Assembly (NCBI RefSeq): GCF_000518285.1
Contig: NZ_JADH01000003.1
Span: 1-64,000 of the forward strand
Origin: Williamsoniiplasma lucivorax ATCC 49196
Lineage (GTDB): Bacteria > Bacillota_I > Bacilli_A > Mycoplasmatales > Mycoplasmataceae
DNA length: 64,000 nucleotides
Direction: 5' to 3'
Made by a program: the position numbers and the translations under genes. The notes under the pieces are model-generated. The model worked only from the letters and a program-made list of their open reading frames with translations. It was not told the origin of the DNA and did no database searches. Numbering within the stretch: position 1 is the stretch's first letter; every line of letters starts with the position of its first letter. This document shows positions 1 through 64,000 of this stretch, piece by piece.

Positions 1-275
1 TCATTTTTTTGTTCTTCTGTTAAATCATTAATAATTTGGGGAATATCAGAGTCATCTCTTTTATTTGGTCTTCCTGAACCTTTTTTACTTTTAAATGCTT
101 CCATACCTAAATTATCTAATAATTTTGCTTTTTTTCTAATTCAACGTCTAAGTTCTTTTAAATTTGGGTTGTGTTTTCTTATCTTTAAGTATGATTTTAC
201 AGCATCACTTATTCCCTGTTTTTTATATATTTCTATAACATTAATTCATTGTTGTTTAGTTAGTTGTTTTGGCAT
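1..275 (-). CDS. IS3-type transposase OrfA, N-terminal part (cut by window edge)
   Basis: The frame is open from an ATG at 275 to the window edge (about 91 residues seen) and begins MPKQLTKQQWINVIEIYKKQ. It has a helix-turn-helix-like N-terminus, then a basic LKELRRWIRKK helix and the KKGSGRP signature typical of IS150/IS3-group OrfA proteins; one Trp in that helix is encoded by TGA. The catalytic OrfB would lie beyond position 1. It is a different protein from the OrfA of the neighbouring element at 338-1770, so two IS3-like elements lie side by side. I cannot tell whether this copy is intact. Confidence 0.7.
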
Positions 276-355
276 AAAAAATTCCACACTTTCTTTTTTG
301 ATTGTGTAGAATCATTTTTTCCGTGTTTAGAATGTGGTAACTTAAGTTTACTCAT

Positions 356-1372
356 TTAGACTACTAATAATGAGTTCTTTCGATTGTTATTATAAATGAA
401 AAAATGTTGTGCATTTCACATTTGAATAAATTCAGTAAATGTTGATACAAAATGTTCTACAGAGTCATAGATGTTTCCGAAACGGAGAAAAAATTTACTT
501 TTAACTCACCCATTCAATGATTCTGTCGGAGCATTATGTTTAAAATCGGCATTTGACATTGAGTGTGTTATTTGGTGTCTTTTTTTGTGTATGAAGCTAA
601 AGACATTTTTATTAACAAAAGCTGTTCCTTGATCAGATTGCACAATCATTTTTTGACTGTTCTTTTTAGCATACTTTTCAATCATATCTAAAACTTTTAA
701 AGCAGAATTAGAATTTTCAGTAGGGTTAAAATGGTGGCCAACAATTGTTGAATTTGACCAATCATAAGCAATCATGCAATTTTGTTTGACCAACTTATTA
801 TTGATAAAAATTTTAAATTCTGTCCCATCAATACCAATAACATTTTCTAATTGAAAATTGTCTCCGACCATATCATCTTTACGGTATTTTTTATTTCTAT
901 TAATCCCCGCATAATTATTTTTTTTACGTTCAGCACTCGGCATTTCTAGCTTATTTTCTTTTCGTATTTTAGCAATTACTTTAACTGATATATGAGTTTG
1001 AAAATTAGCAATAATCCATTGATTAATGGTTTTTGCCCCTGTTGCAAGACCTTTAAATTTATCAAAACAAGCTTGAATTAGGTCTTGCGCACGTGGATCA
1101 ACTTTACTTTTGTATTTTGGTAATACCAAATCATTTTGTAAACTGTCGCCTATTTTCACACTAGAAATTAATGAATTTCTTTTAACTCATTTATGATAAC
1201 CTGCTTTTGACACGTGAAAATAATGACACATTTTTAAAATGCTAATTTGAAATTTAAAAGAGAATTCATAAATGGTTGGAAAAACAAAATGTTTATAAAT
1301 TTTGTCTTTGTTATCCCCAGATTTGCCTTCTTGTCTTTCATCAACATGATCAGTATTTGTTGACTTGTGCAA
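356..1372 (-). CDS. IS3 transposase OrfB (DDE integrase domain)
   Basis: This is the catalytic subunit of the IS3 transposase. With TGA as Trp the frame runs unbroken to TAA at 356. The DDE triad is visible as GIDGT, then SDQGTAF, then NAPTES, with 36 residues between the second D and the E, as in the rve/IS3 family. Upstream of the core is the CHYFHVSKAGYHKW segment, which matches the conserved IS3 motif (L..VS.SGYYKW). The TTG at 1372 is only the first possible start: the frame stays open far upstream, overlapping orfA, as expected for translation by -1 frameshifting from orfA. I could not identify the slippery site. The catalytic part looks intact, but expression depends on the broken orfA. 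Confidence 0.8.
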
Positions 1373-1716
1373 GAAGGCATGGATTTTTCCAAAATCTCAT
1401 ATTTCGCATTTGCCAATAATGCTACTTCCTCCGCTTCTGCTAATTTCTTTCTTAAAACATTGTTTTCTTTTTCCAGTTTTTTTAGTTCAGGGTTTTTAAA
1501 TTCTTTTTTTAATTCCTTAGCCATCTTCATAACCTCACAATCCATTGGATTTCTTCCGATGTTGTAATTATTATCTATGCTATTTTTCCATTTGTAAACC
1601 AATTACGCTCCAGACTTTAAATTATATTTAAAAGCCAATTCTTTTGGGTGTCCTCCATTAAGATATTCTTGAACAACTTTGATTTTCAAATTCCTATCAT
1701 AGTGTTTATATTTCAT
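1234..1716 (-). pseudogene. IS3 transposase OrfA interrupted by a TAA codon
   Basis: The frame opens with ATG at 1716 and reads MKYKHYDRNLKIKVVQEYLN, an N-terminal HTH of OrfA type, up to codon 37. Codon 38 is TAA (1605-1603). The same frame then continues with LVYKWKNSIDNN, an acidic/basic leucine-rich stretch (KELKKEFKNPELKKLEKEN) and the overlap with orfB. TAA is a stop in both the standard and the mycoplasma code, so this is a real nonsense mutation unless it is a sequencing error. Confidence 0.7.
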
Positions 1717-1837
1717 ATTTTATCCTTTCTTGCGAAAGAATCGTTATTGTGTAAAAGTAAACTTACGTTATGTTGTTCTTTTGTTGTTGTTTTACTTGCA
1801 AATCAAGCGAATAATAAAATTAATAATTATCAAATCA

Positions 1838-4800
1838 TTACTTGATGATAGAAATTACCTTTTTAGCATTAATATCAAAAAGAATATTCAACACTGGTTT
1901 ATCATTTTTTGATGAGAAATTTATCGTTCTTGAATTTTGATTATTTTTGTCAGTAATTTCTAATTCGATTTTGTTAAATGTCAATTTCATTTGTGCAGCC
2001 GTTAAAACATTAACTCCATTTAGTATTTCTCATTTATTATTCACAAGCACTAAAATATTTGCTTCATATTTTTTAACTTTAATTTTTAATTCATCAGCTA
2101 AATCAATTTTTAAAGCAGATGCCAGGAACGGCATCAGAATATCACCATTAATTAATTTATTAATTGGCACTTCAATACTTGTATTTATCGGAATGAATCC
2201 CACTTTGATATAAAGATTTCATCAAAAAGCTGAATTTTCTTTTAAGGTTCCTAGTGAATCAACCAGGTTTTTAAATTGATCTAAATAAAGAATATCTTTT
2301 AATCCAGGGGTATTAATTAATCAATGTCATTGGACTGAATATTTAATTGGCATATTTTTAATAAATGTTTCTAAAACAAGTTCAACTGGTGGTTTTGCAT
2401 CTCATCAAGTTTCTCCATTCGAAAATCTTGCACCATCAAAAAGCGAAAGGACTAAAAATTTTAAATTAGTGTCAATATCGTCACCATTTTTATTAATCAT
2501 TTGGTCAAAACGATCATCACCGTATGCTTGTGGTTTACTTAATAAATATTTAACAAAACTCAAAACAAGATCTTTTTCTTGTTCTTGATTAACAAAATTT
2601 CTAAAGTTAATTAATAGCGGGATTAAACCTCGTAAGATATCTTTTGGGGTGGTTTTGATTAATAATTTAACACTAAAATACTTTGTTCATTTATTTTGTG
2701 GTATCAAATCTTTTTCAATAACCTTATCTCAATCAAGAAGATTTAATTTTTTAATTGAATCAATTCAAGTAGCAACTTTATTAGAAAAATCAGTATTTTC
2801 TGCTGGGTTTGTTGGCAGTTTAGTTGGTAAAGTACTTAACAAGTTTTTATCCATAATTGGTGCTAGCTCAAGAATATTACCAATTGTCAAATCACCAATA
2901 ATCGGGAGATTTTTTAAAATTTGCATGTCACTTGTCGACATATCAATTCCTTCATGTAAAGCATTAATAATCGCTTGGCTTTTATCAAAATAAGAAGAAC
3001 CAAAATAAATGGTATAAGCTTTACTTCTAGCAAGTTTATTATCGTATTTAATTTCGATCTCAGCCAAACCATTTTGTTCGTTTTTGGGAAATTCTCTTTT
3101 TAAGACACGCACCTCTAGTTTAGAAGTATCTAAAGATTTAGCTTCTCTTCTCGCAAACTTTTGCACTTCTTGTAAAATTAATTCTCGTAGTTTATTATCA
3201 TCATTTTTTAAAACAAGATGAGGGAAAACCACTCTTTGTTTATCTAATTGATCAAATTTGGCCAGTTCTCGTGATGTTTTCTTTTCAGCATTTCTAGCTT
3301 TAGCTTCAGCCAGTTCTCTTTGGTCTTGTTCAATTTGCTCTGGAGTTTTTTGCTTTCTAGGTGTTGCAATAAAACTACTATCAATCCCAAAATCAATAGT
3401 CAAAGCATTAGTATCAACAAATTTATGATGATCATGTTCAATGAGAAAGTTGCCTTTGTGATCAGTTATTTTGGTAGAAAGATATTTAACTACAACTCTT
3501 AATTTTGCAGCTTGAGCAATATTAGCTATATCAAAATTAACTCATGCTCCATTGACTAGCATTTGTGTTTTAGCACTATAATCTACAATTTCAATTTTTA
3601 GATTAGTCAAACTTCGACTAGCCATTTTTTCAATCATTGGCACAATTGTTTGTTGATTAATCATTTTATTAATTGGTAAATCAAATGGCATTTCCACTGG
3701 AAACTCTTTGCCCATAACTTTAAAGTTGATACGCATCTTGATTTTCATCACACCATTTTTATCAAATGAAGCCAAATTGTTTAACTGTGCTATAAAATGT
3801 GGGAAATCAATCATCTCTTTGATGCCAATAGTTTGTAAAGTATCTTGTTTTTCTTCAAATCCAACATGGATAGTTTTATTGATTTTTGGAATACTCAACT
3901 CTATTTTTAAAGGTGATTTAGCAATTATGTTATCTTCTTTGCTTGATAAGTTATCAAGCAAAGCAGACATTAACATTTCTATGTTTGTATTAAAACTGAC
4001 TTCTCGTTTTTCTAAAAAAACATCAAATTTGTCACCATTGTAACTTTTTGGTTTGCTTGTTAAATAGCTTAAAAAATTGACAACCAAATCTTTGTGTTGT
4101 TGTTCAGCAACAAAATTACGGAAATTAATAATAAACGGAATCAATGCTCGAATAAGATCGTTAATTTCGGCTTTAATTTTAAGCACTGCTGATAATTCTT
4201 TACTAATGTTTAAATTAATTTCTTTATTGAGTGCTGGTAAATCATGTAAACCTAGACTTTTTAAACTATCAATAAAACCTTGACTTTGTTGGTAAATATC
4301 TAGACCATCAACTTCTTCAAAAGAAGTTGATAATTCACTTAAGATTGGATCTAAGACTAATGGTAAGAAAGTAATTACTCCACCAATTGAAGCATTAGAA
4401 ATCATGTCCGGCAATCCCAAACCTTGTGGTAAACCTAAGTCGGTAATATTAAGATTGCGTGAGTTAGATAATATTTGGTTAAAAGTTCTGTATTCACTAA
4501 AATAATGTGAATTATAACTCAATGTTCATGGTGTGGCTCTACATTCTTCATCATTATATTGAATAGAAAGTTTAATGCTACCTGCTCGAATTAAATCAGT
4601 CGTTACTAAGACAACAAATTCATTATCAAAAAGTTGCATGTTTAACTTGTCTAAATCAATCCCTTTAATATTTTTTAATTCTTCAATAATTTGTGTTTTG
4701 ATGGTGTTTTTGATAATTTCTAGTTGGTTTTGATGTTCAAAAATAACATCATTGTCAAATAAAAATTCTTTTGTACTTAAAAGTTCCATTTTTGTATTAA

Positions 4801-5269
4801 TTAAAGATTTAATTCTTTTGGTTTTTTGTTCTGTAGTTTCACCTTTAGCTTTAGCTGGCTTAAGTGGTCTGGTTGGTTGATTTAAAATTACCGGTGGAGA
4901 AATAACCTCTGACGGCGGAGAAATAATCTCTGGTTTAAAACTGGGCTTATTTCCCATAATACTATCAGCATAATCTGATTCTAAATTTTTTAAGTATTCA
5001 GCCTTGGCTGATTTTAACCTTTCCAATGAATTGTTAATTTGTAAATTTGTTTCAATTTTTGGGATTTGACCTAAAAATTTTTTGAATTCTTGCGTACGAG
5101 GCGAAGTTTCTGTTGGATCTTTTTCACTTATAAGTTTTTTAATGTTTTTAATTTCGGTTTGTAATTCTTTTATTTTGGGATTAGTTTGTTCACCATTACA
5201 GGCAATTACTGTAGATACACTTCCTGCTGTGACTCCCATACTACCTAATAAAGCTAGTAGTTTTCTCAT
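1838..5269 (-). CDS. Large lipoprotein built of two homologous halves
   Basis: This is a 1143-residue predicted surface lipoprotein. It starts at ATG 5269 (MRKLLALLGS...), 9 bases downstream of an AAAGGAAAA ribosome site. The signal peptide ends in a lipobox with Cys about residue 24 (STVIAC). Residues about 25-140 form a charged/proline linker. Two related blocks follow: RALIPFIINFRNFV, then KDLVVNFLSYLTSKP in the first and RGLIPLLINFRNFV, then KDLVLSFVKYLLSKP in the second. In each block the motifs are followed by a similar C-terminal beta-rich part (NGAWVNF / NNKWEIL). Many Trp are TGA. I recognise no function; exposed surface or adhesin-like roles are possible. It stands alone between the IS element and a terminator. 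Confidence 0.85.
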
Positions 5270-5461
5270 ATTAAAATTTTCCTTTTGCAATAATTCTTTT
5301 ATCCATTGCTAATACTATGTTAATGATTTTTTTACATAATAAAACACAAAGGTTAGAAAATTTTAAAATTTATTTTGAGAAAATTAAACCAAAGAAAAAA
5401 TGATAATTACTAAAAAAATAATAATTAAATTAAATTTTTAAAAAAAGAATAAATATCATGC

Positions 5462-5503
5462 AAAAAAAAGATGTTTTTAGCATTTTTTTACTAAAAACAT
5501 CTT
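5462..5503 (-). terminator. Rho-independent terminator of the dipeptidase gene
   Basis: The arms GATGTTTTTAG and CTAAAAACATC enclose a short loop. Read on the minus strand, the hairpin is followed by eight T residues. Confidence 0.8.
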
Positions 5504-5549
5504 CAAAATTTATTTTTATTTTTAGTGGAAAAAATAATTGTGGAAAAAA

Positions 5550-6902
5550 TTATTTAGTCAAAAGTACAATCGCTTTAGTATAAATTTCTAACATTTTTTC
5601 TAAATCTTCTAACGGTACATATTCATTATAAGCATGCATAGTCGAACGATTAATATCAAATTCAGCTCCAAAAGCAACAAGTCCAGGCATTGCTTTGGCG
5701 TAAGTTCCACCTCCGATTGCCAACGGTTGAGATTGCATATCTCCAGTCACTTCTTGATAAACTTTCATAATTTTTTGGACCATTTCAGATTCTTTTGGTA
5801 CATACACTGAATCTTCAACAGCAATCACCTCTGCTTTTAAACCATATTTTTTAATTTCAGATTCAATTGCAGGAATAAATTTTTCTTTTGGTTTTGTAAA
5901 AACAGGCACACGATAATTAAATGCCAATCTTTGTTTACCATTTTCAATATCAATAATCCCTAGGTTTTGAGTTAACACACCAGTTTCATCTTCAATATTT
6001 GGAAATAATTTGGCAAAATTATGATCATTGTGAACATGATCACAAATAAAATCAACGATTGGGTGTTTAATGCCAACATTTTTCATGGCCTGCATCAAGT
6101 TAGTTGCTGCATTCAGACCCATTCAAGGTAATGAACCATGCGCTGCTTTTCCTTTAACCATTAACAGACCGTTTTTATGCTCTGTTTTAATTCCGTGTTG
6201 GTGTAAATCAGCTTCAATTTCTTTGGCTTTAACCCCTTTGTAGCTGATGTAGTCAGCAACCACATTGTAAGCTGCACCACCTTTAATTTCAAAATCAGTT
6301 TCATAGTTACCATGCATATCTAAATCAACAATTCATTTTTCAGCATACACCACTGGAAACTCTCCATCAGGAACATAACCAGCACTAGCAACCCCAAAGT
6401 CAGCAATATAAGCACGAATTGACTCTCAAGTTGTTTCCTCAGTTAAACCAAAAATCATTCTGATTTTATATTTATCACTTTTGAAGTTATTGTCTTTTAA
6501 ATATTTCAATCCATAAAGGTTCATCATTGTTGGACCTTTGTCATCAAAAGAACCACGTCCAAATAATTTTCCATCTTTAATGAATGGAGCAAATGGGTCA
6601 TTTTCTCATTCATCAATATTTCCTGGTGGCACTACATCTAAGTGACAAAGAATGACAAATAATTCTTTATCATCATCACCATAATCTAAAAACCCATAGC
6701 GATTTTCAGCATCTTGATAAGTTTTAAAACCAAGTTCATTACCAAGTTTAATCACATAATCTAAAACTTCTTTAGTTCCTTCTCCAAAAGGAGCCTGAGG
6801 TTTTGGATCAGTTAAAAATGATTTAATCTTAATTAACTCTTTCGTTTTTTCTAATGCTAATGGAAAATATTTTTCCATTAGCTCTTGCATATTAATTTTC
6901 AT
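5550..6902 (-). CDS. pepV: M20-family dipeptidase (PepV-like)
   Basis: This zinc dipeptidase (450 aa) releases amino acids from short peptides in the cytosol, downstream of the Opp importer. Metal-site motifs of the M20 family are visible: CHLDVVPPG with His87 and Asp89, the GRGSFDDKGP segment around Asp120, and Glu155-Glu156 in LTEETTW. The AHGSLPWMG lid sequence and a C-terminal MHAYNEYVP containing the last ligand His follow. Two Trp codons are TGA. The start ATG at 6902 follows AAGGATGG. The length matches PepV/Xaa-His dipeptidases (about 450-470 aa). Confidence 0.93.
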
Positions 6903-6958
6903 AATTAAACACCATCCTTATATGATTATAAAACTCAAATCATCTAAAGTCGGTATCT

Positions 6959-7873
6959 TTATTTTATATTTCTTACTTTTTTAATTAGGTCGTAAGCTGC
7001 ATTCACTTTCGCCATTTTCTCTTTAGCACCATGGGATTTGTTTTTATCTGGATGATATTCCATCGCTAATTTACGATATGTTGATTTTAATTCTTGATCA
7101 GAAATGTTCTCATCAACCCCTAATGTTTTATAAGCTTTTCCAAGCTCACTCACTTCTTCATTAAAATTGTAATATTGTTGGTTTTGTTGTTGTTCAAATG
7201 AAGAATAGAAAGAATTATTAGAACTAAATTGGTTAAATAGTTCTTGAATAATCAGATCCACATCATGTTCTAAATCGGCATAAAATTCTTGTTCTTTAAA
7301 ACGAATAAATTCATTAAAATTAATAAAGCGGTGGTCCTGAATAATTTTTTGTGGGTCGTCATTTAACACTTCACCAATGATAGCCGGAATAATATCTTTA
7401 ATGTAAATATTCACCATTTCGTGTTTGAAAGCATCTAAAAATAAATTGTAATATTGTAATAAAAAATTAATTGCTTGTTGTGATTGTGGTAAATGGGTTT
7501 GGTCAAAAGCAATCAATAACTTTTTTTCTTGTTCAGCCCAAAATTTCATTAAATGGTCTTCATGAGTTAATAAGCTTTGAATAATTGCGTTAACTTTGCC
7601 ACTGCTAACATTGTTTTTAATTAATCAAGTTTTGGTTTCATTGTAATTACTAAAAAAAGGAAAAACATCAAAAAGTTCTTCAATATTATAAAAACGAATT
7701 TGATGTGTTTTGCGTTGTTGTTGCAACCAAATCTTTTTGTTTTTCGCAAACACATCAAAAGTGTTTTCTTGTTTATTTTTACGATTGCCACTTGATCTTT
7801 TCGCTCAAAAACCACCACCCGAAAAAATGGAAATGATAATAAAGATAATTAAGATAATAAAAATTGTTTTCAT
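6959..7873 (-). CDS. Membrane-anchored J-domain protein 1
   Basis: This is a 304-residue protein with an N-terminal hydrophobic segment (residues about 2-20, FIILIIFIIISIF), a middle region of helices without recognised family, and a C-terminal J-domain (about residues 245-304: AYKTLGVDENISD, YRKLAMEYHPDKNK, NAAYDLIKKVRN) with an intact HPD tripeptide. J-domains stimulate the ATPase of DnaK/Hsp70, so this should recruit DnaK to the inner face of the membrane. The start ATG at 7873 was chosen because it restores the membrane segment; codons 23 and 83 are TGA. It is the first-listed of four tandem relatives (up to 11028). The sequence before its ATG (TGTAAAATCATTTTATG) is nearly the same as before the third copy, which supports both starts. 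No dnaK lies in the window. Confidence 0.88.
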
Positions 7874-7947
7874 AAAATGATTTTACATTAAAAGATGATA
7901 GAAAAAGCAATAATTAAAATAATACACTTGGTGTTCCAATAGACAAT

Positions 7948-8996
7948 TTAATCCATTTTTCTAAATTCTTTTATCACAACATAAGCATCGATAATTTCAG
8001 ACATTTTTAATAGTTCTTCTTTATTTTGAATTGTGTTAGGTTGATATTTTTCAATTAATTTAAGATATTCATTCTTAAATTCTTCATTAGTAGCTTTAGG
8101 GTCAATCCCAAGAATTAGATAAGATTTAGTTAATGAATGAACTAGTTCATTAACTTCACTTTCATTTTTATAATGTTTTGTAACTTGTCGGGGATTAACT
8201 CGTGGTTTTGTTGGTTTTGTTGGTTTTGTTGGTTTTGTTGGTTTTGTTGGTTTTGTTGGTTTTGTTGGTTTTGTTGGTTTTGTTGGTTTTGTTGGTTTTG
8301 TTGGTTTTGTAAGTGTGCTTCTCGTCATTGTCGTTTTTGTTCTCGATAATAGTAGCGTTGTTCCTTTTCATGTTCAGATAATTTATGTTTCCCATCTCAT
8401 TCGGAATTTAGGCATTCTTTAAAATTTTTAGTAGTTCACTCTTCTCTAATAGCATTCATTGGTCCACCAAGAGTTACTGCGAATGACATTAATGCAACAA
8501 TAGCAGAAACTAGAAACACCAAAAAGAATGATAAAATTGCTTCAACCATTCTAAAAATAGTTTTGGTAAAGTCATCTACAAACATATGATAAGCATGTGG
8601 CATAAACATCATGGTCCCAAAAAATAATATTGAACCACCTATCCCACCTAAACTTCATCAATGATGACAATAATTAAAAGTCGCAGTGGTGACGAGATAA
8701 GCAAATGAACAAGTAAAGAAACCAAATCCAAATCCTGCTAAATATCCAATAGGGATTGCTCTAAAATGTAATATCTCTCCTTGTACATTTATTCAATCAT
8801 AAATTGGTTTAAACAGTTCCTGATTTCATAACATTGGTTTAACCTTACTATTAATGACTCCTGAAAAAGTAGTTGCTAATAAAGGAACGGAAAAATAAAT
8901 AAAAAGAGCAAGTGCACCACCACAAATTGCCAATCTCAACATAACTTTTACAAAGTAAAAGAATCACCCTTGTTTTCTCATCTTATTTTTTTCCAT
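7948..8996 (-). pseudogene. Multi-TM protein with degenerate J-domain, frameshifted at a (TKP)12 repeat
   Basis: The ATG at 8996 opens a frame (284 codons to TAG 8144-8142) beginning MEKNKMRKQGWFFYF. It has about four membrane segments, then a charged coil (SEHEKEQRYYYREQKRQW) and an Asn/Gln repeat. A second frame, open from 8328 to TAA 7948, reads the same repeat as Thr-Lys-Pro and continues into a J-like domain (SYLILGIDPKATNEEF, YLKLIEKYQPN, IIDAYVVIKEF) in which HPD has become QPN. The two frames differ by two bases. The ATG at 8328 has no ribosome site, so I read this as one gene broken by an indel near the repeat. Alternatives are programmed frameshifting or a sequence error. Confidence 0.6.
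8204..8310. repeat. Twelve-copy 9-bp minisatellite (GGTTTTGTT)
   Basis: There are twelve near-perfect copies of GGTTTTGTT on the plus strand, the last lacking one base. On the minus strand they encode (Thr-Lys-Pro)n, (Asn-Gln-Gln)n or (Lys-Thr-Asn)n according to frame; none contains a stop. Copy-number changes keep the frame, so the repeat alters linker length rather than phase. Confidence 0.95.
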
Positions 8997-9151
8997 TGAA
9001 ATTAGTTTAATTCCTTTATTATCATAAAATGAGATAAAAAAAATAGCAAACTAATATTAGTTTTGACTCATCATTTTTAAATTTTATGATTTGATTAATC
9101 TTTACTGTATTAAAGCATATTCAAAATATTTTTCTCCAATTGAAGAAAATC

Positions 9152-10045
9152 CTATTTTATATTTCTTGCTTTTTTAATGAGGCTATAAGCACTATTAATT
9201 TTGACCATTTTTAATTTATTGGTTTCATTTGGTAATTTATCTGGATGATATTTTTTAGCGAGTTGACGATAAATTTTTTTTAAATCTTCATCACTAATAT
9301 TAGAGTCCACCCCAAGTACTTGATAAGCATCTTCTAATTCTGAATTTGGTAATCATAAATCTTCAAAATATTCTTCATCTGGCGATATTTCAGCTTCTTT
9401 AAAAAAATCTTATAAATTTTTCTGATATTCTATATCCATTGTGACAACAAATTTTTGCAAATTCTCTATAATAATTTTCTCTAGAATATCACTTTTTGAA
9501 AAATGATTTTTTTTAATTAAAACTTGGCCAAGAATTAAAGGTAGTGTTTCTTGAACAAAAAAGAGAATAGTATTTTGTGTCATTATGTCTAAAAAAAGCT
9601 TGTGATACTTTAAAGAAAGATTAGTTTCTGGAGTTGGTGTTACATTAATAGGTAAACCATCTTCAACTGGATACATTAACAAAATTGCACTAAAACCTTC
9701 TTCATACTCTTCTCATTTAGTTTGAAACTGCATTGCAGCATTTTCAATTATTTCTAAAAAGAAATAATATTCATCATACTGTAAAGCTTGTTTTTGTAAT
9801 CAAAATTGCACATTTTCAAAATCACTCAAAGGAAAGGAAAAATTAAATTGTTCTTGAATATTATGAATAGGGATTTGAATTGTATATTTTGCAGTCATTC
9901 TTCAATTCTTTTTATTTTCTTCATAAATAGTTGTCATAAATGGTGCTCTGTTTTTATTTTTGTATGAACGATATAAATAAACAACAGCCCCAACAATTAA
10001 ATTGGCTGCAACAATTCCCAGAATTTTAGCTCAAATATAACTCAT
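9152..10045 (-). pseudogene. Membrane-anchored J-domain protein 3, stopped before the J-domain
   Basis: From ATG 10045 the frame encodes one N-terminal membrane segment (AKILGIVAANLIVGAVVYLY) and a helical middle region related to copies 1 and 4 (YHKLFLDIMTQNTILFF, ETLPLILGQ). Codon 212 is TAA (9412-9410). The same frame then continues without any shift into a complete J-domain ([39 protein letters not shown]) ending at TAG 9152. In the intact fourth copy the aligned position is Ser, so one TCA-to-TAA change would explain it. As written, the protein would be membrane anchor plus middle region without the DnaK-stimulating part. Confidence 0.75.
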
Positions 10046-10140
10046 AAATTGATTTTACAAGAAAAATATAAAAACTAGTAAATTACTATTTTGGTTCTTG
10101 GATTGCAACTTTAAATAGAGGGTGCATTTTACTAAAAATA

Positions 10141-11028
10141 TTATTTTATATTTTTATTTTTTTTAATAAGGTTGTAAGCATTATTGATTTCTGTCATTTT
10201 GAATTCAGTATTTTTTGTGCCAGCTGCATCTGGATGATATATTTTTGATAATTGCAAATATACTTTTTTTAGTTCTTCATCATTAACATCAGAAGTCAAC
10301 CCAAGAATTCAATATGCTTTTTCTAAATCATTAATTAAGGAATCAGAATTATTATAATATGAATTTTTTGGTTCAGATTCGACTTCTGTCAAAAAATCTG
10401 ATATATGTTTTTTTAAGGATTCTTCCATTGAAGCAACAAAATTTTCAATAGTTTTGTCTAATAATTTGTCTATCTGATCATTATTTTCAAAAAAATTACT
10501 ATTTAAATTTAATGCTTGTTTGATAATGTAAGGAATTGTTTCAAAAATGAAAAACTTGATAGTGTTCTTTCTTAGTTCATCTAAAAATAAAATTTGATAT
10601 TTTGTGGAAATTGCATATTCGGGTTCGTCTGGATCTTCTTCTGGTTCTGGAGTAGAATCTAAAACTTCATTAAAAGTTTCTTCGAGTCTATTTCATTCAT
10701 TTTGAAAGATTGATTCGCTATAATTTATTGCTTCAATTACATCATCAACTCTATTGTCATTCAATCCCTTTTCTTCTAATCAATCTGTTATGTTATCATA
10801 ATCACTAAAAGATGAGTCAAAAATGAAATCTTCTTCAATGTTATATTTTGGAATTAAAATAGTCATTTCAGAATCATCAATTCATTCGAATTTATTTTCT
10901 TCAAAAATATTCACATCAAGAGCTTTTTCATCTCTTTTTCTTTTATAAAACTTAAACAAATAATAAATACCTAACCCAACCAAACAAGCTAATCCCGGAA
11001 TTAATCCTAACATTCAATAAAATTTCAT
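10141..11028 (-). CDS. Membrane-anchored J-domain protein 4
   Basis: This intact 295-residue protein starts at ATG 11028 (MKFYWMLGLIPGLACLVGLG): one N-terminal membrane segment, then a basic stop-transfer (FKFYKRKRDEK). An acidic middle region (PEPEEDPDEPE) leads to a helical part shared with copies 1 and 3 (YQILFLDELRKNTIKFF, ETIPYIIKQ). The C-terminal J-domain (KAYWILGLTSDVNDEEL, YLQLSKIYHPDAAG, INNAYNLIKK) has HPD intact. Five Trp codons are TGA. It starts just after the terminator of rpmA, so it probably has its own promoter. The J-domain predicts interaction with DnaK at the membrane; the substrate is unknown. Confidence 0.88.
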
Positions 11029-11042
11029 AATTGAATAATAGC

Positions 11043-11068
11043 AAAAAAAAATAGCAACTGCTATTTTT
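11043..11068 (-). terminator. Terminator of the rplU-prp-rpmA operon
   Basis: The self-complementary AAATAGCAGTTGCTATTT followed by a T run (minus strand) lies directly after rpmA and overlaps its stop region. Confidence 0.75.
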
Positions 11069-11366
11069 ATTTTGTGTCTTGAGCAACAACTTTAACTCTA
11101 GTACGTCCTTTGTTAAATCTTTCGTATTTAACAATTCCTGAAACTAAAGCGAATAATGTATCATCTCCACCACGTCCAACATTTTGGCCTGGGTGAATTT
11201 TAGTCCCACGTTGTCTAAAGATAATTGATCCAGCATTAGCAAATTGTCCATCAGCTTTTTTAGCACCAAGACGTTTTGATTCTGAGTCACGACCGTTTTT
11301 AGTTGACCCAACTCCTTTTTTAGAAGCAAAGAACTGTAAACCTAATAAATATTTAAATTTCATCAT
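11067..11366 (-). CDS. rpmA: 50S ribosomal protein L27 (Prp-processed precursor)
   Basis: L27 (99 aa) sits near the peptidyl-transferase centre and contacts the P-site tRNA. The body is typical: [35 protein letters not shown]. The N-terminus carries the Firmicutes/Mollicutes extension [18 protein letters not shown], whose LQFF/A site is cut by the protease Prp before ribosome assembly. The prp gene is directly upstream in the same operon. Either of the two initial Met codons could be the start. Confidence 0.96.
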
Positions 11367-11368
11367 AA

Positions 11369-11680
11369 CTAACGAACCTCCTTTAATTCTACGTTTTTTG
11401 GATATTGCATAACTATTGTTTGTAATTGAATTTCCAACAATTCAAACATTGTTTGAATTGTGGGATTACTTTTTTTAATTGTTATTTCAATTAAATTCTC
11501 TTCAACAATAATATCAATATCATTTGTAAATTTTTGATCAAAAGCATTTAATGCACCACTAACAATTCCAGTGAGAGCTGCACAAACTAAATCTTGTCCG
11601 TATGCTCCAGCAAGCGCGTGCCCGCTCATTGTCAACTTTTGATATTCACTATTGTGATAAGTTATTTTTATTTTAACCAT
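11369..11680 (-). CDS. prp: Ribosomal-processing cysteine protease Prp (YsxB family)
   Basis: This 103-residue protein lies between rplU and rpmA, the conserved position of Prp. The catalytic pair is visible as His21 in [11 protein letters not shown] and Cys33 in DLVCAALT. Prp removes the N-terminal peptide of L27; without cleavage the extension would block the peptidyl-transferase site. The gene ends two bases before rpmA, so the two are translated together. Confidence 0.94.
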
Positions 11681-11700
11681 GACTTATCATTCCTTGAAAA

Positions 11701-12003
11701 TTATTTAACAATAATTTCATCTATTTTTACTTTTGTGTATGGTTGTCTGTGACCATAAACTTTATTAACATTTTTCTTTGGGTGGTATCTAATCACACGG
11801 ATTTTTTTATCTTTCCCATGTTTTAAGATTGTCGCTGTGACTTTAGCACCTTTGACAGTTGGGCTACCAATTGTTCCGTTAACCATCAATACTTCTTCAA
11901 AAGTAATTTTTGATTCAACTTCTCCTGTTAATAATTCCACAAAGATTTCTTGTCCTGGTTCAACTTTAATTTGTTTTCCACCAGTTTTAATAATTGCAAA
12001 CAT
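11701..12003 (-). CDS. rplU: 50S ribosomal protein L21
   Basis: L21 (100 aa) has the characteristic start [18 protein letters not shown], the central FEEVLMVNG and the C-terminal YRRKK-like block ([19 protein letters not shown]). The start ATG follows GGAGG. It is the first gene of rplU-prp-rpmA and is preceded by a structured leader. Confidence 0.97.
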
Positions 12004-12004
12004 T

Positions 12005-12112
12005 ATTTTTCCTCCAGTCTAGACTCGCCTTTGCACGTGAGAATAAATTCTACTTGAAACATGCTTTTAAGAGCGGTTGAAACTTATTAAGATTTCAACT
12101 TTATATATAATA
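12005..12112 (-). promoter_or_regulatory. Candidate L21 leader with promoter -10
   Basis: The roughly 100-base untranslated leader of rplU contains a hairpin with arms GTTGAAA and TTTCAAC (12076-12099), preceded on the minus strand by a TATTAT/TATATA -10 element (12101-12112). Firmicutes often carry an autoregulatory L21 leader here; the assignment rests on position and the hairpin, not on a consensus match. Confidence 0.45.
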
Positions 12113-12167
12113 CACTATTTTTAAGAAAAACGACTGCTTTTGTGGTGAATTTTGATGATTTTTGTAT

Positions 12168-12191
12168 AAAAAAAGGCCTGAGCCTTTTTGC
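12168..12191 (-). terminator. Terminator of the double-glycine peptide gene
   Basis: The arms AAAAGGC and GCCTTTT are followed by a T run on the minus strand, right after the stop codon. Confidence 0.85.
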
Positions 12192-12544
12192 TAACAAAAA
12201 TCATGTAAATGATCGACCATTGGTAGATCTTCATGATGTGGAGTTACTTCCGGAATGTAGATTGCAGCTGGTGCTGGATGCACTACTGGCGCTGGATGCA
12301 CTGCTGGTGCTGGATGGTGCGCCGCTGGCTCTGGATGTTTAGTATTATCCCAAGTCATTGATGCATCCTTCGATTTAACCATGCCTTTATCTGCATCATT
12401 GTGTCCGAATGTAACAATTGAATTAATAACTGTCCCAACAAAGGAAACTACAGCATTGAAAATTGCAGCAATTCCACTAAGAAACGATCCTGAAATACGT
12501 CCCCCGTCAGTACTTTTTAATTCTTGTTGTGTAAGTTGTCTCAC
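12191..12544 (-). CDS. Small secreted-peptide precursor with double-glycine leader (bacteriocin-like)
   Basis: This 117-residue ORF starts best at GTG 12544, eight bases after AAGGGG; an in-frame GTG at 12553 overlaps the ribosome site. The leader MRQLTQQELKSTDGG fits the double-glycine rule for C39-peptidase ABC exporters: Leu at -12, Thr at -11, Glu-Leu at -8/-7, Gly-Gly at -2/-1. The following 30 residues are small, glycine-rich and amphipathic (ISGSFLSGIAAIFNAVVSFV), as in class II bacteriocins. The last 45 residues form an unusual His/Pro/Ala tail (HPAPAVHPAPVVHPAPAA and HHEDLPMVDHLHDF) that could bind metal. It has its own terminator. No exporter or immunity gene is recognisable nearby. 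The product could be a bacteriocin, a signal peptide or something else. Confidence 0.7.
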   Translation of the reverse strand: MRQLTQQELKSTDGGRISGSFLSGIAAIFNAVVSFVGTVINSIVTFGHNDADKGMVKSKDASMTWDNTKHPEPAAHHPAPAVHPAPVVHPAPAAIYIPEVTPHHEDLPMVDHLHDFC

Positions 12545-12678
12545 ATATATCACCCCTTATTAGATTAGAGATTCTTTTGTGATTTTTGCGATTTTTTGTA
12601 AATTTATTTTTTGATTAGTAAATTTTGTTTGTTTTTATACATCTAAAAGAGGTCAAAATATTTTAAGAAAAACATAAA

Positions 12679-12701
12679 AACATAATGTAAGTTTACTTTT
12701 A
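12679..12701. repeat. Solo copy of the IS3 element end
   Basis: This 23-base stretch matches the right end of the IS at 338-1770 (reverse complement of about 1752-1774) in 22 positions. No transposase lies nearby, so this is a remnant or a solo end. Confidence 0.6.
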
Positions 12702-12795
12702 AAACACTGATAATTTTATTGCAAAAACAATAAAATATGTAGGTCAAACCATAAAGTCAAGATTAAAAAATGAAATTATTCAATAATATTTTTGA

Positions 12796-13683
12796 TTATA
12801 AATTTTTGTTCATTTTTAAGTATTTATTATAAATTTCATTTTTATTTAAATCAAATAAGTCCGAAACAATTGCACTGGCTTGTTTTAGTTTGTAGCCTTG
12901 GGCTAGATATTTTTCAACTTCAATAAAGATTTGTTGGTCAGTCATGGATGAATTTGTGGTTGGTTTAGCATCTAAAACAACCACAAATTCACCTTTCAAA
13001 ATAAAGTCTTCACTTTGAATCACTTGATTCACTTCTGCTACTGTTCCTTGGATGATTTGTTCATTAATTTTAGTTAATTCACGAGCAACTAGCACATTTG
13101 CTTGGGCATCAATAGCCTGTAAAACTTGCATTGTTTCACGAATACGATGAACAGATTCATAAAAGGCGAGAATATGTTCTTGATTAAATTTTGAAATCAC
13201 TTGAGTTAATTCAATTGTTTTTGTTTGCTCATTTTTATTTTTAATAAAACCATAAAATAAATTAGAAATATTAGTATATCCTGAAATAGCAATCGCATGA
13301 ATATAAGCTGGTCCAGCATTAATCGCTGTGACATTCACAGGTAAATTCAACTTACGAATTTGGTTAATCACAATTGCTCCTGGATCAGAAATAATCGGTA
13401 CTCCAGCATCACTAATGATTGCCACATTTTTATTGTCTTGTAAATACTGAACTAATTGGGCAATTTTTTGGGTTTCATTAACTTTGTTTAATGAAACCAA
13501 AGGTTTCGAAATGTTGTATTTTTGCAATAAAACTTTTGAAACTCTGGTGTCTTCACAAAAAATGACATCCACTGCCTGTAAAGTTTCCACACCTCGCAAT
13601 GAAAAATCATCAAGGTTACCAATCGGGGTTCCGACTAGAAAAATTGTTGGGTAATTATTTTTAAAAGTATTTTGATTAAGCAT
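12796..13683 (-). CDS. rsmI: 16S rRNA (cytidine1402-2'-O)-methyltransferase
   Basis: RsmI (295 aa) methylates the ribose of C1402 in 16S rRNA using S-adenosylmethionine. The tetrapyrrole-methylase fold motifs are clear: LVGTPIGNLDDFSLR near the N-terminus, FCEDTRVSKVLL, SDAGVPIISDPG, and FYESVHRI with AREL.K in the C-terminal half. The start ATG at 13683 follows AAAGGAAATT. The gene lies just downstream of greA and its terminator. No strong terminator follows; a weak hairpin lies at 12713-12736. Confidence 0.95.
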   Translation of the reverse strand: MLNQNTFKNNYPTIFLVGTPIGNLDDFSLRGVETLQAVDVIFCEDTRVSKVLLQKYNISKPLVSLNKVNETQKIAQLVQYLQDNKNVAIISDAGVPIISDPGAIVINQIRKLNLPVNVTAINAGPAYIHAIAISGYTNISNLFYGFIKNKNEQTKTIELTQVISKFNQEHILAFYESVHRIRETMQVLQAIDAQANVLVARELTKINEQIIQGTVAEVNQVIQSEDFILKGEFVVVLDAKPTTNSSMTDQQIFIEVEKYLAQGYKLKQASAIVSDLFDLNKNEIYNKYLKMNKNL

Positions 13684-13697
13684 AATTTCCTTTCACA

Positions 13698-13719
13698 AAA
13701 AAAGACCATCAAGGTCCTT
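13698..13719 (-). terminator. Terminator after greA
   Basis: The arms GGACC and GGTCT (one G-U pair) are followed by seven T residues on the minus strand. Confidence 0.75.
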
Positions 13720-13721
13720 AA

Positions 13722-14192
13722 TTACTTCACAGCTTTAATTGTAATTTTATAAGGACTTTGAATATCTCTTACTTCAACAACAGCCCCTTCAGAATGACCA
13801 ATCATTGCTTTTGCTAATGGTGATTCATTAGAGATTGTGCCTTGAAAAGGATCTGCTTCAATTGCTCCAACAATTTTTACTTCTTTTGTTGCTTCTGAAC
13901 CTTTAGTTGTAAAAACAACTGTTGATCCAATTTTCACATTTCCTTTTTTATCAGTTTTAGTATCAATCACTCGCGCTTTAGAAATCATTGCTTCAATTTC
14001 TTTGATTTTGTATTCAACTTCTGCTTGTCTGTTACGAGCAGCGTCATAATCAGCATTTTCGCTTAAATCTCCTTGGTTACGAGCTTCAACTAATTCTTCA
14101 ATTACTTGCGGACGAATAACTTCAAGTAAATATTTTAATTCTTGTTTCTTTTCTTCTAAACCTTCTTTGGTTAAGATAATGTTTTCAGCCAT
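13722..14192 (-). CDS. greA: Transcription elongation factor GreA
   Basis: GreA (156 aa) rescues backtracked RNA polymerase by stimulating transcript cleavage. It has the N-terminal coiled coil (EGLEEKKQELKYLLE to VEYKIKEIEAMI), with the acidic tip motif NQGDLSENADYDAARNRQ, and a C-terminal globular domain ending SPLAKAMIGHSEGAVVEV. The length is standard. It follows uvrC by 27 bases and has its own ribosome site (AAGGATGG). Confidence 0.97.
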   Translation of the reverse strand: MAENIILTKEGLEEKKQELKYLLEVIRPQVIEELVEARNQGDLSENADYDAARNRQAEVEYKIKEIEAMISKARVIDTKTDKKGNVKIGSTVVFTTKGSEATKEVKIVGAIEADPFQGTISNESPLAKAMIGHSEGAVVEVRDIQSPYKITIKAVK

Positions 14193-14219
14193 ACTACCAT
14201 CCTTTTTTAACTTTATTGA

Positions 14220-15989
14220 TTATACATTATTTTTTAGAAAAAGGAGGAGATTATTTGTAGCTTCTCTATTTTTCACCACTTTATTCAACTCTTCAAATGA
14301 ACAAGCTTTCATTTCTGAAATTGTTGGATAAACTTTATATAATTCTTGAATTTTTTTAGTGCCTAAACCAACAACTTGCAATAAAACTTGGGTTGTGAAT
14401 TGGGCATTTTGTTTTTTGCGAAAACCACTTTTCGCATAAGCATCAACCCTAATTTGCATCCCACTTAAAAAATGATAAAGTGGACTTTTGCGGTCTAAAG
14501 GAACAACTTGTTCTTGTAAATCAATTAAGGCATTGGTTTTGTGATGATCATCTTTGACTAACCCAATCACAGGAATTGTTGCCAAATTTAAAGATTGTAA
14601 AACTTCTTTGGCAAAATGCACATGTGTAATTCCACCATCAATAATAATTAAATTTGGTAATGCTCTTTTTTCAAAAAGGGCTTTTTGAAAACGACGATAC
14701 AAAAGATTTTGTAAACGGTGTAAATCGTCTTGAGCTGCAATATCAATATTGTATTTACGAAAGCTATGACGATCTGGTTGACCATTTTTATAAACAATAC
14801 AAGCTCCGGTCACAAACTCATCACCTAAATTGGAAAGGTCAAACATTTCAATATGATGTAAATAGTCTTGAATTCCTAAAATTTCTCCTAAGGTGATAAT
14901 TGTTGCTTGGGCTTGGTCAGTTAATGTTTGACCTTGTAAATTTGCGACACGCATAAATTCTTCAGTATTACTGATGGCAATTTGCATCAACTTTTTTTCA
15001 ATCGGATGAATTGGATAAGTAGCAATCTTTTTCAGTTCACTTGGCAAATCACTAACATCTAGTTGATCGGGAATAATTAATTGGTTTGGCAACATATTTT
15101 TTTGATAAATTTGTGCCAAATAAAAGGCTAATATTTCATTCAAATCTTGTTCATAATATTGATCAATAATTTGGTCTTTATTCAACAGTTTACCTGCACG
15201 ATAAAACAACATCGTAATCACAATTTGATCATTGTTTAAAGCAAAACTTAACACATCTCGATCTTTGGTATCATTTAATTCGACACTATTTGCAGCAACA
15301 ACAAATGCAAAAGATTTAATTAAATCTTTAATTCTTTGGGCTTGTTCGAATTGTAAATTGCTGGCAGCAAAATGCATTTTATTAATTAAATCTTGATGTA
15401 AAGTCTGGGTATTACCAGCAAAAAATTGCACAATTTTTTTAATTTGTTCTTGATAATATTTTGGATAAACTTCTTGAAAACAAGCACCCGAACATTGACC
15501 AATTAAAAAGTAAAAACATGGTTTGCCTAAACCACCTTTACATCTTCGCAACGGATAAGATTGTTCTAATAAATTTAAAATTTTACGAGCAGATGTGCCT
15601 TGTGGGAGTGGTCCATAACTTTTTAAATATTTCGGATCAAACTTTCTGACATATTTGTATTGTGGGTCTTTTTCTTTGGTAATCACAATGTAGGGATATG
15701 CTTTATCATCATTTAATAAAATATTGTATTTGGGATGGTGTTTTTTAATTAAGTTTTCTTCTAGTAAAAGTGCTTCTTTTTCATTGGTCACAATGAAATA
15801 ATTCAAATCCACAATTTCACGTACTAATCGCGTGGTTTTAATATTATGAACACGATTAAAATATGAACTGACACGCTTTTTTAAATTTTTGGCTTTCCCA
15901 ACATAAATCACATCACCAGCTTTGTTTAAATAAATATAGCAACCAGCTTGTGATGGTAAATTTTGGACTTTATTTTGTAAATCTATCAT
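14220..15989 (-). CDS. uvrC: Excinuclease ABC subunit C
   Basis: UvrC (589 aa) makes both incisions in nucleotide excision repair. The domains are in order: N-terminal GIY-YIG nuclease (AGCYIYLNKAGDVIYVGKA, residues about 15-95), a UvrBC/UVR segment (INKMHFAASNLQFEQAQRIK, about 205), an RNase H-like C-terminal nuclease (MFDLSNLGDEFVTGACIVY, about 375, and LIIIDGG), and terminal helix-hairpin-helix motifs (VVGLGTKKIQELYKVYPTI). The length is near the family norm. The start is ATG 15989. Confidence 0.97.
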   Translation of the reverse strand: MIDLQNKVQNLPSQAGCYIYLNKAGDVIYVGKAKNLKKRVSSYFNRVHNIKTTRLVREIVDLNYFIVTNEKEALLLEENLIKKHHPKYNILLNDDKAYPYIVITKEKDPQYKYVRKFDPKYLKSYGPLPQGTSARKILNLLEQSYPLRRCKGGLGKPCFYFLIGQCSGACFQEVYPKYYQEQIKKIVQFFAGNTQTLHQDLINKMHFAASNLQFEQAQRIKDLIKSFAFVVAANSVELNDTKDRDVLSFALNNDQIVITMLFYRAGKLLNKDQIIDQYYEQDLNEILAFYLAQIYQKNMLPNQLIIPDQLDVSDLPSELKKIATYPIHPIEKKLMQIAISNTEEFMRVANLQGQTLTDQAQATIITLGEILGIQDYLHHIEMFDLSNLGDEFVTGACIVYKNGQPDRHSFRKYNIDIAAQDDLHRLQNLLYRRFQKALFEKRALPNLIIIDGGITHVHFAKEVLQSLNLATIPVIGLVKDDHHKTNALIDLQEQVVPLDRKSPLYHFLSGMQIRVDAYAKSGFRKKQNAQFTTQVLLQVVGLGTKKIQELYKVYPTISEMKACSFEELNKVVKNREATNNLLLFLKNNV

Positions 15990-16004
15990 ATTATTTATTT
16001 TATA

Positions 16005-16745
16005 CTATTCATCCAATGAACAAGTAACTGATTCAGGGATTATTTTTTCTAATTTAGCTTTCATTGTTTTAATGATTAAAAAATTATATTTAAAAGTATA
16101 TGTATATTCATCAATTTGATTTGCCTGATACTTTTTAATTTGTCAATTCAAAACAATTTGGCGAATGATTAAAAAGGGCAACAAAACAATTAAAAACAAA
16201 CCTAAAACAACGATGGAAAGGATTAATTCTCAATGCCATGTGGTTGTTTTAAGTTGTCATTGGGCGATAAAACAACCAACAATTAAACCTAATAACAACA
16301 CATCAAAAACCACATATTTAATGTTCAAAAATTTTAATGTTTGTCGGTTTTTGCTGTGGCAAAAAATATCATGACCAATTAATTGTTGAATTTTATAATT
16401 AATTTCTTTGTAATATTCATTAAAAACAAAGAAATAACTTTTAGTTCTCACTAACTTGGAAAAGTCATGATCTCTCACATGTTGTTCAACTTTTTGCAAA
16501 ATCAAGTAAGCAATAATGTTTTTTACAAATGTTTGGATAGTTCAAAATAATAAGCCACTAATCACAAAAAATATCAAAACAATTAATGATAAGGGGTTAC
16601 CAATGATTTGATTAGTTCAAGATAAAATATTAACAATTAAAAGTAAAGTCGGTGCTAAAATTAATAAAAAAGAATAAATAATGCGGGTTCTGATTTTGAT
16701 TAATTGTTCATCAATTTTAAATTTTAAAAAGTCGATTGGTTCCAT
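16005..16745 (-). CDS. Hypothetical four-TM membrane protein
   Basis: This is a 246-residue protein from ATG 16745 (MEPIDFLKFKIDEQL), readable only with TGA as Trp. Hydrophobic segments lie at about residues 24-43 (IYSFLLILAPTLLLIVNIL), 52-70 (LIVLIFFVISGLLFW), 145-160 (VVFDVLLLGLIVGCFI) and 173-195 (LILSIVVLGLFLIVLLPF). Between the second and third is a soluble part with HDFSKLVRTKSYFFVFNEYY. No family recognised. It lies between uvrC and the opp operon. Confidence 0.75.
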
Positions 16746-16819
16746 ATCACTTATTATAACAAGCAAATCTTTAGTTCAAACTTTTACTCTTATTATTTAT
16801 TCACACCTTTCTTGAAACA

Positions 16820-16845
16820 AAAAATCATCCGGAGATGATTTTTTA
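16820..16845 (-). terminator. Terminator of the opp operon
   Basis: AAAATCATC, CGGA, GATGATTTT forms a compact hairpin with flanking A and T runs, next to the stop codon of oppA. Confidence 0.75.
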
Positions 16846-19632
16846 AGATTTTTGTACTTGAGCTTCTTTACCTGAGTTGTCTGAATAAATTCATAAATGT
16901 GTTCAATATTTAGCAGGTTTGTTAACATCATCATTGAACAATGCCTTTTCTGCATCAAATTGTTCACGAGTCATTAATTGTGGAACCATTTTAGCTCCAA
17001 ACAAACGATATTGACTAGAACCAGTTGGAAACGCTGGTCTTGTAAAGGGATTAGTATATGAAAGATAAATCATGGTTGGTCCGACATTAGTATGTGATGG
17101 CAAAATTAAATTAGATTTTAAAATTCCATCATATTCTGCCTTGGCAAATTCTACAAAACGATCAGGATATTTTCCAACCGAATCTGTACCTTCCACTTCA
17201 TTTGTAAATTGTTCAAGAGCAGTTCTCAAATCTTCAAAAGCTGCTGCTTTTCCCGAAGCTTTTAACTTATCATTGGCTTTTAATTTAGTGTTTTTATCAT
17301 TATTACTTTGTTCTTTATCAAAAATTTTGGTAAAACGTTGTTTTGCATTATAGTCACCATCATAAGTCACTGTGTGTAAAAAATTATAAGTATCAGAGTA
17401 GTCAGGAGTTCAACCAACGGTTGCCATATCATAATTTCCTTTATTAAATAATGTTGTTAAATTAGCCACATCAGTTGATTCAACTTTTTCAATTTGAATA
17501 GGGTTGCCTGCAACTTTGTTAAATAATCCCAGCATATTTCCGACATTTATATTGACAGTTGTGGCGGTGGTTCCACTCATTAAATATTTAAATGTGACAG
17601 ATTCCTTATCAATAGCTTTTCTTAGATCAGCTCTGACCCTTTTTTGGAAAATGTTAATTTTTTGTGGTTCATATTTAGTATATAATTTAGCGTTTTTGGC
17701 AGCTTCTACAGTAGGAGCAGCATCAATTTCTTGGTTTTGTTGATTGACAATGCCAATAAATTCATCATAAATTGCTTTGTTTTCACCAGCTGTTGCATCT
17801 TTTTGCAGTGCTTGGATAGCTAGTAAATCATTACGACGTAATGGATCAAAACCATCTTTTAAATTGTTACTAAATGCATAACGTTTATCAAAATTATCTG
17901 TCTTTGCATCTGTAAGAGGTGCTGAAATTTCTTTCATTTTTTCAAGATAAACTTTGTTCATACTTTCAGTATAATCATGTATTTCTCCATCTTGAGCTAT
18001 ATATGATGAAAAGCCAGGAGAAGTATAACTATTTCTTAAATATTTAGAAATCATTTTTCCGTCTTGATCCTTGTTGTTATTAGGACCATCAGCCGCATCA
18101 GAAAAGTATCTTGCTAATTCTGAACGTTCTAACATATATGAAAGATAAGCTCTGACTGAATTTTGAGCAAGTGCCACTGATGAATCTTGAATTTGATTTT
18201 CTTGTGGTCCAAGATTTGCATAATTATAAACAGTAAAGAATGAACTAGTACTTGGTTTACGAACTGCATGAGCACCTGTAAAAATAGGATTATCAAAATC
18301 TGGACCAACATATTTTTCTCATCCAGCTAAGTCAGTTGATTGGACAGCCATTTCAGAAACATCTCCTGCTTCAAAAAATAATCTTGGTTTTGAAACATCA
18401 ATCCCTGAAACAAATGAATAAATTTGTTGTTTAATATATGTTTTGTCTTTATTGAAATAAAATGGATTAGTTTTAAATTTTAAAACTGTATTTGGACCAT
18501 TTTCTTCAACAAGATAAGCCCCAGATGATCAAACATTATCTCAAGTATTACCATAGTTATAACTAGAATGTTTTGGTTGAGTGTAATCAACAGCTATTGG
18601 GGGCATTGGAGCAAAAGCCACAAATCCGGCAATTGACTCAAAATAAGGAGCTGGTTTTTGCAAACGAACAGTTAAGTTGTAAACTTCCTTATTACTAGTT
18701 GCAGATTGACCATTTTTGGCAGCAGTTACAATTATTGCTTCATTTCTTTTTTCACCAAGTGCAGTTCCGCGAATAATTCCACCTTTTGTGAAACTTTCCT
18801 TAACTACTTTGTCATGATCAGCTTGATTCAAATTAGCAATCTCGATAATTTTGTCCTTAGTGGATTCATTAATTAATGGTCCTTTTTCTGTACGTACAGA
18901 TTTACCAAATTGTTTTCTTCAATCAAAAGCATGATCTGGATTTTTACTTCCATCTTCATTAAATTCCTTTTGACGATTTTCACCACCATTAGCATCTAAT
19001 CATAAACCATATTGTAAGTTGTAATATAAGATAGCAGCATCTACAGCTCGTACAGCACGAGCTTGAATTCCTTCAGTAGAATCCTCAATATGATTATTAT
19101 CAAATTGTTCTGGATAATCTTTAATTAATTGTCCAATAAATTTTAACAACCCATCACCTTCAGCAACCATAGAAGATCAAATTGCCTGTGTTTGTGATTG
19201 ATTGTAATTATTCATGACAAAACGTAAAGCATCAAAAATTCCTTTAGCACCAATTTGACCTTTTTCTTCATATTCAGTTCATGAATTCTTTTTTAGACCA
19301 GTTCATGTGGCTTCATCACGAACATCAAAATATCATTCAGTTTTATTTTTATCATGTCCTCATCATCTTGCTAAACTACCTTCTCATTCATCGTGAGCAT
19401 TTGGTGTTAGCAAAGTGTCTTGCATTTGGGTAATCATTTGAGAATCAGATGCTTCAATACTAGTTCCCGATGATCATGATGTCATTGGACTTGAAAAAAT
19501 AGCACGATAAATTTCAGTATCAACTGTTCGTTTTAACAACTTTTCTTTGGTTAATGGTCCACAAGCCACAACCATTGTCGTCATCGACGAAACAAGTCCG
19601 ATTGCTGCTATTGCTGAAAGTAATTTTTTCAT
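16843..19632 (-). CDS. oppA: Oligopeptide ABC transporter, substrate-binding lipoprotein
   Basis: This 929-residue extracellular peptide-binding protein is anchored by a lipid: MKKLLSAIAAIGLVSSMTTM, then VVAC with Cys24. The mature part follows the SBP family 5 pattern (an early segment TEIYRAIFSSPMTSW, FVSGIDVSKPRLFFEAGDVS, a late hinge TLFNKGNYDMATVGW TPDYSD). It is longer than E. coli OppA (about 540 aa), as usual for mollicute OppA proteins. The ribosome site is AAGAAGGGGG before ATG 19632. It is the last gene of the oppBCDFA operon, 15 bases after oppF. Confidence 0.93.
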
Positions 19633-19647
19633 AATTTGACCCCCTTC

Positions 19648-21495
19648 TTATTTATTTTTACAAATAGATTTATATTTTTTTAGTTCGCGTTCATTGGCAT
19701 AAACATAATGTCCATTAGCAACTTCTGCTCATTGTGGGAAATCTACAATGTAATCAGCATGTTCAGTTGCTGGATCATATTTAAAATGTATTTTTTTCTT
19801 TTCTTGTTCTGGATTTGGCAATGGAATGGCACTCAATAAAGATTTTGTATATGGGTGCAATGGATTGGCGAACAATTCATCAGCTTCAGCTAATTCCACA
19901 ATATCTCCTCGATAAATGACAGCAATTCGACTTGAAACAAATCGCACAACACTTAAATCATGAGCAATGAAAACATAAGTTAATTCAAATTCTTTTTGAA
20001 ATTTGGCCAATAAGTTCATGACTTGCGCACGAATAGAAACGTCTAATGCTGAAATTGGTTCATCAGCAACAATGAAACTCGGTTTCATTACGAGTGCACG
20101 AGCAATTCCAATTCTTTGACGTTGACCCCCACTAAATTCGTGTGGATAACGTGAGAGGTGTTCAGGAAGCATCCCGACAGTGGTTAATAATTGTAAAATT
20201 AAAAACTTTTTCACTGCTTTAGGTTGGACATCTTCTGGTTCAATTCATTCTGCTTCTGGTTTATCGTGATTTACTCATTGTAAGTATGTTTCAATTGCTT
20301 CTTTACTTTTATAAAGATGCGGAAAGTTTTCCAAACCTTCAGCAATAATTTGTTCAACAGCCATACGATCATTTAAAGATGAGGCTGGGTCTTGGAAAAT
20401 CATTTGCATTTGTTGTTTTAAATCATGCTTTTTAGCTTTGTTTGGTAATGTTAAAGTTTTTGATTCTTTAATTGATGTTTGAATTTCTGGCAATTGTAAT
20501 AAAACTTTCATTTCTTCAAGTTCAGCGACTAATGCCATTTTTTGTTTAGCAGTATTAGAAACAATTCGACGTTCAATCGTTTTGAGATGTTTACGACGCC
20601 CTCTGCCACTTGATGATAAATCTAAATTGAAATGATGATTAGTTCTTGCTTGATCCAATAACTCAGAAATTTGTTTATGGTCTTGAACAATTAATTCTAA
20701 TTGTTGCCCTAAATCACTAAAAAATTTAGAAATAGATTTATATTTACCTTTTAATACTTGATCACGAATTGCCTGCATTTTTTCTAAATTGTGATAGATA
20801 TTGTTTTCTAAATCTTTCACTTGCAAAATTAATTCGTGTGTTTCTTTTTGGTATTTAATGACTGCTTTTTCTAAGCTGGCATCAATCTCAATATATTGAC
20901 CAATTTCTTCAGCAAATCTTAATGTTTTCATTTGCAAACGAATAATTTTTAACAAACGTTTTAAATTATCCTTAATTGCTTCTGAAACATAATTTAAATC
21001 AGCATCTTTTTTAACTGAAACAATTTTAGTTCCTTTTAAATTGACTCCTTCAGCAATTTTACGATCAATTCCATCAGGATATTCTCTTAATTGTTGAGTT
21101 TTTAAATCATAGTATTTTGAATCAATATATTTATGATAAACACGTTTGAATTCTTGGAGATAATCATTTAGACGATTAGAAGTTGTATTTTGATTTAACT
21201 TCATAATTTTCATATTGTGAGCAATTTTTAAATTTAAATGGTTGAGGTCTGGTGGTTTACCATGAGCAATTTGGTTGTTAAAATAAATAGTTCCATCAGA
21301 AATTGGTTGAATTCCTAAAATAGCACGACCAACCGTTGTTTTTCCTGATCCAGATTCACCAACTAAACCAAAAGTTTCACCTTTATAAACATCGAAACTC
21401 ACACCTTTTACAGCCTTAACTTTACGACGTCCATGACCAAATTCAATTAATAAATCACGGACTTCTAAAATTGGGTTTAATGCTTTTGTTTTCAT
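19648..21495 (-). CDS. oppF: Oligopeptide ABC transporter ATPase OppF with long insertion
   Basis: This is one of the two cytosolic ATPases of the Opp importer (615 aa). The Walker [12 protein letters not shown] lies near residue 46, but the Q-loop (MIFQDPASS) comes only at about residue 368. Signature FSGGQRQR, Walker B ([12 protein letters not shown]) and the H-loop (FIAHDLS) follow with normal spacing. Thus some 270 residues of mostly helical, charged sequence are inserted between Walker A and the Q-loop, where ordinary OppF has about 45. Start ATG 21495 ([16 protein letters not shown]) lies just beyond the TAG of oppD. Confidence 0.93.
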
Positions 21496-21496
21496 A

Positions 21497-23056
21497 CTAA
21501 TCACCCACCCTTGCATTAATCGTTGCTTGATTCAAACGACTTAATTGTTTTGGTTTTTTGACTTTTGGTGCACGTGGATCCAATAATCAAGTTTTAGCAC
21601 CATGTGTTGGACTTACTTCAAACATTGGTGGTTCAATTTCATAATCTAAAGCTAAAGCAAAATCATTTCTAGGAGCAAACGCGTCCCCTTTAATATCACT
21701 AAATAATGAAGGCGGAGTTCCAGAAATTGAATATAATTCTTCACCTTTATTCCCCAATTGTGGCAATGAACAAAGCAAGGCTCATGTATATGGATGTTGC
21801 GCATCAAAGAAAATATCATGAGCTGTTCCATATTCAATAATTTGCCCAGAATACATCACAGCTACTCGATCAGCAATGTTTGCAACCACTCCTAAATCAT
21901 GGGTAATAAAAATCACTGTCAATTTATATTCTTCTTTAATTTCTTTAATTAATTCTAAAATTTGTGCTTGAATAGTCACATCAAGTGCAGTTGTGGGTTC
22001 ATCACAAATGAGAATTTTTGGTTTACATGCTAACGCAATTGCAATAACAATACGTTGACGCATTCCTCCAGAATATTTTCCTGGGATATCTTTATAACGT
22101 CTTTCAGCATCAGGAATGCCAACTTTTTGCATTAAGTTAATCGCTTCTTTTTTAGCATCATTAAAATTCAAATTTTGATGAACTCGAATAACCTCACTAA
22201 TTTGTTGACCAACACTTAATAATGGGTTTAACGAAGTCATTGGGTCTTGAAAAATTGTAGCAATAGTTCCACCACGTAATTTTTTCAAATCTTGAGTTGC
22301 TTTGATTTTATTTTTGATTGGTGGACGGTTTTGAAATTCTCAAAATTCCTGTAACATGATAATTTCTTCAGTTGCTACTTTTTCTTCTGCTTTAATTGAG
22401 GTTAAAATTTCTAGTAATAGAGTTTCAAATTCAGTTAAATAATCTTCATTTTGAAGGTGTTTTAAAACACCTTCAAGAAGTTGATCATCCAAAAGATTTA
22501 CATCTGTTTGGGTTTTGAAAAACTTCATAATTGGTCTTACTTTATTTCTAGTTCTCAATGAAAGACGGCGGAATGAAGCTAATTCATGATATGCACCATT
22601 AATCTCACGATTTAAAAAAGCAATTTCTTCTTGACTATTTTGTAAATCAATTCCTTGTTCAATTTGTTTATTAAGAATGCCAATTTTAGTGTGTGCATGT
22701 TTTAAACGATGTTTATTGTATGTTTTAATACTTCTTCTGGCGTCTTTTGGAATTGTTGCACGGTGAAATTTAATTAAGTTAGTTTCGGTTTTGAAATAAG
22801 CATTAGTTTCGCTTTTTGATTGTTCATTTGGATAATACATAATTGATCCATTGGCAATATAACCATTTGATTCCAACATGTTGGTTAGTGTTTTTGTCAA
22901 TACACTTTTCCCAGATCCAGATTCACCAACAATAGCTAAAATTTCGCCATCATAAATATCAAAAGAAACGTTACGGATTGATGTTAACATCTTTGAACGA
23001 ACTCTGAATTTTACAACAATATCTTTTAATGAAAGAATTTTTCTTTTGTTTTCCAT
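21497..23056 (-). CDS. oppD: Oligopeptide ABC transporter ATPase OppD with insertion
   Basis: This ATPase subunit has 519 aa. Walker A is GESGSGKSVLTK (about residue 46), the Q-loop TIFQDPMTSLNP (about 269), the signature YSGGMRQRI, Walker B ILICDEPTTALD and the H-loop ITHDLGVVA. As in OppF, a long helical segment (about 165 extra residues, for example HRLKHAHTKIGILNKQIEQG) separates Walker A from the Q-loop. The C-terminal part carries the peptide-transporter extension (HPYTWALLCSLPQL). Several Trp are TGA. It lies between oppC and oppF. Confidence 0.93.
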
Positions 23057-23071
23057 AATGTTTCTCCTTTT

Positions 23072-24070
23072 CTAACGGTGGTTTTTTGGGTCTAATGAAT
23101 CAGCAAATACTTTAGCAACAACAAAGAATATAATGGAAACAGTTGTTGTTAAAACAAGTGGAATAATGATTAAGTGTGGGTACACTTCTCAAGTACTTTT
23201 AGCCATAATTTCATTTAATATTTTTCCTAATGAAGTTGTTTTTACCCCATCTGTAAAACCAAAACCTAAAAATGATAATGTGGCATCAATCGAGATGGCA
23301 TTAGGAACAGCAAAGGTTCCGGCTTGAATAATAACTGGGAGAATTTTAGGCATAATATTTTTGGTAATAATTCTTCTAGAACCACTTCCTAATGAAACAG
23401 AAGCAGTATTATAATCTGTATTTTTAACTAAGATGATTTGGACTCTCACAGTTGAGGCAATGGCAATTCATGCTTGAATCGAAACCCCAATGATAATGGC
23501 GGCAAGTCCAACCTTCATCATAAAGACTACAAATAAGAGCAAAATTAATGAAGGAACTAATGTTAAAAGGTTGGTTAATTGAATAAAGAAGATGTCGGTT
23601 TTTCTAAAGTATCCTCAAATTGATCCAATCAAAATTCCCACAAAAATTTGAATAAATGCAATGACAAAAGCAAATGCTAATGTGGTTCTCATTCCAGCTC
23701 ACATTTTAAGTCACAAATCTTCTCCTTGAACTCCTAGACCAAAAAGAAACTCTCAAGTTGGTAAATGTGGTTTTCCTGAAGTGTGTTCTCCAGTAATTCC
23801 GTCAATGTTTGGTTTAATTAGTGGGGTTGCATCTTTTCCTCAAGGTACTGCAATCGCTAAAATAATAAATACAATTAAGATCGTCATCGCCACAATAAAT
23901 GATGGAGATTTAACTAATAGTTTAAAAACCGATTTTCAATAACTATATGGTTTTGATTTTAAAACTTCACTTTCGGTACTTTTAGCACCAACAACTTTAA
24001 ATAAAGCAGGATCAATTTTATTGATATCGACGTCATTATTGATAAATTTGGTATTATCTTTTGTTTTCAT
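23072..24070 (-). CDS. oppC: Oligopeptide ABC transporter permease OppC
   Basis: This inner-membrane subunit (332 aa) starts at ATG 24070. An N-terminal cytosolic stretch is followed by a first TM (SPSFIVAMTILIVFIILAI), a polar loop (GEHTSGKPHLPTWEFLFG), and five further TM segments. The EAA-type coupling loop that contacts the ATPase is visible (TASVSLGSGSRRIITKNIMP). LSFLGFGFTDG in the late loop is typical of OppC/DppC. It follows oppB by 15 bases. Confidence 0.93.
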
Positions 24071-24085
24071 AAAATTTCTCCTTTT

Positions 24086-25444
24086 CTAATTTTTAGTCAA
24101 TGTGACACGTGGATCCATTCAAACCATCATTAAGTCCGAAACCAATGATCCAAAGATACGGACAAATGCTGCAAATGAAACATATCCTAGAATAACAAAT
24201 GAATCTTTATTTCCTGAAATTGATTTAACAATAAATGAACCCATACCCGGAATTCCTCATTGTTGTTCTGTTAGGATAGAAATCCCAAACAAAGTGACAG
24301 CTAAATCAAGAGGGAAAACACGTAAAATTCGAATTCCAGCATTTCTAAAAATGTGAATGTAATAAACACGAGCTTCGCCCATTCCTTTTGATAGAGCAAA
24401 TTTGGTGTAATCAGCTGTCATTTCATCAATAACATATCGTCTAGTGAAGATAATGGTTTGTGGTGCCATCATAGCTACTAAAGCAACCACTGGTCAAAAT
24501 TTAGTTCAAAATGATCCAGAATTAAACATTGCTGAATGCCCAAAGACCGAAATACTTAATAAATAAATTCCGATAATAATGACAATTCCTGGAGCTGCAA
24601 TGAATAAAATAGAAGTTCCATTAATGGCATTATCTGAATGTTTTCCTTTGCGTTTAGCAGCCTGAATTCCTAAAGGCACACCAATCAAATAAGATATAAT
24701 GACAGCAACAGAGCCAAATGCAAGTGAATAAGGAATGGCATTTGAGAATAATGTCATAACTTCTGAAGTTCCAGGTGTTCCAATACTTGATGAAGAAACA
24801 ACTCCTAAATAAACTCAAACAGTTTTAGTTGTAGTTGTTAAACCAAGTTCTGCAATTGATTTTCCAGTTAGATTAACAATGTCAGATGCTAATCCAGTAA
24901 AATTATCAGCTACAAGAACTGCTGGTACTTCTGGATTAATAGCACCATTAAAGGTAATAGTTACTCCAGTGACAATTGTTTTTGGAATAAAGGGGGTGAT
25001 GTTTTTTAAATAATTTAATAAACGATCTCACCATGAACCATAAACCCCAAATAATTTCATTCGTTCATCTAAGAAACGTTGGTACCGTTCATCACCTGGT
25101 GAACCCAAGCCTAATTTATCAACATTACTTGGCATATAATTATTGACATCGGTGACAGCATTGACTAATAAAAATAAAATGATAATAGCAATCAACAATG
25201 TTAAAAGCCCATATAAAATTCGCTTACCTGAATATCCGATTAATGGATGAGCTCTTAAAAATTTATACACATTCGCATTTCAATCTTGATATTTATAATG
25301 TAGTTCACGAAGTTTGGATTGTTTTCCGTAGTTTAATTGATCATCTTCAAGCATGAGATTTGTTGAATAAATGTTAAAAGTTTGTTTATTCGAATTTAAC
25401 TGAGAACCATTCTCATCTTGTGGATTTGTAGAATTTTTAATCAT
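24086..25444 (-). CDS. oppB: Oligopeptide ABC transporter permease OppB
   Basis: This inner-membrane subunit (452 aa) is first in the operon, with GGGAGG before ATG 25444. A roughly 70-residue charged cytosolic N-terminus precedes TM1 (ILYGLLTLLIAIIILFLLVN). The permease core has AIPYSLAFGSVAVIISYLIG, the EAA loop (TKFALSKGMGEARVYYIHI) and EQQWGIPGMGSFIV, as in OppB/DppB. A large outer loop (INPEVPAVLVADNFTG) is longer than in E. coli. Confidence 0.93.
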
Positions 25445-25769
25445 AATTTAACCTCCCAAATATAAAACTATATTTTTATATAACTAACATTAACTAAAAT
25501 AAAAAACAATACAAGTTTTAAAAATATTGTAAAAATTTCCAAAATATCCACAAAAAAGGGGAGAAATTTCAAAAAAAATTGATGAAATTTTCAAAACCAT
25601 ATTATAATTAAAATAATGTGGTTAAAGATTATCCACCAGACTTTTCTCCATCTTCATTAAGTTAAGAATTTAAATATTAATTTAAAAATACTCATAAAAG
25701 AGTAAAATTTTGTTTATAGCTATCCAAGCTAAGCTAGTTTATGATTATTTTAAAGAAAAAGGAAAACAT
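25445..25769. promoter_or_regulatory. Divergent promoter region between oppB and a membrane protein
   Basis: On the plus strand a good promoter is visible: TTGATG (25579-25584), an 18-base spacer and TATAAT (25603-25608), giving a leader of about 155 bases before the gene at 25770. The leader contains a small GTGG/CCAC hairpin near 25618. On the minus strand an AT-rich TATATAAA about 35 bases before oppB may be its -10. I see no other gene here. Confidence 0.5.
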
Positions 25770-26270
25770 ATGGAAAAAAAGCAAACAACAAAAACAATAA
25801 AAGATTATCGCCAATCACAAAAAAGAGTTCATACTCAAGAAGTTGATGACATTGTTCAACAAACTTATGAAGGTGCTGATCAAGCGACTAAAGTTTATTT
25901 GTATCAACAGAACAAAAAACTTCGTTGATGAGGATGAGTTTTACCAATTATTTTTGCGACAATCGCAACAGGATTATCTTTTTTAATTGGTTGAGCACTT
26001 TATTACAATATCAATATCAACGGGATTCATGGCGGATGACATGGAGTTGGATGAGTCAGCGGTTCTTTTCTTGTTGCTTTTGTTTTTGCTTTTATGGTGT
26101 TAAGTTGAGTGCGTAATCGCCAAGCTGCTAAACATTTTAATCATAAAGGAAGAAGATACCAATTAACCTTGACTGATTGAGAAGCAAAAATTATCATGTG
26201 AAAAAAAATCATCTTCCTGACAGCTTTATGATTAACTTTACCAACTGGTTTAACAATTGGTTTATTATAA
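25770..26270 (+). CDS. Hypothetical two-TM membrane protein
   Basis: This 166-residue protein starts at ATG 25770 after AAAGGAAAACAT. The N-terminal 50 residues are soluble and charged (VHTQEVDDIVQQTYEGADQ). After RWWGWVLPIIFATIATGLSF comes a first TM, then a short loop rich in Gly/His/Trp (GIHGGWHGVGWVSG), and a second TM (FLVAFVFAFMVLSWV); a third hydrophobic stretch lies at the C-terminus (IIFLTALWLTLPTGL). Six or more Trp are TGA, so the gene is unreadable in the standard code. No family recognised. It ends in the bidirectional terminator shared with ftsK. Confidence 0.75.
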
Positions 26271-26302
26271 AAAATGCCTTGTTTATTCAAGGCATTTTTT
26301 AA
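26269..26302. terminator. Bidirectional terminator
   Basis: AAAAAATGCCTTG, loop, CAAGGCATTTTTT lies between the convergent ends of the 25770 gene and ftsK. Confidence 0.9.
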
Positions 26303-28869
26303 TTTTCTCGATTTTGTTGTTCAACAAAATGAACAACATTTTCAATTTCTTCATCTGATAGATAAGCACCTTGGGCACGGAGTAAGTTACTTGTCCCTGG
26401 TGACATGAATAACATATCACCACGACCAATTAGTTTTTCTGCACCTTGGGCATCTAGAATTGTTCGCGAATCAGCCCCAGTTGTCACAGCAAAGGCAATA
26501 CGGGCCGGAATATTAACTTTAATTGTTCCAGTAATGACATCAACACTTGGTCTTTGCGTGGCGAGAACTAAGTGAATTCCAGCAGCACGTGCCATTTGAG
26601 CAATACGCATGATTGATTCTTCAATTATTTTACGGTTAGAATTAGTCATCAAATCGGCTAACTCATCAATAATCACGACAATAAATGGCAATTTATCTTG
26701 GGCATTCATTTGTTTACGGTTAAACCCTTCAATGTTTCTCACACTAGCATCTTGGAATTTTTGGTAACGCACTTCCATTTCATGGACAATCATTGCCAAT
26801 GATCCAATCGCAGATTCAACATCATAAATGACAGGTTCAATCATATGGGGAATTTTTGAGTAAAGTGATAATTCAATTTTTTTAGGGTCAATCATTAAGA
26901 ATTTAACTTCATCAGGAGTGGCACGCATTAAAATGGAAATAATTAAGGAATTAATCATCACTGATTTTCCAGACCCAGTTGATCCAGCAATTAACAAGTG
27001 GGGCATTTTGTTTAACTCGGCCACCAGTGGTTTTCCTAAAACATTTTTTCCTAACACAAAAGTTAATTTAGCATCGTTAGTTTTCGGGATTGATTGCATA
27101 ATCTCACGCATTGAAACCATGTTAAATTTAGCATTAGCAATTTCGATACCAACTAAATTTTTACCTTGGATTGGTGCTTCAATACGAATATTTTGAGTTG
27201 CTAATGCTAACTTGAAATCGTTTTCTAAACTAGTCATGCTATTGACTTTAGTTCCTGGTTCTGGCTGAATTTCAAATTTAGTAACAGTTGGTCCAATAAT
27301 TGTATTAATGACTTTGGCTTTGATCTTAAATTGTTCAAAAACGCCATCAATTGCACGAGCTTTGAGTACAGCACTTTCTTTATTTTCATAATCATTAGAC
27401 ACATCTTCAGCAATCGTATTTAACAAGGTGATTGGTGGCAATTGATATGGTTTATTGCACTCATTTTCTCGTTCTTCTTCGTCATATAAATGATTAAAGA
27501 AAGCTGTGTCACTATCAATTGTATCTTCAGTTATGATATCGTCGACAATTGGTTCTTCAACTTTGATCTCATTATTTTCAACAACTTTGTTGGCGTTTTT
27601 TTCCACAACTTTTGGGTCATGAGTTTTTTCAACTTTTTGTGTTACTGGTTTTGGACCAAAGGGAGTCAAGTTAGATTCTCGAGCAAAAAGTTTTCTTGCT
27701 TCATTTGGGTCTAAATCACCATAATGAAAATTTGCTTCATTATCTACCACATCAATTACAGCTTGTTCGCTAGGAGGAAGTTCTTTTTTTCTACGTGATT
27801 GGAACATGAATGGGGTTTGGTCATTGATTTCTTTTTGGGGTTGTTTTTCATTGGACAATGGCTCTAAGTGATCTAAATTAGCATCTAAATGATCATTGAG
27901 TTGAATGTTGTTGTCCATATCATCTAAACGTAATTTAATTGTTTCTTCATTAAATGATGGTAATTTAATTGTCACATCAGCATCAGTAATTTCTTCTGTA
28001 TTCTGTGGGTCAAAAACATTTAAAGTTTTTCAATGACCCTGTTTTTGTTCATCTTCTTTTTTCTTTTTAGCATTCGGATTTTTTTGTGATTTTAATGAAA
28101 GTACACGCAAGGCTTTGCCTTTTCTTTTTGCTTTGGGTTTAAAAAAGAAAAAAGCATCCCCTGTAAAAATTCACACCATATTTAAAAATAAACCAAAGAT
28201 TGTCAAAATGAAAGCAAAAGGAATTGATAAATAACCCAGAATTCCAGCTAGTAAAGTTCCTAAAACTCCCCCACCACTAAACAAATTGACATAACCATGT
28301 GCTGAAATAAAAAATTCCATTTTATCAATTCCGTAATGAGCAGAAAAAATTGAACTATCTTTTCATTGTTCTCAATAAATTCCAAACATTTTAGCTAACA
28401 TATCTTTTTGTCAAAGACTATCAATGGTGTAGGTTTTTCCAGGTGACCCAACTGCTATTTGTTGATCATAAACTGCAGTCATTAATGAAAGTGAAACAAA
28501 TAAACATAATAAGGAAGTGGTCACTGCCACCATCACAAGAAAACGTTTTTTAAATTTAAAACGAATTCCAGAATAAATACAAATATCAAGAATAATTAAA
28601 ATTAAATAAACTGGAAATTTAAATCAACCAAAAATTAAATTAAAAAACACATCATCAAAAAATTGTCCAACAACTGTAATTCTTCCGAGAGAAAAGAAGG
28701 TGAAGAAAAATAAGATTAGCCCAGTAACTATCCAAGCGATGGAATCTTTTTTATATTTTTTCTTATGTGTTTGAAAGGCAACCGTTTTGTCATCATTGAA
28801 GTCGTGATTAGCAATAATCTCTTCAGCTGTTTCTAAATGGTTTTCTTTTTTTTCATTATTATTGTTCAT
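26299..28869 (-). CDS. ftsK: DNA translocase FtsK/SpoIIIE without gamma domain
   Basis: This 856-residue motor moves chromosome ends away from the closing septum. The N-terminus has several TM segments (IAWIVTGLILFFFTFFSLG and others to about residue 230), a Lys/Glu/Asp-rich linker, then the motor: alpha/beta part with IRIEAPIQGKNLVGIEI, Walker A AGSTGSGKSVM (about residue 629), Walker B VVIIDELADLM and ATQRPSVDVITG. It ends with LSDEEIENVVHFVEQQNREN, so the C-terminal winged-helix gamma domain that reads polarity sequences is absent. The start ATG 28869 is upstream of the anchor; numerous Trp are TGA. Confidence 0.93.
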
Positions 28870-28911
28870 TTCTCTCCTAGTTTTACATATATAATTTTAC
28901 AATATTTCAGT

Positions 28912-28946
28912 TAAAAAAAGGAAACTAATGTTTAGTTTCCTTTATT
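28912..28946 (-). terminator. Terminator of the RNase J-like gene
   Basis: AAGGAAACTAA, loop, TTAGTTTCCTT followed by T residues on the minus strand; it overlaps the end of the gene. Confidence 0.8.
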
Positions 28947-30740
28947 CCCATTATCGTTGTTTGCATCGTTTGGTTTTTTCAAATTACTTGTATGAGTTGT
29001 TCTTGGCTTGAATTTACGGGAATTATTCAAATTTTTTGAAGGTCTGACTTGCGGAACGTAGTTTTTTTCATCTACTTCATTGATAATAACTAGAGTCATT
29101 GGTTGCTTCCCAGATTCCGCTTTGACAATCGAACGTACTTTACTAATGATTTCTTTTTTCATTTCATTTAAATCATAAGCACTTGGTGCTTCTTTGTATT
29201 GAGTTTGTCCATTGCTGATAATATCTTCAATACCTTTTTGTAATAATTTGAAAATGACACCATCTTCTTTAATGTAAATTACTCCACGCATTTGCATATC
29301 AATTAAAGAAACAAGTTCTTTATTACGGCTATCTAAAGTTAAACCAATAATAATGACTCCATCAGTCGCTAATTGTTTTCTTTCATTTAAAACAACATTA
29401 CCAATATCACCAATTTCAACTCCATTCACATAAACATCATTAGTTTTTTTAATGCTTTCTTCAGCAATTGCTAAATGGTTTTTAGATAAAATTAAAATTT
29501 CACCATTATCAATAATTCCAACATTAGTTTTTTCTACTCCAGCATCAATTGCTGCTTGTTCAGCTTTTAAGAAGTCTTTGTATAAAGATTTGATTGGAAT
29601 AAAGTATTTCGGTTTCATAATTGAAGTCATCATTTTGATATCTTCATAAGAAGCATGCATTGATCAAATACTTTTATCTGATAAAGCAATAATACGTGCA
29701 TCAGTTCTTGCTAATTCATCAAGAATTTGTGCATGACGTTTTTCTACTCCAGGTGCTGGGGGGGTTGCAATAATCACCACATCTTTTTCAGTAAATTCAA
29801 TCACTTGTTCATTCCCATTAGCAATTTTTGCCAATTTAGAATAAAGTTGATCACCATTTCCAGCAATAATTAAAACACCATTTTCACTTTGCATGTATTC
29901 TTCATTACTAATTAAATCTTCTTTTGTTAAATGAAGATTTTCAAAAATTAAGTTTGATTCTAAAACAGATTTCATAGTATCACCATAAACGGCAATTTGA
30001 CGACCATTTTCTTTCGCAGCAGCAACAATTTCTCCCACTTTAAAAATATCTTCTTCAAAAATTCCAACAGCAATTCTAGTTTTCTTTTCTTTAAATGGGG
30101 CTGCAATATAATTACAAATTGTGTGGTTTGGAACAGTAAAGCCATTTCTTGATGCTGTTTCAGCATCAGAAATTAATGCTAAAACTCCAGCCTCACCAAT
30201 GTTTGATAAGTGGTTAAAGTCTGTTGAAAAATATGATTGTTCTTGACCATCAATAATGTAATCTCCAGCATAAACAACAATCCCTTTTTCAGTATGGAAA
30301 GCATAACCAAATGATTGTGGTGTTGAACTAGTTGTTCTAAAAACATCAATTTTTATTTTACCAATTTTTAAAATATCCTTATCCTTAATAACGTTTAAGT
30401 TATTCTCCATATTTTTTAATCGCATTTTTTGAGCTTTAATTTTTAAAACATGACTAGTAATTTCATTACAATAAATTGGTAATTCCATTTCCTTACATAA
30501 ATAAACAACTGAACCAATGTTATAAGCTGAACAGTTTGAAAGAAATAGTCCTTTAATTCTTTTTTTATTTTCTTTTAAGTATTCGAAGTTAGCAATGACA
30601 ACATCAACTCCTAAAATTCCTTTATCTGGAAACTTAATCCCTGCATCTAAAATGTATAAGTCTTTATCAATTTCTAAAACGTATAAATTTTTTCCTCTTT
30701 CGTCTTGGCCTCCAAGCGCGAAAAATCTAATATCTGACAT
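28932..30740 (-). CDS. RNase J family protein with degenerate active site
   Basis: This 602-residue protein of the metallo-beta-lactamase/beta-CASP RNase J family starts at ATG 30740 after GAAAGG. The fold is recognisable: FFALGGQDERGKNLYVLEID, LDAGIKFPDKGILGVD, VYAGDYIID, TTSSTPQSFGYAFH, a beta-CASP middle part and a C-terminal domain. However, the zinc-binding HxHxDH block is replaced: the expected THGHEDHIGG reads SNCSAYNIGS (Asn69, Ser71, Tyr73, Asn74). The usual SDS.N.ER block reads SDAETASRNGFT, and the beta-CASP FSSNIHR region reads VGIFEEDIF. I infer a non-catalytic partner, as RNase J2 is thought to be for J1; an active rnjA would lie elsewhere. Confidence 0.88.
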
Positions 30741-31061
30741 AATCAAAAATCCTTTCTTAGGTTTTACTATTGAAGATTATTATTTCAAGTAGTTATAAAT
30801 AGTGTCAAATCGCGTTATCCGTTAGATTTGAATATGTATAGATATTATAAATTGAAAAATGCAAAAGTCCAATGAAAAAAACCATAATTTTTATCTTCGT
30901 ACGATAATCACAACACATTCCAAGAATTTATGAATTCTTGGAATGTGTTCAAAATATCAATGTGTAATTTAGTTAATACAAAATGAAATACTTTATTTTT
31001 AAAGCGACATCTTTAAATTAATGTATTCTTATCTTATGCTTGTTTGGGTTAATATTTTTAT
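30741..31061. other. Intergenic region with a perfect palindrome
   Basis: About 320 bases hold no gene I can support. The notable feature is the inverted repeat at 30912-30949; the rest is AT-rich and may contain the promoter of the RNase J-like gene. Confidence 0.5.
30912..30949. repeat. Perfect 17-bp inverted repeat with 4-base loop
   Basis: Arms AACACATTCCAAGAATT and AATTCTTGGAATGTGTT are exactly complementary around TATG. Neither side has a T run, so it is not a standard terminator. It lies between the RNase J-like gene start and the end of the next minus-strand gene. Confidence 0.9.
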
Positions 31062-32546
31062 TTAATTGGAAATTTTTGGTTGACCATTTTCTTGTAAAAA
31101 TTTTATGATTTTTTGATCATTTTTAGTTATTGTTCAATAAAAGATACCTTTTATTAATAACAAATATATTAAAGAAAAAAGTAGGAAAAAGATACCTAAA
31201 AAAACCCAAAACATTGTTAATAATAATGTTGATGCAAATTTTTCATGCCAACTGTGAGCCATAAAATATGGTAAACATGCACGCGAAGCATATAAAAATG
31301 TAAATGGTGGCATGATTTTATGTTTATAATTAGATGACTCTTTAGAAAAATCTTCTGCAATATCTTCAAAAATTTTAAAATACATTTTTTTGGTTATAAA
31401 AAGAGTTGAAATCACTCTATAAGCAGAGATGGTTTTATTATCTTTATTTAAAAAATATGCTTTTACTAAAATACCTATTAAATTTAAAAAAATAATCATT
31501 ATTAATGCCATTAAAACACCCACAATAATAAGAGCATAATCTTTTTGTAGTTTTAATATTAAAAAAACCTCAATTTTAACCATTATTAAAAACAAGACAA
31601 AAACATTAATAGAATAAATTTTGAGCCATCGTTTAAATTTTTGAAATTGTGGAACCAAAATTTCAAAGTTTTCTTTATTTATCACCTCTTCTAAATTGCC
31701 ATTGATTAAATGCTCATTTTCAATAATTTTTAATTTTTGTGTTTGAGATAAGTTTTTATAATAGAAAAAGTTTTCAATTGTTACTTTTTTTAGTTCATTC
31801 AAACCAACTTGTTTTTTATTGATATTAATGCTATTAACACCAAGTCTTTCCATTCACAGAATAAAAAGACTGACATTTTTTAAATAAGCAACAAATATTT
31901 TCAGTTCCTTAATTTGTTTGTTTTTGTTTGATAATTTCATCAGTTTTTTCTTGCATTTTTGTACATGAGAACTTAACATTCCTTCAGTTATTTCAATTTT
32001 ATCTTTGGAAAATAGAGAGTCAGAAAGTCAAGCAAATCATGGTACATAAAACAACAACATTAACCGATTGGGATTTTTAAAAGAAATTAAGTTTGATTGA
32101 CTAAAATTAATGTTGAAGTTAAAATTTTTTGGAGATAATTTCTTTGCTGATTCTAGATCATTATGAGAATATAAATTATTTTTAGATCAAATCAATTTAT
32201 TATTTTTTCATAAAACTCATAGACTAATAAATACATGCAAAGACAAAAGGAAACCACTTATTGAAAAATAGACTATTATTTGCTCGTTTGTTGATTTATT
32301 TCAAAAAAATATCCAACAAGTAAATATTATAAAAATTAATAAAGATAAAAATAAAAATAAAAAATAGTAGATTAAGTATTTCGCTTTTTCGGTTTTTAAA
32401 TATAAAGGAAATTCACTAAAATTTATTTCTTCGTTAAACACATTATAAATTACTTTGGTTTGTCTATATATATGTGTGCAAATAAAAGTGGAAAAAATAC
32501 AAAATACTGTCAACCCAAAATAAAGATTTATAAGAAGAATTGTCAT
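31062..32546 (-). CDS. Hypothetical large multi-TM membrane protein
   Basis: This 494-residue protein starts at ATG 32546 after AAGAAAGGAG. About six hydrophobic segments are visible: LINLYFGLTVFCIFSTFICT (start), YYFLFLFLSLLIFIIFTCW (about 65-85), VYFSISGFLLSLHVFISLWV, then after a soluble basic region (QKCKKKLMKLSNKNKQIKEL) VFVLFLIMVKIEVFLILKL, IVGVLMALIMIIFLNLIGIL and near the C-terminus FWVFLGIFFLLFSLIYLLL. No signature motif recognised. It lies alone on the minus strand. Confidence 0.75.
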
Positions 32547-33140
32547 AGCCACTCCTTTCTTAAGGACAATATGCCAATATTATCCTCTATATAATTAATT
32601 TTGAATTATATATTTAAGTTTGTTGACTCAAGCACCAACTTAGTATAATTCAAGTTTCTTATCAATGTTATGAACATTACCGCAATTTTTCCTTTGATAT
32701 TATAAGTGTCAGCATTGGTAAAGGCATTAAGAAAAGATGAAATTGAATTCATTTGTTATATCTTTGAGTTACAAAAACATTTTTGCTTAAAAATTTTTGA
32801 TTTAATTTCATCTTTTACCTCATAAAATATTTTATTGCTAAAATGCTTATTAAGCATAATTTTGGCAAAAAATTTGTGATTATCATACGATTATGTCATA
32901 AGTTTATCACATGTAGTTTACAAGCGAAAATGTCAGTAAAATCAAAAAAATTAGAGAAGTCTTTTTAATTTCGAATGTTTATTGATCAACGCTTTAATTG
33001 TGAAGTTTTTTAAGCATAATTTTCAGTAATAAAATGTTAAAAATTCTTTTTTCCTATTCAAAAAACAACAAATTTTACTGTTTTTTGTGCTTTAATCGGT
33101 AAAAAATTAATTTTTTAACCAAAAACATTGTAGAATAAAA
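32547..33140. other. Gene-free stretch with possible decayed coding sequence
   Basis: Nearly 600 bases without a convincing gene. On the minus strand an ATG at about 32822 after GAGGTAAAAG opens only 44 codons (MKLNQKFLSKNVFV...), and a second frame nearby reads SISSFLNAFTNADTYNIKG before stopping. This looks like a frameshifted remnant. The AT-rich part next to 32546 should hold the promoter of the membrane protein gene. Confidence 0.35.
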
Positions 33141-33331
33141 GTAGCCATAAAGTTTATCTTTATGGTGGGCCTTGGGTGTAACCCCTAAGGGGTAACTAGT
33201 CGAATTGATTAGCGCATTAACTAGACCGTAACCACATTGACCGCTAAATAGTCAATGATGAATAACAAACCAATAATCGTGGTATGTTAAAATTTATTTA
33301 GATAGAACAACTTTTAAAAAGTTGTTTTTTT
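33141..33331 (+). ncRNA. Candidate free-standing structured RNA of unknown class
   Basis: A stretch of about 190 bases, visibly richer in GC than its flanks, starts just after a TAGAAT -10-like box (33131-33136) and ends in a Rho-independent terminator (AACAACTT, AAAAAGTTGTT, T run; about 33307-33331). It can form successive helices: CCATAAAG/CTTTATGG (33145-33165), ACCCC/GGGGT (33181-33193), CTAGT/ACTAG around a 19-base loop, and CATTGAC/GTCAATG (about 33235-33256) nested inside ACCAC/GTGGT. No ORF fits. I do not find the hallmarks of tmRNA, RNase P RNA or SRP RNA. It faces the 3' end of deoA, so it is not a leader of that gene. Confidence 0.6.
33307..33331 (+). terminator. Terminator of the candidate RNA
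   Basis: AACAACTTTTAAAAAGTTGTT followed by seven T residues on the plus strand. Confidence 0.8.
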
Positions 33332-33355
33332 AAGAAACAAAAGCAAGAACAAACA

Positions 33356-33385
33356 AAAATGCCCAATCATTGGGCATTTTTTAAT
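33356..33385. terminator. Terminator of deoA
   Basis: AAAAATGCCCA, loop, TGGGCATTTTTT; symmetrical, so it can act on both strands between the RNA gene and deoA. Confidence 0.9.
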
Positions 33386-33393
33386 TTGTTTAA

Positions 33394-34698
33394 TTATTCA
33401 ATAATTTCTTTAATGGTTTTTTCTGCAAAAGGTTTATCAACTAAGATAAATGTTGTACGAGCCATTTTATCTCAGTTTGTTTCTGGAGTTTTATTAGTTA
33501 ATAAAGTCATCACAACATCACCTTTTTTAACTTTTTCATCAGAAATTTTATTTAAATAAATTCCGGCAGCATGATCCATATGATCTTCTTTAGATTTTCT
33601 TCCGGCCCCTAATTCAATAGCTAAGAATCCTAATTGTTGAGCATCAACAAATTTTAAATAGCCATCTTGCTCAGCTTTAATTTCGATATGGTGCTTGGTT
33701 GAGAAGTTTTTGTCGTAATTATTCATTACACTTCAATCTCCACCTTGAGCAATAATCATATCACTTAAGTAATGAGCAGCTTCACCAGTTTTTAATTTAT
33801 TCATGACTGATGCTTTAGCTTCATCTAAAGTTTTAAATAACCCTGCTTTCACCAATGTAATTGCAACAGCAGTAGCTGATACTTCAATCACATCATGACT
33901 ACCTCCACCATTTAGTGTTTCTCAAGCTTCTTTGATTTCAATCGCATTTCCAATTGTACGTCCTAAAGGTTTGTCCATATCAGTGATTAAAGCAACAACT
34001 TTACGGTTATATGCTTTCCCAATTTCAACCATTGCTTTGGATAATGCAATTGCAGTTGGTACATCTTTCATAAATGCACCAGACCCAACTTTAACATCTA
34101 AAACAATGGAATCAGCATCAATCACTAATTTTTTAGACATCACTGAAGCAGCAATTAAGGGAATTGAATCAACCATTTCCACGGCATCTCTTAAAGCATA
34201 AATTTTTTTGTCAGCTGGAGCAATATTGGCACTCGCCCCAATAATACTTAAACCAGTTTTTTCCACAACATCAATAAATTCTTTTTCTGATAATTCTGCT
34301 TTTCAACCAGGAATTGATTCTAATTTATCAATTGTTCCACCAGTTGACCCTAAGGCACGTCCAGATAATTTAGCAACTTTAATTCCATAAGAAGCAACTA
34401 AAGGTGAAAAAATAAATGAAATTTTATCACCAACTCCACCAGTTGAATGTTTATCTGCTTTTCAACCTTTGATTGAACTTAGATCATAAGTTTTTCCAGA
34501 TTCAAAACAAATTCCAGTTAAATCAGCAGTTTCTCTAGGAGTCATACCTTTAAAATAAACTGATGCTAAAAAAGCTGCCATTTGATAATCAGTCACTTCC
34601 CCTGATAAAAATGCATCAACCATTCACTTGATTTCGGGTTTGGCAAGCTCTTTACCTTCTTTTTTGCGTGTAATAATATTTTTAAATGAATATTCCAT
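33394..34698 (-). CDS. deoA: Pyrimidine-nucleoside (thymidine) phosphorylase
   Basis: This 434-residue enzyme of nucleoside salvage splits thymidine/uridine with phosphate into base and (deoxy)ribose-1-phosphate. Family landmarks: an N-terminal helical part ([21 protein letters not shown]), [20 protein letters not shown] (phosphate-binding loop), [49 protein letters not shown] and the C-terminal domain ([17 protein letters not shown]). In the family signature SGRGLGHTGGT the Gly-Leu-Gly-His part is here Ala-Leu-Gly-Ser, so the conserved His is missing. Many Trp are TGA. The start is ATG 34698. Confidence 0.94.
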
Positions 34699-35005
34699 TT
34701 CTTCTCCTTTTTTATTTTATTATCTCATTAACAGCAACTTACAAGAAAATTTTTCGAAAATTCCTTATTTTTTGGAAATTTTATTTTTAAATTAAATTTC
34801 AAAAAGTTTTTTTAAAAAGTGAAAGTGCTTTTTAATTTATCAAAAATCATTGCAATAAAAAATTCCACACCAAATAATGAAAATAGAGAAATTTTATTCA
34901 TTAACAATAATTCAAAGTGTTTTTACACTTAAAAAAACAAATATTTTTTGCAAATTTTTTCATTGCAAAAAGAACAATATTTTAAATAGAAAAATGAGGT
35001 ACAGA
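34699..35005. promoter_or_regulatory. Divergent promoter region of deoA and the PTS-mupG operon
   Basis: This is an AT-rich region without a convincing gene. Small inverted repeats are visible on the plus side: AAGTG/CACTT near 34915-34930, and TTTTGCAA/TTGCAAAA separated by nine bases near 34957-34980, just before the PTS gene. The second could be an operator. I could not settle the promoter hexamers. Confidence 0.35.
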
Positions 35006-37708
35006 GTGGAAAATATTAAAATTTATGCTCCTGTCGATGCTGATATTGATTTTATTGAAAAATGTTCTGATTTAGTTTTTTCAGAAAAAAATTTGGGCGA
35101 TGGTTTTTTAATTATTCCCAAAAAAAATAATTTTCAATTACCATTTGATTTTGCAAAAATAAAAATGATTTTTCCAACAAAGCATGCTATAGGCTTTGAA
35201 CTTAACAATGGTTTGAATGCCCTATTGCATTGTGGTTTAGAAACGGTTCATTTGAACGGAGAACCTTTCACATATTTTGTAGAAGAAGGTGATGAAGTTA
35301 GACGAGGAGACAAAATTTTTGATGTAAATCTAACTTTATTAAAAAAATTAAAAGTGTCTGCTGAAACACCTTTAATTTTTGAACTAAATCAAAATGAACA
35401 ATGTGTCATCAAAAATTTTAAACCTGGATTTTATAAACAAGGGGAATTAATTGCGGAGTTAAGCATCCAAAAAAATGAAGTTAACCCCCAAGATGAGATG
35501 TTGCAATTATTTGAAAGTGGTTCACAATTTGAAAATTTAGCTAAAAATATCGACAACTTAGTCGGGACAAAAACAAATTATAATGATGTTTATAATTGTA
35601 TGACTAGACTTCGTTTTGACATTATTAATCCCAATTTAGTTAACATAGATCAAATAAAAAAAGAGAAACTTGTTAAAAATGTGCGCTGAAATGGTCAGGA
35701 ATTACAAATTATTATTGGTGCAGAAGCTGCAAAGATTAAAGATGCAGTGATTGATTACAATAAAAAGCTGAATGATTTTGAATTAAGGGGCAACAAAAAT
35801 ATAAACAAAGATACGACGCTAGGTAAAAAATTTGTAGCAACTTTTATGGGAATTATGGTTCCTTTAATTCCGATTTTTATTGGAACAGGAATTATTCAAG
35901 CGATTATTGGTATTTTACAATTAACTGATGTAATGCCCACATTTGTCATTACTTCAAATCCAGAGACTATTAGTCAAATTGCCAATTTAAAAGGAATAGA
36001 CATTTGGTGGTTTTTATTAAATGCCGTTGGTAAAAGTAGTAGTTTATTTGTCGGAATTATTGTAGCTTATAGTGCTTCTAAATATTTTGATTTTAATCGT
36101 ATGTTAGGAGTTACTTTAGGGGTGATAATTTGTTCACCATTGTTATTTGTAAATGGTGGGTTATTTACAATTGGTGGTGATTGAACATTATTCAGAATTA
36201 CAACAATTAATATTCCAGATAATCCAAAATTGACATATTTCATTAATAATCTTTTCAACATCAGAATTACACCTGGAAATATCAAAATATTTGTCATTAT
36301 TTTTGCGATTTTATTTGGTCTGAAATTAGATAATTGATTAAAGAAAAGAATTACATCAATAATGGAGTTGATGTTTAAAGGCTTTGTTATTATCTTACTT
36401 GTTTCTATGGTTTCCTTAGGAATCATGACTCCAATTTGAAACTTTTTAGAAGCATTATTCGGATTATTATTTTACTTTATCGGCTTAATCCCCGGAATAG
36501 GCGTTGGGTTTTATGCTGGGATTGCTCAAATTGGAGTTATTTTTGCAATGCAAGCACCTTTGGGTATCATCACTTCCATTCAAACTATGGTGGATTTAGG
36601 ATTAGGATTAGGCGGGTATAGTGTTTATAGTCCTGGTGCATCCATATCTGTTTGAGCACAAGTGGGGGCATTAATTGGTGTAATTATAGTCACTAAAAAT
36701 GCCAATTTAAGAAGAACAGCTATTGGAATGATCCCAATTGGAATCCTTGGTGTCACAGAACCATTCTTATATGGAATTAATTTACCAAAAAAACGTCCAT
36801 TTCTAGCAGCGATTTCAGCTGCAGCTATCGCCGGAACTTTCGCATCATTGATTGGTGTTACTGGTAGAGTTGGTACTGGAATGGGCATTTTTGAAGCAGT
36901 GGGATTTTTCCAATGAACTGTTGCGGATCCAAATGGAGCTATCGGCTTGGCTAATGGTCAATTAACACCAATTGCAAATGGTTTATGGTATGTTGTATCA
37001 TGCCTAATAGCAATTGGTGGAGCAATCTTATTCACAATTTTTAGCTATAAAGAATATGTAAATGCTAAAAATAAAATTAACATGCTTTTAAAACAAGTTT
37101 TTACCTTTATTTCTTGAAATTCAAAAATGAATTCTACACCGATAACCAAAGAACAATTAAGGTTATTAAAAGAAGAATTGAATCAATTAAAAAAAGAGAT
37201 CACAAAAGAAGAACTACTTGAAATTAAAATTTTGGAAAAACAAATCATCAAACAAGTGAAGTTTAAGTCTAAATTATTATCCAATCAAGAAAAAGAAGCC
37301 AAAGAAAAAGAAAAAATAATTTCAAAAGGTCAAAAAGATTTAAGTAGAAATAAAGTAAAAAATGCTGAACAGTTGTTTGATAAATATAAAAAAATTGATT
37401 ATTCTGCATTAAATTTGGCATTAGAAAAAAATATTAAACACTCTGTTTCTCAAGATGATATTGCACGCATAGAAACTTTGATTTTGGAAAAAAATCAAGT
37501 GTTCTCTCAAAAAATTCAAAATATTTTGCAAAATTACAAAATAAATAATTTGGATTTAGATAACAACATCTACAACAGTTTGAACTCGATGTTAATTTCT
37601 TATGATTTTTTACAAGCAAAAGAAGAAACTGACATCAATAAAGAAAATAAGCATCTTAAAAAAGAGGTGCAAATAAAAAATAAAGCCATGAAATTAATGA
37701 ATACATAG
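35006..37708 (+). CDS. PTS permease, EIIA-EIIB-EIIC of the glucose/MurNAc superfamily, with coiled-coil tail
   Basis: This single 900-residue sugar phosphotransferase has an unusual order. EIIA comes first (IYAPVDADIDF, FPTKHAIGFEL, LLHCGLETVHLNG; phospho-His75), then EIIB with Cys198 (NDVYNCMTRLRF), then EIIC with about ten TM segments (KKFVATFMGIMVPLIPIFIG, LGVTEPFLYGINLP as sugar-site motif), and from about residue 708 a 190-residue Lys/Glu-rich coiled coil with no homology to PTS domains. The GTG at 35006 has GAGG six bases upstream; an ATG at 34994 is possible but lacks a ribosome site. mupG follows 33 bases later, so the likely cargo is a MurNAc-containing sugar or related amino sugar; this is inference. 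Confidence 0.88.
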
Positions 37709-37741
37709 TAATTATGTTTGTAACAATAGAAAAGAGAAGTT

Positions 37742-38836
37742 ATGGAAGCAAGAAAAAAGGGGATATCGATTTATCCAGAACAAGCAACATTAGAAGATAC
37801 TTATAAATATTTAGCTAAAGCAAAAAAATTGGGCTTTGAATTATTATTTGTTAGTTTTGTTCAAATTACCAAAAAAGAAGATTTAGAAAAAATCAAATCT
37901 GCGATTAAATATGCAAAAGAATTAAATTATATTGTGTATGCCGATGTTTGACAAGGGACATTAGATTTGGTGGGTGCCACTGTTCATGATATGGGAAATT
38001 TAGTTAAAATGGGAATTGATGTTATTCGTTTTGATTATCCTTTATCAGCACGAGAGTTAGCTCATTTAACACATAATAAAGATGGTTATAAAGTCCAACT
38101 AAATATGTCCAACAATGATCATTTAATTCACAATGTTATGGATTTCAAACCTATTTTAACAAGAGTTGAAGGTGGGCATAATTTTTATCCCCAAAAAGAT
38201 ACGGGTTTAACATTAAGTTTTTTAAAAGAATGTAATCAAAAATATCTGAATTACAATTTTCCAATCAGTGCTTTTGTTGGTTCACATTTTGGTGAACAAG
38301 GACCTAAATTAGGTTTAAAAGCATTACCAACTTTAGAAGTGTGTCGTGAATTACCGATTTCGACACAAGCTAAAATGCTATTTTTTACTGACGAAGTGAA
38401 TTATGTTTTTATCGGGAATGCTTTTGCCACTGATCAAGAACTAGAAGAATTTTCAAAAATCGATCCTGATCGTAAAAGTTTTAAAATTAATTTAAAGACA
38501 ACTTTATCAAAACCAGAAAAAGAAATTCTTTATTGAGATGTCCACTCCAGAAGAATGGATATCACCCCATTTTTTATTAGATCTGTGTTTTCAAGATACG
38601 TTTGAAGAAATGCGTCGATCGAACCAAAAAATAGTGTGAAAGTATTCAATCGTGGTGATGTAATTATCAAAAATAATAATGCTGGTGAATATAAAGGTGA
38701 ACTTCATATCATTTTAGAAGATCGTTATGAAAATAGAAATAATGAAGGGAACTTAATCGGTTCAATAGTTTCTGAAGAATTATGTTTATTAGATTATATC
38801 GATGCTGCTACTTATTTTGTTTTTGAAAAAGAGTAA
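37742..38836 (+). CDS. mupG: MupG-like 6-phospho-N-acetylmuramidase (DUF871)
   Basis: This 364-residue protein has an N-terminal TIM-barrel typical of the MupG/DUF871 family (ISIYPEQATLEDTYKYLAKA, LFVSFVQITKKEDLEK, IRFDYPLSARELAHL, LNMSNNDHL, NFYPQKDTGLTLSFL, SAFVGSHFGEQGP) and a C-terminal beta domain (FFIRSVFSRYVW, AGEYKGELHIIL). MupG enzymes of B. subtilis and S. aureus split MurNAc-6P-GlcNAc after PTS uptake. The upstream PTS permease in the same operon supports this. No murQ is seen. In a wall-less organism the substrate must come from outside, or the family has another disaccharide here. TGA encodes several Trp. Confidence 0.85.
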
Positions 38837-38877
38837 AATTTAAGCGCAATCATTCATTTAAAAAATATCATTTATTA

Positions 38878-38907
38878 AATGCGAAATTAAAATTTCGCAC
38901 TTTTTAA
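38878..38907. terminator. Bidirectional terminator between mupG and nadK
   Basis: TGCGAAAT, TAAA, ATTTCGCA with T residues downstream on the plus strand, between convergent genes. Confidence 0.8.
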
Positions 38908-38918
38908 TTCTTTAAAAA

Positions 38919-39722
38919 TTAGTTATCTTTGGTATTGTTATTCAAAACAAAAATGTCATTTAAAATTTTGGTTTTACTAGTTCGAACTTGGGATAATGAC
39001 ATAATTTTAATTTTCTTGTCACTTAACCTAACTTCAACTTGAGGATCAGTTAGTGGGTAATTTGCAGTGTCGACTGCCAAAGTGATATTGGTAATATCTT
39101 TTAAATTTAAAGTAATAACTTGGTTATGGTCAAAAATGATCGGGGCATTCAAAGTTCGAAACTTATTAGTTGAAACAGGAAATAATTCAACCATTTCAAA
39201 AAGATTGGTATTAGGAAAAATAACTGAGCCGTGAGCTGATTTGGCAAATCCACTTGACCCAGATGGAGTAGCAAACACCATCCCAGTCCCGCGAAATGTC
39301 TCTAATAATTCATCATTAATAAAAACATCCATTTTCGTTGGGCGCGTATTATCAACAATTTTGACTTCATTAATTGAGTACCAAATACTTTGCTTGTTAG
39401 TTACTTTCAGCAAACTATATTCAACTCATTTTTGGTTTTTTTCAATGCCGCTGGCAAATAATTTTTTAAAATCATCCACCGTGTTATGACTTGTATAAAA
39501 ACCAATCCCACCAAACTTAATTGGGATAAAAATCACTTGACCAAGAATTTGTGAAAATTTATGGACAGCAGATAAAAAAGTTCCATCCCCACCAATTACA
39601 AAAACATAATTAGGATTGACATCATCTTGGATAAAATCAGGTTGGTCAGCTACAATAGCTAAGATTTCTCGTTCCATATCTTTTGATTCTTGATAACGAT
39701 TGGTTAAGATTGAATACTTCAT
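38919..39722 (-). CDS. nadK: NAD kinase
   Basis: NAD kinase (267 aa) makes NADP from NAD and ATP. The GGDGT motif (FVIGGDGTFLSAVHKF, residues 44-48), the NE box (YSINEVKIVD) and TPSGSSGFAKSAHG are visible. The start ATG 39722 (MKYSILTNRYQES) follows TTTGAGG. It is at the short end of the family range. It is divergent from trpS. Confidence 0.94.
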
Positions 39723-39809
39723 TTTTACCTCAAAAATACTATCTTTATTATACAAGAAAGATAATCTATTGTTTCAAGTTTTAGAAATAGGTTAAAATAT
39801 AAAAAAGAA

Positions 39810-40829
39810 ATGAGAATGAAGATGAAAGAGAAAATGATTACTGGAATTACTCCAAGTGGGGAAATGACATTGGGGAATTATTTAGGAGCAATTAAACGTT
39901 GTGTGGAATTTCAAGATGAATATGATTTATATGTTTTTATTGCTAATTTACATGCGATTACAATTCCACAAAATAAAGAAATTCTGAGAAAGAACACCAA
40001 AGAAATTGCTGCTTTATATTTTGCTTGTGGACTTGACCCACAAAAAAGTACTGTCTTTTTACAATCAGATGTTTTAGAGCATGCCCAACTTGGTTGAATT
40101 TTAAACACCCAATCTTCGATTGGGGAATTATCAAGAATGACCCAATTCAAAGATAAATCGCAAAAAACCAAAGCCAAAACAAAAGATTATATTCCGGCTG
40201 GTTTATTCACTTATCCAACTTTAATGGCAGCTGATATTTTAATGTATGATGCTAAATACGTCCCTGTGGGAATTGATCAAAAACAACATGTTGAATTAAC
40301 CAGAGATATTGCTATCAGGGTCAATAATAAATATAGCGAGGTTTTCAAAATTCCTGAACCTTTAATTAGTGAAAATAAAATCAAGATTATGGATCTCCAA
40401 GATCCATCAAAAAAAATGTCTAAATCTTCAACTAATCCCAAAGCAATTATTTATATGTTAGATCCACCAAAAGTCATTGCAGCTAAAATTAAAGCTGCCA
40501 TTACTGATAGTGAAAACTTAATTAAATATGACCCCAAACACAAACCTGGGGTTTCTAATTTAATGATGATTTATGCCATTTTAAAAAACATCACCATTAA
40601 ACAAGCTGAAAAACATTGAACTGGTAAAAATTATAAAGATTTAAAAGATGATGTGACTGAAGTTTTAATCCAAACTTTAGAACCAATCCAAACACGTTAT
40701 CAACAACTTTATAATTCGAAAGATGTTGAACAATGATTAGAACAAGCAGCCACTAAAGCTCGCTTGGAAGCTCACAAAAAATTAAACAAAGTCCAAAATG
40801 CTCTTGGTTTAAATTACAATCGCAAATAA
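39810..40829 (+). CDS. trpS: Tryptophanyl-tRNA synthetase
   Basis: This class I synthetase charges tRNA-Trp, including the UGA-reading species that the genetic code here requires. Up to 339 aa: ITGITPSGEMTLGNYLGAIK (HIGH-type motif), AADILMYDAKYVPVGIDQ with QHVELTRDIA, and the KMSKS loop (SKKMSKSSTNPK). The four Met codons at 39810, 39816, 39822 and 39834 make the start uncertain; none has a clear ribosome site. TGA Trp codons occur within trpS itself. Confidence 0.94.
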
Positions 40830-40831
40830 AA

Positions 40832-40862
40832 ATTAAGCATCTAAAAAATGCTTAATTTTTAT
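40832..40862. terminator. Terminator between trpS and the 120-aa gene
   Basis: AATTAAGCAT, loop, ATGCTTAATT with T residues; it serves trpS, and the stop codon of the opposite gene (40852-40854) lies inside its arm. Confidence 0.85.
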
Positions 40863-41214
40863 TATGATTTCAAAATGCATCGTCAAATTGTCATTCAACT
40901 GCTGAGATTTTTTTCAAAATTTTTGTGTTGTCTTTTTTGGGTTGATGACCAACACAAGCTAAATGAATCGCGATTAAATTTGTTGGTTCTAAATTAAATT
41001 TTTTAGCGTTAATCATATCAATAGTTCAAGCCAAACTATTATTGATATTTTTACCTTTCACAAAAATTTTGTAATCCATATGAAATTTACAAATATAACA
41101 CAAACGCATCTCAGCTGCTGGTTTGTTGATTAATTTGGGAGCATGCTCTCATGCTTCGCTTAAATCATTATCATCAAAAATTACTGCATTTTTTAGTTCA
41201 TCGAATTTTGCCAT
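40852..41214 (-). CDS. Small hypothetical protein with CxxC/His pattern
   Basis: This 120-residue protein from ATG 41214 is soluble: MAKFDELKNAVIFDD, then MRLCYICKFHMDY with a CxxC followed by His, and later IHLACVGHQPKK with Cys and His. The spacing suggests a small zinc-binding protein, though I recognise no family. Four Trp are TGA. It lies downstream of the fructose-type PTS gene region but on the far side of a terminator-free gap of about 70 bases containing the PTS terminator. Confidence 0.7.
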
Positions 41215-41252
41215 TATTGTACCTACTAATAAAAATAATAACACTAAGTTAT

Positions 41253-41279
41253 AAAAAAACCAGTTGCCTGGTTTTTCTT
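41253..41279 (-). terminator. Terminator of the fructose-type PTS gene
   Basis: AAAACCAG, GCAA loop, CTGGTTTT followed by T residues on the minus strand. Confidence 0.85.
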
Positions 41280-41284
41280 ATTTG

Positions 41285-43738
41285 TTAAGCAACAATTTGT
41301 TTGTTGTATTGATCAACGAATTGTTGACGATATTGTGTTTGCACAGCAAGACGTTTTTCACGTTTATTTTCTTTGATATCAGCTAATTGATCTAATTTTG
41401 ATCTTTCACCTTTAACACTTTGAATTGACGCTTTTGCTTCTTTGGTTGCGATGTTAATATTTGTGTTAGCTGTTTTGATATTTGCTTTATTATCTTTAAT
41501 TGAAGCTTTTTCAGCGATTTCAATTTCTTTCATAATTAATTTATTTTTATTAACCACATCTTTAAAGTCGTCATTAATTTTCACAATTTGTGCTTTTAGT
41601 ACTTCAATTTTGTCAGTTGATTTAATATCATTACCAGTTTCTTTTTTCGCAAGTTTATCAGCATGTTTGATATTGTTGATTTCTTTTTTAATTTCTTGAA
41701 TTCTGTCTTTTTTATCACTTCTTAATTGTGAAACATGAATGTTATGTGCTTCACGAACTGATTTTTCAGCTCCAGATTCAATAGTTACTCATAGTCCATA
41801 AGATGCGACAGTCACAATTACCCCAATAGCAACAGCTAAGAAGTAGTATGCGGTTTGTGCTCCATAAGGCACAGCTCCAAGAATTGCCACAATTGGTCCA
41901 CCATGACCAGCAGCATCAGTGATCATAAATGCTCCAGCAATTCCTCCGGCCACAGCTGATCCTAAAACGTTACATACAATCGCACGTCTTGGATCACGAA
42001 GTGCAAACGGAATTGCTCCTTCTGAAATTCCAATGGTTCCCATAATAATGGCAGCAATTCCTAATCCTCTTTCATCTTTGTTGTAGAAACGAGGGAAAAC
42101 TAAAGTTGAGATTCCCATTGCTAGTGGTGCTACTGGAATACCAGCAGCCATTGCTCCCATTGGTTGTTGAATACCAGCAGTAATTAAGGCTGTTGATGTG
42201 ACAAAGGCGATTTTATTAATCGGTCCACCCATATCAAATCCAGCCATGGCACCAAGCACAATTCCAAGCCCTAGTCCTAATCCAACTCCAATTGTTGAAC
42301 TTTCATAAGCATGTTTAATGGCATTTGAAAATTGGTGCATGATTCATCCAATTGGTCCACCAAGAACATAAATAAAGATTAGTGAAATACCAATTCCAGC
42401 AATTAACGGAATAAAAAAGATTGGCATCGCCGGTCTTAATGATTTAGGAACGTTTCAAGTGTTAATTCATCTTACAAAATATCCTACTAAAATTCCAGCA
42501 ATTAATGCTCCGATGAATCCCATTGGAGTTTCAATTTTGTCCATACCAGGTAAAACCATTAAGTTACCTGTGTTATTTCCGATAAATGCTCCGACCATTG
42601 CTGGGGCAATTGCAGCACGACCAGCAATTGAATTAGCAATGAATCCAGCAAGAATCGGTATCATTAATGCAAATGCTGCTCCACCAATTTTGTCTAGAAC
42701 AGCTAATGGACCTCATGGTGATAATCCAGGATTAGATGCAGGCCCCGATGTTGAGGCATCTGGTCCTCAAATTGCTTTCGCTAGACCAATTGAGAAGGCT
42801 AATGCAATCCCCCCCAAGACAATGATTGGAATCATGTATGAAATTCCAGCTAAAATATGTTGGATTAAGCCCATACGAGAATCAGCTTTGGCTTTTCCTC
42901 TTGAGTTATCAAATGATCCTTTACCATTTTGAATAATTGTTCCTTTAGCAATTGCTTCTTTCACAACAGCTTCAGGATTTTTAATGGCATCAGAAACTTT
43001 TGTTTGATAAAACTTTTTACCAACAAAACGTTCTTTATCAATGTTGGTGTCAGTCGCAAAAATCACAAGATCAGCTTGTTCAATTTCTTTGGTAGTTAAT
43101 TGGGTGCCAATTCCTTTTGAACCTTGGGTTTCCACACGAATGTTATATCCCATTTTAGGGACTTCTTTTAGAAGTCTTTCTTCTGCCATATAAGTGTGAG
43201 CAATCCCCACAACACATGCAGTAATTGCTACAATGTTTAATTGGTCTTGATTAGTGTTTGAAACTTCTTGTTTCTTTTCTTCTTTTTTAGTTTCAAACGC
43301 TTTTAAGATGGCAGTTTGAGTTTTAGTTGTTTTCAATGTTTTCTTGAAACCATCATCCATTAACTTGACAGCAATTTGGCTTAGAATGGCCAAATGTTCA
43401 TCACCATTTGGCCCTTCTGGTACTAATAATGCAATCGCAACTTTAGTTGGTTTTCCATCCATTGATTCTCATTCAATTGCGTTTTTAAAACGGAAGACAA
43501 GGACTGCTGCGTTTTTGATTTCCGGAATGCGCGCATGCGGAATGGCGAATCCATCTTCAAATCCAGTAGTACCTTGTTTTTCACGGTTTTCAAAACCCAA
43601 AATCAATGCTTTTTTATCTTTAGCTAAAATCAATTTTAAAGTTGCAGCTTGATCGGCCATAAATTTGAAGGCTGATTGCTGATCTTTAATTTCAACATCT
43701 AGAAAGATAAAATCTTTATTGAATATACTAAGATTCAT
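41285..43738 (-). CDS. Fructose-family PTS permease EIIABC with coiled-coil tail
   Basis: This 817-residue sugar importer-kinase is all in one chain: EIIA (DGFAIPHARIPEI, phospho-His68), EIIB (ITACVVGIAHTYMAEE, Cys175; family consensus CPTG reads CVVG), and EIIC with GWIMHQFSNAIKHAY, LGLGLGIVLGAMAGFDMGGPI and GTIGISEGAIPFALRDP. Fructose or mannitol-like sugars are likely. From about residue 650 to the end follows a charged, Lys/Asn/Ala-rich coiled coil (VREAHNIHVSQLRSDKKDR onward) absent from ordinary FruA. The PTS permease at 35006 has a similar appendage. Start ATG 43738. Confidence 0.9.
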
Positions 43739-43831
43739 TTTCTTCTCCTATGTACTATATAGAAGTTCATTGTCCACATATGAAATATTTTCCTTTATTA
43801 TTTTATATTTAAAAATGCAGGAAAACAAATA

Positions 43832-43861
43832 AAAAAACCTATCTCTTTGATAGGGTTTTTC
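43832..43861 (-). terminator. Terminator of the two-TM proline-rich protein gene
   Basis: AAACCCTATC, loop, GATAGGTTT then T residues on the minus strand. Confidence 0.85.
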
Positions 43862-43878
43862 CATTTAAAATAATTAGC

Positions 43879-44922
43879 TTATTTTTTCTTATTATTAATT
43901 TCATTGGCAGCTGAACGCATAAATGAAATTAGTTCTTTTTTAGTCATATCACGTAAATTAGCACCTTTTAATTTTTTATGACTTTCTGGTACTATTGAGC
44001 GCATTTTATTAGCATGTTTTTGCAATTCAGAACGTTGTTCAGAAATCACAGCAGATCCATCCAACTTAGCTCTTTCTTGGGTTGACATTTTTTTCTTGTC
44101 TTCCACTCTTTTAGCTAACATTTCAACAATCTTTTGTCTTTCTGCATCTTGAGCAGCATTTTTTAAGGCTTCTTCGTATTTTTGACGTTCAAGTTTTTCA
44201 GCTTCTTCTTGTTTTTTTAATTCAGCAGCATATTTAGCTTCCATCATCGCCAAGAAATCTTGGGCATCAGCATCATCTTGTGCTTTAGGCACTTCCATTG
44301 TTGGTTGTGGAGTTGGGATTGGTTTAGGTTTAACAACTTTTGGTTCAACTGGTTTAACAACTGGAATGGGGGTTGGTATTATTACTTTAGCTTTAGGTTC
44401 AACAATTGGTTCATGGTGTTGCACAATGATTGGTTCAACTGGTTTAACTGGTTGAGACTCAGTTTGATGAGGTTGAAATATCACTTGGATTGGTGTGGTG
44501 TTGTTCTTTTCTTCTTTTGGTTCAACTGGGGCAACTGGTTTTTTATTTTTTGGTGTTTTTGTTGAAAAGGCAAAGATCAAGAATGATAACAAGGCAAGTC
44601 CCATGGCAACTGTTGCAACTATTAAAATTAAATAATTAGCAAAGAAGTTGAAGAGGAATGTGGTTGGAGCAACTTTAGTCACATTATCAAATCAAAATTT
44701 GTCTGCGATGTGTCAATCTAGTCCCGAACCACTTCATTCATATTTCCATCCCTCAATTAGTGATCAACTACCATCTTTAAATGGAGAAAACATATTATTA
44801 ATGTTTCAACCCTCAATTGGTGAAGTGTGAATGTTCATTCATTTGATTGTAATTCCTAATAATAAAGCAATGATGCTAATTGTGAAAAACGTTCAAAAAA
44901 GTCTTCTAGCTTTTTTTCTCAT
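43879..44922 (-). CDS. Two-TM protein with Pro/Val linker and L20-tail-like domain
   Basis: This 347-residue protein starts at ATG 44922 (MRKKARRLFWTFFTISIIAL). TM1 lies at about 10-25, an exposed Trp-rich loop (SPIEGWNINNMFSPFKDG) follows, and TM2 is at about 95-118 (YLILIVATVAMGLALLSFLI). A Pro/Val/Lys linker (VVKPVEPKVVKPKPIPTP) then leads to a 130-residue helical domain: [63 protein letters not shown]. The same domain ends the neighbouring L20 protein. The tail should be cytosolic if the loop is outside. No known family. Confidence 0.8.
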
Positions 44923-44983
44923 ATTTGGTTCCTTTCTAAGAAAAATGTATTTTCTCTACACTAACTAAAGATATTTTACCAAA

Positions 44984-45010
44984 TAAAAAATAAAGCAATG
45001 CTTTATTTTT
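44984..45010 (-). terminator. Terminator of infC-rpmI-rplT
   Basis: AAATAAAGCATTGCTTTATTT is followed by T residues on the minus strand and overlaps the rplT stop. Confidence 0.8.
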
Positions 45011-45971
45011 TGGTTTTAATAATATCAGCAACTTGTCTCATGTATTTGATTAGTTCTTTTTTAGTCATATCACGCAAGTTTGCTTCTTTTAATGTTTTAT
45101 TTTTTGCTTCAACTAATGAACGCATTTTATTAGCATGTTTTTGCAATTCAGAACGTGGTTCAGAAATCGAATCAGATCCATCTAACTTAGCTCTTTCTTG
45201 AGTTGACATCTCAGCTTTTTTAGCTTTAGCAGCAGCACGAGCTTGAATTAATTTTTCTTTTTCTTCTTCTTTAGCTTCAGCTAAAGCTTTTTCGTGTGCT
45301 TCACGTTCTAAACGTTCTGCTTCTTCTTGTTTAGCTAATTCTGCAGCATATTTTGCTTCCATTTCAGCTAAATAATCATGTGTATCAACTTCATTTTCAT
45401 CTGCAACTTTTGCAACTTTTTTAGTTTCTGCTTTTGCTTTTTCAACTTTTGGTGTTTCTACTTTTTTAGCTTCAACTTTTGGTGTTTCTACTTTTTTAGT
45501 TTCAACTTTTGGTGCTTCAACTTTTGGTGTTTCAACTTTAACTGGTTTTGCTTCAATAATTACTTTTTTAACAACTGGTGCTTCAACTGGTTTAGCAGTT
45601 GATTTAGTAGTTGCTTGTCCTAAAGCAGATTGTGCTAAGTTAACAATTTTTGCAAATTCATCAGCATTGTAAATTGCTAATTCTGATAACATTTTACGGT
45701 TAATATCAATGTTTGCTTTTTTCAATCCATTCATAAATCTTGAATATGATAAACCAAATGGACGGACAGCTGCATTAATACGAGTGATTCATAATTGACG
45801 GAAATCACGTTTCTTTTGTTTACGTCCAATGTAGGCGTAAGCCATTGAGCGAACTACTTGTTCATGTGCTTTTTTGTATGATGATTTTTTAGTTCCATAA
45901 TACCCTTTAGCACGTTTAATTCAACGTTTTCTTCTTGCTCTGGTAACTTTACCAAATTTAATTCTTGCCAT
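45003..45971 (-). CDS. rplT: 50S ribosomal protein L20 with a 200-residue C-terminal extension
   Basis: The first 120 residues are ordinary L20: [60 protein letters not shown]20 binds 23S rRNA early in assembly and, in Firmicutes, represses its own operon. Here the chain continues to 322 residues. Residues about 125-190 are a degenerate Val-Glu-Thr-Pro-Lys repeat ([18 protein letters not shown]); the last 130 form a helical domain shared with the downstream two-TM protein, including [24 protein letters not shown] and [19 protein letters not shown] Trp codons occur in the L20 core. It is third in infC-rpmI-rplT. Confidence 0.93.
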
Positions 45972-45991
45972 ATATTTTCTCTCCTATCCTC

Positions 45992-46186
45992 TTAGTTTTG
46001 TAACAACCCTTTTAAACGTTTTGCATCAGTTGCATCAACAAATGTTGATTTTTCTAATTGACGTTTTTGTTTAGTTGTTTTTCCTAAAGCTAAATGTGAA
46101 CGGTAAGCGTGGCCTCTTTTTAATTTACCAGACCCTGTTTTTTTAACACGTTTAGCTAAAGCTTTTTTTGTTTTCATTTTTGGCAT
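45992..46186 (-). CDS. rpmI: 50S ribosomal protein L35
   Basis: L35 (64 aa) is small and basic: [40 protein letters not shown]. It lies in the conserved infC-rpmI-rplT order, 23 bases after infC, with AAGGAGACA before its ATG. Confidence 0.96.
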
Positions 46187-46209
46187 AATTCTTGTCTCCT
46201 TTTTGTTCT

Positions 46210-46764
46210 CTAATTTTTCTTTGGCACAACATACATGTCTAGGAATCTTGAATTTAATTTTGCCTCTTTTTCAATTTTGGCAACATCTTCAATTTTCGTA
46301 AAGAAACGATTTAAGGTTGCTTGACCTAAATCCATATAAGTTATTTCTCTTCCTTTAAATTTAAGTGAGATTTTTACACGATCACCATCTGCTAAAAATT
46401 CTCTTGCTTTACGAGCTTTGGTATCTAAATCATGCTCCCCAATGTTGACTGTTAAACGAATTTCTTTGTTTTCAGTTTTAACTTGGTTTTTCTTAGCTAA
46501 TTTAGTTTTCTTTTGTAGTTCATATTTGTATTTTCCATAATCAAGGATTTTAGCAATTGCAACTCCATTTGGTTGCAAACCAACTTGAACTAAATCTAAA
46601 CCTTGTGATTCAGCTAATTCAATTGCTGCACGTTTAGATAAAATTCCGTGTTTGTTTCCTTGTTCATCAATTACAAAAATTTCTCGCGCACGAATAAAAC
46701 CATTGATTGGATCTTGGTTGTTACTTCTTGGTTGTCTTGGATTTTGTTTTTGTCTTTCGTCCAT
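46210..46764 (-). CDS. infC: Translation initiation factor IF-3
   Basis: IF-3 (184 aa) keeps the 30S subunit free and checks start codons. The N-domain ([20 protein letters not shown]), the basic linker ([19 protein letters not shown]), and the C-domain ([37 protein letters not shown]) are all visible. I chose the ATG at 46764 ([12 protein letters not shown]) because it follows AGGAG; the frame remains open upstream only through the leader. Start is AUG, not the rare AUU seen in many bacteria. Confidence 0.95.
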
Positions 46765-46783
46765 TCTTTCTCCTATAAATAAA

Positions 46784-46814
46784 AAGTGTGCTATTAAAAC
46801 TAGAAAGCACACTT
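46784..46814 (-). promoter_or_regulatory. infC leader hairpin (candidate attenuator)
   Basis: AAGTGTGC and GCACACTT form an 8-bp stem followed by TTTATTT on the minus strand, 20 bases before infC. In Bacillus the infC-rpmI-rplT leader has an L20-responsive terminator in the same place; here the link with L20 is inferred from position. Confidence 0.55.
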
Positions 46815-46935
46815 TATCTGTTCTTTGTGATAAATAATTCAACCATTTCACATCTTTGTTCGTGGTGAGCTATAGTGCTTCTTTTTTAACATTATTATTA
46901 TATATTGATTTTGCTAAAAAACAAACAAAAAAAGA

Positions 46936-46970
46936 AAGACAAATGTTTTATCACATTTGTCTTATCATTT
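46936..46970 (-). terminator. Terminator after the lone EIIB gene
   Basis: GACAAATG, loop, CATTTGTC followed by TTTCTTTTTTT on the minus strand. Confidence 0.85.
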
Positions 46971-47264
46971 TTAGTGACCTTGAACAAGTTTTCTAACTTC
47001 GTTAGTCACACTTTCAACATCAGTTCCTACAACAATTTGTAAAGCTGAATCTCCCAATCTTACTAACCCATATGTTCCAGCAGCCGAAATTTTGGCGTCA
47101 TCAACTTTTTTATTATCTTTTAAAGTTAAACGTAATCTTGATGCACAATTATCGATTGTGATGAAGTTATCTTTACCGATTGCTTCAACGATTGCTTCAG
47201 CTTTAATTAAACTCTTGTTGACTTTTACTTTTGGTTCTTTGGTGTTCTTAGAAAATAATCCCAT
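46971..47264 (-). CDS. Stand-alone PTS EIIB, glucose family
   Basis: This 97-residue protein consists of one EIIB domain. Phospho-Cys40 sits in the signature ITIDNCASRLRLTL, followed by AAGTYGLVRLGDSALQIVVG. It passes phosphate from EIIA to a sugar bound by a membrane EIIC. The two EIIC-only permeases at 48407 and 50457 lack an EIIB, and the crr product at 55227 is an EIIA, so this protein probably completes the chain. Start ATG 47264. Confidence 0.92.
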   Translation of the reverse strand: MGLFSKNTKEPKVKVNKSLIKAEAIVEAIGKDNFITIDNCASRLRLTLKDNKKVDDAKISAAGTYGLVRLGDSALQIVVGTDVESVTNEVRKLVQGH

Positions 47265-47420
47265 GTTTTCTCCTTATTTTTAATCAATACAATGTAATGC
47301 TAAATTTTTAAAATTGCATTTTCATTCAATAATAATAATATCACTTTTTTAAAAATTTGAATTTTAATATGTAAATACTTGCCCAAGAATAGTGGAAAAT
47401 GAGTTAAATTTGAGCAAAAC

Positions 47421-48125
47421 TTAACTAAATTTTTGAATATCTGAAATATTATAGCGTTCACGAAGTTGATTTCTGGTTAAATCGTTATCTTTAATAAACT
47501 TGATCAAGGCTCTTTCTTTGCTTGTGATTTGTAGTAATAGAGTATCTTCTTTTTGTTTGGTTTTGAACTTATGATTATCTAATTGATATTTTAAATGACG
47601 TAATTCGTCTTCTAATTTATATTGTTTCAAGAGTAAACTACGACGCAATTGTTTGTGTTCATCACTTCATTGCTGAGTTGGGATTTGGGTGACTTCAATA
47701 TAATAATCTTGATCAATGTGATGACAACCCAAATGATGATAACCTTGAGCAATCGCTTGTTTCATTGTCATAATTTGATCTTCATCTTCTAATGATAAAA
47801 CTTTGTTTTCAAATGGTCGACATAACACACAAGCATCTTCTAGTTCTTCAACATAAACTGTGCGTTGCAAACGCATCGCTTGTTTTTTACCAAACCAATT
47901 ATAAATTCCTAGAAATGAAGCATTGTAATTCTGTGCTTTGGTTTTTGCTTGTTCAAGAGTGATTTTTTGATCTTTATTTTGGTCCAGTTTTGAACGAATT
48001 TTTCCTCAAGGAATAACAACTAAAATAATTAAAATCACAGCGATAATAATTAAGATAGCTCATCAAGGTAAGTTGGTAATACTCGAACCATTATTGGTTC
48101 CTTCAACAAAAAAGTGTAAAAACAT
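47421..48125 (-). CDS. One-TM protein with MuF-like Cys/His motif
   Basis: This 234-residue protein starts at ATG 48125, two bases after the stop of the Zn-ribbon gene, so the pair is co-translated. One TM lies near residues 22-40 (WAILIIIAVILIILVVIPW). The middle reads ELEDACVLCRPFENKVLS, then GYHHLGCHH about 25 residues later: a CxxC...HxxCHH array. The combination C..C.P(W/F)..KV.SL and a later H..C resembles the zinc site of phage minor-head (MuF) proteins. The C-terminus is helical and charged. A domesticated metal-binding domain is possible; function unknown. Confidence 0.7.
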
Positions 48126-48127
48126 AA

Positions 48128-48334
48128 TTATTGATTATGATCGTTTAAGTGATCATAATACTCCTTAATATCTTTGAGTAAAACTGCTTGTTTACGTTGG
48201 CAAGTATTACATTTGCCTCATAACTCATCTTGGAGATCAACTTGATTAAAATCATTGGTGAAATCAAATTTACGTTGTTCTCAACATTGCTTACAAAACA
48301 TAAAAACTGATGATAAACTTTGATTATTTTTCAT
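48128..48334 (-). CDS. Small zinc-ribbon protein
   Basis: This 68-residue ORF from ATG 48334 has FMFCKQCWEQRKF and ELWGKCNTCQRKQ, two CxxC knuckles 27 residues apart, as in zinc ribbons. The ribosome site is GGAAAAATGGT. Two Trp are TGA. It precedes and nearly touches the 234-residue MuF-like protein. Function unknown. Confidence 0.75.
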
Positions 48335-48372
48335 ACCATTTTTCCTTCTTACTTATCAATAATTATAAAATA

Positions 48373-48401
48373 AAAATATCAAGTTTGACTTGATATTTTT
48401 G
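48373..48401 (-). terminator. Terminator of the first EIIC-only gene
   Basis: AAATATCAAG, TCAAA loop, CTTGATATTT with a T run on the minus strand. Confidence 0.85.
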
Positions 48402-48406
48402 TTTGT

Positions 48407-49918
48407 TTAAACTTTTGTTTGTTTTTGAGCTTTAATTGGTTGTGGAATTCCAATTGGTTCTTGCGCAACTAAGTTTGGATCAACTTGATGTTCACGACCT
48501 GGAGTTTGAATATCTAGTTTTTTAATTAAACTATAGAAGACAACATAATAAACTCCACCAGCAACAGCTGTTAAGGCTAATGTTCATAATGGGTTTGAAG
48601 TGACTCCTAAAACTCCACTCTTACTTGCAGCAAATCCTCAAGATTGTGCAAATGAAACAATGTAATCAATTAATCCAGCCGAGAATCCAAATCCGACTTG
48701 AATTCCCATTCCTGTTGAAGTAGCCACAAAAATTCCAGTTAATAAGGCATGGATGACTAATAATAATGGTGAGACAAAAACAAATGAGAATTCAATTGGT
48801 TCAGTAATTCCAGAAATTAGAGAAACTAAAGCAACACCACCGAAGAATCCACCCATTTTAGCGCGATTTTCCTTTTTAGCTGCAAAAATCATTGCAATCG
48901 CAATTGCTGGAATTCCTCCCATCATAATTGGGAAGAATCCTCCTTGGAAGAATCCTGATCCTTGAATACCTTTAGTGAAGGCTGAAATATCTCCATTAGC
49001 TCAAATAGTTTCTGTACCGATTGCTCCTGTAATTGGATCAACAACATGTCCACCAATTGGTAATTGGAATCAGAAGAATGTATTTAAAATTTGGTGTAAC
49101 CCAAATGGTAATAAGAAACGGTTTAAGACAGCATAAACTGCAGTTCCCGGAACTGTGATAGCTGGATTATCTGGGTTAGCAACTGCTTGACCAAACATCA
49201 TTAAAACATATTGAATTCAAGGTCATAAAACAGCAAAAGCAAAAGCAACTGGAATTGCCACTAAAATCCCTACCATTGGGACAAATCTTCTTCCTGAGAA
49301 GAATGATAATGCTTGCGGTAATTGAATATGTGACAATCTATTATATAAATAGGCAGAGAAACATCCGGCAGTGACCCCTCCCAAGACCCCGACATTGAGT
49401 ACATATTTTCCACCAACGACAATATCTTGGCTACCTTTAGCAAATTCTTTAACATAGAATAGTTGTGAAAATGCATGACCGTCTTTGTCTTGGAATGTTA
49501 ACACATTTTTATACATCATTTCTGGTAATCCGTGTTCAGCATTCATCACAGCAATGATGAAATAAAATACGGCAGCAACTAACGTAACTTCCCCTCGATG
49601 ATCTTTAGAGAGACCAAAAGCGAGACCTAGAGCAAATAATAATGGTAAATTATCAAAGGCAACACCACCCGGTTTTTGAATAATGAATGAAATTCAGTAA
49701 CCAACTTGATTGGTAATATTACCATCGGCATCAGTGGTAAAAGTAATTCCTAAATTACCAAACCGATTTAAAATGGCTGCAAATGGTAAGACTGCAATCG
49801 GGAATTGCAAGGCTTTACCAAGTTCTTGTAAAAGTAATAAAAAGTTACCTTTTTTAGGACTTGATTTAACACTACCAAAAGCATCATTTTCTTTTTTCTT
49901 TTTAAGTGATAAGAACAT
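48407..49918 (-). CDS. PTS EIIC, glucose/GlcNAc family (EIIC only)
   Basis: This 503-residue integral membrane sugar permease has a cytosolic start (KGNFLLLLQELGKALQFP), then IAVLPFAAILNRFGNLG, GLAFGLSKDHRGEV, GFFSGRRFVP-type loop (SFFSGRRFVPMV), FGLHQILNTFFWFQLPIGG and the sugar-site ISGITEPIEFSFVF. It lacks EIIA and EIIB domains, so it depends on the lone EIIB (46971) and EIIA (55227). About 10 TM segments. Start ATG 49918. Confidence 0.92.
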
Positions 49919-50014
49919 TTTATCTCCTTTTCTTTAAACATAATTTTTCATTATGTCTCTTTAATTATATAAATTGTTTTTCCATTTTTTTCTGGAAAAA
50001 ATGGAAAATTTGGA

Positions 50015-50036
50015 AAAAAATCGCAATTGCGATTTT
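50015..50036 (-). terminator. Terminator of the 98-aa gene
   Basis: AAATCGCAATTGCGATTT palindrome followed by T residues on the minus strand. A second hairpin (TTTTCCAT/ATGGAAAA, 49979-50008) lies between it and the EIIC gene and could be regulatory. Confidence 0.65.
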
Positions 50037-50331
50037 AGATAAAATATCCAAGGCCAATACCAAATAAAACAAGTCCTGCAATAAAACAAACTCCAATAAT
50101 AAATATATATAAATAGTGAATTCAAAAATTAAAAATCTTGTGGGTGAATTTTTTATCTTCGACAGCAAATTCGCGTTTTTGACCAGCTTTACGACGATTT
50201 AAAACTTCTTTTAAAAGAAAGATTACCCCAATTCCAAGAGCTAGGCAAATTAAGCCAACAACCAAAAAAGTAATCGCTAATGATTGGGAAACTTTAGGTG
50301 TTTCTTTAGCTAAAATATTAATCAAATCCAT
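50035..50331 (-). CDS. Small two-TM membrane protein
   Basis: This 98-residue protein starts at ATG 50331. TM1 lies at about 20-42 (ITFLVVGLICLALGIGVIFL), a basic loop with NRRKAGQKREF follows, and TM2 is near the C-terminus (YIFIIGVCFIAGLVLFGIGL). One Trp is TGA. It sits between two EIIC genes, each with a terminator. The 81-residue protein at 52844 has a comparable layout. No family recognised. Confidence 0.7.
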
Positions 50332-50410
50332 GTTACTCCTTATAATGATTATGCCTTAATATTTTAAATTAAAAATCTTGATCTGAGTTTGTAAAAAAAC
50401 AGGAAATAAA

Positions 50411-50433
50411 AATAGAAGCAAATCTGCTTCTAT
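50411..50433 (-). terminator. Terminator of the second EIIC-only gene
   Basis: ATAGAAGCA, loop, TGCTTCTAT with TTTTTATTT following on the minus strand. Confidence 0.85.
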
Positions 50434-50456
50434 AATCAATGTTTGTAAAAACAGTT

Positions 50457-52142
50457 TTATTGTTTCATGGCTTCAACTTTTGTCATATCTTTTTCACGAC
50501 CAGGTGTTGGGATGTCCAATTTTTTGATTGTGAAGTAGAATGAGAAGAAGTATAATGGAGCAATTGTAGCAGCTAATGCTAACATTCATAATGGGTTTGA
50601 TGTTACTCCATAAACTGGTCCATGAATGATACCTTCAGCTTTACTCATTCCTCAAGCATTCGCAAAGGAAATAATATAATCAATTAATCCAGCGGAGAAA
50701 CCGAATCCAATATGCATGTGCATTGCTACTCCAATTGCAGCAAATATCGCTGTAAATAAAGCGTTATATGCTCATAAAATTGGGCCAGCAAAAATGAAGG
50801 CAAAGACAATCGGTTCATCGATTCCAGTTAAAGCAGCCACAAATGCCACTCCACCTAAGAAGGTGATAGTTTCTCTGCGTTTATCTCCAGGTGCAGCCAT
50901 AACCATTGCCCCAGCAGCAGCTGTTAATCCTCCTCAATACATTGGGAAATATCCAGTTTGGAATGTTCCAGAAATGACTGATTTTTGGAAAGCATTAATA
51001 TCACCAAAAACAGTATACATTCCAGCAGTTGCTCCAGCCAAATTACCAGTGGCTAAAATTTTTCCTCCTGAATTAGCAACCAGACCTTGTCTTAAAACAA
51101 AGTAGTCTTGTCAATTATCTTTAGTAATTGTGATTTTTGTGTAAAAATGTGATGCAATAGCTTGAAAATTTTCAAGATTAAATTTATCTCCTCCAAAAGC
51201 ATCAGCATCTAAAACAATTTTTCCATGAATATCGACAATATAGTTTTCAATTGGCATTTGGAATCATAAGAAAGTATTGATAATATGGTGTAAACCAAAT
51301 GGTTGAATAATACGATTAACTAAAGCATATAAAAATGCTCCAGGTATGGTTCAAGAGTCTGTTGAAGATATCAAACCACCAAATTTAACTAAAGCAAATT
51401 GAATTCATGGTCAAATCACAGCATAAAAGAATGCCAACGGTAAAGACACTAACATGACCATCATTGGCACAAAACGACGTCCACCAAAGAAACCTAAAGC
51501 TTGAGGTAGCGTAATGTTGTGAAAGCGGTTATATAAATAGGCAGTAATTGAACCCGAAATAATTCCTCCCAAGGCTCCAATTTCGAGAACATACTTCCCG
51601 CCTATAATTTCAATTTTGTCATTCACCATGCCAAATGTTTGGACATAGAATAATTCTGAAAATTGTTTACCATCATGAGCTGTAAAAGTTAGGACATTTT
51701 TATATAACAATGATGGTAAGCCACCTTCAATTAGAAAAGCAGTGATTGCTAAATACATCAATGCTCCGATTAATGCAACCTCACCACGATTTTCTTTGGC
51801 TAACCCAAAAGCGATACCAATCGCAAAAAATAATGGCAAGTTAGTAAAAACTATATCCCCGGGTCGGGAAATAATAAAACCAATTCAATTTCCAACATTT
51901 CTCACACCATTTTCCATTGGGTTTAAATCCATAGCTAAGGTCCCAAAACGATTTAACAAAGCCGCAAATGGTAGAATAGCGATTGGATATAATAGTGCTT
52001 TTCCTAACGTTTGCAGCCTTGCAAATGTTTTACTTCAAAATGTTCTAGAATTAGAAGGTTGAAAATCATTTGGTTTATTTGGTTTATTTGGTTTATTTGA
52101 TTTATTTAATTTATTTGATTTATTTGATTTTAAGAGGTGCAT
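50457..52142 (-). CDS. PTS EIIC, glucose/GlcNAc family, with NKP-repeat N-terminus
   Basis: This 561-residue paralogue of the EIIC at 48407 has LGKALLYPIAILPFAALLNR, GIAFGLAKENRGEV, FGGRRFVPMMVML, FGLHHIINTFLWFQMPI and LTGIDEPIVFAFIF. A polar insertion of about 60 residues follows FQMPIENYI. The first 25 residues are a low-complexity tail from a 9-bp repeat (NKSNKLNKSNKPNKP). No EIIA or EIIB is fused. Its upstream neighbours (AgaS, DeoR) suggest an N-acetylated hexosamine as cargo. Start ATG 52142. Confidence 0.92.
52072..52125. repeat. Six-copy 9-bp minisatellite (GGTTTATTT-type)
   Basis: Six units of GGTTTATTT, GATTTATTT or AATTTATTT encode the Asn-Lys-Pro/Ser/Leu tail at the N-terminus of the EIIC protein. 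Confidence 0.9.
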
Positions 52143-52186
52143 ATTTCTTCTCCTTTCATCACAATTATTCTATACTTGAAAAATAG

Positions 52187-52213
52187 AAAAGTGATAAAAA
52201 ATTATCACTTTTC
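52187..52213 (-). terminator. Terminator of the 192-aa gene
   Basis: AAAAGTGATAA and TTATCACTTTT arms; on the minus strand followed by CTATTTTTC. It separates the upstream group from the EIIC gene. Confidence 0.65.
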
Positions 52214-52255
52214 TAAAAAATTTTTTATTTTTGTGGTTATCTTTGTCAAAACAAT

Positions 52256-52834
52256 CTATTTTTGCTGAACAAGGTCAAAAAGAAATTGGTTGAAAAGATA
52301 TAATTGCTTCTCAAAAAGAAACTGAAATTTGCCTGAATTTTGGCCATGATATGTGATGATTTCTAAAATTAAAGCACCAGTTTTGAAATCATAAGCTGTT
52401 TGCAGATAAAAAATTTCTTGCAACTTAAAAACTTGTTTACTTTGTCCGGGAACAACAAATGTGATCATCTGTTTGTCTCGGTCAAATTGGATAGTTCCAT
52501 TAGTTGATGTGACTTCTTGATTTTTATTGCGGTTCAAATCTAAATAAGCATTAAAAATCATTAAAGAATTGTTGATGCGACTTTTTTCAATGTAGGCTGA
52601 TTTTTCAATATAAATATCGAGATTTTGATCAAAAATTTTAATTTCAAAAACACTATCAACAATTTGCTTTGTTGGGATTAAATTATAGTTAGTTTCAATT
52701 TTTGTAATCATTGCTGAGAGATTATGAAAATTGCGTTTTCTTTTATTAGCAATGTACAAAAAAGAAAAGAAAGAAAGTCCGCAAATAAAAACAATAGCAA
52801 CAATGATTAGAATCACTCATTTTTCTCAACTCAT
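52256..52834 (-). CDS. Hypothetical one-TM protein
   Basis: This 192-residue protein starts at ATG 52834 (MSWEKWVILIIVAIVFI) after GGAGAAATT; the two early Trp are TGA. The single N-terminal TM is followed by a basic NKRKRNFH and a beta-rich soluble domain (IFDQNLDIYIEKSAYIEKS, GTIQFDRDKQMITFVV). It is the last gene of the agaS group, ten bases after the 81-aa gene. No family recognised. Confidence 0.72.
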
Positions 52835-52843
52835 AATTTCTCC

Positions 52844-53089
52844 TTATTTAACATACGTTGCTAAAAAAACAATAAAGGCTAGCAAATCACCTAATGTTAA
52901 AAGCACTAAGAGATAAAGAATAAAAAATTTAAAAAAATTTTTACTAAATTTTTGACCTCTAATTCTTAATTCTTTTCTTTCTTTATGAATCAAAATGGAT
53001 CAATAAACCAGTCCAACAATTAAAAATGGTAAAGCAACTGCTGATGCAATTAATAATCCTAAGATAACAGGAGGAGATAGATCAATCAT
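52844..53089 (-). CDS. Small two-TM membrane protein
   Basis: This 81-residue protein starts at ATG 53089, one base beyond the stop of agaS. Two TM segments (ILGLLIASAVALPFLIVGLV and FILYLLVLLTLGDLLAFIVF) flank a basic loop (IHKERKELRIRGQKF). Translational coupling to agaS is likely. Function unknown. Confidence 0.7.
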
Positions 53090-53090
53090 T

Positions 53091-54257
53091 TTATTTTAAC
53101 TTTGCCTTTGTATGTATTATAACACCTTGAACGACACGATTAACCAAACCCGATGGTCAAGGATTATCTGGGGTTTTACCATTGGCCAGTGATTTATAAA
53201 AAGCATATAATTGAGCTAAAACAATGTAATTTAAACCCAATAAAGCAGTTGATGTTTCTGTTAATTCCACATTAAAATAAAAATCTGATAAGCTTTTGAT
53301 TTCATGGTCATCTTTGTAATCAAAAACCACTAATGTTTGTGCTTGTTTTTGAGTGCTTAATTCTTTTAACAAATCAACATCATATGCTCGTTTGTATGGT
53401 TCTTGATTCATGAAGAAAAAGACAATTGTTTCTCGATTTAAAACTGATTTAGGTCCGTGACGAAATCCTAGAGGTGTGTTAAAGAAAGCAGTGTTTTCAC
53501 CAGCTGTTAATTCCAAAACTTTTAGGTGCGCTTCTTCAGCAATACCTAATAAATTACCTGAACCCAAATAAACCACACGTTGATGGTGCATTTGAGCAAT
53601 GGCTGCGATTTGTGGATAATTTTGCTTTAAATTAACAGTGGTCGCCATGGCTAATGTTTCAACTCTTTTCACATATTGATCAAAATCAGCAAGATTAAAA
53701 ATCAACAAACAAGCAATCATCATACTTGAATAACTTGATGTCATGGCAAATGACTGATCATTTGTTGCATCGGGTAATAAAATTTCTAAACAATTTTTGG
53801 TGGTTTTGGCAAGTTGAGATAGGGCACCATTTTTATTACAAGTAATCACAATGTGGTGGATATTCTCCACGAACTTATTCACCATGTGAAAAGTGGCCAC
53901 TGATTCTGGTGAATTTCCACTTCTCGCAAAAGAAATTAAAATAGTTGGTTGCTGGGGGTTAAGATATTCTTCAATGTTACTAACAATGTTTGTTGTTGAA
54001 ATCACTTGAGCATCAACCCCCATCAAAAATAAATCTCTGATGATTGAAGCACCAACAAATTCACTTGTGCCTGCTCCAGTTAAAATCACTTTGGTATTAG
54101 CTTGGAAATGTGCTTTTAAAAATTGCTGAATTTCAGGAATTTTTTCTTGAATAATCTGACTGGTTTGCATTCACATTTCAGGTTGTTGCATAATTTCTGT
54201 TAAGGTGTGAATTCCCTTATTCTTAATTAATTGTTCTTTGGTAAAATTTAAAATCAT
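53091..54257 (-). CDS. agaS: AgaS-type SIS-domain sugar-phosphate isomerase/deaminase
   Basis: This cytosolic 388-residue protein has two SIS domains: VILTGAGTSEFVGASIIRD, then LISFARSGNSPESVATF (phosphosugar site), and YLGSGNLLGIAEEAHLKVLE with NTPLGFRHGPKSVL. AgaS enzymes convert galactosamine-6-phosphate (or ketose/aldose phosphates) in the N-acetylgalactosamine pathway. A divergent DeoR-type regulator and two amino-sugar-type EIIC genes support this. Start ATG 54257 follows AAAGGAG. Trp at 30 is TGA. Confidence 0.9.
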
Positions 54258-54406
54258 GATTTTCTCCTTTGGAATTGATGTTTAATAAAATTTTTTTAAA
54301 CTAGTTCAAATTTAGTTTAACAAAAAATGAAAAAAATTTATCATTTTTCCAAAATATTTATGAAAAAAATCATATAGAATATAATTATTGATAAAAGGAG
54401 GAAACA
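54258..54406. promoter_or_regulatory. Divergent agaS/deoR promoter region with operator candidate
   Basis: An 8-bp inverted repeat TTAAACTA-N9-TAGTTTAA (54296-54320) lies between the two genes. On the minus strand TTGAAC and TATTAA, 16 bases apart, form a fair promoter for agaS whose -35 falls inside the repeat. On the plus strand TATAAT near 54380 fits the DeoR gene, which starts after AAAAGGAGG. The repeat is a good candidate binding site for the DeoR product. Confidence 0.55.
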
Positions 54407-55177
54407 ATGGATCGCATTGAACGTCGTAAACAAATTATTGATGTTTTAAAAAACAAAAAACAGCTTTCTTTAAAAGAATATTTCTTATTCACATCAGAAG
54501 CTGGGATTGTCAACATTACAGCACGGCGAGACCTTGCCTTTTTTGAACAAAAAGGTTTGATTAGTTTAGAAACAGGATTAATTCATTATGTTGGTACGAA
54601 CAAAGCTGAGCAAGATCGCCAAGAACAAATTAATTTAAATAGTTTTAGTAAAAATAAAATTGCTCAATATGCCGCCTCTCTTTTAAAAACTGAAGATGTG
54701 ATTTATGTTGACCCGGGAACAACAAATGAATTTTTAGTCAAAAATATTAAAACTCCGATTAAGCTACTGATCACCAATGGTTTACATATTTTTAACCAAG
54801 CTAGAAAAAATCCCAAAATTAAACAAATTATTTTAATTGGGGGAGATTTCAGAACCAATACTGGGAGTTTTGTTGGCCAGTATGCCATTAAAATGTTGCA
54901 AGAATTACCTCGCTTTGATAAAGGTTTTTTCACAGCCAATAGTGTTGATGAAAATTTAGATTTTTATAACAACAACCAATTAGAAGGTGAAGTTTATCAA
55001 ATGGCACTCCAAAAAAGCCAACAAGCGATTGCTTTAATTGATGGCAATAAATTTAAAATTAAAGGGGATTATTATTTAGTTGCCAACATTGATGCTTTTA
55101 AAGTTTTTATCACCAGTACCCAAGCACCAAATAAAATTATTAACAAAGTTAGTCTACAAAAATTAAAAGTAGTTTAA
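54407..55177 (+). CDS. DeoR-family transcriptional repressor
   Basis: This 256-residue regulator has an N-terminal winged helix (RRKQIIDVLKNKKQLSLKEY, ITARRDLAFFEQKGLI) and a C-terminal sugar-phosphate sensor domain (VIYVDPGTTNEFLVKNI, IILIGGDFRTNTGSFVG, GFFTANSVDENLDFYN). It faces agaS across a shared promoter region, so it probably controls agaS and perhaps the downstream EIIC genes in response to a phosphorylated amino sugar. Confidence 0.92.
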   Translation: MDRIERRKQIIDVLKNKKQLSLKEYFLFTSEAGIVNITARRDLAFFEQKGLISLETGLIHYVGTNKAEQDRQEQINLNSFSKNKIAQYAASLLKTEDVIYVDPGTTNEFLVKNIKTPIKLLITNGLHIFNQARKNPKIKQIILIGGDFRTNTGSFVGQYAIKMLQELPRFDKGFFTANSVDENLDFYNNNQLEGEVYQMALQKSQQAIALIDGNKFKIKGDYYLVANIDAFKVFITSTQAPNKIINKVSLQKLKVV

Positions 55178-55210
55178 AAAATACCTTGAAAATTTCAAGG
55201 TATTTTTTCA
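55177..55210. terminator. Bidirectional terminator between deoR-type gene and crr
   Basis: AAATACCTTGAAA, loop, TTTCAAGGTATTT flanked by A and T runs. Confidence 0.9.
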
Positions 55211-55226
55211 TTTTTAAGTGTTGTTA

Positions 55227-55700
55227 CTATTTAATAATAGCAATTAAATCACCTTTTTTAACTGCACCAGTTTTTACAAGGTTAATTGTTTTACCCATAT
55301 CATTTGTGAAAACAATTGGAGTTTTAATTGAAGGAACTTTAGTTTTGATTTTTTTCAAATCAACATCAACTAATTTATCACCAACACGAACGTTTTGTCC
55401 TTGTTCAACATATGATGTGAATCCTTGACCATTTAAAGTTACTGTATCTAAACCAATGTGCAATAATAATTCAATACCTGTTTTGTGTTTAATTCCATAA
55501 GCATGTTTTGTTGGGAAAGCTGTGACTAATTCACCTTCCATTGGAGCAACAAATTCTCCATCAGTTGGATCAATAGCAAAACCATCGCCCATCATTTTTT
55601 CTTTGAAGACATCATCTTCAACCAAATCAAGACCAATTACTTTACCATTCACAGGGGCAAAGATTTGCACTTCTTTAGTCTTTTTCTTAAATATTCACAT
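55227..55700 (-). CDS. crr: PTS EIIA, glucose family
   Basis: This soluble 157-residue protein starts at ATG 55700 (MWIFKKKTKEVQIFAPVNGK, second codon TGA). Active-site His66 and His81 are visible in AFPTKHAYGIKH and LLLHIGLDTVTLNG; LVDVDLKKIK and GDLIAIIK complete the fold. It takes phosphate from HPr and hands it to the lone EIIB. Monocistronic, with a ribosome site GGAG. Confidence 0.95.
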
Positions 55701-55838
55701 ATTTTTCTCCTTGTATTTAATATTCAACCATCATTTTACATCAAGTATCTATTATAATCAATTAAAAAGATATGGTATAACTTATTAGTATCATTAATGA
55801 TAAAGGATTTACTCCATTAATGGGAAAGGAAATTATTT

Positions 55839-56741
55839 ATGCAACATATTGCCGAATTTGTTATTGCTTTAACTGCTTTTGTGGGATTAATCACTTCACT
55901 ATTTGTTTTTCATAAATTTTGAGCCAAAACCACAAAAACAATTTGAGTGCGTTTAATTATTATGGTTTGACTCTTAATTAGTGAAATTTGATTTATTGTC
56001 AACAATCAAGTTTTTGAAATGTATATTTTAAAAGATGGTGAATGAATTATTAATTCAAAATTTATGTATTTTGAATTATGTAATTTATTAACTGTGACTG
56101 GAGCGATTTTAATGTTTATGCCAACGAAGTTAAATCTTGATATGCTTTTACCATTAGCAATCATTGCCCCAATTATTGTTTTAATCGTACCAACACAAGA
56201 ATCACAATCATGAAGTTTTGCTAACTTTAGATACTGAAATTATTACTTTGGACATATTGGAATTATTTTTGGTTATTTATATATTTATTTATATGACTTC
56301 ACTGGTGCTCGTTTAAGTTGAAAAAGCATGCGTAGAAGTATGGCATTTGCCCTATTCTTCTTAACATTTGTCATGGTTTGAAATATGGCATTTGTTCCAA
56401 ATGGACATAACCCACTAGATCCAGCCCCACCTGGTTCAACAATTACTGATCTAAATAATTATTGAGGTCCGAACTATGTTTATAAATTTATTCTTTACTA
56501 CTTAGGTTTAGGAACACAAAGTTTATTAGCCCAATACTTCTTAATGATTTTTGTTTTAGGACCAGTCATTATGTTAGTTGGTTGAACCATCATTTATTTT
56601 GTCCGACCAATTTATGCTGATCGTGGGACCGAAAAATTAAAATATAATGTTAAAGAAGATATTTTAGGTTTTAAAACCACATTTACTAAAGCAAATATGA
56701 AACAAATTTTCCAAACAACAATTAAAAAAATCAAACCCTAG
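55839..56741 (+). CDS. YwaF/TMEM164-like integral membrane protein, copy 1
   Basis: This 300-residue protein is hydrophobic throughout (about seven TM) and can be read only with TGA as Trp. Family hallmarks: FMYFELCNLLTVTGAI with a conserved Cys, DMLLPLAIIAPIIVLIVP, FGHIGIIFGYLYIYLY with a conserved His, FVMVWNMAF and NNYWGPNYVYKFILYYL. The bacterial family is known as YwaF/TIGR02206; the animal relative TMEM164 is an acyltransferase using Cys and His, so a lipid role is conceivable. ATG 55839 follows GGGAAAGGAAA. A related copy follows directly. Confidence 0.78.
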
Positions 56742-56755
56742 TTTGGTTTTTTTCT
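56728..56755 (+). terminator. Terminator between the two YwaF-like genes
   Basis: CAAAC, CCTA loop containing the TAG stop region, GTTTG followed by T residues on the plus strand. Confidence 0.65.
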
Positions 56756-56835
56756 TTTAAAATCATCTTTTGGAGACAAAATATCAAGCAATAAATATGA
56801 TATCTAATGTAAGATTATAAAAGGAGGGATATAAA

Positions 56836-57687
56836 ATGAATCACATTCCAGAATATATTACTGAAATTATAATTAGTATCATTGTGATGTCTTCACTTTT
56901 TATTTTTCATAAATTTTGAGCAAAAACTGCTAAAACCTATTGAGTGCGCATCGTCATTCTGATTTGAATGTTAGCTGTGCAAATTTGATTTTACATCGAC
57001 AAAGATATTTTCAATCCGAATGCGGACAAATTTATGTACTTTGAATTATGTAATATGGTTGCTTGAACTTCAATTATCTTGATGATTTTCCCAACCAAAA
57101 TTCAAGTTGATGCACTTTTACCACTAGCAATCATTGGCCCCACTTTAACAATTTTAATTCCTTTAAATAAGGGCTTTACATTTGCTGAGTGAGAATATTA
57201 CCAATTTTATTTCGGACATCTTGGTACACTTTTTGGTTATTTTTATATTTATTTATATGGTTATACCAATTCCAAACTTAGTTGAGTATCAATCAAAAGA
57301 TCAATGTGTTATGCTTTTATCTTTTTAACATTTGTGATGGTTTGAAATATGGCTTATTCACGACACAATCCCCTTGAACCAGCCCCATCAGGACAAGGTA
57401 ATTTATGATGAGGTCCAAATTATATTTATGGATTAATTCTTTTTAATATTGGTTTAGGTTCTCTAAGTTTATTAAATCAGTACTTTATGATGATCTTGGT
57501 TTTAGGACCAGCAATGATGTTGATTGCTTACACCATTTTATATTTCGTCAGACCACTTTATGCTCACTGTGGAACTGAAAAATTAAAATTCAATATTCAT
57601 GATGACATTCTTGGTTTGAAAGCTTTCTTTACTAAAGAAAATGTAAAACATAAATGATTAAGAATTATCAATAAAATCAAAGCTTAA
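56836..57687 (+). CDS. YwaF/TMEM164-like integral membrane protein, copy 2
   Basis: This 283-residue tandem paralogue of the previous gene starts at ATG 56836 after AAAGGAGGG. It has the same landmarks in the same order: FMYFELCNMVAWTSIIL, LLPLAIIGPTLTILIP, FGHLGTLFGYFYIYLY, FVMVWNMAYSRHNPLEPAP, LWWGPNYIYGLILFNIG and a C-terminal FVRPLYAHCGTEKLKF. The two copies have diverged clearly, so the duplication is not recent. It has its own terminator, and a terminator precedes it, so it is probably transcribed alone. Confidence 0.78.
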
Positions 57688-57690
57688 ATT

Positions 57691-57731
57691 AAAAATCTCT
57701 AAAACTAACTACTAGTTTTAGAGATTTTTAA
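57691..57731. terminator. Bidirectional terminator
   Basis: AAATCTCTAAAACTA, loop, TAGTTTTAGAGATTT then T residues, between convergent genes. Confidence 0.92.
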
Positions 57732-57744
57732 ATGTTAATTCAAT

Positions 57745-59199
57745 TTACATAAAAGCATAAGCCACTAAATAAACAATAAAGACAACATCCAAGACCCAAA
57801 CTAAGGGGTGAACTTCTTTAATTTTTTTAGTAGCAATTGCCCCAATTGAATAAGCAATAATGCCCATGACAATCCCGTTGGCAATCGAAAATGTGATCAC
57901 CATAAAGAGAATTGCAAAGAAGGCTCCTAAGCCAATTTCAGTTCTTGATCATTCAATTTCAGTGACTGATTTAATCATGACTGTTCCGATAAAAACAGTG
58001 GCTGCCCCACTTAAACAATTTGGCATCATTTTAAAAATCGGAAATAATGCTAAACTTAATAAAAATCCACAACTTGTCACAATGCTGGCTAATCCAGTTC
58101 TAGCCCCTTGCATAATCCCAACACAACTCTCAGTATAACAAGCCATATGTGAAACACCTAAAGCTGAACCCATGACAGTTGCTCCAGCATCAATCACTAA
58201 AGCTTTGGGAGGGATTTCTTGATTTAATCCTGATGCACGATTCATTTCAATATTCACACTAGTTAATGTTCCGGTAGCATCGAAGAAATTTAAAATAATA
58301 AAGATAAAAATGGAAATATACATTGTTGGTTTATTCCAAATTTCGGGATTGATAAATTGTTTATAAGTGTGTTCTAGATTAGTCACAAAACCATGAAATT
58401 CTGAATAATCTCATTGCCCATCTTTTCATTTGGCTGTGCCAAATGAATGTTTAATAGCAGCATTATCAGTGACATTTGCTAAGATAATCACAATCACAAA
58501 ACCAATTAACAACATCACAATCACAGGCGCAAAAAACTTTTTATAAAATAAAATAATCGCTCCAAATAAAACGGCTGTTCCTAAAATAATTCCTGGATAG
58601 TTCATTTTAAAGTCAGATAGATTAGCGATTGGTAATCCTGATGGTGATGTTTGCACTCATCCCATATTAACAATTCCGACATAAGCGATGAAAAATCCAA
58701 TACCAACCCCAATTGCTAAATGAATTGAGTGTGGCAAACTACGAATTAAAGTGGCTCTTAATTTGGTGACAGACATCAAACAAAAGATTAATGATGAAAG
58801 AGTTGTTGCAATTAGTGCCCCTTCATAACCAATACCACCTTGATTAGCAATATTAAAGGAAAACATCGCATTTAAACCCATACTGGGTGCTAAACCAATC
58901 GGCACATTAGCACTTAAACCCATCACCAAAGTAGCAATAAATGAAGCAACTGCTGTAGCGACAAACACACCCCCGCTACTCATGTGTTGTGTTGGATCAC
59001 TAATGCTTTGTGCTTGACCTAAAAGATTTGGTTCCACTGATAAAATATAAATCATTGATAAAAAGGTACTTACCCCACCAATAATTTCTTTTTTAAAAGT
59101 TGTTTTGAAATCACTGAATTTAAAATACTTGGCAATTTTAGAATTTTCCAGATAATTTCGTTGTAAGCTCTTTTGAGCTTTAAAATTTTTTTTGTTCAT
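57745..59199 (-). CDS. NCS2-family purine (guanine/hypoxanthine/adenine) permease
   Basis: This 484-residue permease of the AzgA/PbuG type imports purine bases. It has TTFKKEIIGGVSTFLSMIYI, VGLSANVPIGLAPSMGLNAM-like (GLSANVPIGLAPSMGLNAMF), IGVGIGFFIAYVGIVNMG, FDATGTLTSVN, GVSHMACYTESCVGIMQGAR, GLASIVTSCGFL. ATG 59199 (MNKKNFKAQKS) follows AGAGG. A guanine-type riboswitch precedes the gene. Twelve to fourteen TM segments. Confidence 0.93.
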
Positions 59200-59228
59200 T
59201 GAACCTCTATTCTTAACCAGATAAGAAG

Positions 59229-59269
59229 AAAAAAGAAAAAAGTTAACCAATGGAGAGAATATTAGTTAA
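59229..59269 (-). terminator. Riboswitch expression-platform terminator
   Basis: TTAACTAAT and ATTGGTTAA (one G-U pair) form a 9-bp stem followed by CTTTTTTCTTTTTT on the minus strand, 30 bases before the permease start. Confidence 0.7.
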
Positions 59270-59343
59270 AAATATCAAAGTTCTATTATATTTTGGTTAC
59301 AATACCGTAATTAATAGAGCTTTACAGAAAGTCTTAATAGAAA

Positions 59344-59405
59344 CTTATAGAAATTAGATTGGTCTAATTGTAGAAACACCAACCCATTATGTCGGTTTAT
59401 ACAAG
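59344..59405 (-). promoter_or_regulatory. Purine (guanine-type) riboswitch aptamer
   Basis: On the minus strand the aptamer reads P1 CTTGTA/TATAAG, P2 ACCGAC/GTTGGT closing a seven-base loop ATAATGG, joining strand GTTTCTAC, and P3 AATTAG/CTAATT with ACCAAT. The joining sequence and the GG/CC needed for the loop-loop contact are present. The base before the 3' P1 strand is C, the guanine-specifying identity (C74 in the Bacillus xpt aptamer). With the downstream terminator it should switch off the permease when guanine or hypoxanthine is plentiful. Confidence 0.85.
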
Positions 59406-59612
59406 CACTATTAACTACATTTTCATTTTAGTCCAAAATTGTTTTAAAATATTGTTTTTTTCAAAAAAACCTTATTAAGTGGTTAAAAATAAATCTTCTT
59501 GGGGATAACACATTCCCAAGAAGAAAAAATTTTTGAATAACATAGTCTTAATCTTGATTTTTATTGTGGTTTTTTTATCATATATGAAGTGCTAAAAAAC
59601 AGGGAGATTTAC
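59406..59612. other. Intergenic region between the riboswitch and the 59613 gene
   Basis: Divergent promoter region. It contains an inverted repeat CTTCTTGGG/CCCAAGAAG separated by 11 bases (59493-59523), of unknown role; without a T run on either side it is not a convincing terminator. No gene seen. Confidence 0.4.
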
Positions 59613-60143
59613 ATGAAGTTAATAACAATATGAAAAAGGATGAACAAAATCATTGTTTGTTTAACGTGCATTGGTTTAATTTTTTTTGGGATGATGGTAG
59701 CTTTGAGTGTTTATGTCGCAGACCAAAGAAAAAACAATGATAATATTGTCTCATTGCAAGACTTTGGATCAGTCAAAGCACATAGCATCAAAAATATTTC
59801 TAATATTCAACACGAAAATTACAATGGTGCAATTGCTGATGAACGTTCATCATCATATTATGGTTATGATATTTACTATTTCACATTTGAAATTGGATCT
59901 CATAAATTCATCTACCATGTTAGTCGAGTTAAAATATCTGCAGTTGATCCCACTGATTTACAACCACAGCAAGATTATTTAAACTTCATTAAATATGTCA
60001 GACAAACATTGATGGATAATTTAATCCTCAACCTTTCTTTGCCAAAAAGCATTTTTCCACATATGCAAATCGCAAGTTCAAATGTCTTCAATGGTTGAAT
60101 GTTGTATCAAACATTTCAAACCCACTTAAATAGTTATTGATAA
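59613..60143 (+). CDS. Hypothetical membrane-anchored protein
   Basis: This 176-residue protein starts at ATG 59613 (MKLITIWKRMNKIIVCL), with AGGGAG eight bases upstream; codon 7 is TGA. One TM at about 12-34 (VCLTCIGLIFFGMMVALSVY) precedes an outer-facing or cytosolic soluble domain (YYGYDIYYFTFEIGSHKFIY, DYLNFIKYVRQTLMDN). No family recognised. Confidence 0.7.
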
Positions 60144-60173
60144 AATTTCCTCTTTCAATTGGTTTACTCAATA

Positions 60174-60204
60174 AAAAAATATGTCCTCAAAGACATATTT
60201 TTTT
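60174..60204. terminator. Bidirectional terminator next to ptsI
   Basis: AAAAAATATGTC, loop, GACATATTTTTTT between convergent genes. Confidence 0.9.
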
Positions 60205-60208
60205 AAAT

Positions 60209-61936
60209 TTAATGATCGATTTTAGCTAAGAAGGCATCGACTAATGCTAACACTTCCTCATTAGTTTCTAATTCTAAAGCTTGGTTGGCAAGGTCTTGAG
60301 CATCTTTTAAATCAATTTTACTCATTAATTGACGAGCACGCAGAACTGAAGAAGCACTCATTGAGAAAGCATCTAGTCCTAATCCGATTAATAATGGAAT
60401 GGCTTGCACATCTCCAGCCATCTCACCACACATTCCAACTCAACGTTTTTTAGTGTGTCCACCATCAATAGTCATTTTAATTAAACGCAATAATGATGGG
60501 TTAGTTGGTTGGTATAAATAAGCCACTTTTTCACTCATTCTGTCAGCAGCCATCGAATATTGAACTAAATCATTAGTTCCAATTGAGAAGAAATCAGCAT
60601 GTTTAGCAAATTTATCAGCATTCACTGCAGCGGCCGGAATTTCCACCATCATTCCGATTTGCACATTTTTGTCATATTTAATGTTTTCGCTATCTAATTC
60701 TTTTTTGCATTGTTCAACAAATGCTTTGGCATCTTTAAATTCATCAACTGTGGCAATCATTGGGAACATAATTCCTAATTCTCCAAAAGCTGATGCTCTT
60801 AATAAAGCACGAATTTGGTCACGGAAAACTTCTTTTTTATCTAATGTAAAACGAATTGCACGATATCCTAAAAACGGGTTCATCTCATGTGGGAATTCAT
60901 AATAAGATAGTTTTTTATCTCCACCAATATCTAATGTACGAATCACAACTAATTGTTTGTTCATTGCTTCTACGACTTTTTTATAAGCAACAAATTGTTC
61001 TTCTTCAGTTGGGAAATGATCATTGTCCATATATAAGAATTCTGAACGGAATAAACCAATTCCTTCTGCTCCACTTTCCAATACTCCATCAATATCAGCT
61101 GGCGAACCAATGTTCGCTTCAATTAATTTAGTTTGACCATCTTTGGTTTTTGACACTTGGTTTTTGAATTTTTTTAATTCTTCTTTAAAAGCGGCAAATT
61201 TTTGCGCTTCAGCTAAATAACTATCAATTGTGGTTTGGTCAAGATCTAATTCGACAATTCCATTAGTTCCATCAAGAGCAAAAACTTCACCATCTTTAAC
61301 ATCTTGAGTAATTGTTTTTAATCCTAAAACTGCAGGAATTTCTAAACTTCTCGCCATAATGGCCGCATGACTAGTTCTCCCACCAATATTAGTGGCAAAA
61401 CCTTTAACAAATTTTTTATCTAATTGTGCAGTTTGACTTGGTGTTAAGTCTTCAGCCACAATAATCACTTCTTCTTTAATCGTTGATAAATCAATAATTT
61501 TAATGCCCATTAAATGTTTGATGATTCTTGAAGCAACATCTTTAATATCGGCACATCTTTCTTTGAAATATGGATCATCCATTTCTGCAAACATTTGGTA
61601 ATATTTGTTAGAAATCGTTTGCACAGCAAATTCAGCATTAGACTGATCATCATTAATCATAGCAATGTATTCATCTTTGACTGCTGGGTCTGATGCAATT
61701 TCTTTGTGGGCTTCAAAAATTGCTGCTTTTTCTGCCCCAAGTTTAACTTCTGTTGTTTGTCGCAAATGGTCTAACTCTTCAACTGAAACTGCAATAGCAT
61801 TTTCTAATTTTGTGATTTCAGCCTTGGTGTCTGAAATTTTAGTATCTTGGATGTTAATGTGTTCTTCTGCAAGAACTAAAGCTTTTGCAACTGCAATCCC
61901 TTCACTAGCACCAATTCCTTTTAATTTTTTACTCAT
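60209..61936 (-). CDS. ptsI: PTS enzyme I (phosphoenolpyruvate-protein phosphotransferase)
   Basis: EI (575 aa) takes phosphate from PEP and passes it to HPr for all PTS permeases in this window. It has [16 protein letters not shown], phospho-His190 in [13 protein letters not shown], the PEP-binding [42 protein letters not shown] and [14 protein letters not shown] 61936 ([10 protein letters not shown]) follows GTAGGTG. No ptsH is adjacent, so the gene is monocistronic here. Position 480 region has one TGA Trp. Confidence 0.96.
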
Positions 61937-62129
61937 ATTTTCACCTACTAACCACATTATATAATAAAAGCCTGATTTTCAACTATATAAACTGACCATT
62001 ATTAACAAAAAGGTAGGAGTTTTTAAAGGAAAAAGTTCTCTAAAGTGGTAAGTTTGTTTTATTCATGACTTTTTATACTTTAAAATTAATTATAATAAAA
62101 ACATAACTATTTTAAAGGAGTCATCAATT

Positions 62130-63494
62130 ATGGAAAAATTACGAGAGTTAATCAAAAAGGAAAATGATTTTAAAAATTTTAATTTAAAATCAGAATTTGT
62201 CGGAGAAGAAAATTTCTTTTTCCCAGATGCCGAAGTTATTTTCTTGTTTAGTGGTCAACAAACCATTAAACAAGCCAACAACCAAACTGTTTATGTTGTC
62301 TTTGACAAAACACCGTTTTATGCTGAAAAAGGTGGACAAATTAATGATCGCGGAACGATTAAATGAGCCGGGGGGAGTGGGATCATCATTGATGTCCAAC
62401 CAACTTGTGATGGAGTAAATATTCATGAAATTACCATTACTGGTGATTTAAAAATTGGGGATAAAGTCGCAGCTCAAGTCGATCAAGAAAAACGTTTATT
62501 GACAATGAAAAATCACACCGCAACGCACTTAACAACAGCGGCTGCTTATGAAGTGTTAGGACCAAGTTTAGACCACACCACTTCTTTTAATGATGAATTA
62601 GGCATGCGCAAAGATTTTGCTTATCATCGTGTGATTACTAAAGAAGAATTGAAAAGAATTCAAGACATTACTTTAAAAAGTATTGCTGATAGCATTCCTC
62701 GAGAAATTCATTTCACCACACCAGACAAAGCCATTAATGAATTTCACGCTTTATCTTTTGATGGTGATAAATTTGATGATGAAACACTTGTCCGTGTTAT
62801 TCGTTTTGGCAAATTCTCTTGTGAACTTTGTGCCGGAACACATGTCGCGAACACTAGTGATTTAGAAGATTATGTGATCACTAATTTAGAATCAAAAGGC
62901 AATGGTCGATTCCGTATTAAAGCTTTAACAAGTTTTAAAACAGTTAAAGAATACTATGATAACCTGCTTGCTGAACAAACTAAAAAAATGGAAAGTTTAA
63001 TCTCCAAATATGCTAACTTTAAAAACCAACAAGGTGATCAAGATATTGCAAATAAAGTTAAGGAAATTCAGCAACTTGATCACACTAGACAAAATATTGA
63101 TCAATTTCAAACCACTCTTGATGAGTTAAATGAATTGATCAGAATTGCTGAAAAAGAATTTGCTAAACAAAATGAAGCGAATATTTTTGAAGAAATAAAA
63201 CATCTGCAACCACAAATTAATGATCAAGGAATTAAACAAATTAACTTTGAAAAAAATAATTTGAACATTAATCTTTTAAGAAGTATTGGTGAGGAATTGA
63301 AAAAAAATCATGATGATTTAATTGTCATTTTAAAAAGTCCCAGTGCAGAAGGTAACTTTGTTTATGTCACAATTAGTGAATCATTAAAAGGTCGAGTTTC
63401 TGCTGTTGAAATTTTAAAAAATCTCAAAGATATCACCGCTAAGGGTGGGGGTAGTGAATTAGCTGCTCAAGGGAAATACGAATTAATCAATTAA
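62130..63494 (+). CDS. Alanyl-tRNA editing protein (AlaX-L type)
   Basis: This 454-residue protein matches the editing and C-Ala halves of alanyl-tRNA synthetase but lacks the aminoacylation domain. It shows FYAEKGGQINDRGTI, the zinc-editing motifs HTATH (His129, His133) and CELCAGTH (Cys234, His238), the RFRIKALTS strand, a coiled coil (ISKYANFKNQQGDQDIANKV) and a C-terminal DHHA1-like part ending DITAKGGGSELAAQGKY. Such free-standing proteins hydrolyse Ser- or Gly-tRNA-Ala. TGA Trp at 79. The AAAGGAG before ATG 62130 is good. Confidence 0.9.
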
Positions 63495-63504
63495 AAATGA
63501 CATT

Positions 63505-63535
63505 AAAAAACTTGTGGAACTCCACAAGTTTTTTT
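63505..63535. terminator. Bidirectional terminator between alaX-type gene and thrS
   Basis: AAAAACTTGTGGA, loop, TCCACAAGTTTTTTT between convergent genes. Confidence 0.9.
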
Positions 63536-63538
63536 AGC

Positions 63539-64000
63539 TTATTTTTTGTCTTTGATTTCTTGAAGAATTTTTTTCAAGAAATCAGCTTTAGACATCTCGA
63601 TTAATTCTTCACTACCATATTGACGATAGTTAACTGTGTTGTTAGCTAATTCATTTGGACCTAAAACAAGTTGATACGGAATTTTGTTGATTTGGGCTTC
63701 ACGAATTTTTCATGCTAAACGTTCATCACGAGCATCAATACGCGCTCTCACAAATTCTTTTCTTAACATATTTTTGATATCTTCAGCATAAGCTTCACAA
63801 GCTTCATCACCAATGGAAATAATTTCCACTTGATTTGGTGATAGTCACAATGGCAACGCCCCTTTATGTTGTTCTAATAGTGTGGCTATAAAACGTTCAT
63901 AAGTTCCGATTTGTGCACAGTGAATCATAATTGGACGTTTTAATTGTTGGTCAGCATCTAGATAAGTGACATCAAATTTTTGTGGTTGTAAGAAGTCTAA
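63539..64000 (-). CDS. thrS: Threonyl-tRNA synthetase, C-terminal part (cut by window edge)
   Basis: The last 153 codons are visible. Motif 3 of class II synthetases with its arginine is seen in CAQIGTYERFIATLLEQH, followed by GALPLWLSPNQVEIISIG and the anticodon-binding domain (VRARIDARDERLAWKIREAQ, PYQLVLGPNEL, YRQYGSEELIEMS). Trp codons are TGA. The rest lies beyond position 64000. Confidence 0.95.

Follow-up and report, generated by a model that had tools for sequence, protein, structure and literature searches.

Within the window, by which we mean the whole 64,000-nucleotide stretch of DNA analysed here, a gene encoding a 117-residue precursor with a Gly-Gly (GG) leader occupies positions 12191..12544 of the minus strand, running from a GTG start at 12544 to a TAG stop at 12193-12191 in a frame that is open under genetic code 4. 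The longest version of this ORF begins at GTG 12553, a codon that overlaps the Shine-Dalgarno sequence AAGGGGTGAT (12549..12558, minus strand). An AAGGGG stands 8 nt ahead of the GTG at 12544, its GGGG at a spacing comparable to that in orthologues, and this GTG coincides with the position of the orthologue starts; on these two grounds we take GTG 12544 to be the start and the coordinates 12191..12544 to be correct. The first 15 residues, VRQLTQQELKSTDGG (12500..12544, minus strand), end in Gly-Gly and belong to a leader that is gapless across the family, with Leu at -12, Glu at -8, a hydrophobic residue at -4 and GG at -2/-1. The GG-leader peptide gene called in the initial annotation is confirmed in frame, start and leader. 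Judged from the position of this leader, a C39 peptidase would cut between 12500 and 12499 (minus strand) and leave a predicted mature product of 102 residues (12194..12499, minus strand). Directly past the stop, a palindrome read from the sequence (AAAAAGGC-CTGA-GCCTTTTT; 12170..12189, minus strand) is a possible terminator; a terminator scan called no site there by its own rule and left the palindrome unscored.

Residues 19-51 (RISGSFLSGIAAIFNAVVSFVGTVINSIVTF; 12392..12490, minus strand) are predicted to form a Gly/Ala-rich hydrophobic helix, on the basis of hydropathy and of a single-sequence AlphaFold2 model that contains one confident helix over these residues (block pLDDT up to 94) and in which the remainder and the tail are disordered. 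Because the mean pLDDT of this model is only 65, we take it as support for the helix and the disorder alone. The helix is rich in GxxxG, and its best 19-residue KD is 2.03; in many orthologues the corresponding value is a moderate ~0.8-1.4. Next comes a conserved motif, KGMVKSKDASMTWDN (12344..12388, minus strand), seen in alignments A1, A3 and A5, with G54, K57 and W65 invariant in A3. The conserved parts of the family are the leader, the Gly/Ala-rich helix and the motif KG..K......(T/S/K)W(D/E)(N/D), and the tail is lineage-specific. In the window gene, 2.7 tandem copies of an 18-bp repeat (12268..12316, minus strand) encode a His-Pro-Ala tail of the kind the initial annotation described. 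The tail does not occur in other orthologues, and in the nearest of them (G003) the repeat is absent or reduced; by this comparison of sequences the tail is a lineage-specific expansion of the 18-bp repeat.

The gene sits at a conserved chromosomal address, the order in most genera of the family being greA-rsmI-[peptide]-rplU-ysxB-rpmA. In the window, the gene on the upstream side is rsmI (12796..13698, minus strand), which keeps this place in most of the family, and rplU, which encodes L21 (11701..12003, minus strand) and is conserved as a neighbour across families, lies downstream. An L21 leader RNA (Rfam RF00559; 12011..12088, minus strand) gives rplU a control region of its own, so the peptide gene is probably a separate transcription unit. 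The peptide gene likewise precedes rplU in Mesoplasma, and greA adjoins it in several genomes of the Spiroplasma-type genus g7. Several peptide genes of family f7, and one of f3 (G516), lie beside rplU-rpmA, and the slot before rplU is common to f1, f7 and one f3 genome.

Other features of the window deserve brief mention. Positions 6959-11028 hold a cluster of membrane-anchored proteins in which C-terminal DnaJ domains are found at 6959-7873 and 10141-11028, with short J-domain or J-less relatives in between; a perfect 9-bp repeat of 12 copies (8203-8310), open in several frames, lies at the end of the ORF at 8142-8996 (poly-NQQ). A purine riboswitch (RF00167; 59328-59424) lies upstream of a permease gene (57745-59250), and the window's left end holds an IS3-like transposase ORF (356-1372).

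A search with profile A1 returned an orthologue of the peptide in 51 of the 60 genomes of the family, with one real copy in each. Second matches in five genomes (G029, G005, G015, G011 and G025) proved to be membrane-permease pieces or low-complexity frames, none of them GG peptides, and the second match in G036 is half of a single frameshifted peptide copy. The leader is exactly 15 residues long in 50 of the 51 orthologues. All of them have L, M or I at position -12; position -8 is mostly E or Q and position -4 mostly I, V or L, with G or A at -2 in 50 and G at -1 in 49. Conservation of this order, position by position across 51 orthologues, indicates that the leader is not a product of chance, and the match to the C39 consensus on which the initial annotation rested extends, at -12, -8, -4 and GG, to the family. 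Eight orthologues have ATC, ATT or ATA where the start is expected, at the usual Shine-Dalgarno spacing and with no ATG, GTG or TTG there (L058, L060, L083 and L084 in G021, G014, G082 and G004; L110, L117, L119 and L120 in G071, G072, G001 and G073), so that the peptide gene would escape annotation in those genomes; these look like non-canonical starts, in eight species.

The family extends well beyond these genomes. Of 320 genomes searched across the order Mycoplasmatales, 282 encode a C39 protein. In a second family, f7, profiles A3 and A5 detected the peptide in 128 of 133 C39-positive genomes, and profile A5 detected none in 17 C39-negative genomes of f1 and f11. The f7 peptides share, with variations, the motif GEIKTKD.(S/T).KW(D/E)N and frequently end in IYxxY or HYC. 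The window gene is the local copy of an ancient, single-copy, order-wide and largely syntenic Mycoplasmatales family of GG-leader peptides.

A more distant branch is apparently formed by MPN313, judging from profile matches; it seems to include RrlA (MG_220), which sigma-20-dependent recombination of M. genitalium is reported to require. The NCBIfam profile NF045747 (MPN313) detects GG-leader peptides in f3, and it also has matches in f7 and f1 that coincide in position with peptides of the window family; the window peptide itself scores 13.8 bits, below the cut-off of 100, and the peptide of G047 scores 138.9 bits. In profile-profile comparisons by hhalign, the alignment between this branch and the window family is confined to leader and helix, over 44-48 columns with a probability of 94-96%. 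The G047 peptide adjoins an mraZ-like gene, which we take to be the neighbourhood of MG_220, and we infer G047 to be M. genitalium and the peptide in question to be MG_220. As GG leaders resemble each other anyway, the MPN313 branch is less secure than the link between f1 and f7. According to a review, RrlA (mg220) is a transmembrane sigma accessory protein, and sigma-20 activity requires rrlA as well as rrlB (PMC9262362).

The C39-peptidase exporter whose absence from the genome would, by the initial annotation, have refuted its reading was found. The genome (31 contigs, 98.7% complete) encodes one clear C39 domain (E 3.2e-29), within a 596-aa protein (near G000:C2:92908) on a contig other than that of the peptide; the domain covers roughly residues 1-140. 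Its catalytic Q, Cys, His and Asp residues are all present, and the domain resembles the solved ComA/PCAT peptidase domains (PDB 3k8u, 6mpz). The best NCBIfam match of the protein is NF045998, with a score of 144 bits where the cut-off is 500, and it spans positions 2-452 of the 673 in the model, that is, without the ATPase end. A weak second C39-like match in this genome (L002), beside a ThiI-like ORF, fell below the cut-off and was rejected. The other ABC-exporter matches in the genome amount to one neighbouring pair (C2:48.7-51.4 kb), and the member of it examined in full has normal motifs.

No functional ATP-binding cassette was found in the C39 protein of the window genome (G000), from which Walker A, signature and Walker B motifs are gone. 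The same three motifs are gone from the C39 proteins of the window's genus as a whole (g1), of genera g2, g3, g4 and g9, and of G012, and the aligned members of all these groups retain the whole peptidase triad; the C39 transporter at L004:12909-14699 has this combination of lost ATPase motifs and retained triad. The three motifs are present in the intact C39 proteins of g7, g11, g12 and G019. In Mesoplasma the degenerate ATPase region is still constrained, with a dN/dS of 0.15-0.43, and the C39 domain has values of 0.05-0.29. The loss of the ATPase motifs together with the retention of the peptidase triad points to leader cleavage as the conserved job of the protein in the genera concerned.

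Peptide and C39 protein occur together and decay together. Across the 60 family genomes, the C39 protein is present in 50 and the peptide in 51, both are missing in eight, and the association has a Fisher p of 1.5e-7, with shared ancestry ignored. The rplU regions of the eight double-negative genomes contain no convincing remnant of the peptide gene, that of G008 being a contig edge. The sole genome with a C39 protein and no peptide, G022, was set aside as a counterexample, as its rplU was not returned either and the locus is missing or masked. Two genomes have the peptide without a detectable C39 protein: G010, whose leader still ends in GG, and G023, in which C39 is lost and the leader reads GV in place of GG. 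In G031 several stops interrupt the C39 gene and the leader reads EV; in G036 both genes are frameshifted. G064 retains a C39 remnant and a GG leader, and G017 and G080 have frameshifted exporters and normal peptides. Of the four genomes in which the C39 domain is not intact, two have lost the -1 Gly, as against none of the other 47 (p 0.005, again with shared ancestry ignored). With regard to selection, dN in the peptide core is far below dS in Mesoplasma; relaxed selection on the G031 peptide was not shown, as dS is raised along with the core dN.

From the co-occurrence, the co-decay and the gapless conservation of the leader we conclude that the C39 peptidase/ABC proteins of mollicutes very probably have the window peptide family as their dedicated substrate, a reading to which we assign a probability of roughly 0.8. 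Against it count the position of the exporter gene, which is not adjacent, the persistence of GG in G010 and G064, the normal peptides that accompany frameshifted exporters in G017 and G080, and, as regards export, the dead ATPase of the window's genus. Under this reading the 15-residue leader would dock in the C39 domain and then be cut after the second Gly, giving a 102-residue peptide made up of a ~33-residue Gly/Ala-rich hydrophobic helix, the KG..K......TWDN motif and a variable tail. The transmembrane part of the same C39 protein would free the peptide to the outer face of the membrane or lodge it there. In Spiroplasma-type genera the C39 protein that would do this has its ATPase intact; for the window's genus and sister genera, its conserved job would be leader cleavage, and insertion or export would be powered otherwise. 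Such ATPase-dead, peptidase-conserved exporters would represent a natural split of peptide maturation from ATP-driven export.

One variant of this explanation, compatible with cleavage by C39, sees the product as a microprotein, structural or regulatory, that resides in the membrane: once the leader has been removed, the helix would remain embedded with KG..K..TWDN on the outer side, and nothing would diffuse away. The helix is hydrophobic and of membrane-spanning length, the exporter ATPase is dead in several genera that keep the peptidase, and RrlA is given as transmembrane in the review cited above (PMC9262362). The moderate hydrophobicity of many orthologues and the intact ATPase of some genera, which suggests true export, weigh on the other side, and we regard this variant as a credible possibility, somewhat short of an even chance.

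We consider it improbable that the gene encodes a class II bacteriocin, kept for competition, whose mature helix would permeabilise rival mollicutes or bacteria of other kinds. The peptide does have a GxxxG-rich helix, a GG leader and a C39 protein in its genome, and it bears a sub-threshold resemblance to the cerein 7B class IIb family (TIGR03949; 16.8 bits vs a cut-off of 21.5). It exceeds the cut-off of no curated bacteriocin model, however, and Pfam returned no family and PHROGs nothing useful. The class II bacteriocin-like segment of the initial annotation is present as a hydrophobic, helix-like segment. Moreover, the gene is single-copy in 51 of 60 family genomes and occupies a mostly fixed housekeeping slot, a pattern that indicates vertical inheritance and weakens the bacteriocin reading. 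No immunity gene, bacteriocin cluster or second peptide was seen beside the window gene, whose neighbours are rsmI and rplU, the distribution of the family showed no patchiness, and the exporter is unlinked. The core is also strongly constrained in Mesoplasma, whereas bacteriocins vary. The wider proposal, in which a His/Pro tail would mark out a one-off toxin or metal-binding peptide, finds no support, since the family is order-wide and single-copy and the tail lineage-specific.

Very improbable is the idea that the GG leader is a fossil, with the C39 protein having another substrate or job and the peptide being unrelated to it: the lipoyl-peptide import proposed for JCVI-syn3A 0401 (PMC6609329), the lack of linkage between the two genes and the survival of the peptide without C39 in G010 favour it, but co-occurrence, co-decay, gapless leader conservation and the confinement of -1 Gly loss to genomes with a broken or missing C39 all speak against it.

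If the peptide is a C39 substrate, its role would most likely be that of a constitutive extracellular or membrane-borne signalling or regulatory peptide and not a weapon, an assignment for which RrlA is a hint and in which our confidence is low. Still more speculative, and in our view unlikely, is an order-wide signalling system in which one GG peptide per genome, matured by C39, switches on recombination or gene-transfer programmes, as for RrlA and sigma-20, with an ATPase-dead peptidase/permease as the machine of the Mesoplasma/Williamsoniiplasma type. Such a system would be a minimal counterpart of ComC-ComAB-ComX. Should the link to RrlA hold, sigma-20-type control of recombination may depend on a processed peptide.

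C39 proteins are nearly universal in the order, and one has been kept in the minimal cell JCVI-syn3A; in the window peptide family they gain a candidate substrate whose place in the chromosome is conserved. The C39 protein 0401 of JCVI-syn3A was described as having "no candidate" GG peptide, as were those of other mycoplasmas, and, as no such peptide was known, it was tentatively modelled as a lipoyl-peptide importer (PMC6609329). Our limited literature search found no report of GG-leader peptides in mollicutes and nothing relevant on MMSYN1_0502, MPN571 or MPN313. Found once per genome in most of the mycoplasma and spiroplasma relatives that encode a C39 protein, the window peptide family is likely to be the missing substrate of this C39 machine, sought in vain for JCVI-syn3A. 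An exporter scan of the genome collection returned ten loci, none from M. mycoides, and by shared contigs it identified G011 as Mesoplasma seiffertii, G029 as [Acholeplasma] multilocale and G034 as Mesoplasma grammopterae; 0401, likewise a C39 peptidase transporter in a mycoplasma, is compared here by its published description alone (PMC6609329).

Among characterised systems, the closest parallels are the PCAT/ComA exporters with ComC and the class II bacteriocins. They share with the mollicute pair the GG leader (L-12, E-8, hydrophobic -4, G-2 G-1), the C39 triad and the fusion of the peptidase to an ABC transmembrane region. In the mollicutes, by contrast, peptide and exporter genes are unlinked, a single peptide per genome is found through much of the order, and in the window's genus and sister genera the C39 protein has a degenerate ATPase. 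Unlike ComC and class II bacteriocins, the mature peptide may reach 136 aa and carries the conserved KG..K..TWDN motif. The Mbov_0121 family of peptidase domain-containing ABC transporters (NF045998) matches the window C39 protein in architecture and lineage, although the latter scores below the cut-off of the family model. Finally, MPN313/MG_220 (RrlA) resembles the window peptide in its GG leader and hydrophobic helix, and one f3 member lies before rplU-rpmA, whereas its C-terminal half is unrelated, with LRFGLTP/RLSPxPxRSA where the window family has KG..K..TWDN.

Follow-up and report, generated by a model that had tools for sequence, protein, structure and literature searches.

Extensions of ribosomal proteins (r-proteins), defined as more than 20 residues past the usual terminus relative to Escherichia coli, are described as widespread among bacteria and for the most part without explanation (Xue et al., 2022; PMC9534751). 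The same source reports such extensions on r-proteins of Mycoplasma pneumoniae, S6 included, and calls their functions largely elusive. The L20 protein of Williamsoniiplasma lucivorax PIPN-2 (ATCC 49196), a strain given as of firefly gut origin (PMC10884336), falls under this definition with about 205 extra residues, as gauged on the 116-134 aa frames of its relatives rather than on E. coli L20. The extension ends in a module that recurs, in this species and its relatives, all of them wall-less bacteria, on other r-proteins, on membrane proteins and on proteins with an HU domain.

Shared C-terminal modules and contacts between ribosomes and membranes are each familiar. Dockerin-type modules are found at the C-terminus of many unrelated proteins of one genome and are read by a common partner, and the C-terminal tails of YidC/Oxa1 bind ribosomes at membranes. 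A search of the literature, with most subscription journals and preprints outside its reach, returned no description of one domain common to r-proteins and membrane proteins, and we rate its occurrence across r-proteins, membrane proteins and HU proteins as a categorically new arrangement.

L20 and the adjacent membrane protein share a C-terminal module

The window, that is, the whole stretch of 64,000 nucleotides analyzed here, belongs to a genome (G000) of 1,103,092 bases in 31 contigs. Its L20 gene encodes 322 aa, as originally predicted, in a frame that is open only when TGA is read as Trp (W17 and W61, both inside the L20 domain). The sole part of the protein that Pfam recognizes is the L20 domain (PF00453; 145.5 bits, curated cut-off 30.8), with a match that ends at residue 109. 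Genes read by eye as IF3 and L35 lie upstream, and the next gene downstream encodes P0002, a protein with two predicted transmembrane (TM) segments; a relative of P0002 adjoins L20 in the related genome G003 too. BLASTP aligned residues 183-322 of L20 with residues 208-346 of P0002 (84 identities over 141 columns, 60%; E 1e-45), a likeness that is far above chance. Three strings quoted in the original prediction as common to the two proteins are present letter for letter in both, and both carry the Pro/Val/Lys linker that it had described. A promoter and terminator scan added little. The features of the locus are:

45003-45971, minus strand: gene for ribosomal protein L20, extended by 205 residues at the C-terminus, 322 aa, code 4 (PF00453 on residues 3-109)
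45621-45971, minus strand: L20 domain proper, residues 1-117 (Pfam, dN/dS)
45384-45620, minus strand: L20 linker, Pro/Val/Lys/Glu, residues 118-196, fast evolving (dN 0.30, dS 0.33 against the G003 orthologue)
45207-45383, minus strand: helical arm of the module on L20, starting near the motif LAEMEAKY (AF2, dN/dS, motif search)
45006-45206, minus strand: module core on L20, R-x3-DGS-x2-I ... TKKE, up to the C-terminus (sequence and profile matches, AF2)
43879-44922, minus strand: two-TM protein P0002 with the same module, 347 aa, code 4 (BLASTP against L20)
44845-44901, minus strand: first TM segment of P0002, predicted (hydropathy)
44560-44673, minus strand: second hydrophobic segment of P0002, predicted, K/R-rich downstream, the module being predicted cytosolic (hydropathy, K/R counts)
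44266-44559, minus strand: Pro/Val/Lys linker of P0002 (sequence)
44086-44265, minus strand: helical arm of the module on P0002 (sequence and motif comparison)
43882-44085, minus strand: module core on P0002 (alignment and profile)
48407-49918, minus strand: PTS EIIC without the module, which a 77% identical relative in G003 has (presence/absence between species)

The module consists of a helical core of ~66 residues; many copies also have, ahead of the core, a flexible linker and a helical arm bearing a ...MExKY-like motif. Ten core positions are invariant in an alignment of 32 rows, and seven are so in one of 16 rows to which the most divergent copies belong. Outside the family of TM-module-HU proteins described below, the R-x3-DGS motif, where found, begins 53-76 residues (mostly 57-65) before the C-terminus. 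A short helix motif ending in KY stands 25-128 residues upstream in 29 of 53 carriers.

Elsewhere in the window, a short protein (12191-12553, minus strand) combines a double-glycine-like leader (QLTQQELKSTDGG) with a hydrophobic stretch and His/Pro/Ala repeats, a pattern that looks bacteriocin-like. Tandem proteins with N-terminal hydrophobic segments, some of them ending in J-like domains (by eye), occupy positions 6959-11028 (minus strand), with KPT and NQQ low-complexity repeats between them.

Distribution of the module

Searching the W. lucivorax genome with the L20 tail gave six matches: L20, P0002, two further two-TM proteins, S6 and a PTS EIIC, the latter two identified by Pfam. A wider profile added one more copy, degenerate, which terminates an amino-acid permease. 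The module, first seen as a feature of L20 and its neighbor, is therefore common to that pair and not confined to it, with six places in the genome by sequence and a degenerate seventh by profile. A profile of 32 module cores (A1), run over 60 genomes of the family, matched in 19, of which we kept 17; G035 (11 places) and G068 (4) were left out as matching, repeatedly, only at profile positions 40-62. By genus code, the carriers are 4 of 4 genomes in g1, 1 of 1 in g2, 7 of 7 in g4, 4 of 4 in g9 and 1 of 2 in g10, and none was counted in the remaining seven genera among the 60 genomes. The original prediction had counted a lack of tail conservation in relatives among what would refute it, and these 17 genomes do conserve the tail. 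It had also proposed comparing L20 length in related genomes: the open frame is 279-390 aa in seven genomes of the family and 116-134 aa in the other 53, and the gene is single-copy in all 60.

A class-wide sample gave matches in 12 of 395 genomes, the single one outside the family (G404) being weak and partial (E 8e-4, positions 25-60) and left out. Nine wider-profile hits at E 0.02-0.1 were also left out (two each in G002, G011 and G031 and one each in G003, G018 and the negative control G009); among them, G018:600778 is the N-terminus of an ordinary HU and G031:322715 falls inside a gene resembling window positions 38919-39755. The N-terminus of an ordinary HU (L245:1048-1323, minus strand), MTKKELIEEI, resembles the last helix of the module, probably by chance, though the module also occurs on HU chains. 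Two decayed copies with internal stops (G027:652657 and G003:466872) were not counted as carriers. We rejected a phage origin: none of 93 pattern matches in viral contigs was a relative, 50,697 phage records contained no match to the L20 core, and PHROG gave isolated weak hits only (best E 0.0013, one member each).

In a tree of IF3, L35 and L20 from 44 genomes (16 of the 17 carriers, G060 being absent), g1, g2, g4 and g9 split from all others with 99% ultrafast bootstrap; the module-free g3 is drawn nearest to them in a weak placement (36%). G019 lies outside this main carrier clade, beside the module-free G012 (100%). In a tree of the cores (50 rows, few columns, many forks open), both G019 copies group with those of g2 and g4 (90/83, in a bootstrap that had not settled). 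Such a grouping of the copies, while the genome lies elsewhere, suggests a possible horizontal transfer. The module loci of this genome are L127 and L151.

Carrier proteins and a putative docking role

The module ends or accompanies 53 listed frames and one more from the wider profile, named by clustering and by Pfam of representatives (by homology or by eye for clusters without a scanned member). A tagged r-protein is present in all 17 module genomes. The 22 r-protein frames are 11 S6, seven L20, three S16 and one S5, and S6 and S16 are single-copy in the 17 carrier genomes and three untagged relatives (20 genomes). In five genomes (G000, G001, G003, G004 and G019) a protein of each subunit, small and large, is tagged. 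Membrane carriers (two-TM proteins, PTS EIIC, FtsH and permeases) occur in 12 of the 17 genomes, so the display of one module on ribosome and membrane alike, noted first at a single locus, recurs in these 12; in six of them an HU domain accompanies the membrane carriers. The other frames comprise seven PTS EIIC (one a fragment), three permeases (one from the wider profile), one FtsH (G001), five P0002-like two-TM proteins, a mixed set of six two-TM and HU proteins, two other membrane proteins and a TM-module-HU family of eight frames, whose G001 member seemingly lacks the HU part (by eye). Three of the ten HU carriers were scanned against PF00216, all scoring above the cut-off; the other seven were assigned by homology or by eye. 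No soluble enzyme was recognized among the carriers found. In G011, G018, G019, G022 and G031, which have tagged r-proteins only, the wider profile (E <= 0.1) gave no convincing match to a membrane or HU copy, S6 being the sole carrier detected in G022.

The S16 and PTS EIIC copies of G029 (draft assembly) are joined only across an apparent frameshift. At the loci concerned (L135/L209 and L154/L210) the module is out of frame with S16 and PTS EIIC, which reflects sequencing error or real decay. Two PTS proteins of the window (41285-43738, minus strand; 34877-37708, plus strand) have long charged C-terminal tails that were unmatched in the module searches, and lineage-specific tails may be common here.

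Lys and Arg residues are more numerous after the last TM segment than before it in 27 of 29 membrane carriers (two frames cut at locus ends), which by the positive-inside rule would place the module of these proteins in the cytosol. By our own tally the carriers fall into 11-14 families, all of them r-protein, membrane or HU. Under a rough random-carrier null for these few families (membrane share taken from 25 of 50 window genes, r-protein share assumed at 6%), the probability of one other soluble family or fewer is about 0.004-0.016, and that of four r-protein families about 0.004-0.009.

A domain whose carriers are r-proteins, membrane proteins and HU points to location rather than catalysis, as a docking tag would. 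We give about even credence to the proposal that the tail is a docking (association) module specific to this lineage, through which ribosomes would meet proteins of the membrane and the nucleoid. All module copies in one cell would bind one another or one shared partner, and ribosomes would be concentrated with membrane proteins and, via the HU fusions, with the chromosome. The tagged r-protein would be interchangeable, since only display on the ribosome surface would count; in ribosome-only species, the partner would have to be a different protein, a second ribosome or nucleic acid. Were the tails to tether directly to one another, every genome would be expected to have a membrane copy; the five of 17 without a convincing one argue against an obligatory membrane tether and leave, as alternatives, a third partner common to the tails, nucleic acid or contact between ribosomes. 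Ribosome-membrane tethering or a shared binding partner had been put forward as a possibility from L20 and P0002. The dual attachment is real and tethering itself we infer, but a tether between L20 and its neighbor is too narrow because L20 is one carrier of several, relatives use S6 or S16, and five genomes have tagged r-proteins with no convincing membrane copy.

Fold of the core and a possible affinity for nucleic acids

AF2, run with three sequences, modelled the arm as helical and the core as helical and compact, with a pLDDT of 83.5 over the module and 89.7 over the core; two of the five core models scored ~89 and three 69-71. The core helices (residues 4-11, 20-33, 39-42 and 51-67) follow a helix-loop-helix order. 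Foldseek searches of the PDB with the whole module and with the core gave no match at E <= 0.001, and the best VIA-align Z scores, 4.0 on 8 chains and 4.7 on the one chain aligned in a second run, are uninformative. The best match of a profile search of PDB sequences (E 0.013) was to lysine-rich histone doublets and was judged a chance hit; no r-protein was among the matches listed (60 of 68) in the A1 search of these sequences. Over the 32 cores, four Pfam families reached E <= 0.01 in any member (Rho_N, Flg_hook, DUF1104 and SAM_LFY), none of them above the curated cut-off where cut-offs are given, and six NCBIfam families reached E <= 0.1 (E values only; best 0.0039, one or two members each). 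The nearest family, and the most frequent weak hit, is Rho_N (PF07498), found in 6 of 32 members with a best score of 23.5 bits against a cut-off of 24.9 (E 5.4e-5). Among ten cores scanned, six matched Rho_N, five of them from residue 22-26 to residue 53 or beyond. The core may prove to be a remote Rho_N-like domain.

A divergent Rho_N-like helix-extended-loop-helix could make the tail a nucleic-acid-binding one, by which the ribosomes and membrane proteins that carry it would be attached to mRNA or the nucleoid. The helical order of the AF2 core is as expected for such a tail, the HU domains on the same chains would fit it, and ribosome-only genomes would be accounted for. However, the Rho_N score stays under the curated cut-off, there is no significant PDB fold match, and the net charge of the core (-4 to +19, and -3 to +5 in the TM-module-HU proteins) speaks against nucleic-acid binding; proteins that already bear HU would, moreover, hardly need a tail of this kind. 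We consider this explanation unlikely but worth keeping in view.

An association of ribosomes with one another, in which the tail would link subunits or neighboring ribosomes (polysome packing, hibernation) and the membrane copies would be secondary, agrees with the tagged r-protein of every carrier genome and with the five genomes in which both subunits are tagged. It is nonetheless quite improbable, for it leaves the tail on PTS EIIC, FtsH, permeases and HU unexplained and 12 of the 17 genomes have a single tagged r-protein.

Constraint, copying and host switching

Docking by a common domain, the reading that we favor, can be set against the substitution rates of the L20 regions, for which the rows C7TM and PTS were ignored as out of frame. 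Between G000 and G003, dN and dS were 0.041 and 0.292 in the L20 domain, 0.143 and 0.907 in the arm and 0.142 and 0.393 in the core (linker values are listed above). Between G000 and G001 they were 0.124 and 0.584 (L20 domain), 0.368 and 0.858 (linker), 0.468 and 0.544 (arm) and 0.165 and 0.526 (core). With dN/dS ratios of about 0.36 against G003 and 0.31 against G001, the core is constrained in both comparisons; the arm (0.16 and 0.86) is so in one.

Some tails also look copied from gene to gene. In the core tree the L20 modules required 7 changes for 7 rows, which is no improvement on shuffled labels, and the TM-module-HU copies form one clade. Over all 50 rows both hosts and genera are clustered, with 17 changes against a shuffled mean of 34 for hosts (S6, PTS and TM-module-HU above all) and 10 changes against a mean of 24 for genera; L20 is therefore the clearest case of host switching. 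For the 30 r-protein and two-TM copies, genus labels required 5 changes (least 4) and host labels 10 (least 4). At the DNA level, the L20 and S5 tails of G019 are 94.3% identical over 766 bp and end at the stop codons, and two different PTS genes of G003 share 351 bp at 95.7%. Near-identical tails of this kind indicate that some copies are exchanged or renewed within genomes, a process in which new fusion and gene conversion look alike.

These copied tails are what would be expected of a neutral spread, in which a recombining 3' gene segment fuses to genes without conferring a function, an explanation close to the duplication by-product entertained in the original prediction. The decayed copies of G027 and G003 would fit it as well, as would the degenerate permease copies and the PTS gene that is tagged in G003 (locus L162) and untagged in the window. 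Yet neutral spread has little likelihood in our judgment: the core evolves at a dN/dS of 0.31-0.36 with invariant residues across carriers, some r-protein is tagged in 17 of 17 genomes, and the carriers are non-random. Mere local duplication is insufficient because the module tags four r-proteins, several kinds of membrane proteins and HU-like proteins and has a conserved, constrained core. As the whole explanation, local tandem duplication was rejected, the copies in the W. lucivorax genome lying on five contigs (C3, C7, C8, C9 and C12) in unrelated proteins. There is very little to recommend a proteostasis tag, recognized by FtsH, Lon or a chaperone and controlling the turnover of abundant proteins, since FtsH, though it has a copy of the module in G001, is tagged in that one genome of 17 only, r-proteins would be odd substrates and the carriers include no recognized soluble enzyme.

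Implications and comparison with known systems

To our knowledge, the positioning of ribosomes with respect to membrane and nucleoid is a largely open question for very small cells. One domain marks r-proteins, membrane proteins and DNA-binding proteins alike, and the genomes thereby suggest which partners are meant to come together. Extending the docking proposal, we tentatively envisage, with more doubt than belief, an intracellular wiring system of the Entomoplasma/Mesoplasma/Williamsoniiplasma group, in which one adaptor domain, carried by one r-protein or another, by transporters and small membrane proteins and by HU proteins, would hold translation, membrane and nucleoid in one assembly and would move among carriers under the rule that at least one r-protein always keeps the tag. 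Should the module indeed act as a dock, it would also be a natural tag with which to recruit proteins to the ribosomes of minimal cells. Mesoplasma florum L1 is described as near-minimal, and genetic tools for it exist (PMC7745072).

The extensions of M. pneumoniae resemble those described here in being carried by bacterial r-proteins, S6 among them, and differ in that here one domain is common to several r-proteins and to membrane and HU proteins. Rho_N shares with the module a similar helix-loop-helix order and a near-threshold score; the score is, however, below the curated cut-off, and the module adds a conserved R-x3-DGS-x2-I segment before the Rho_N-like part. The likeness to dockerin-type modules is by analogy only, the carriers here being ribosomal, membrane and DNA-binding proteins. 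YidC/Oxa1 likewise brings the ribosome to a membrane protein, but there the tail is on the insertase, whereas here the ribosome and unrelated membrane proteins both bear the module.
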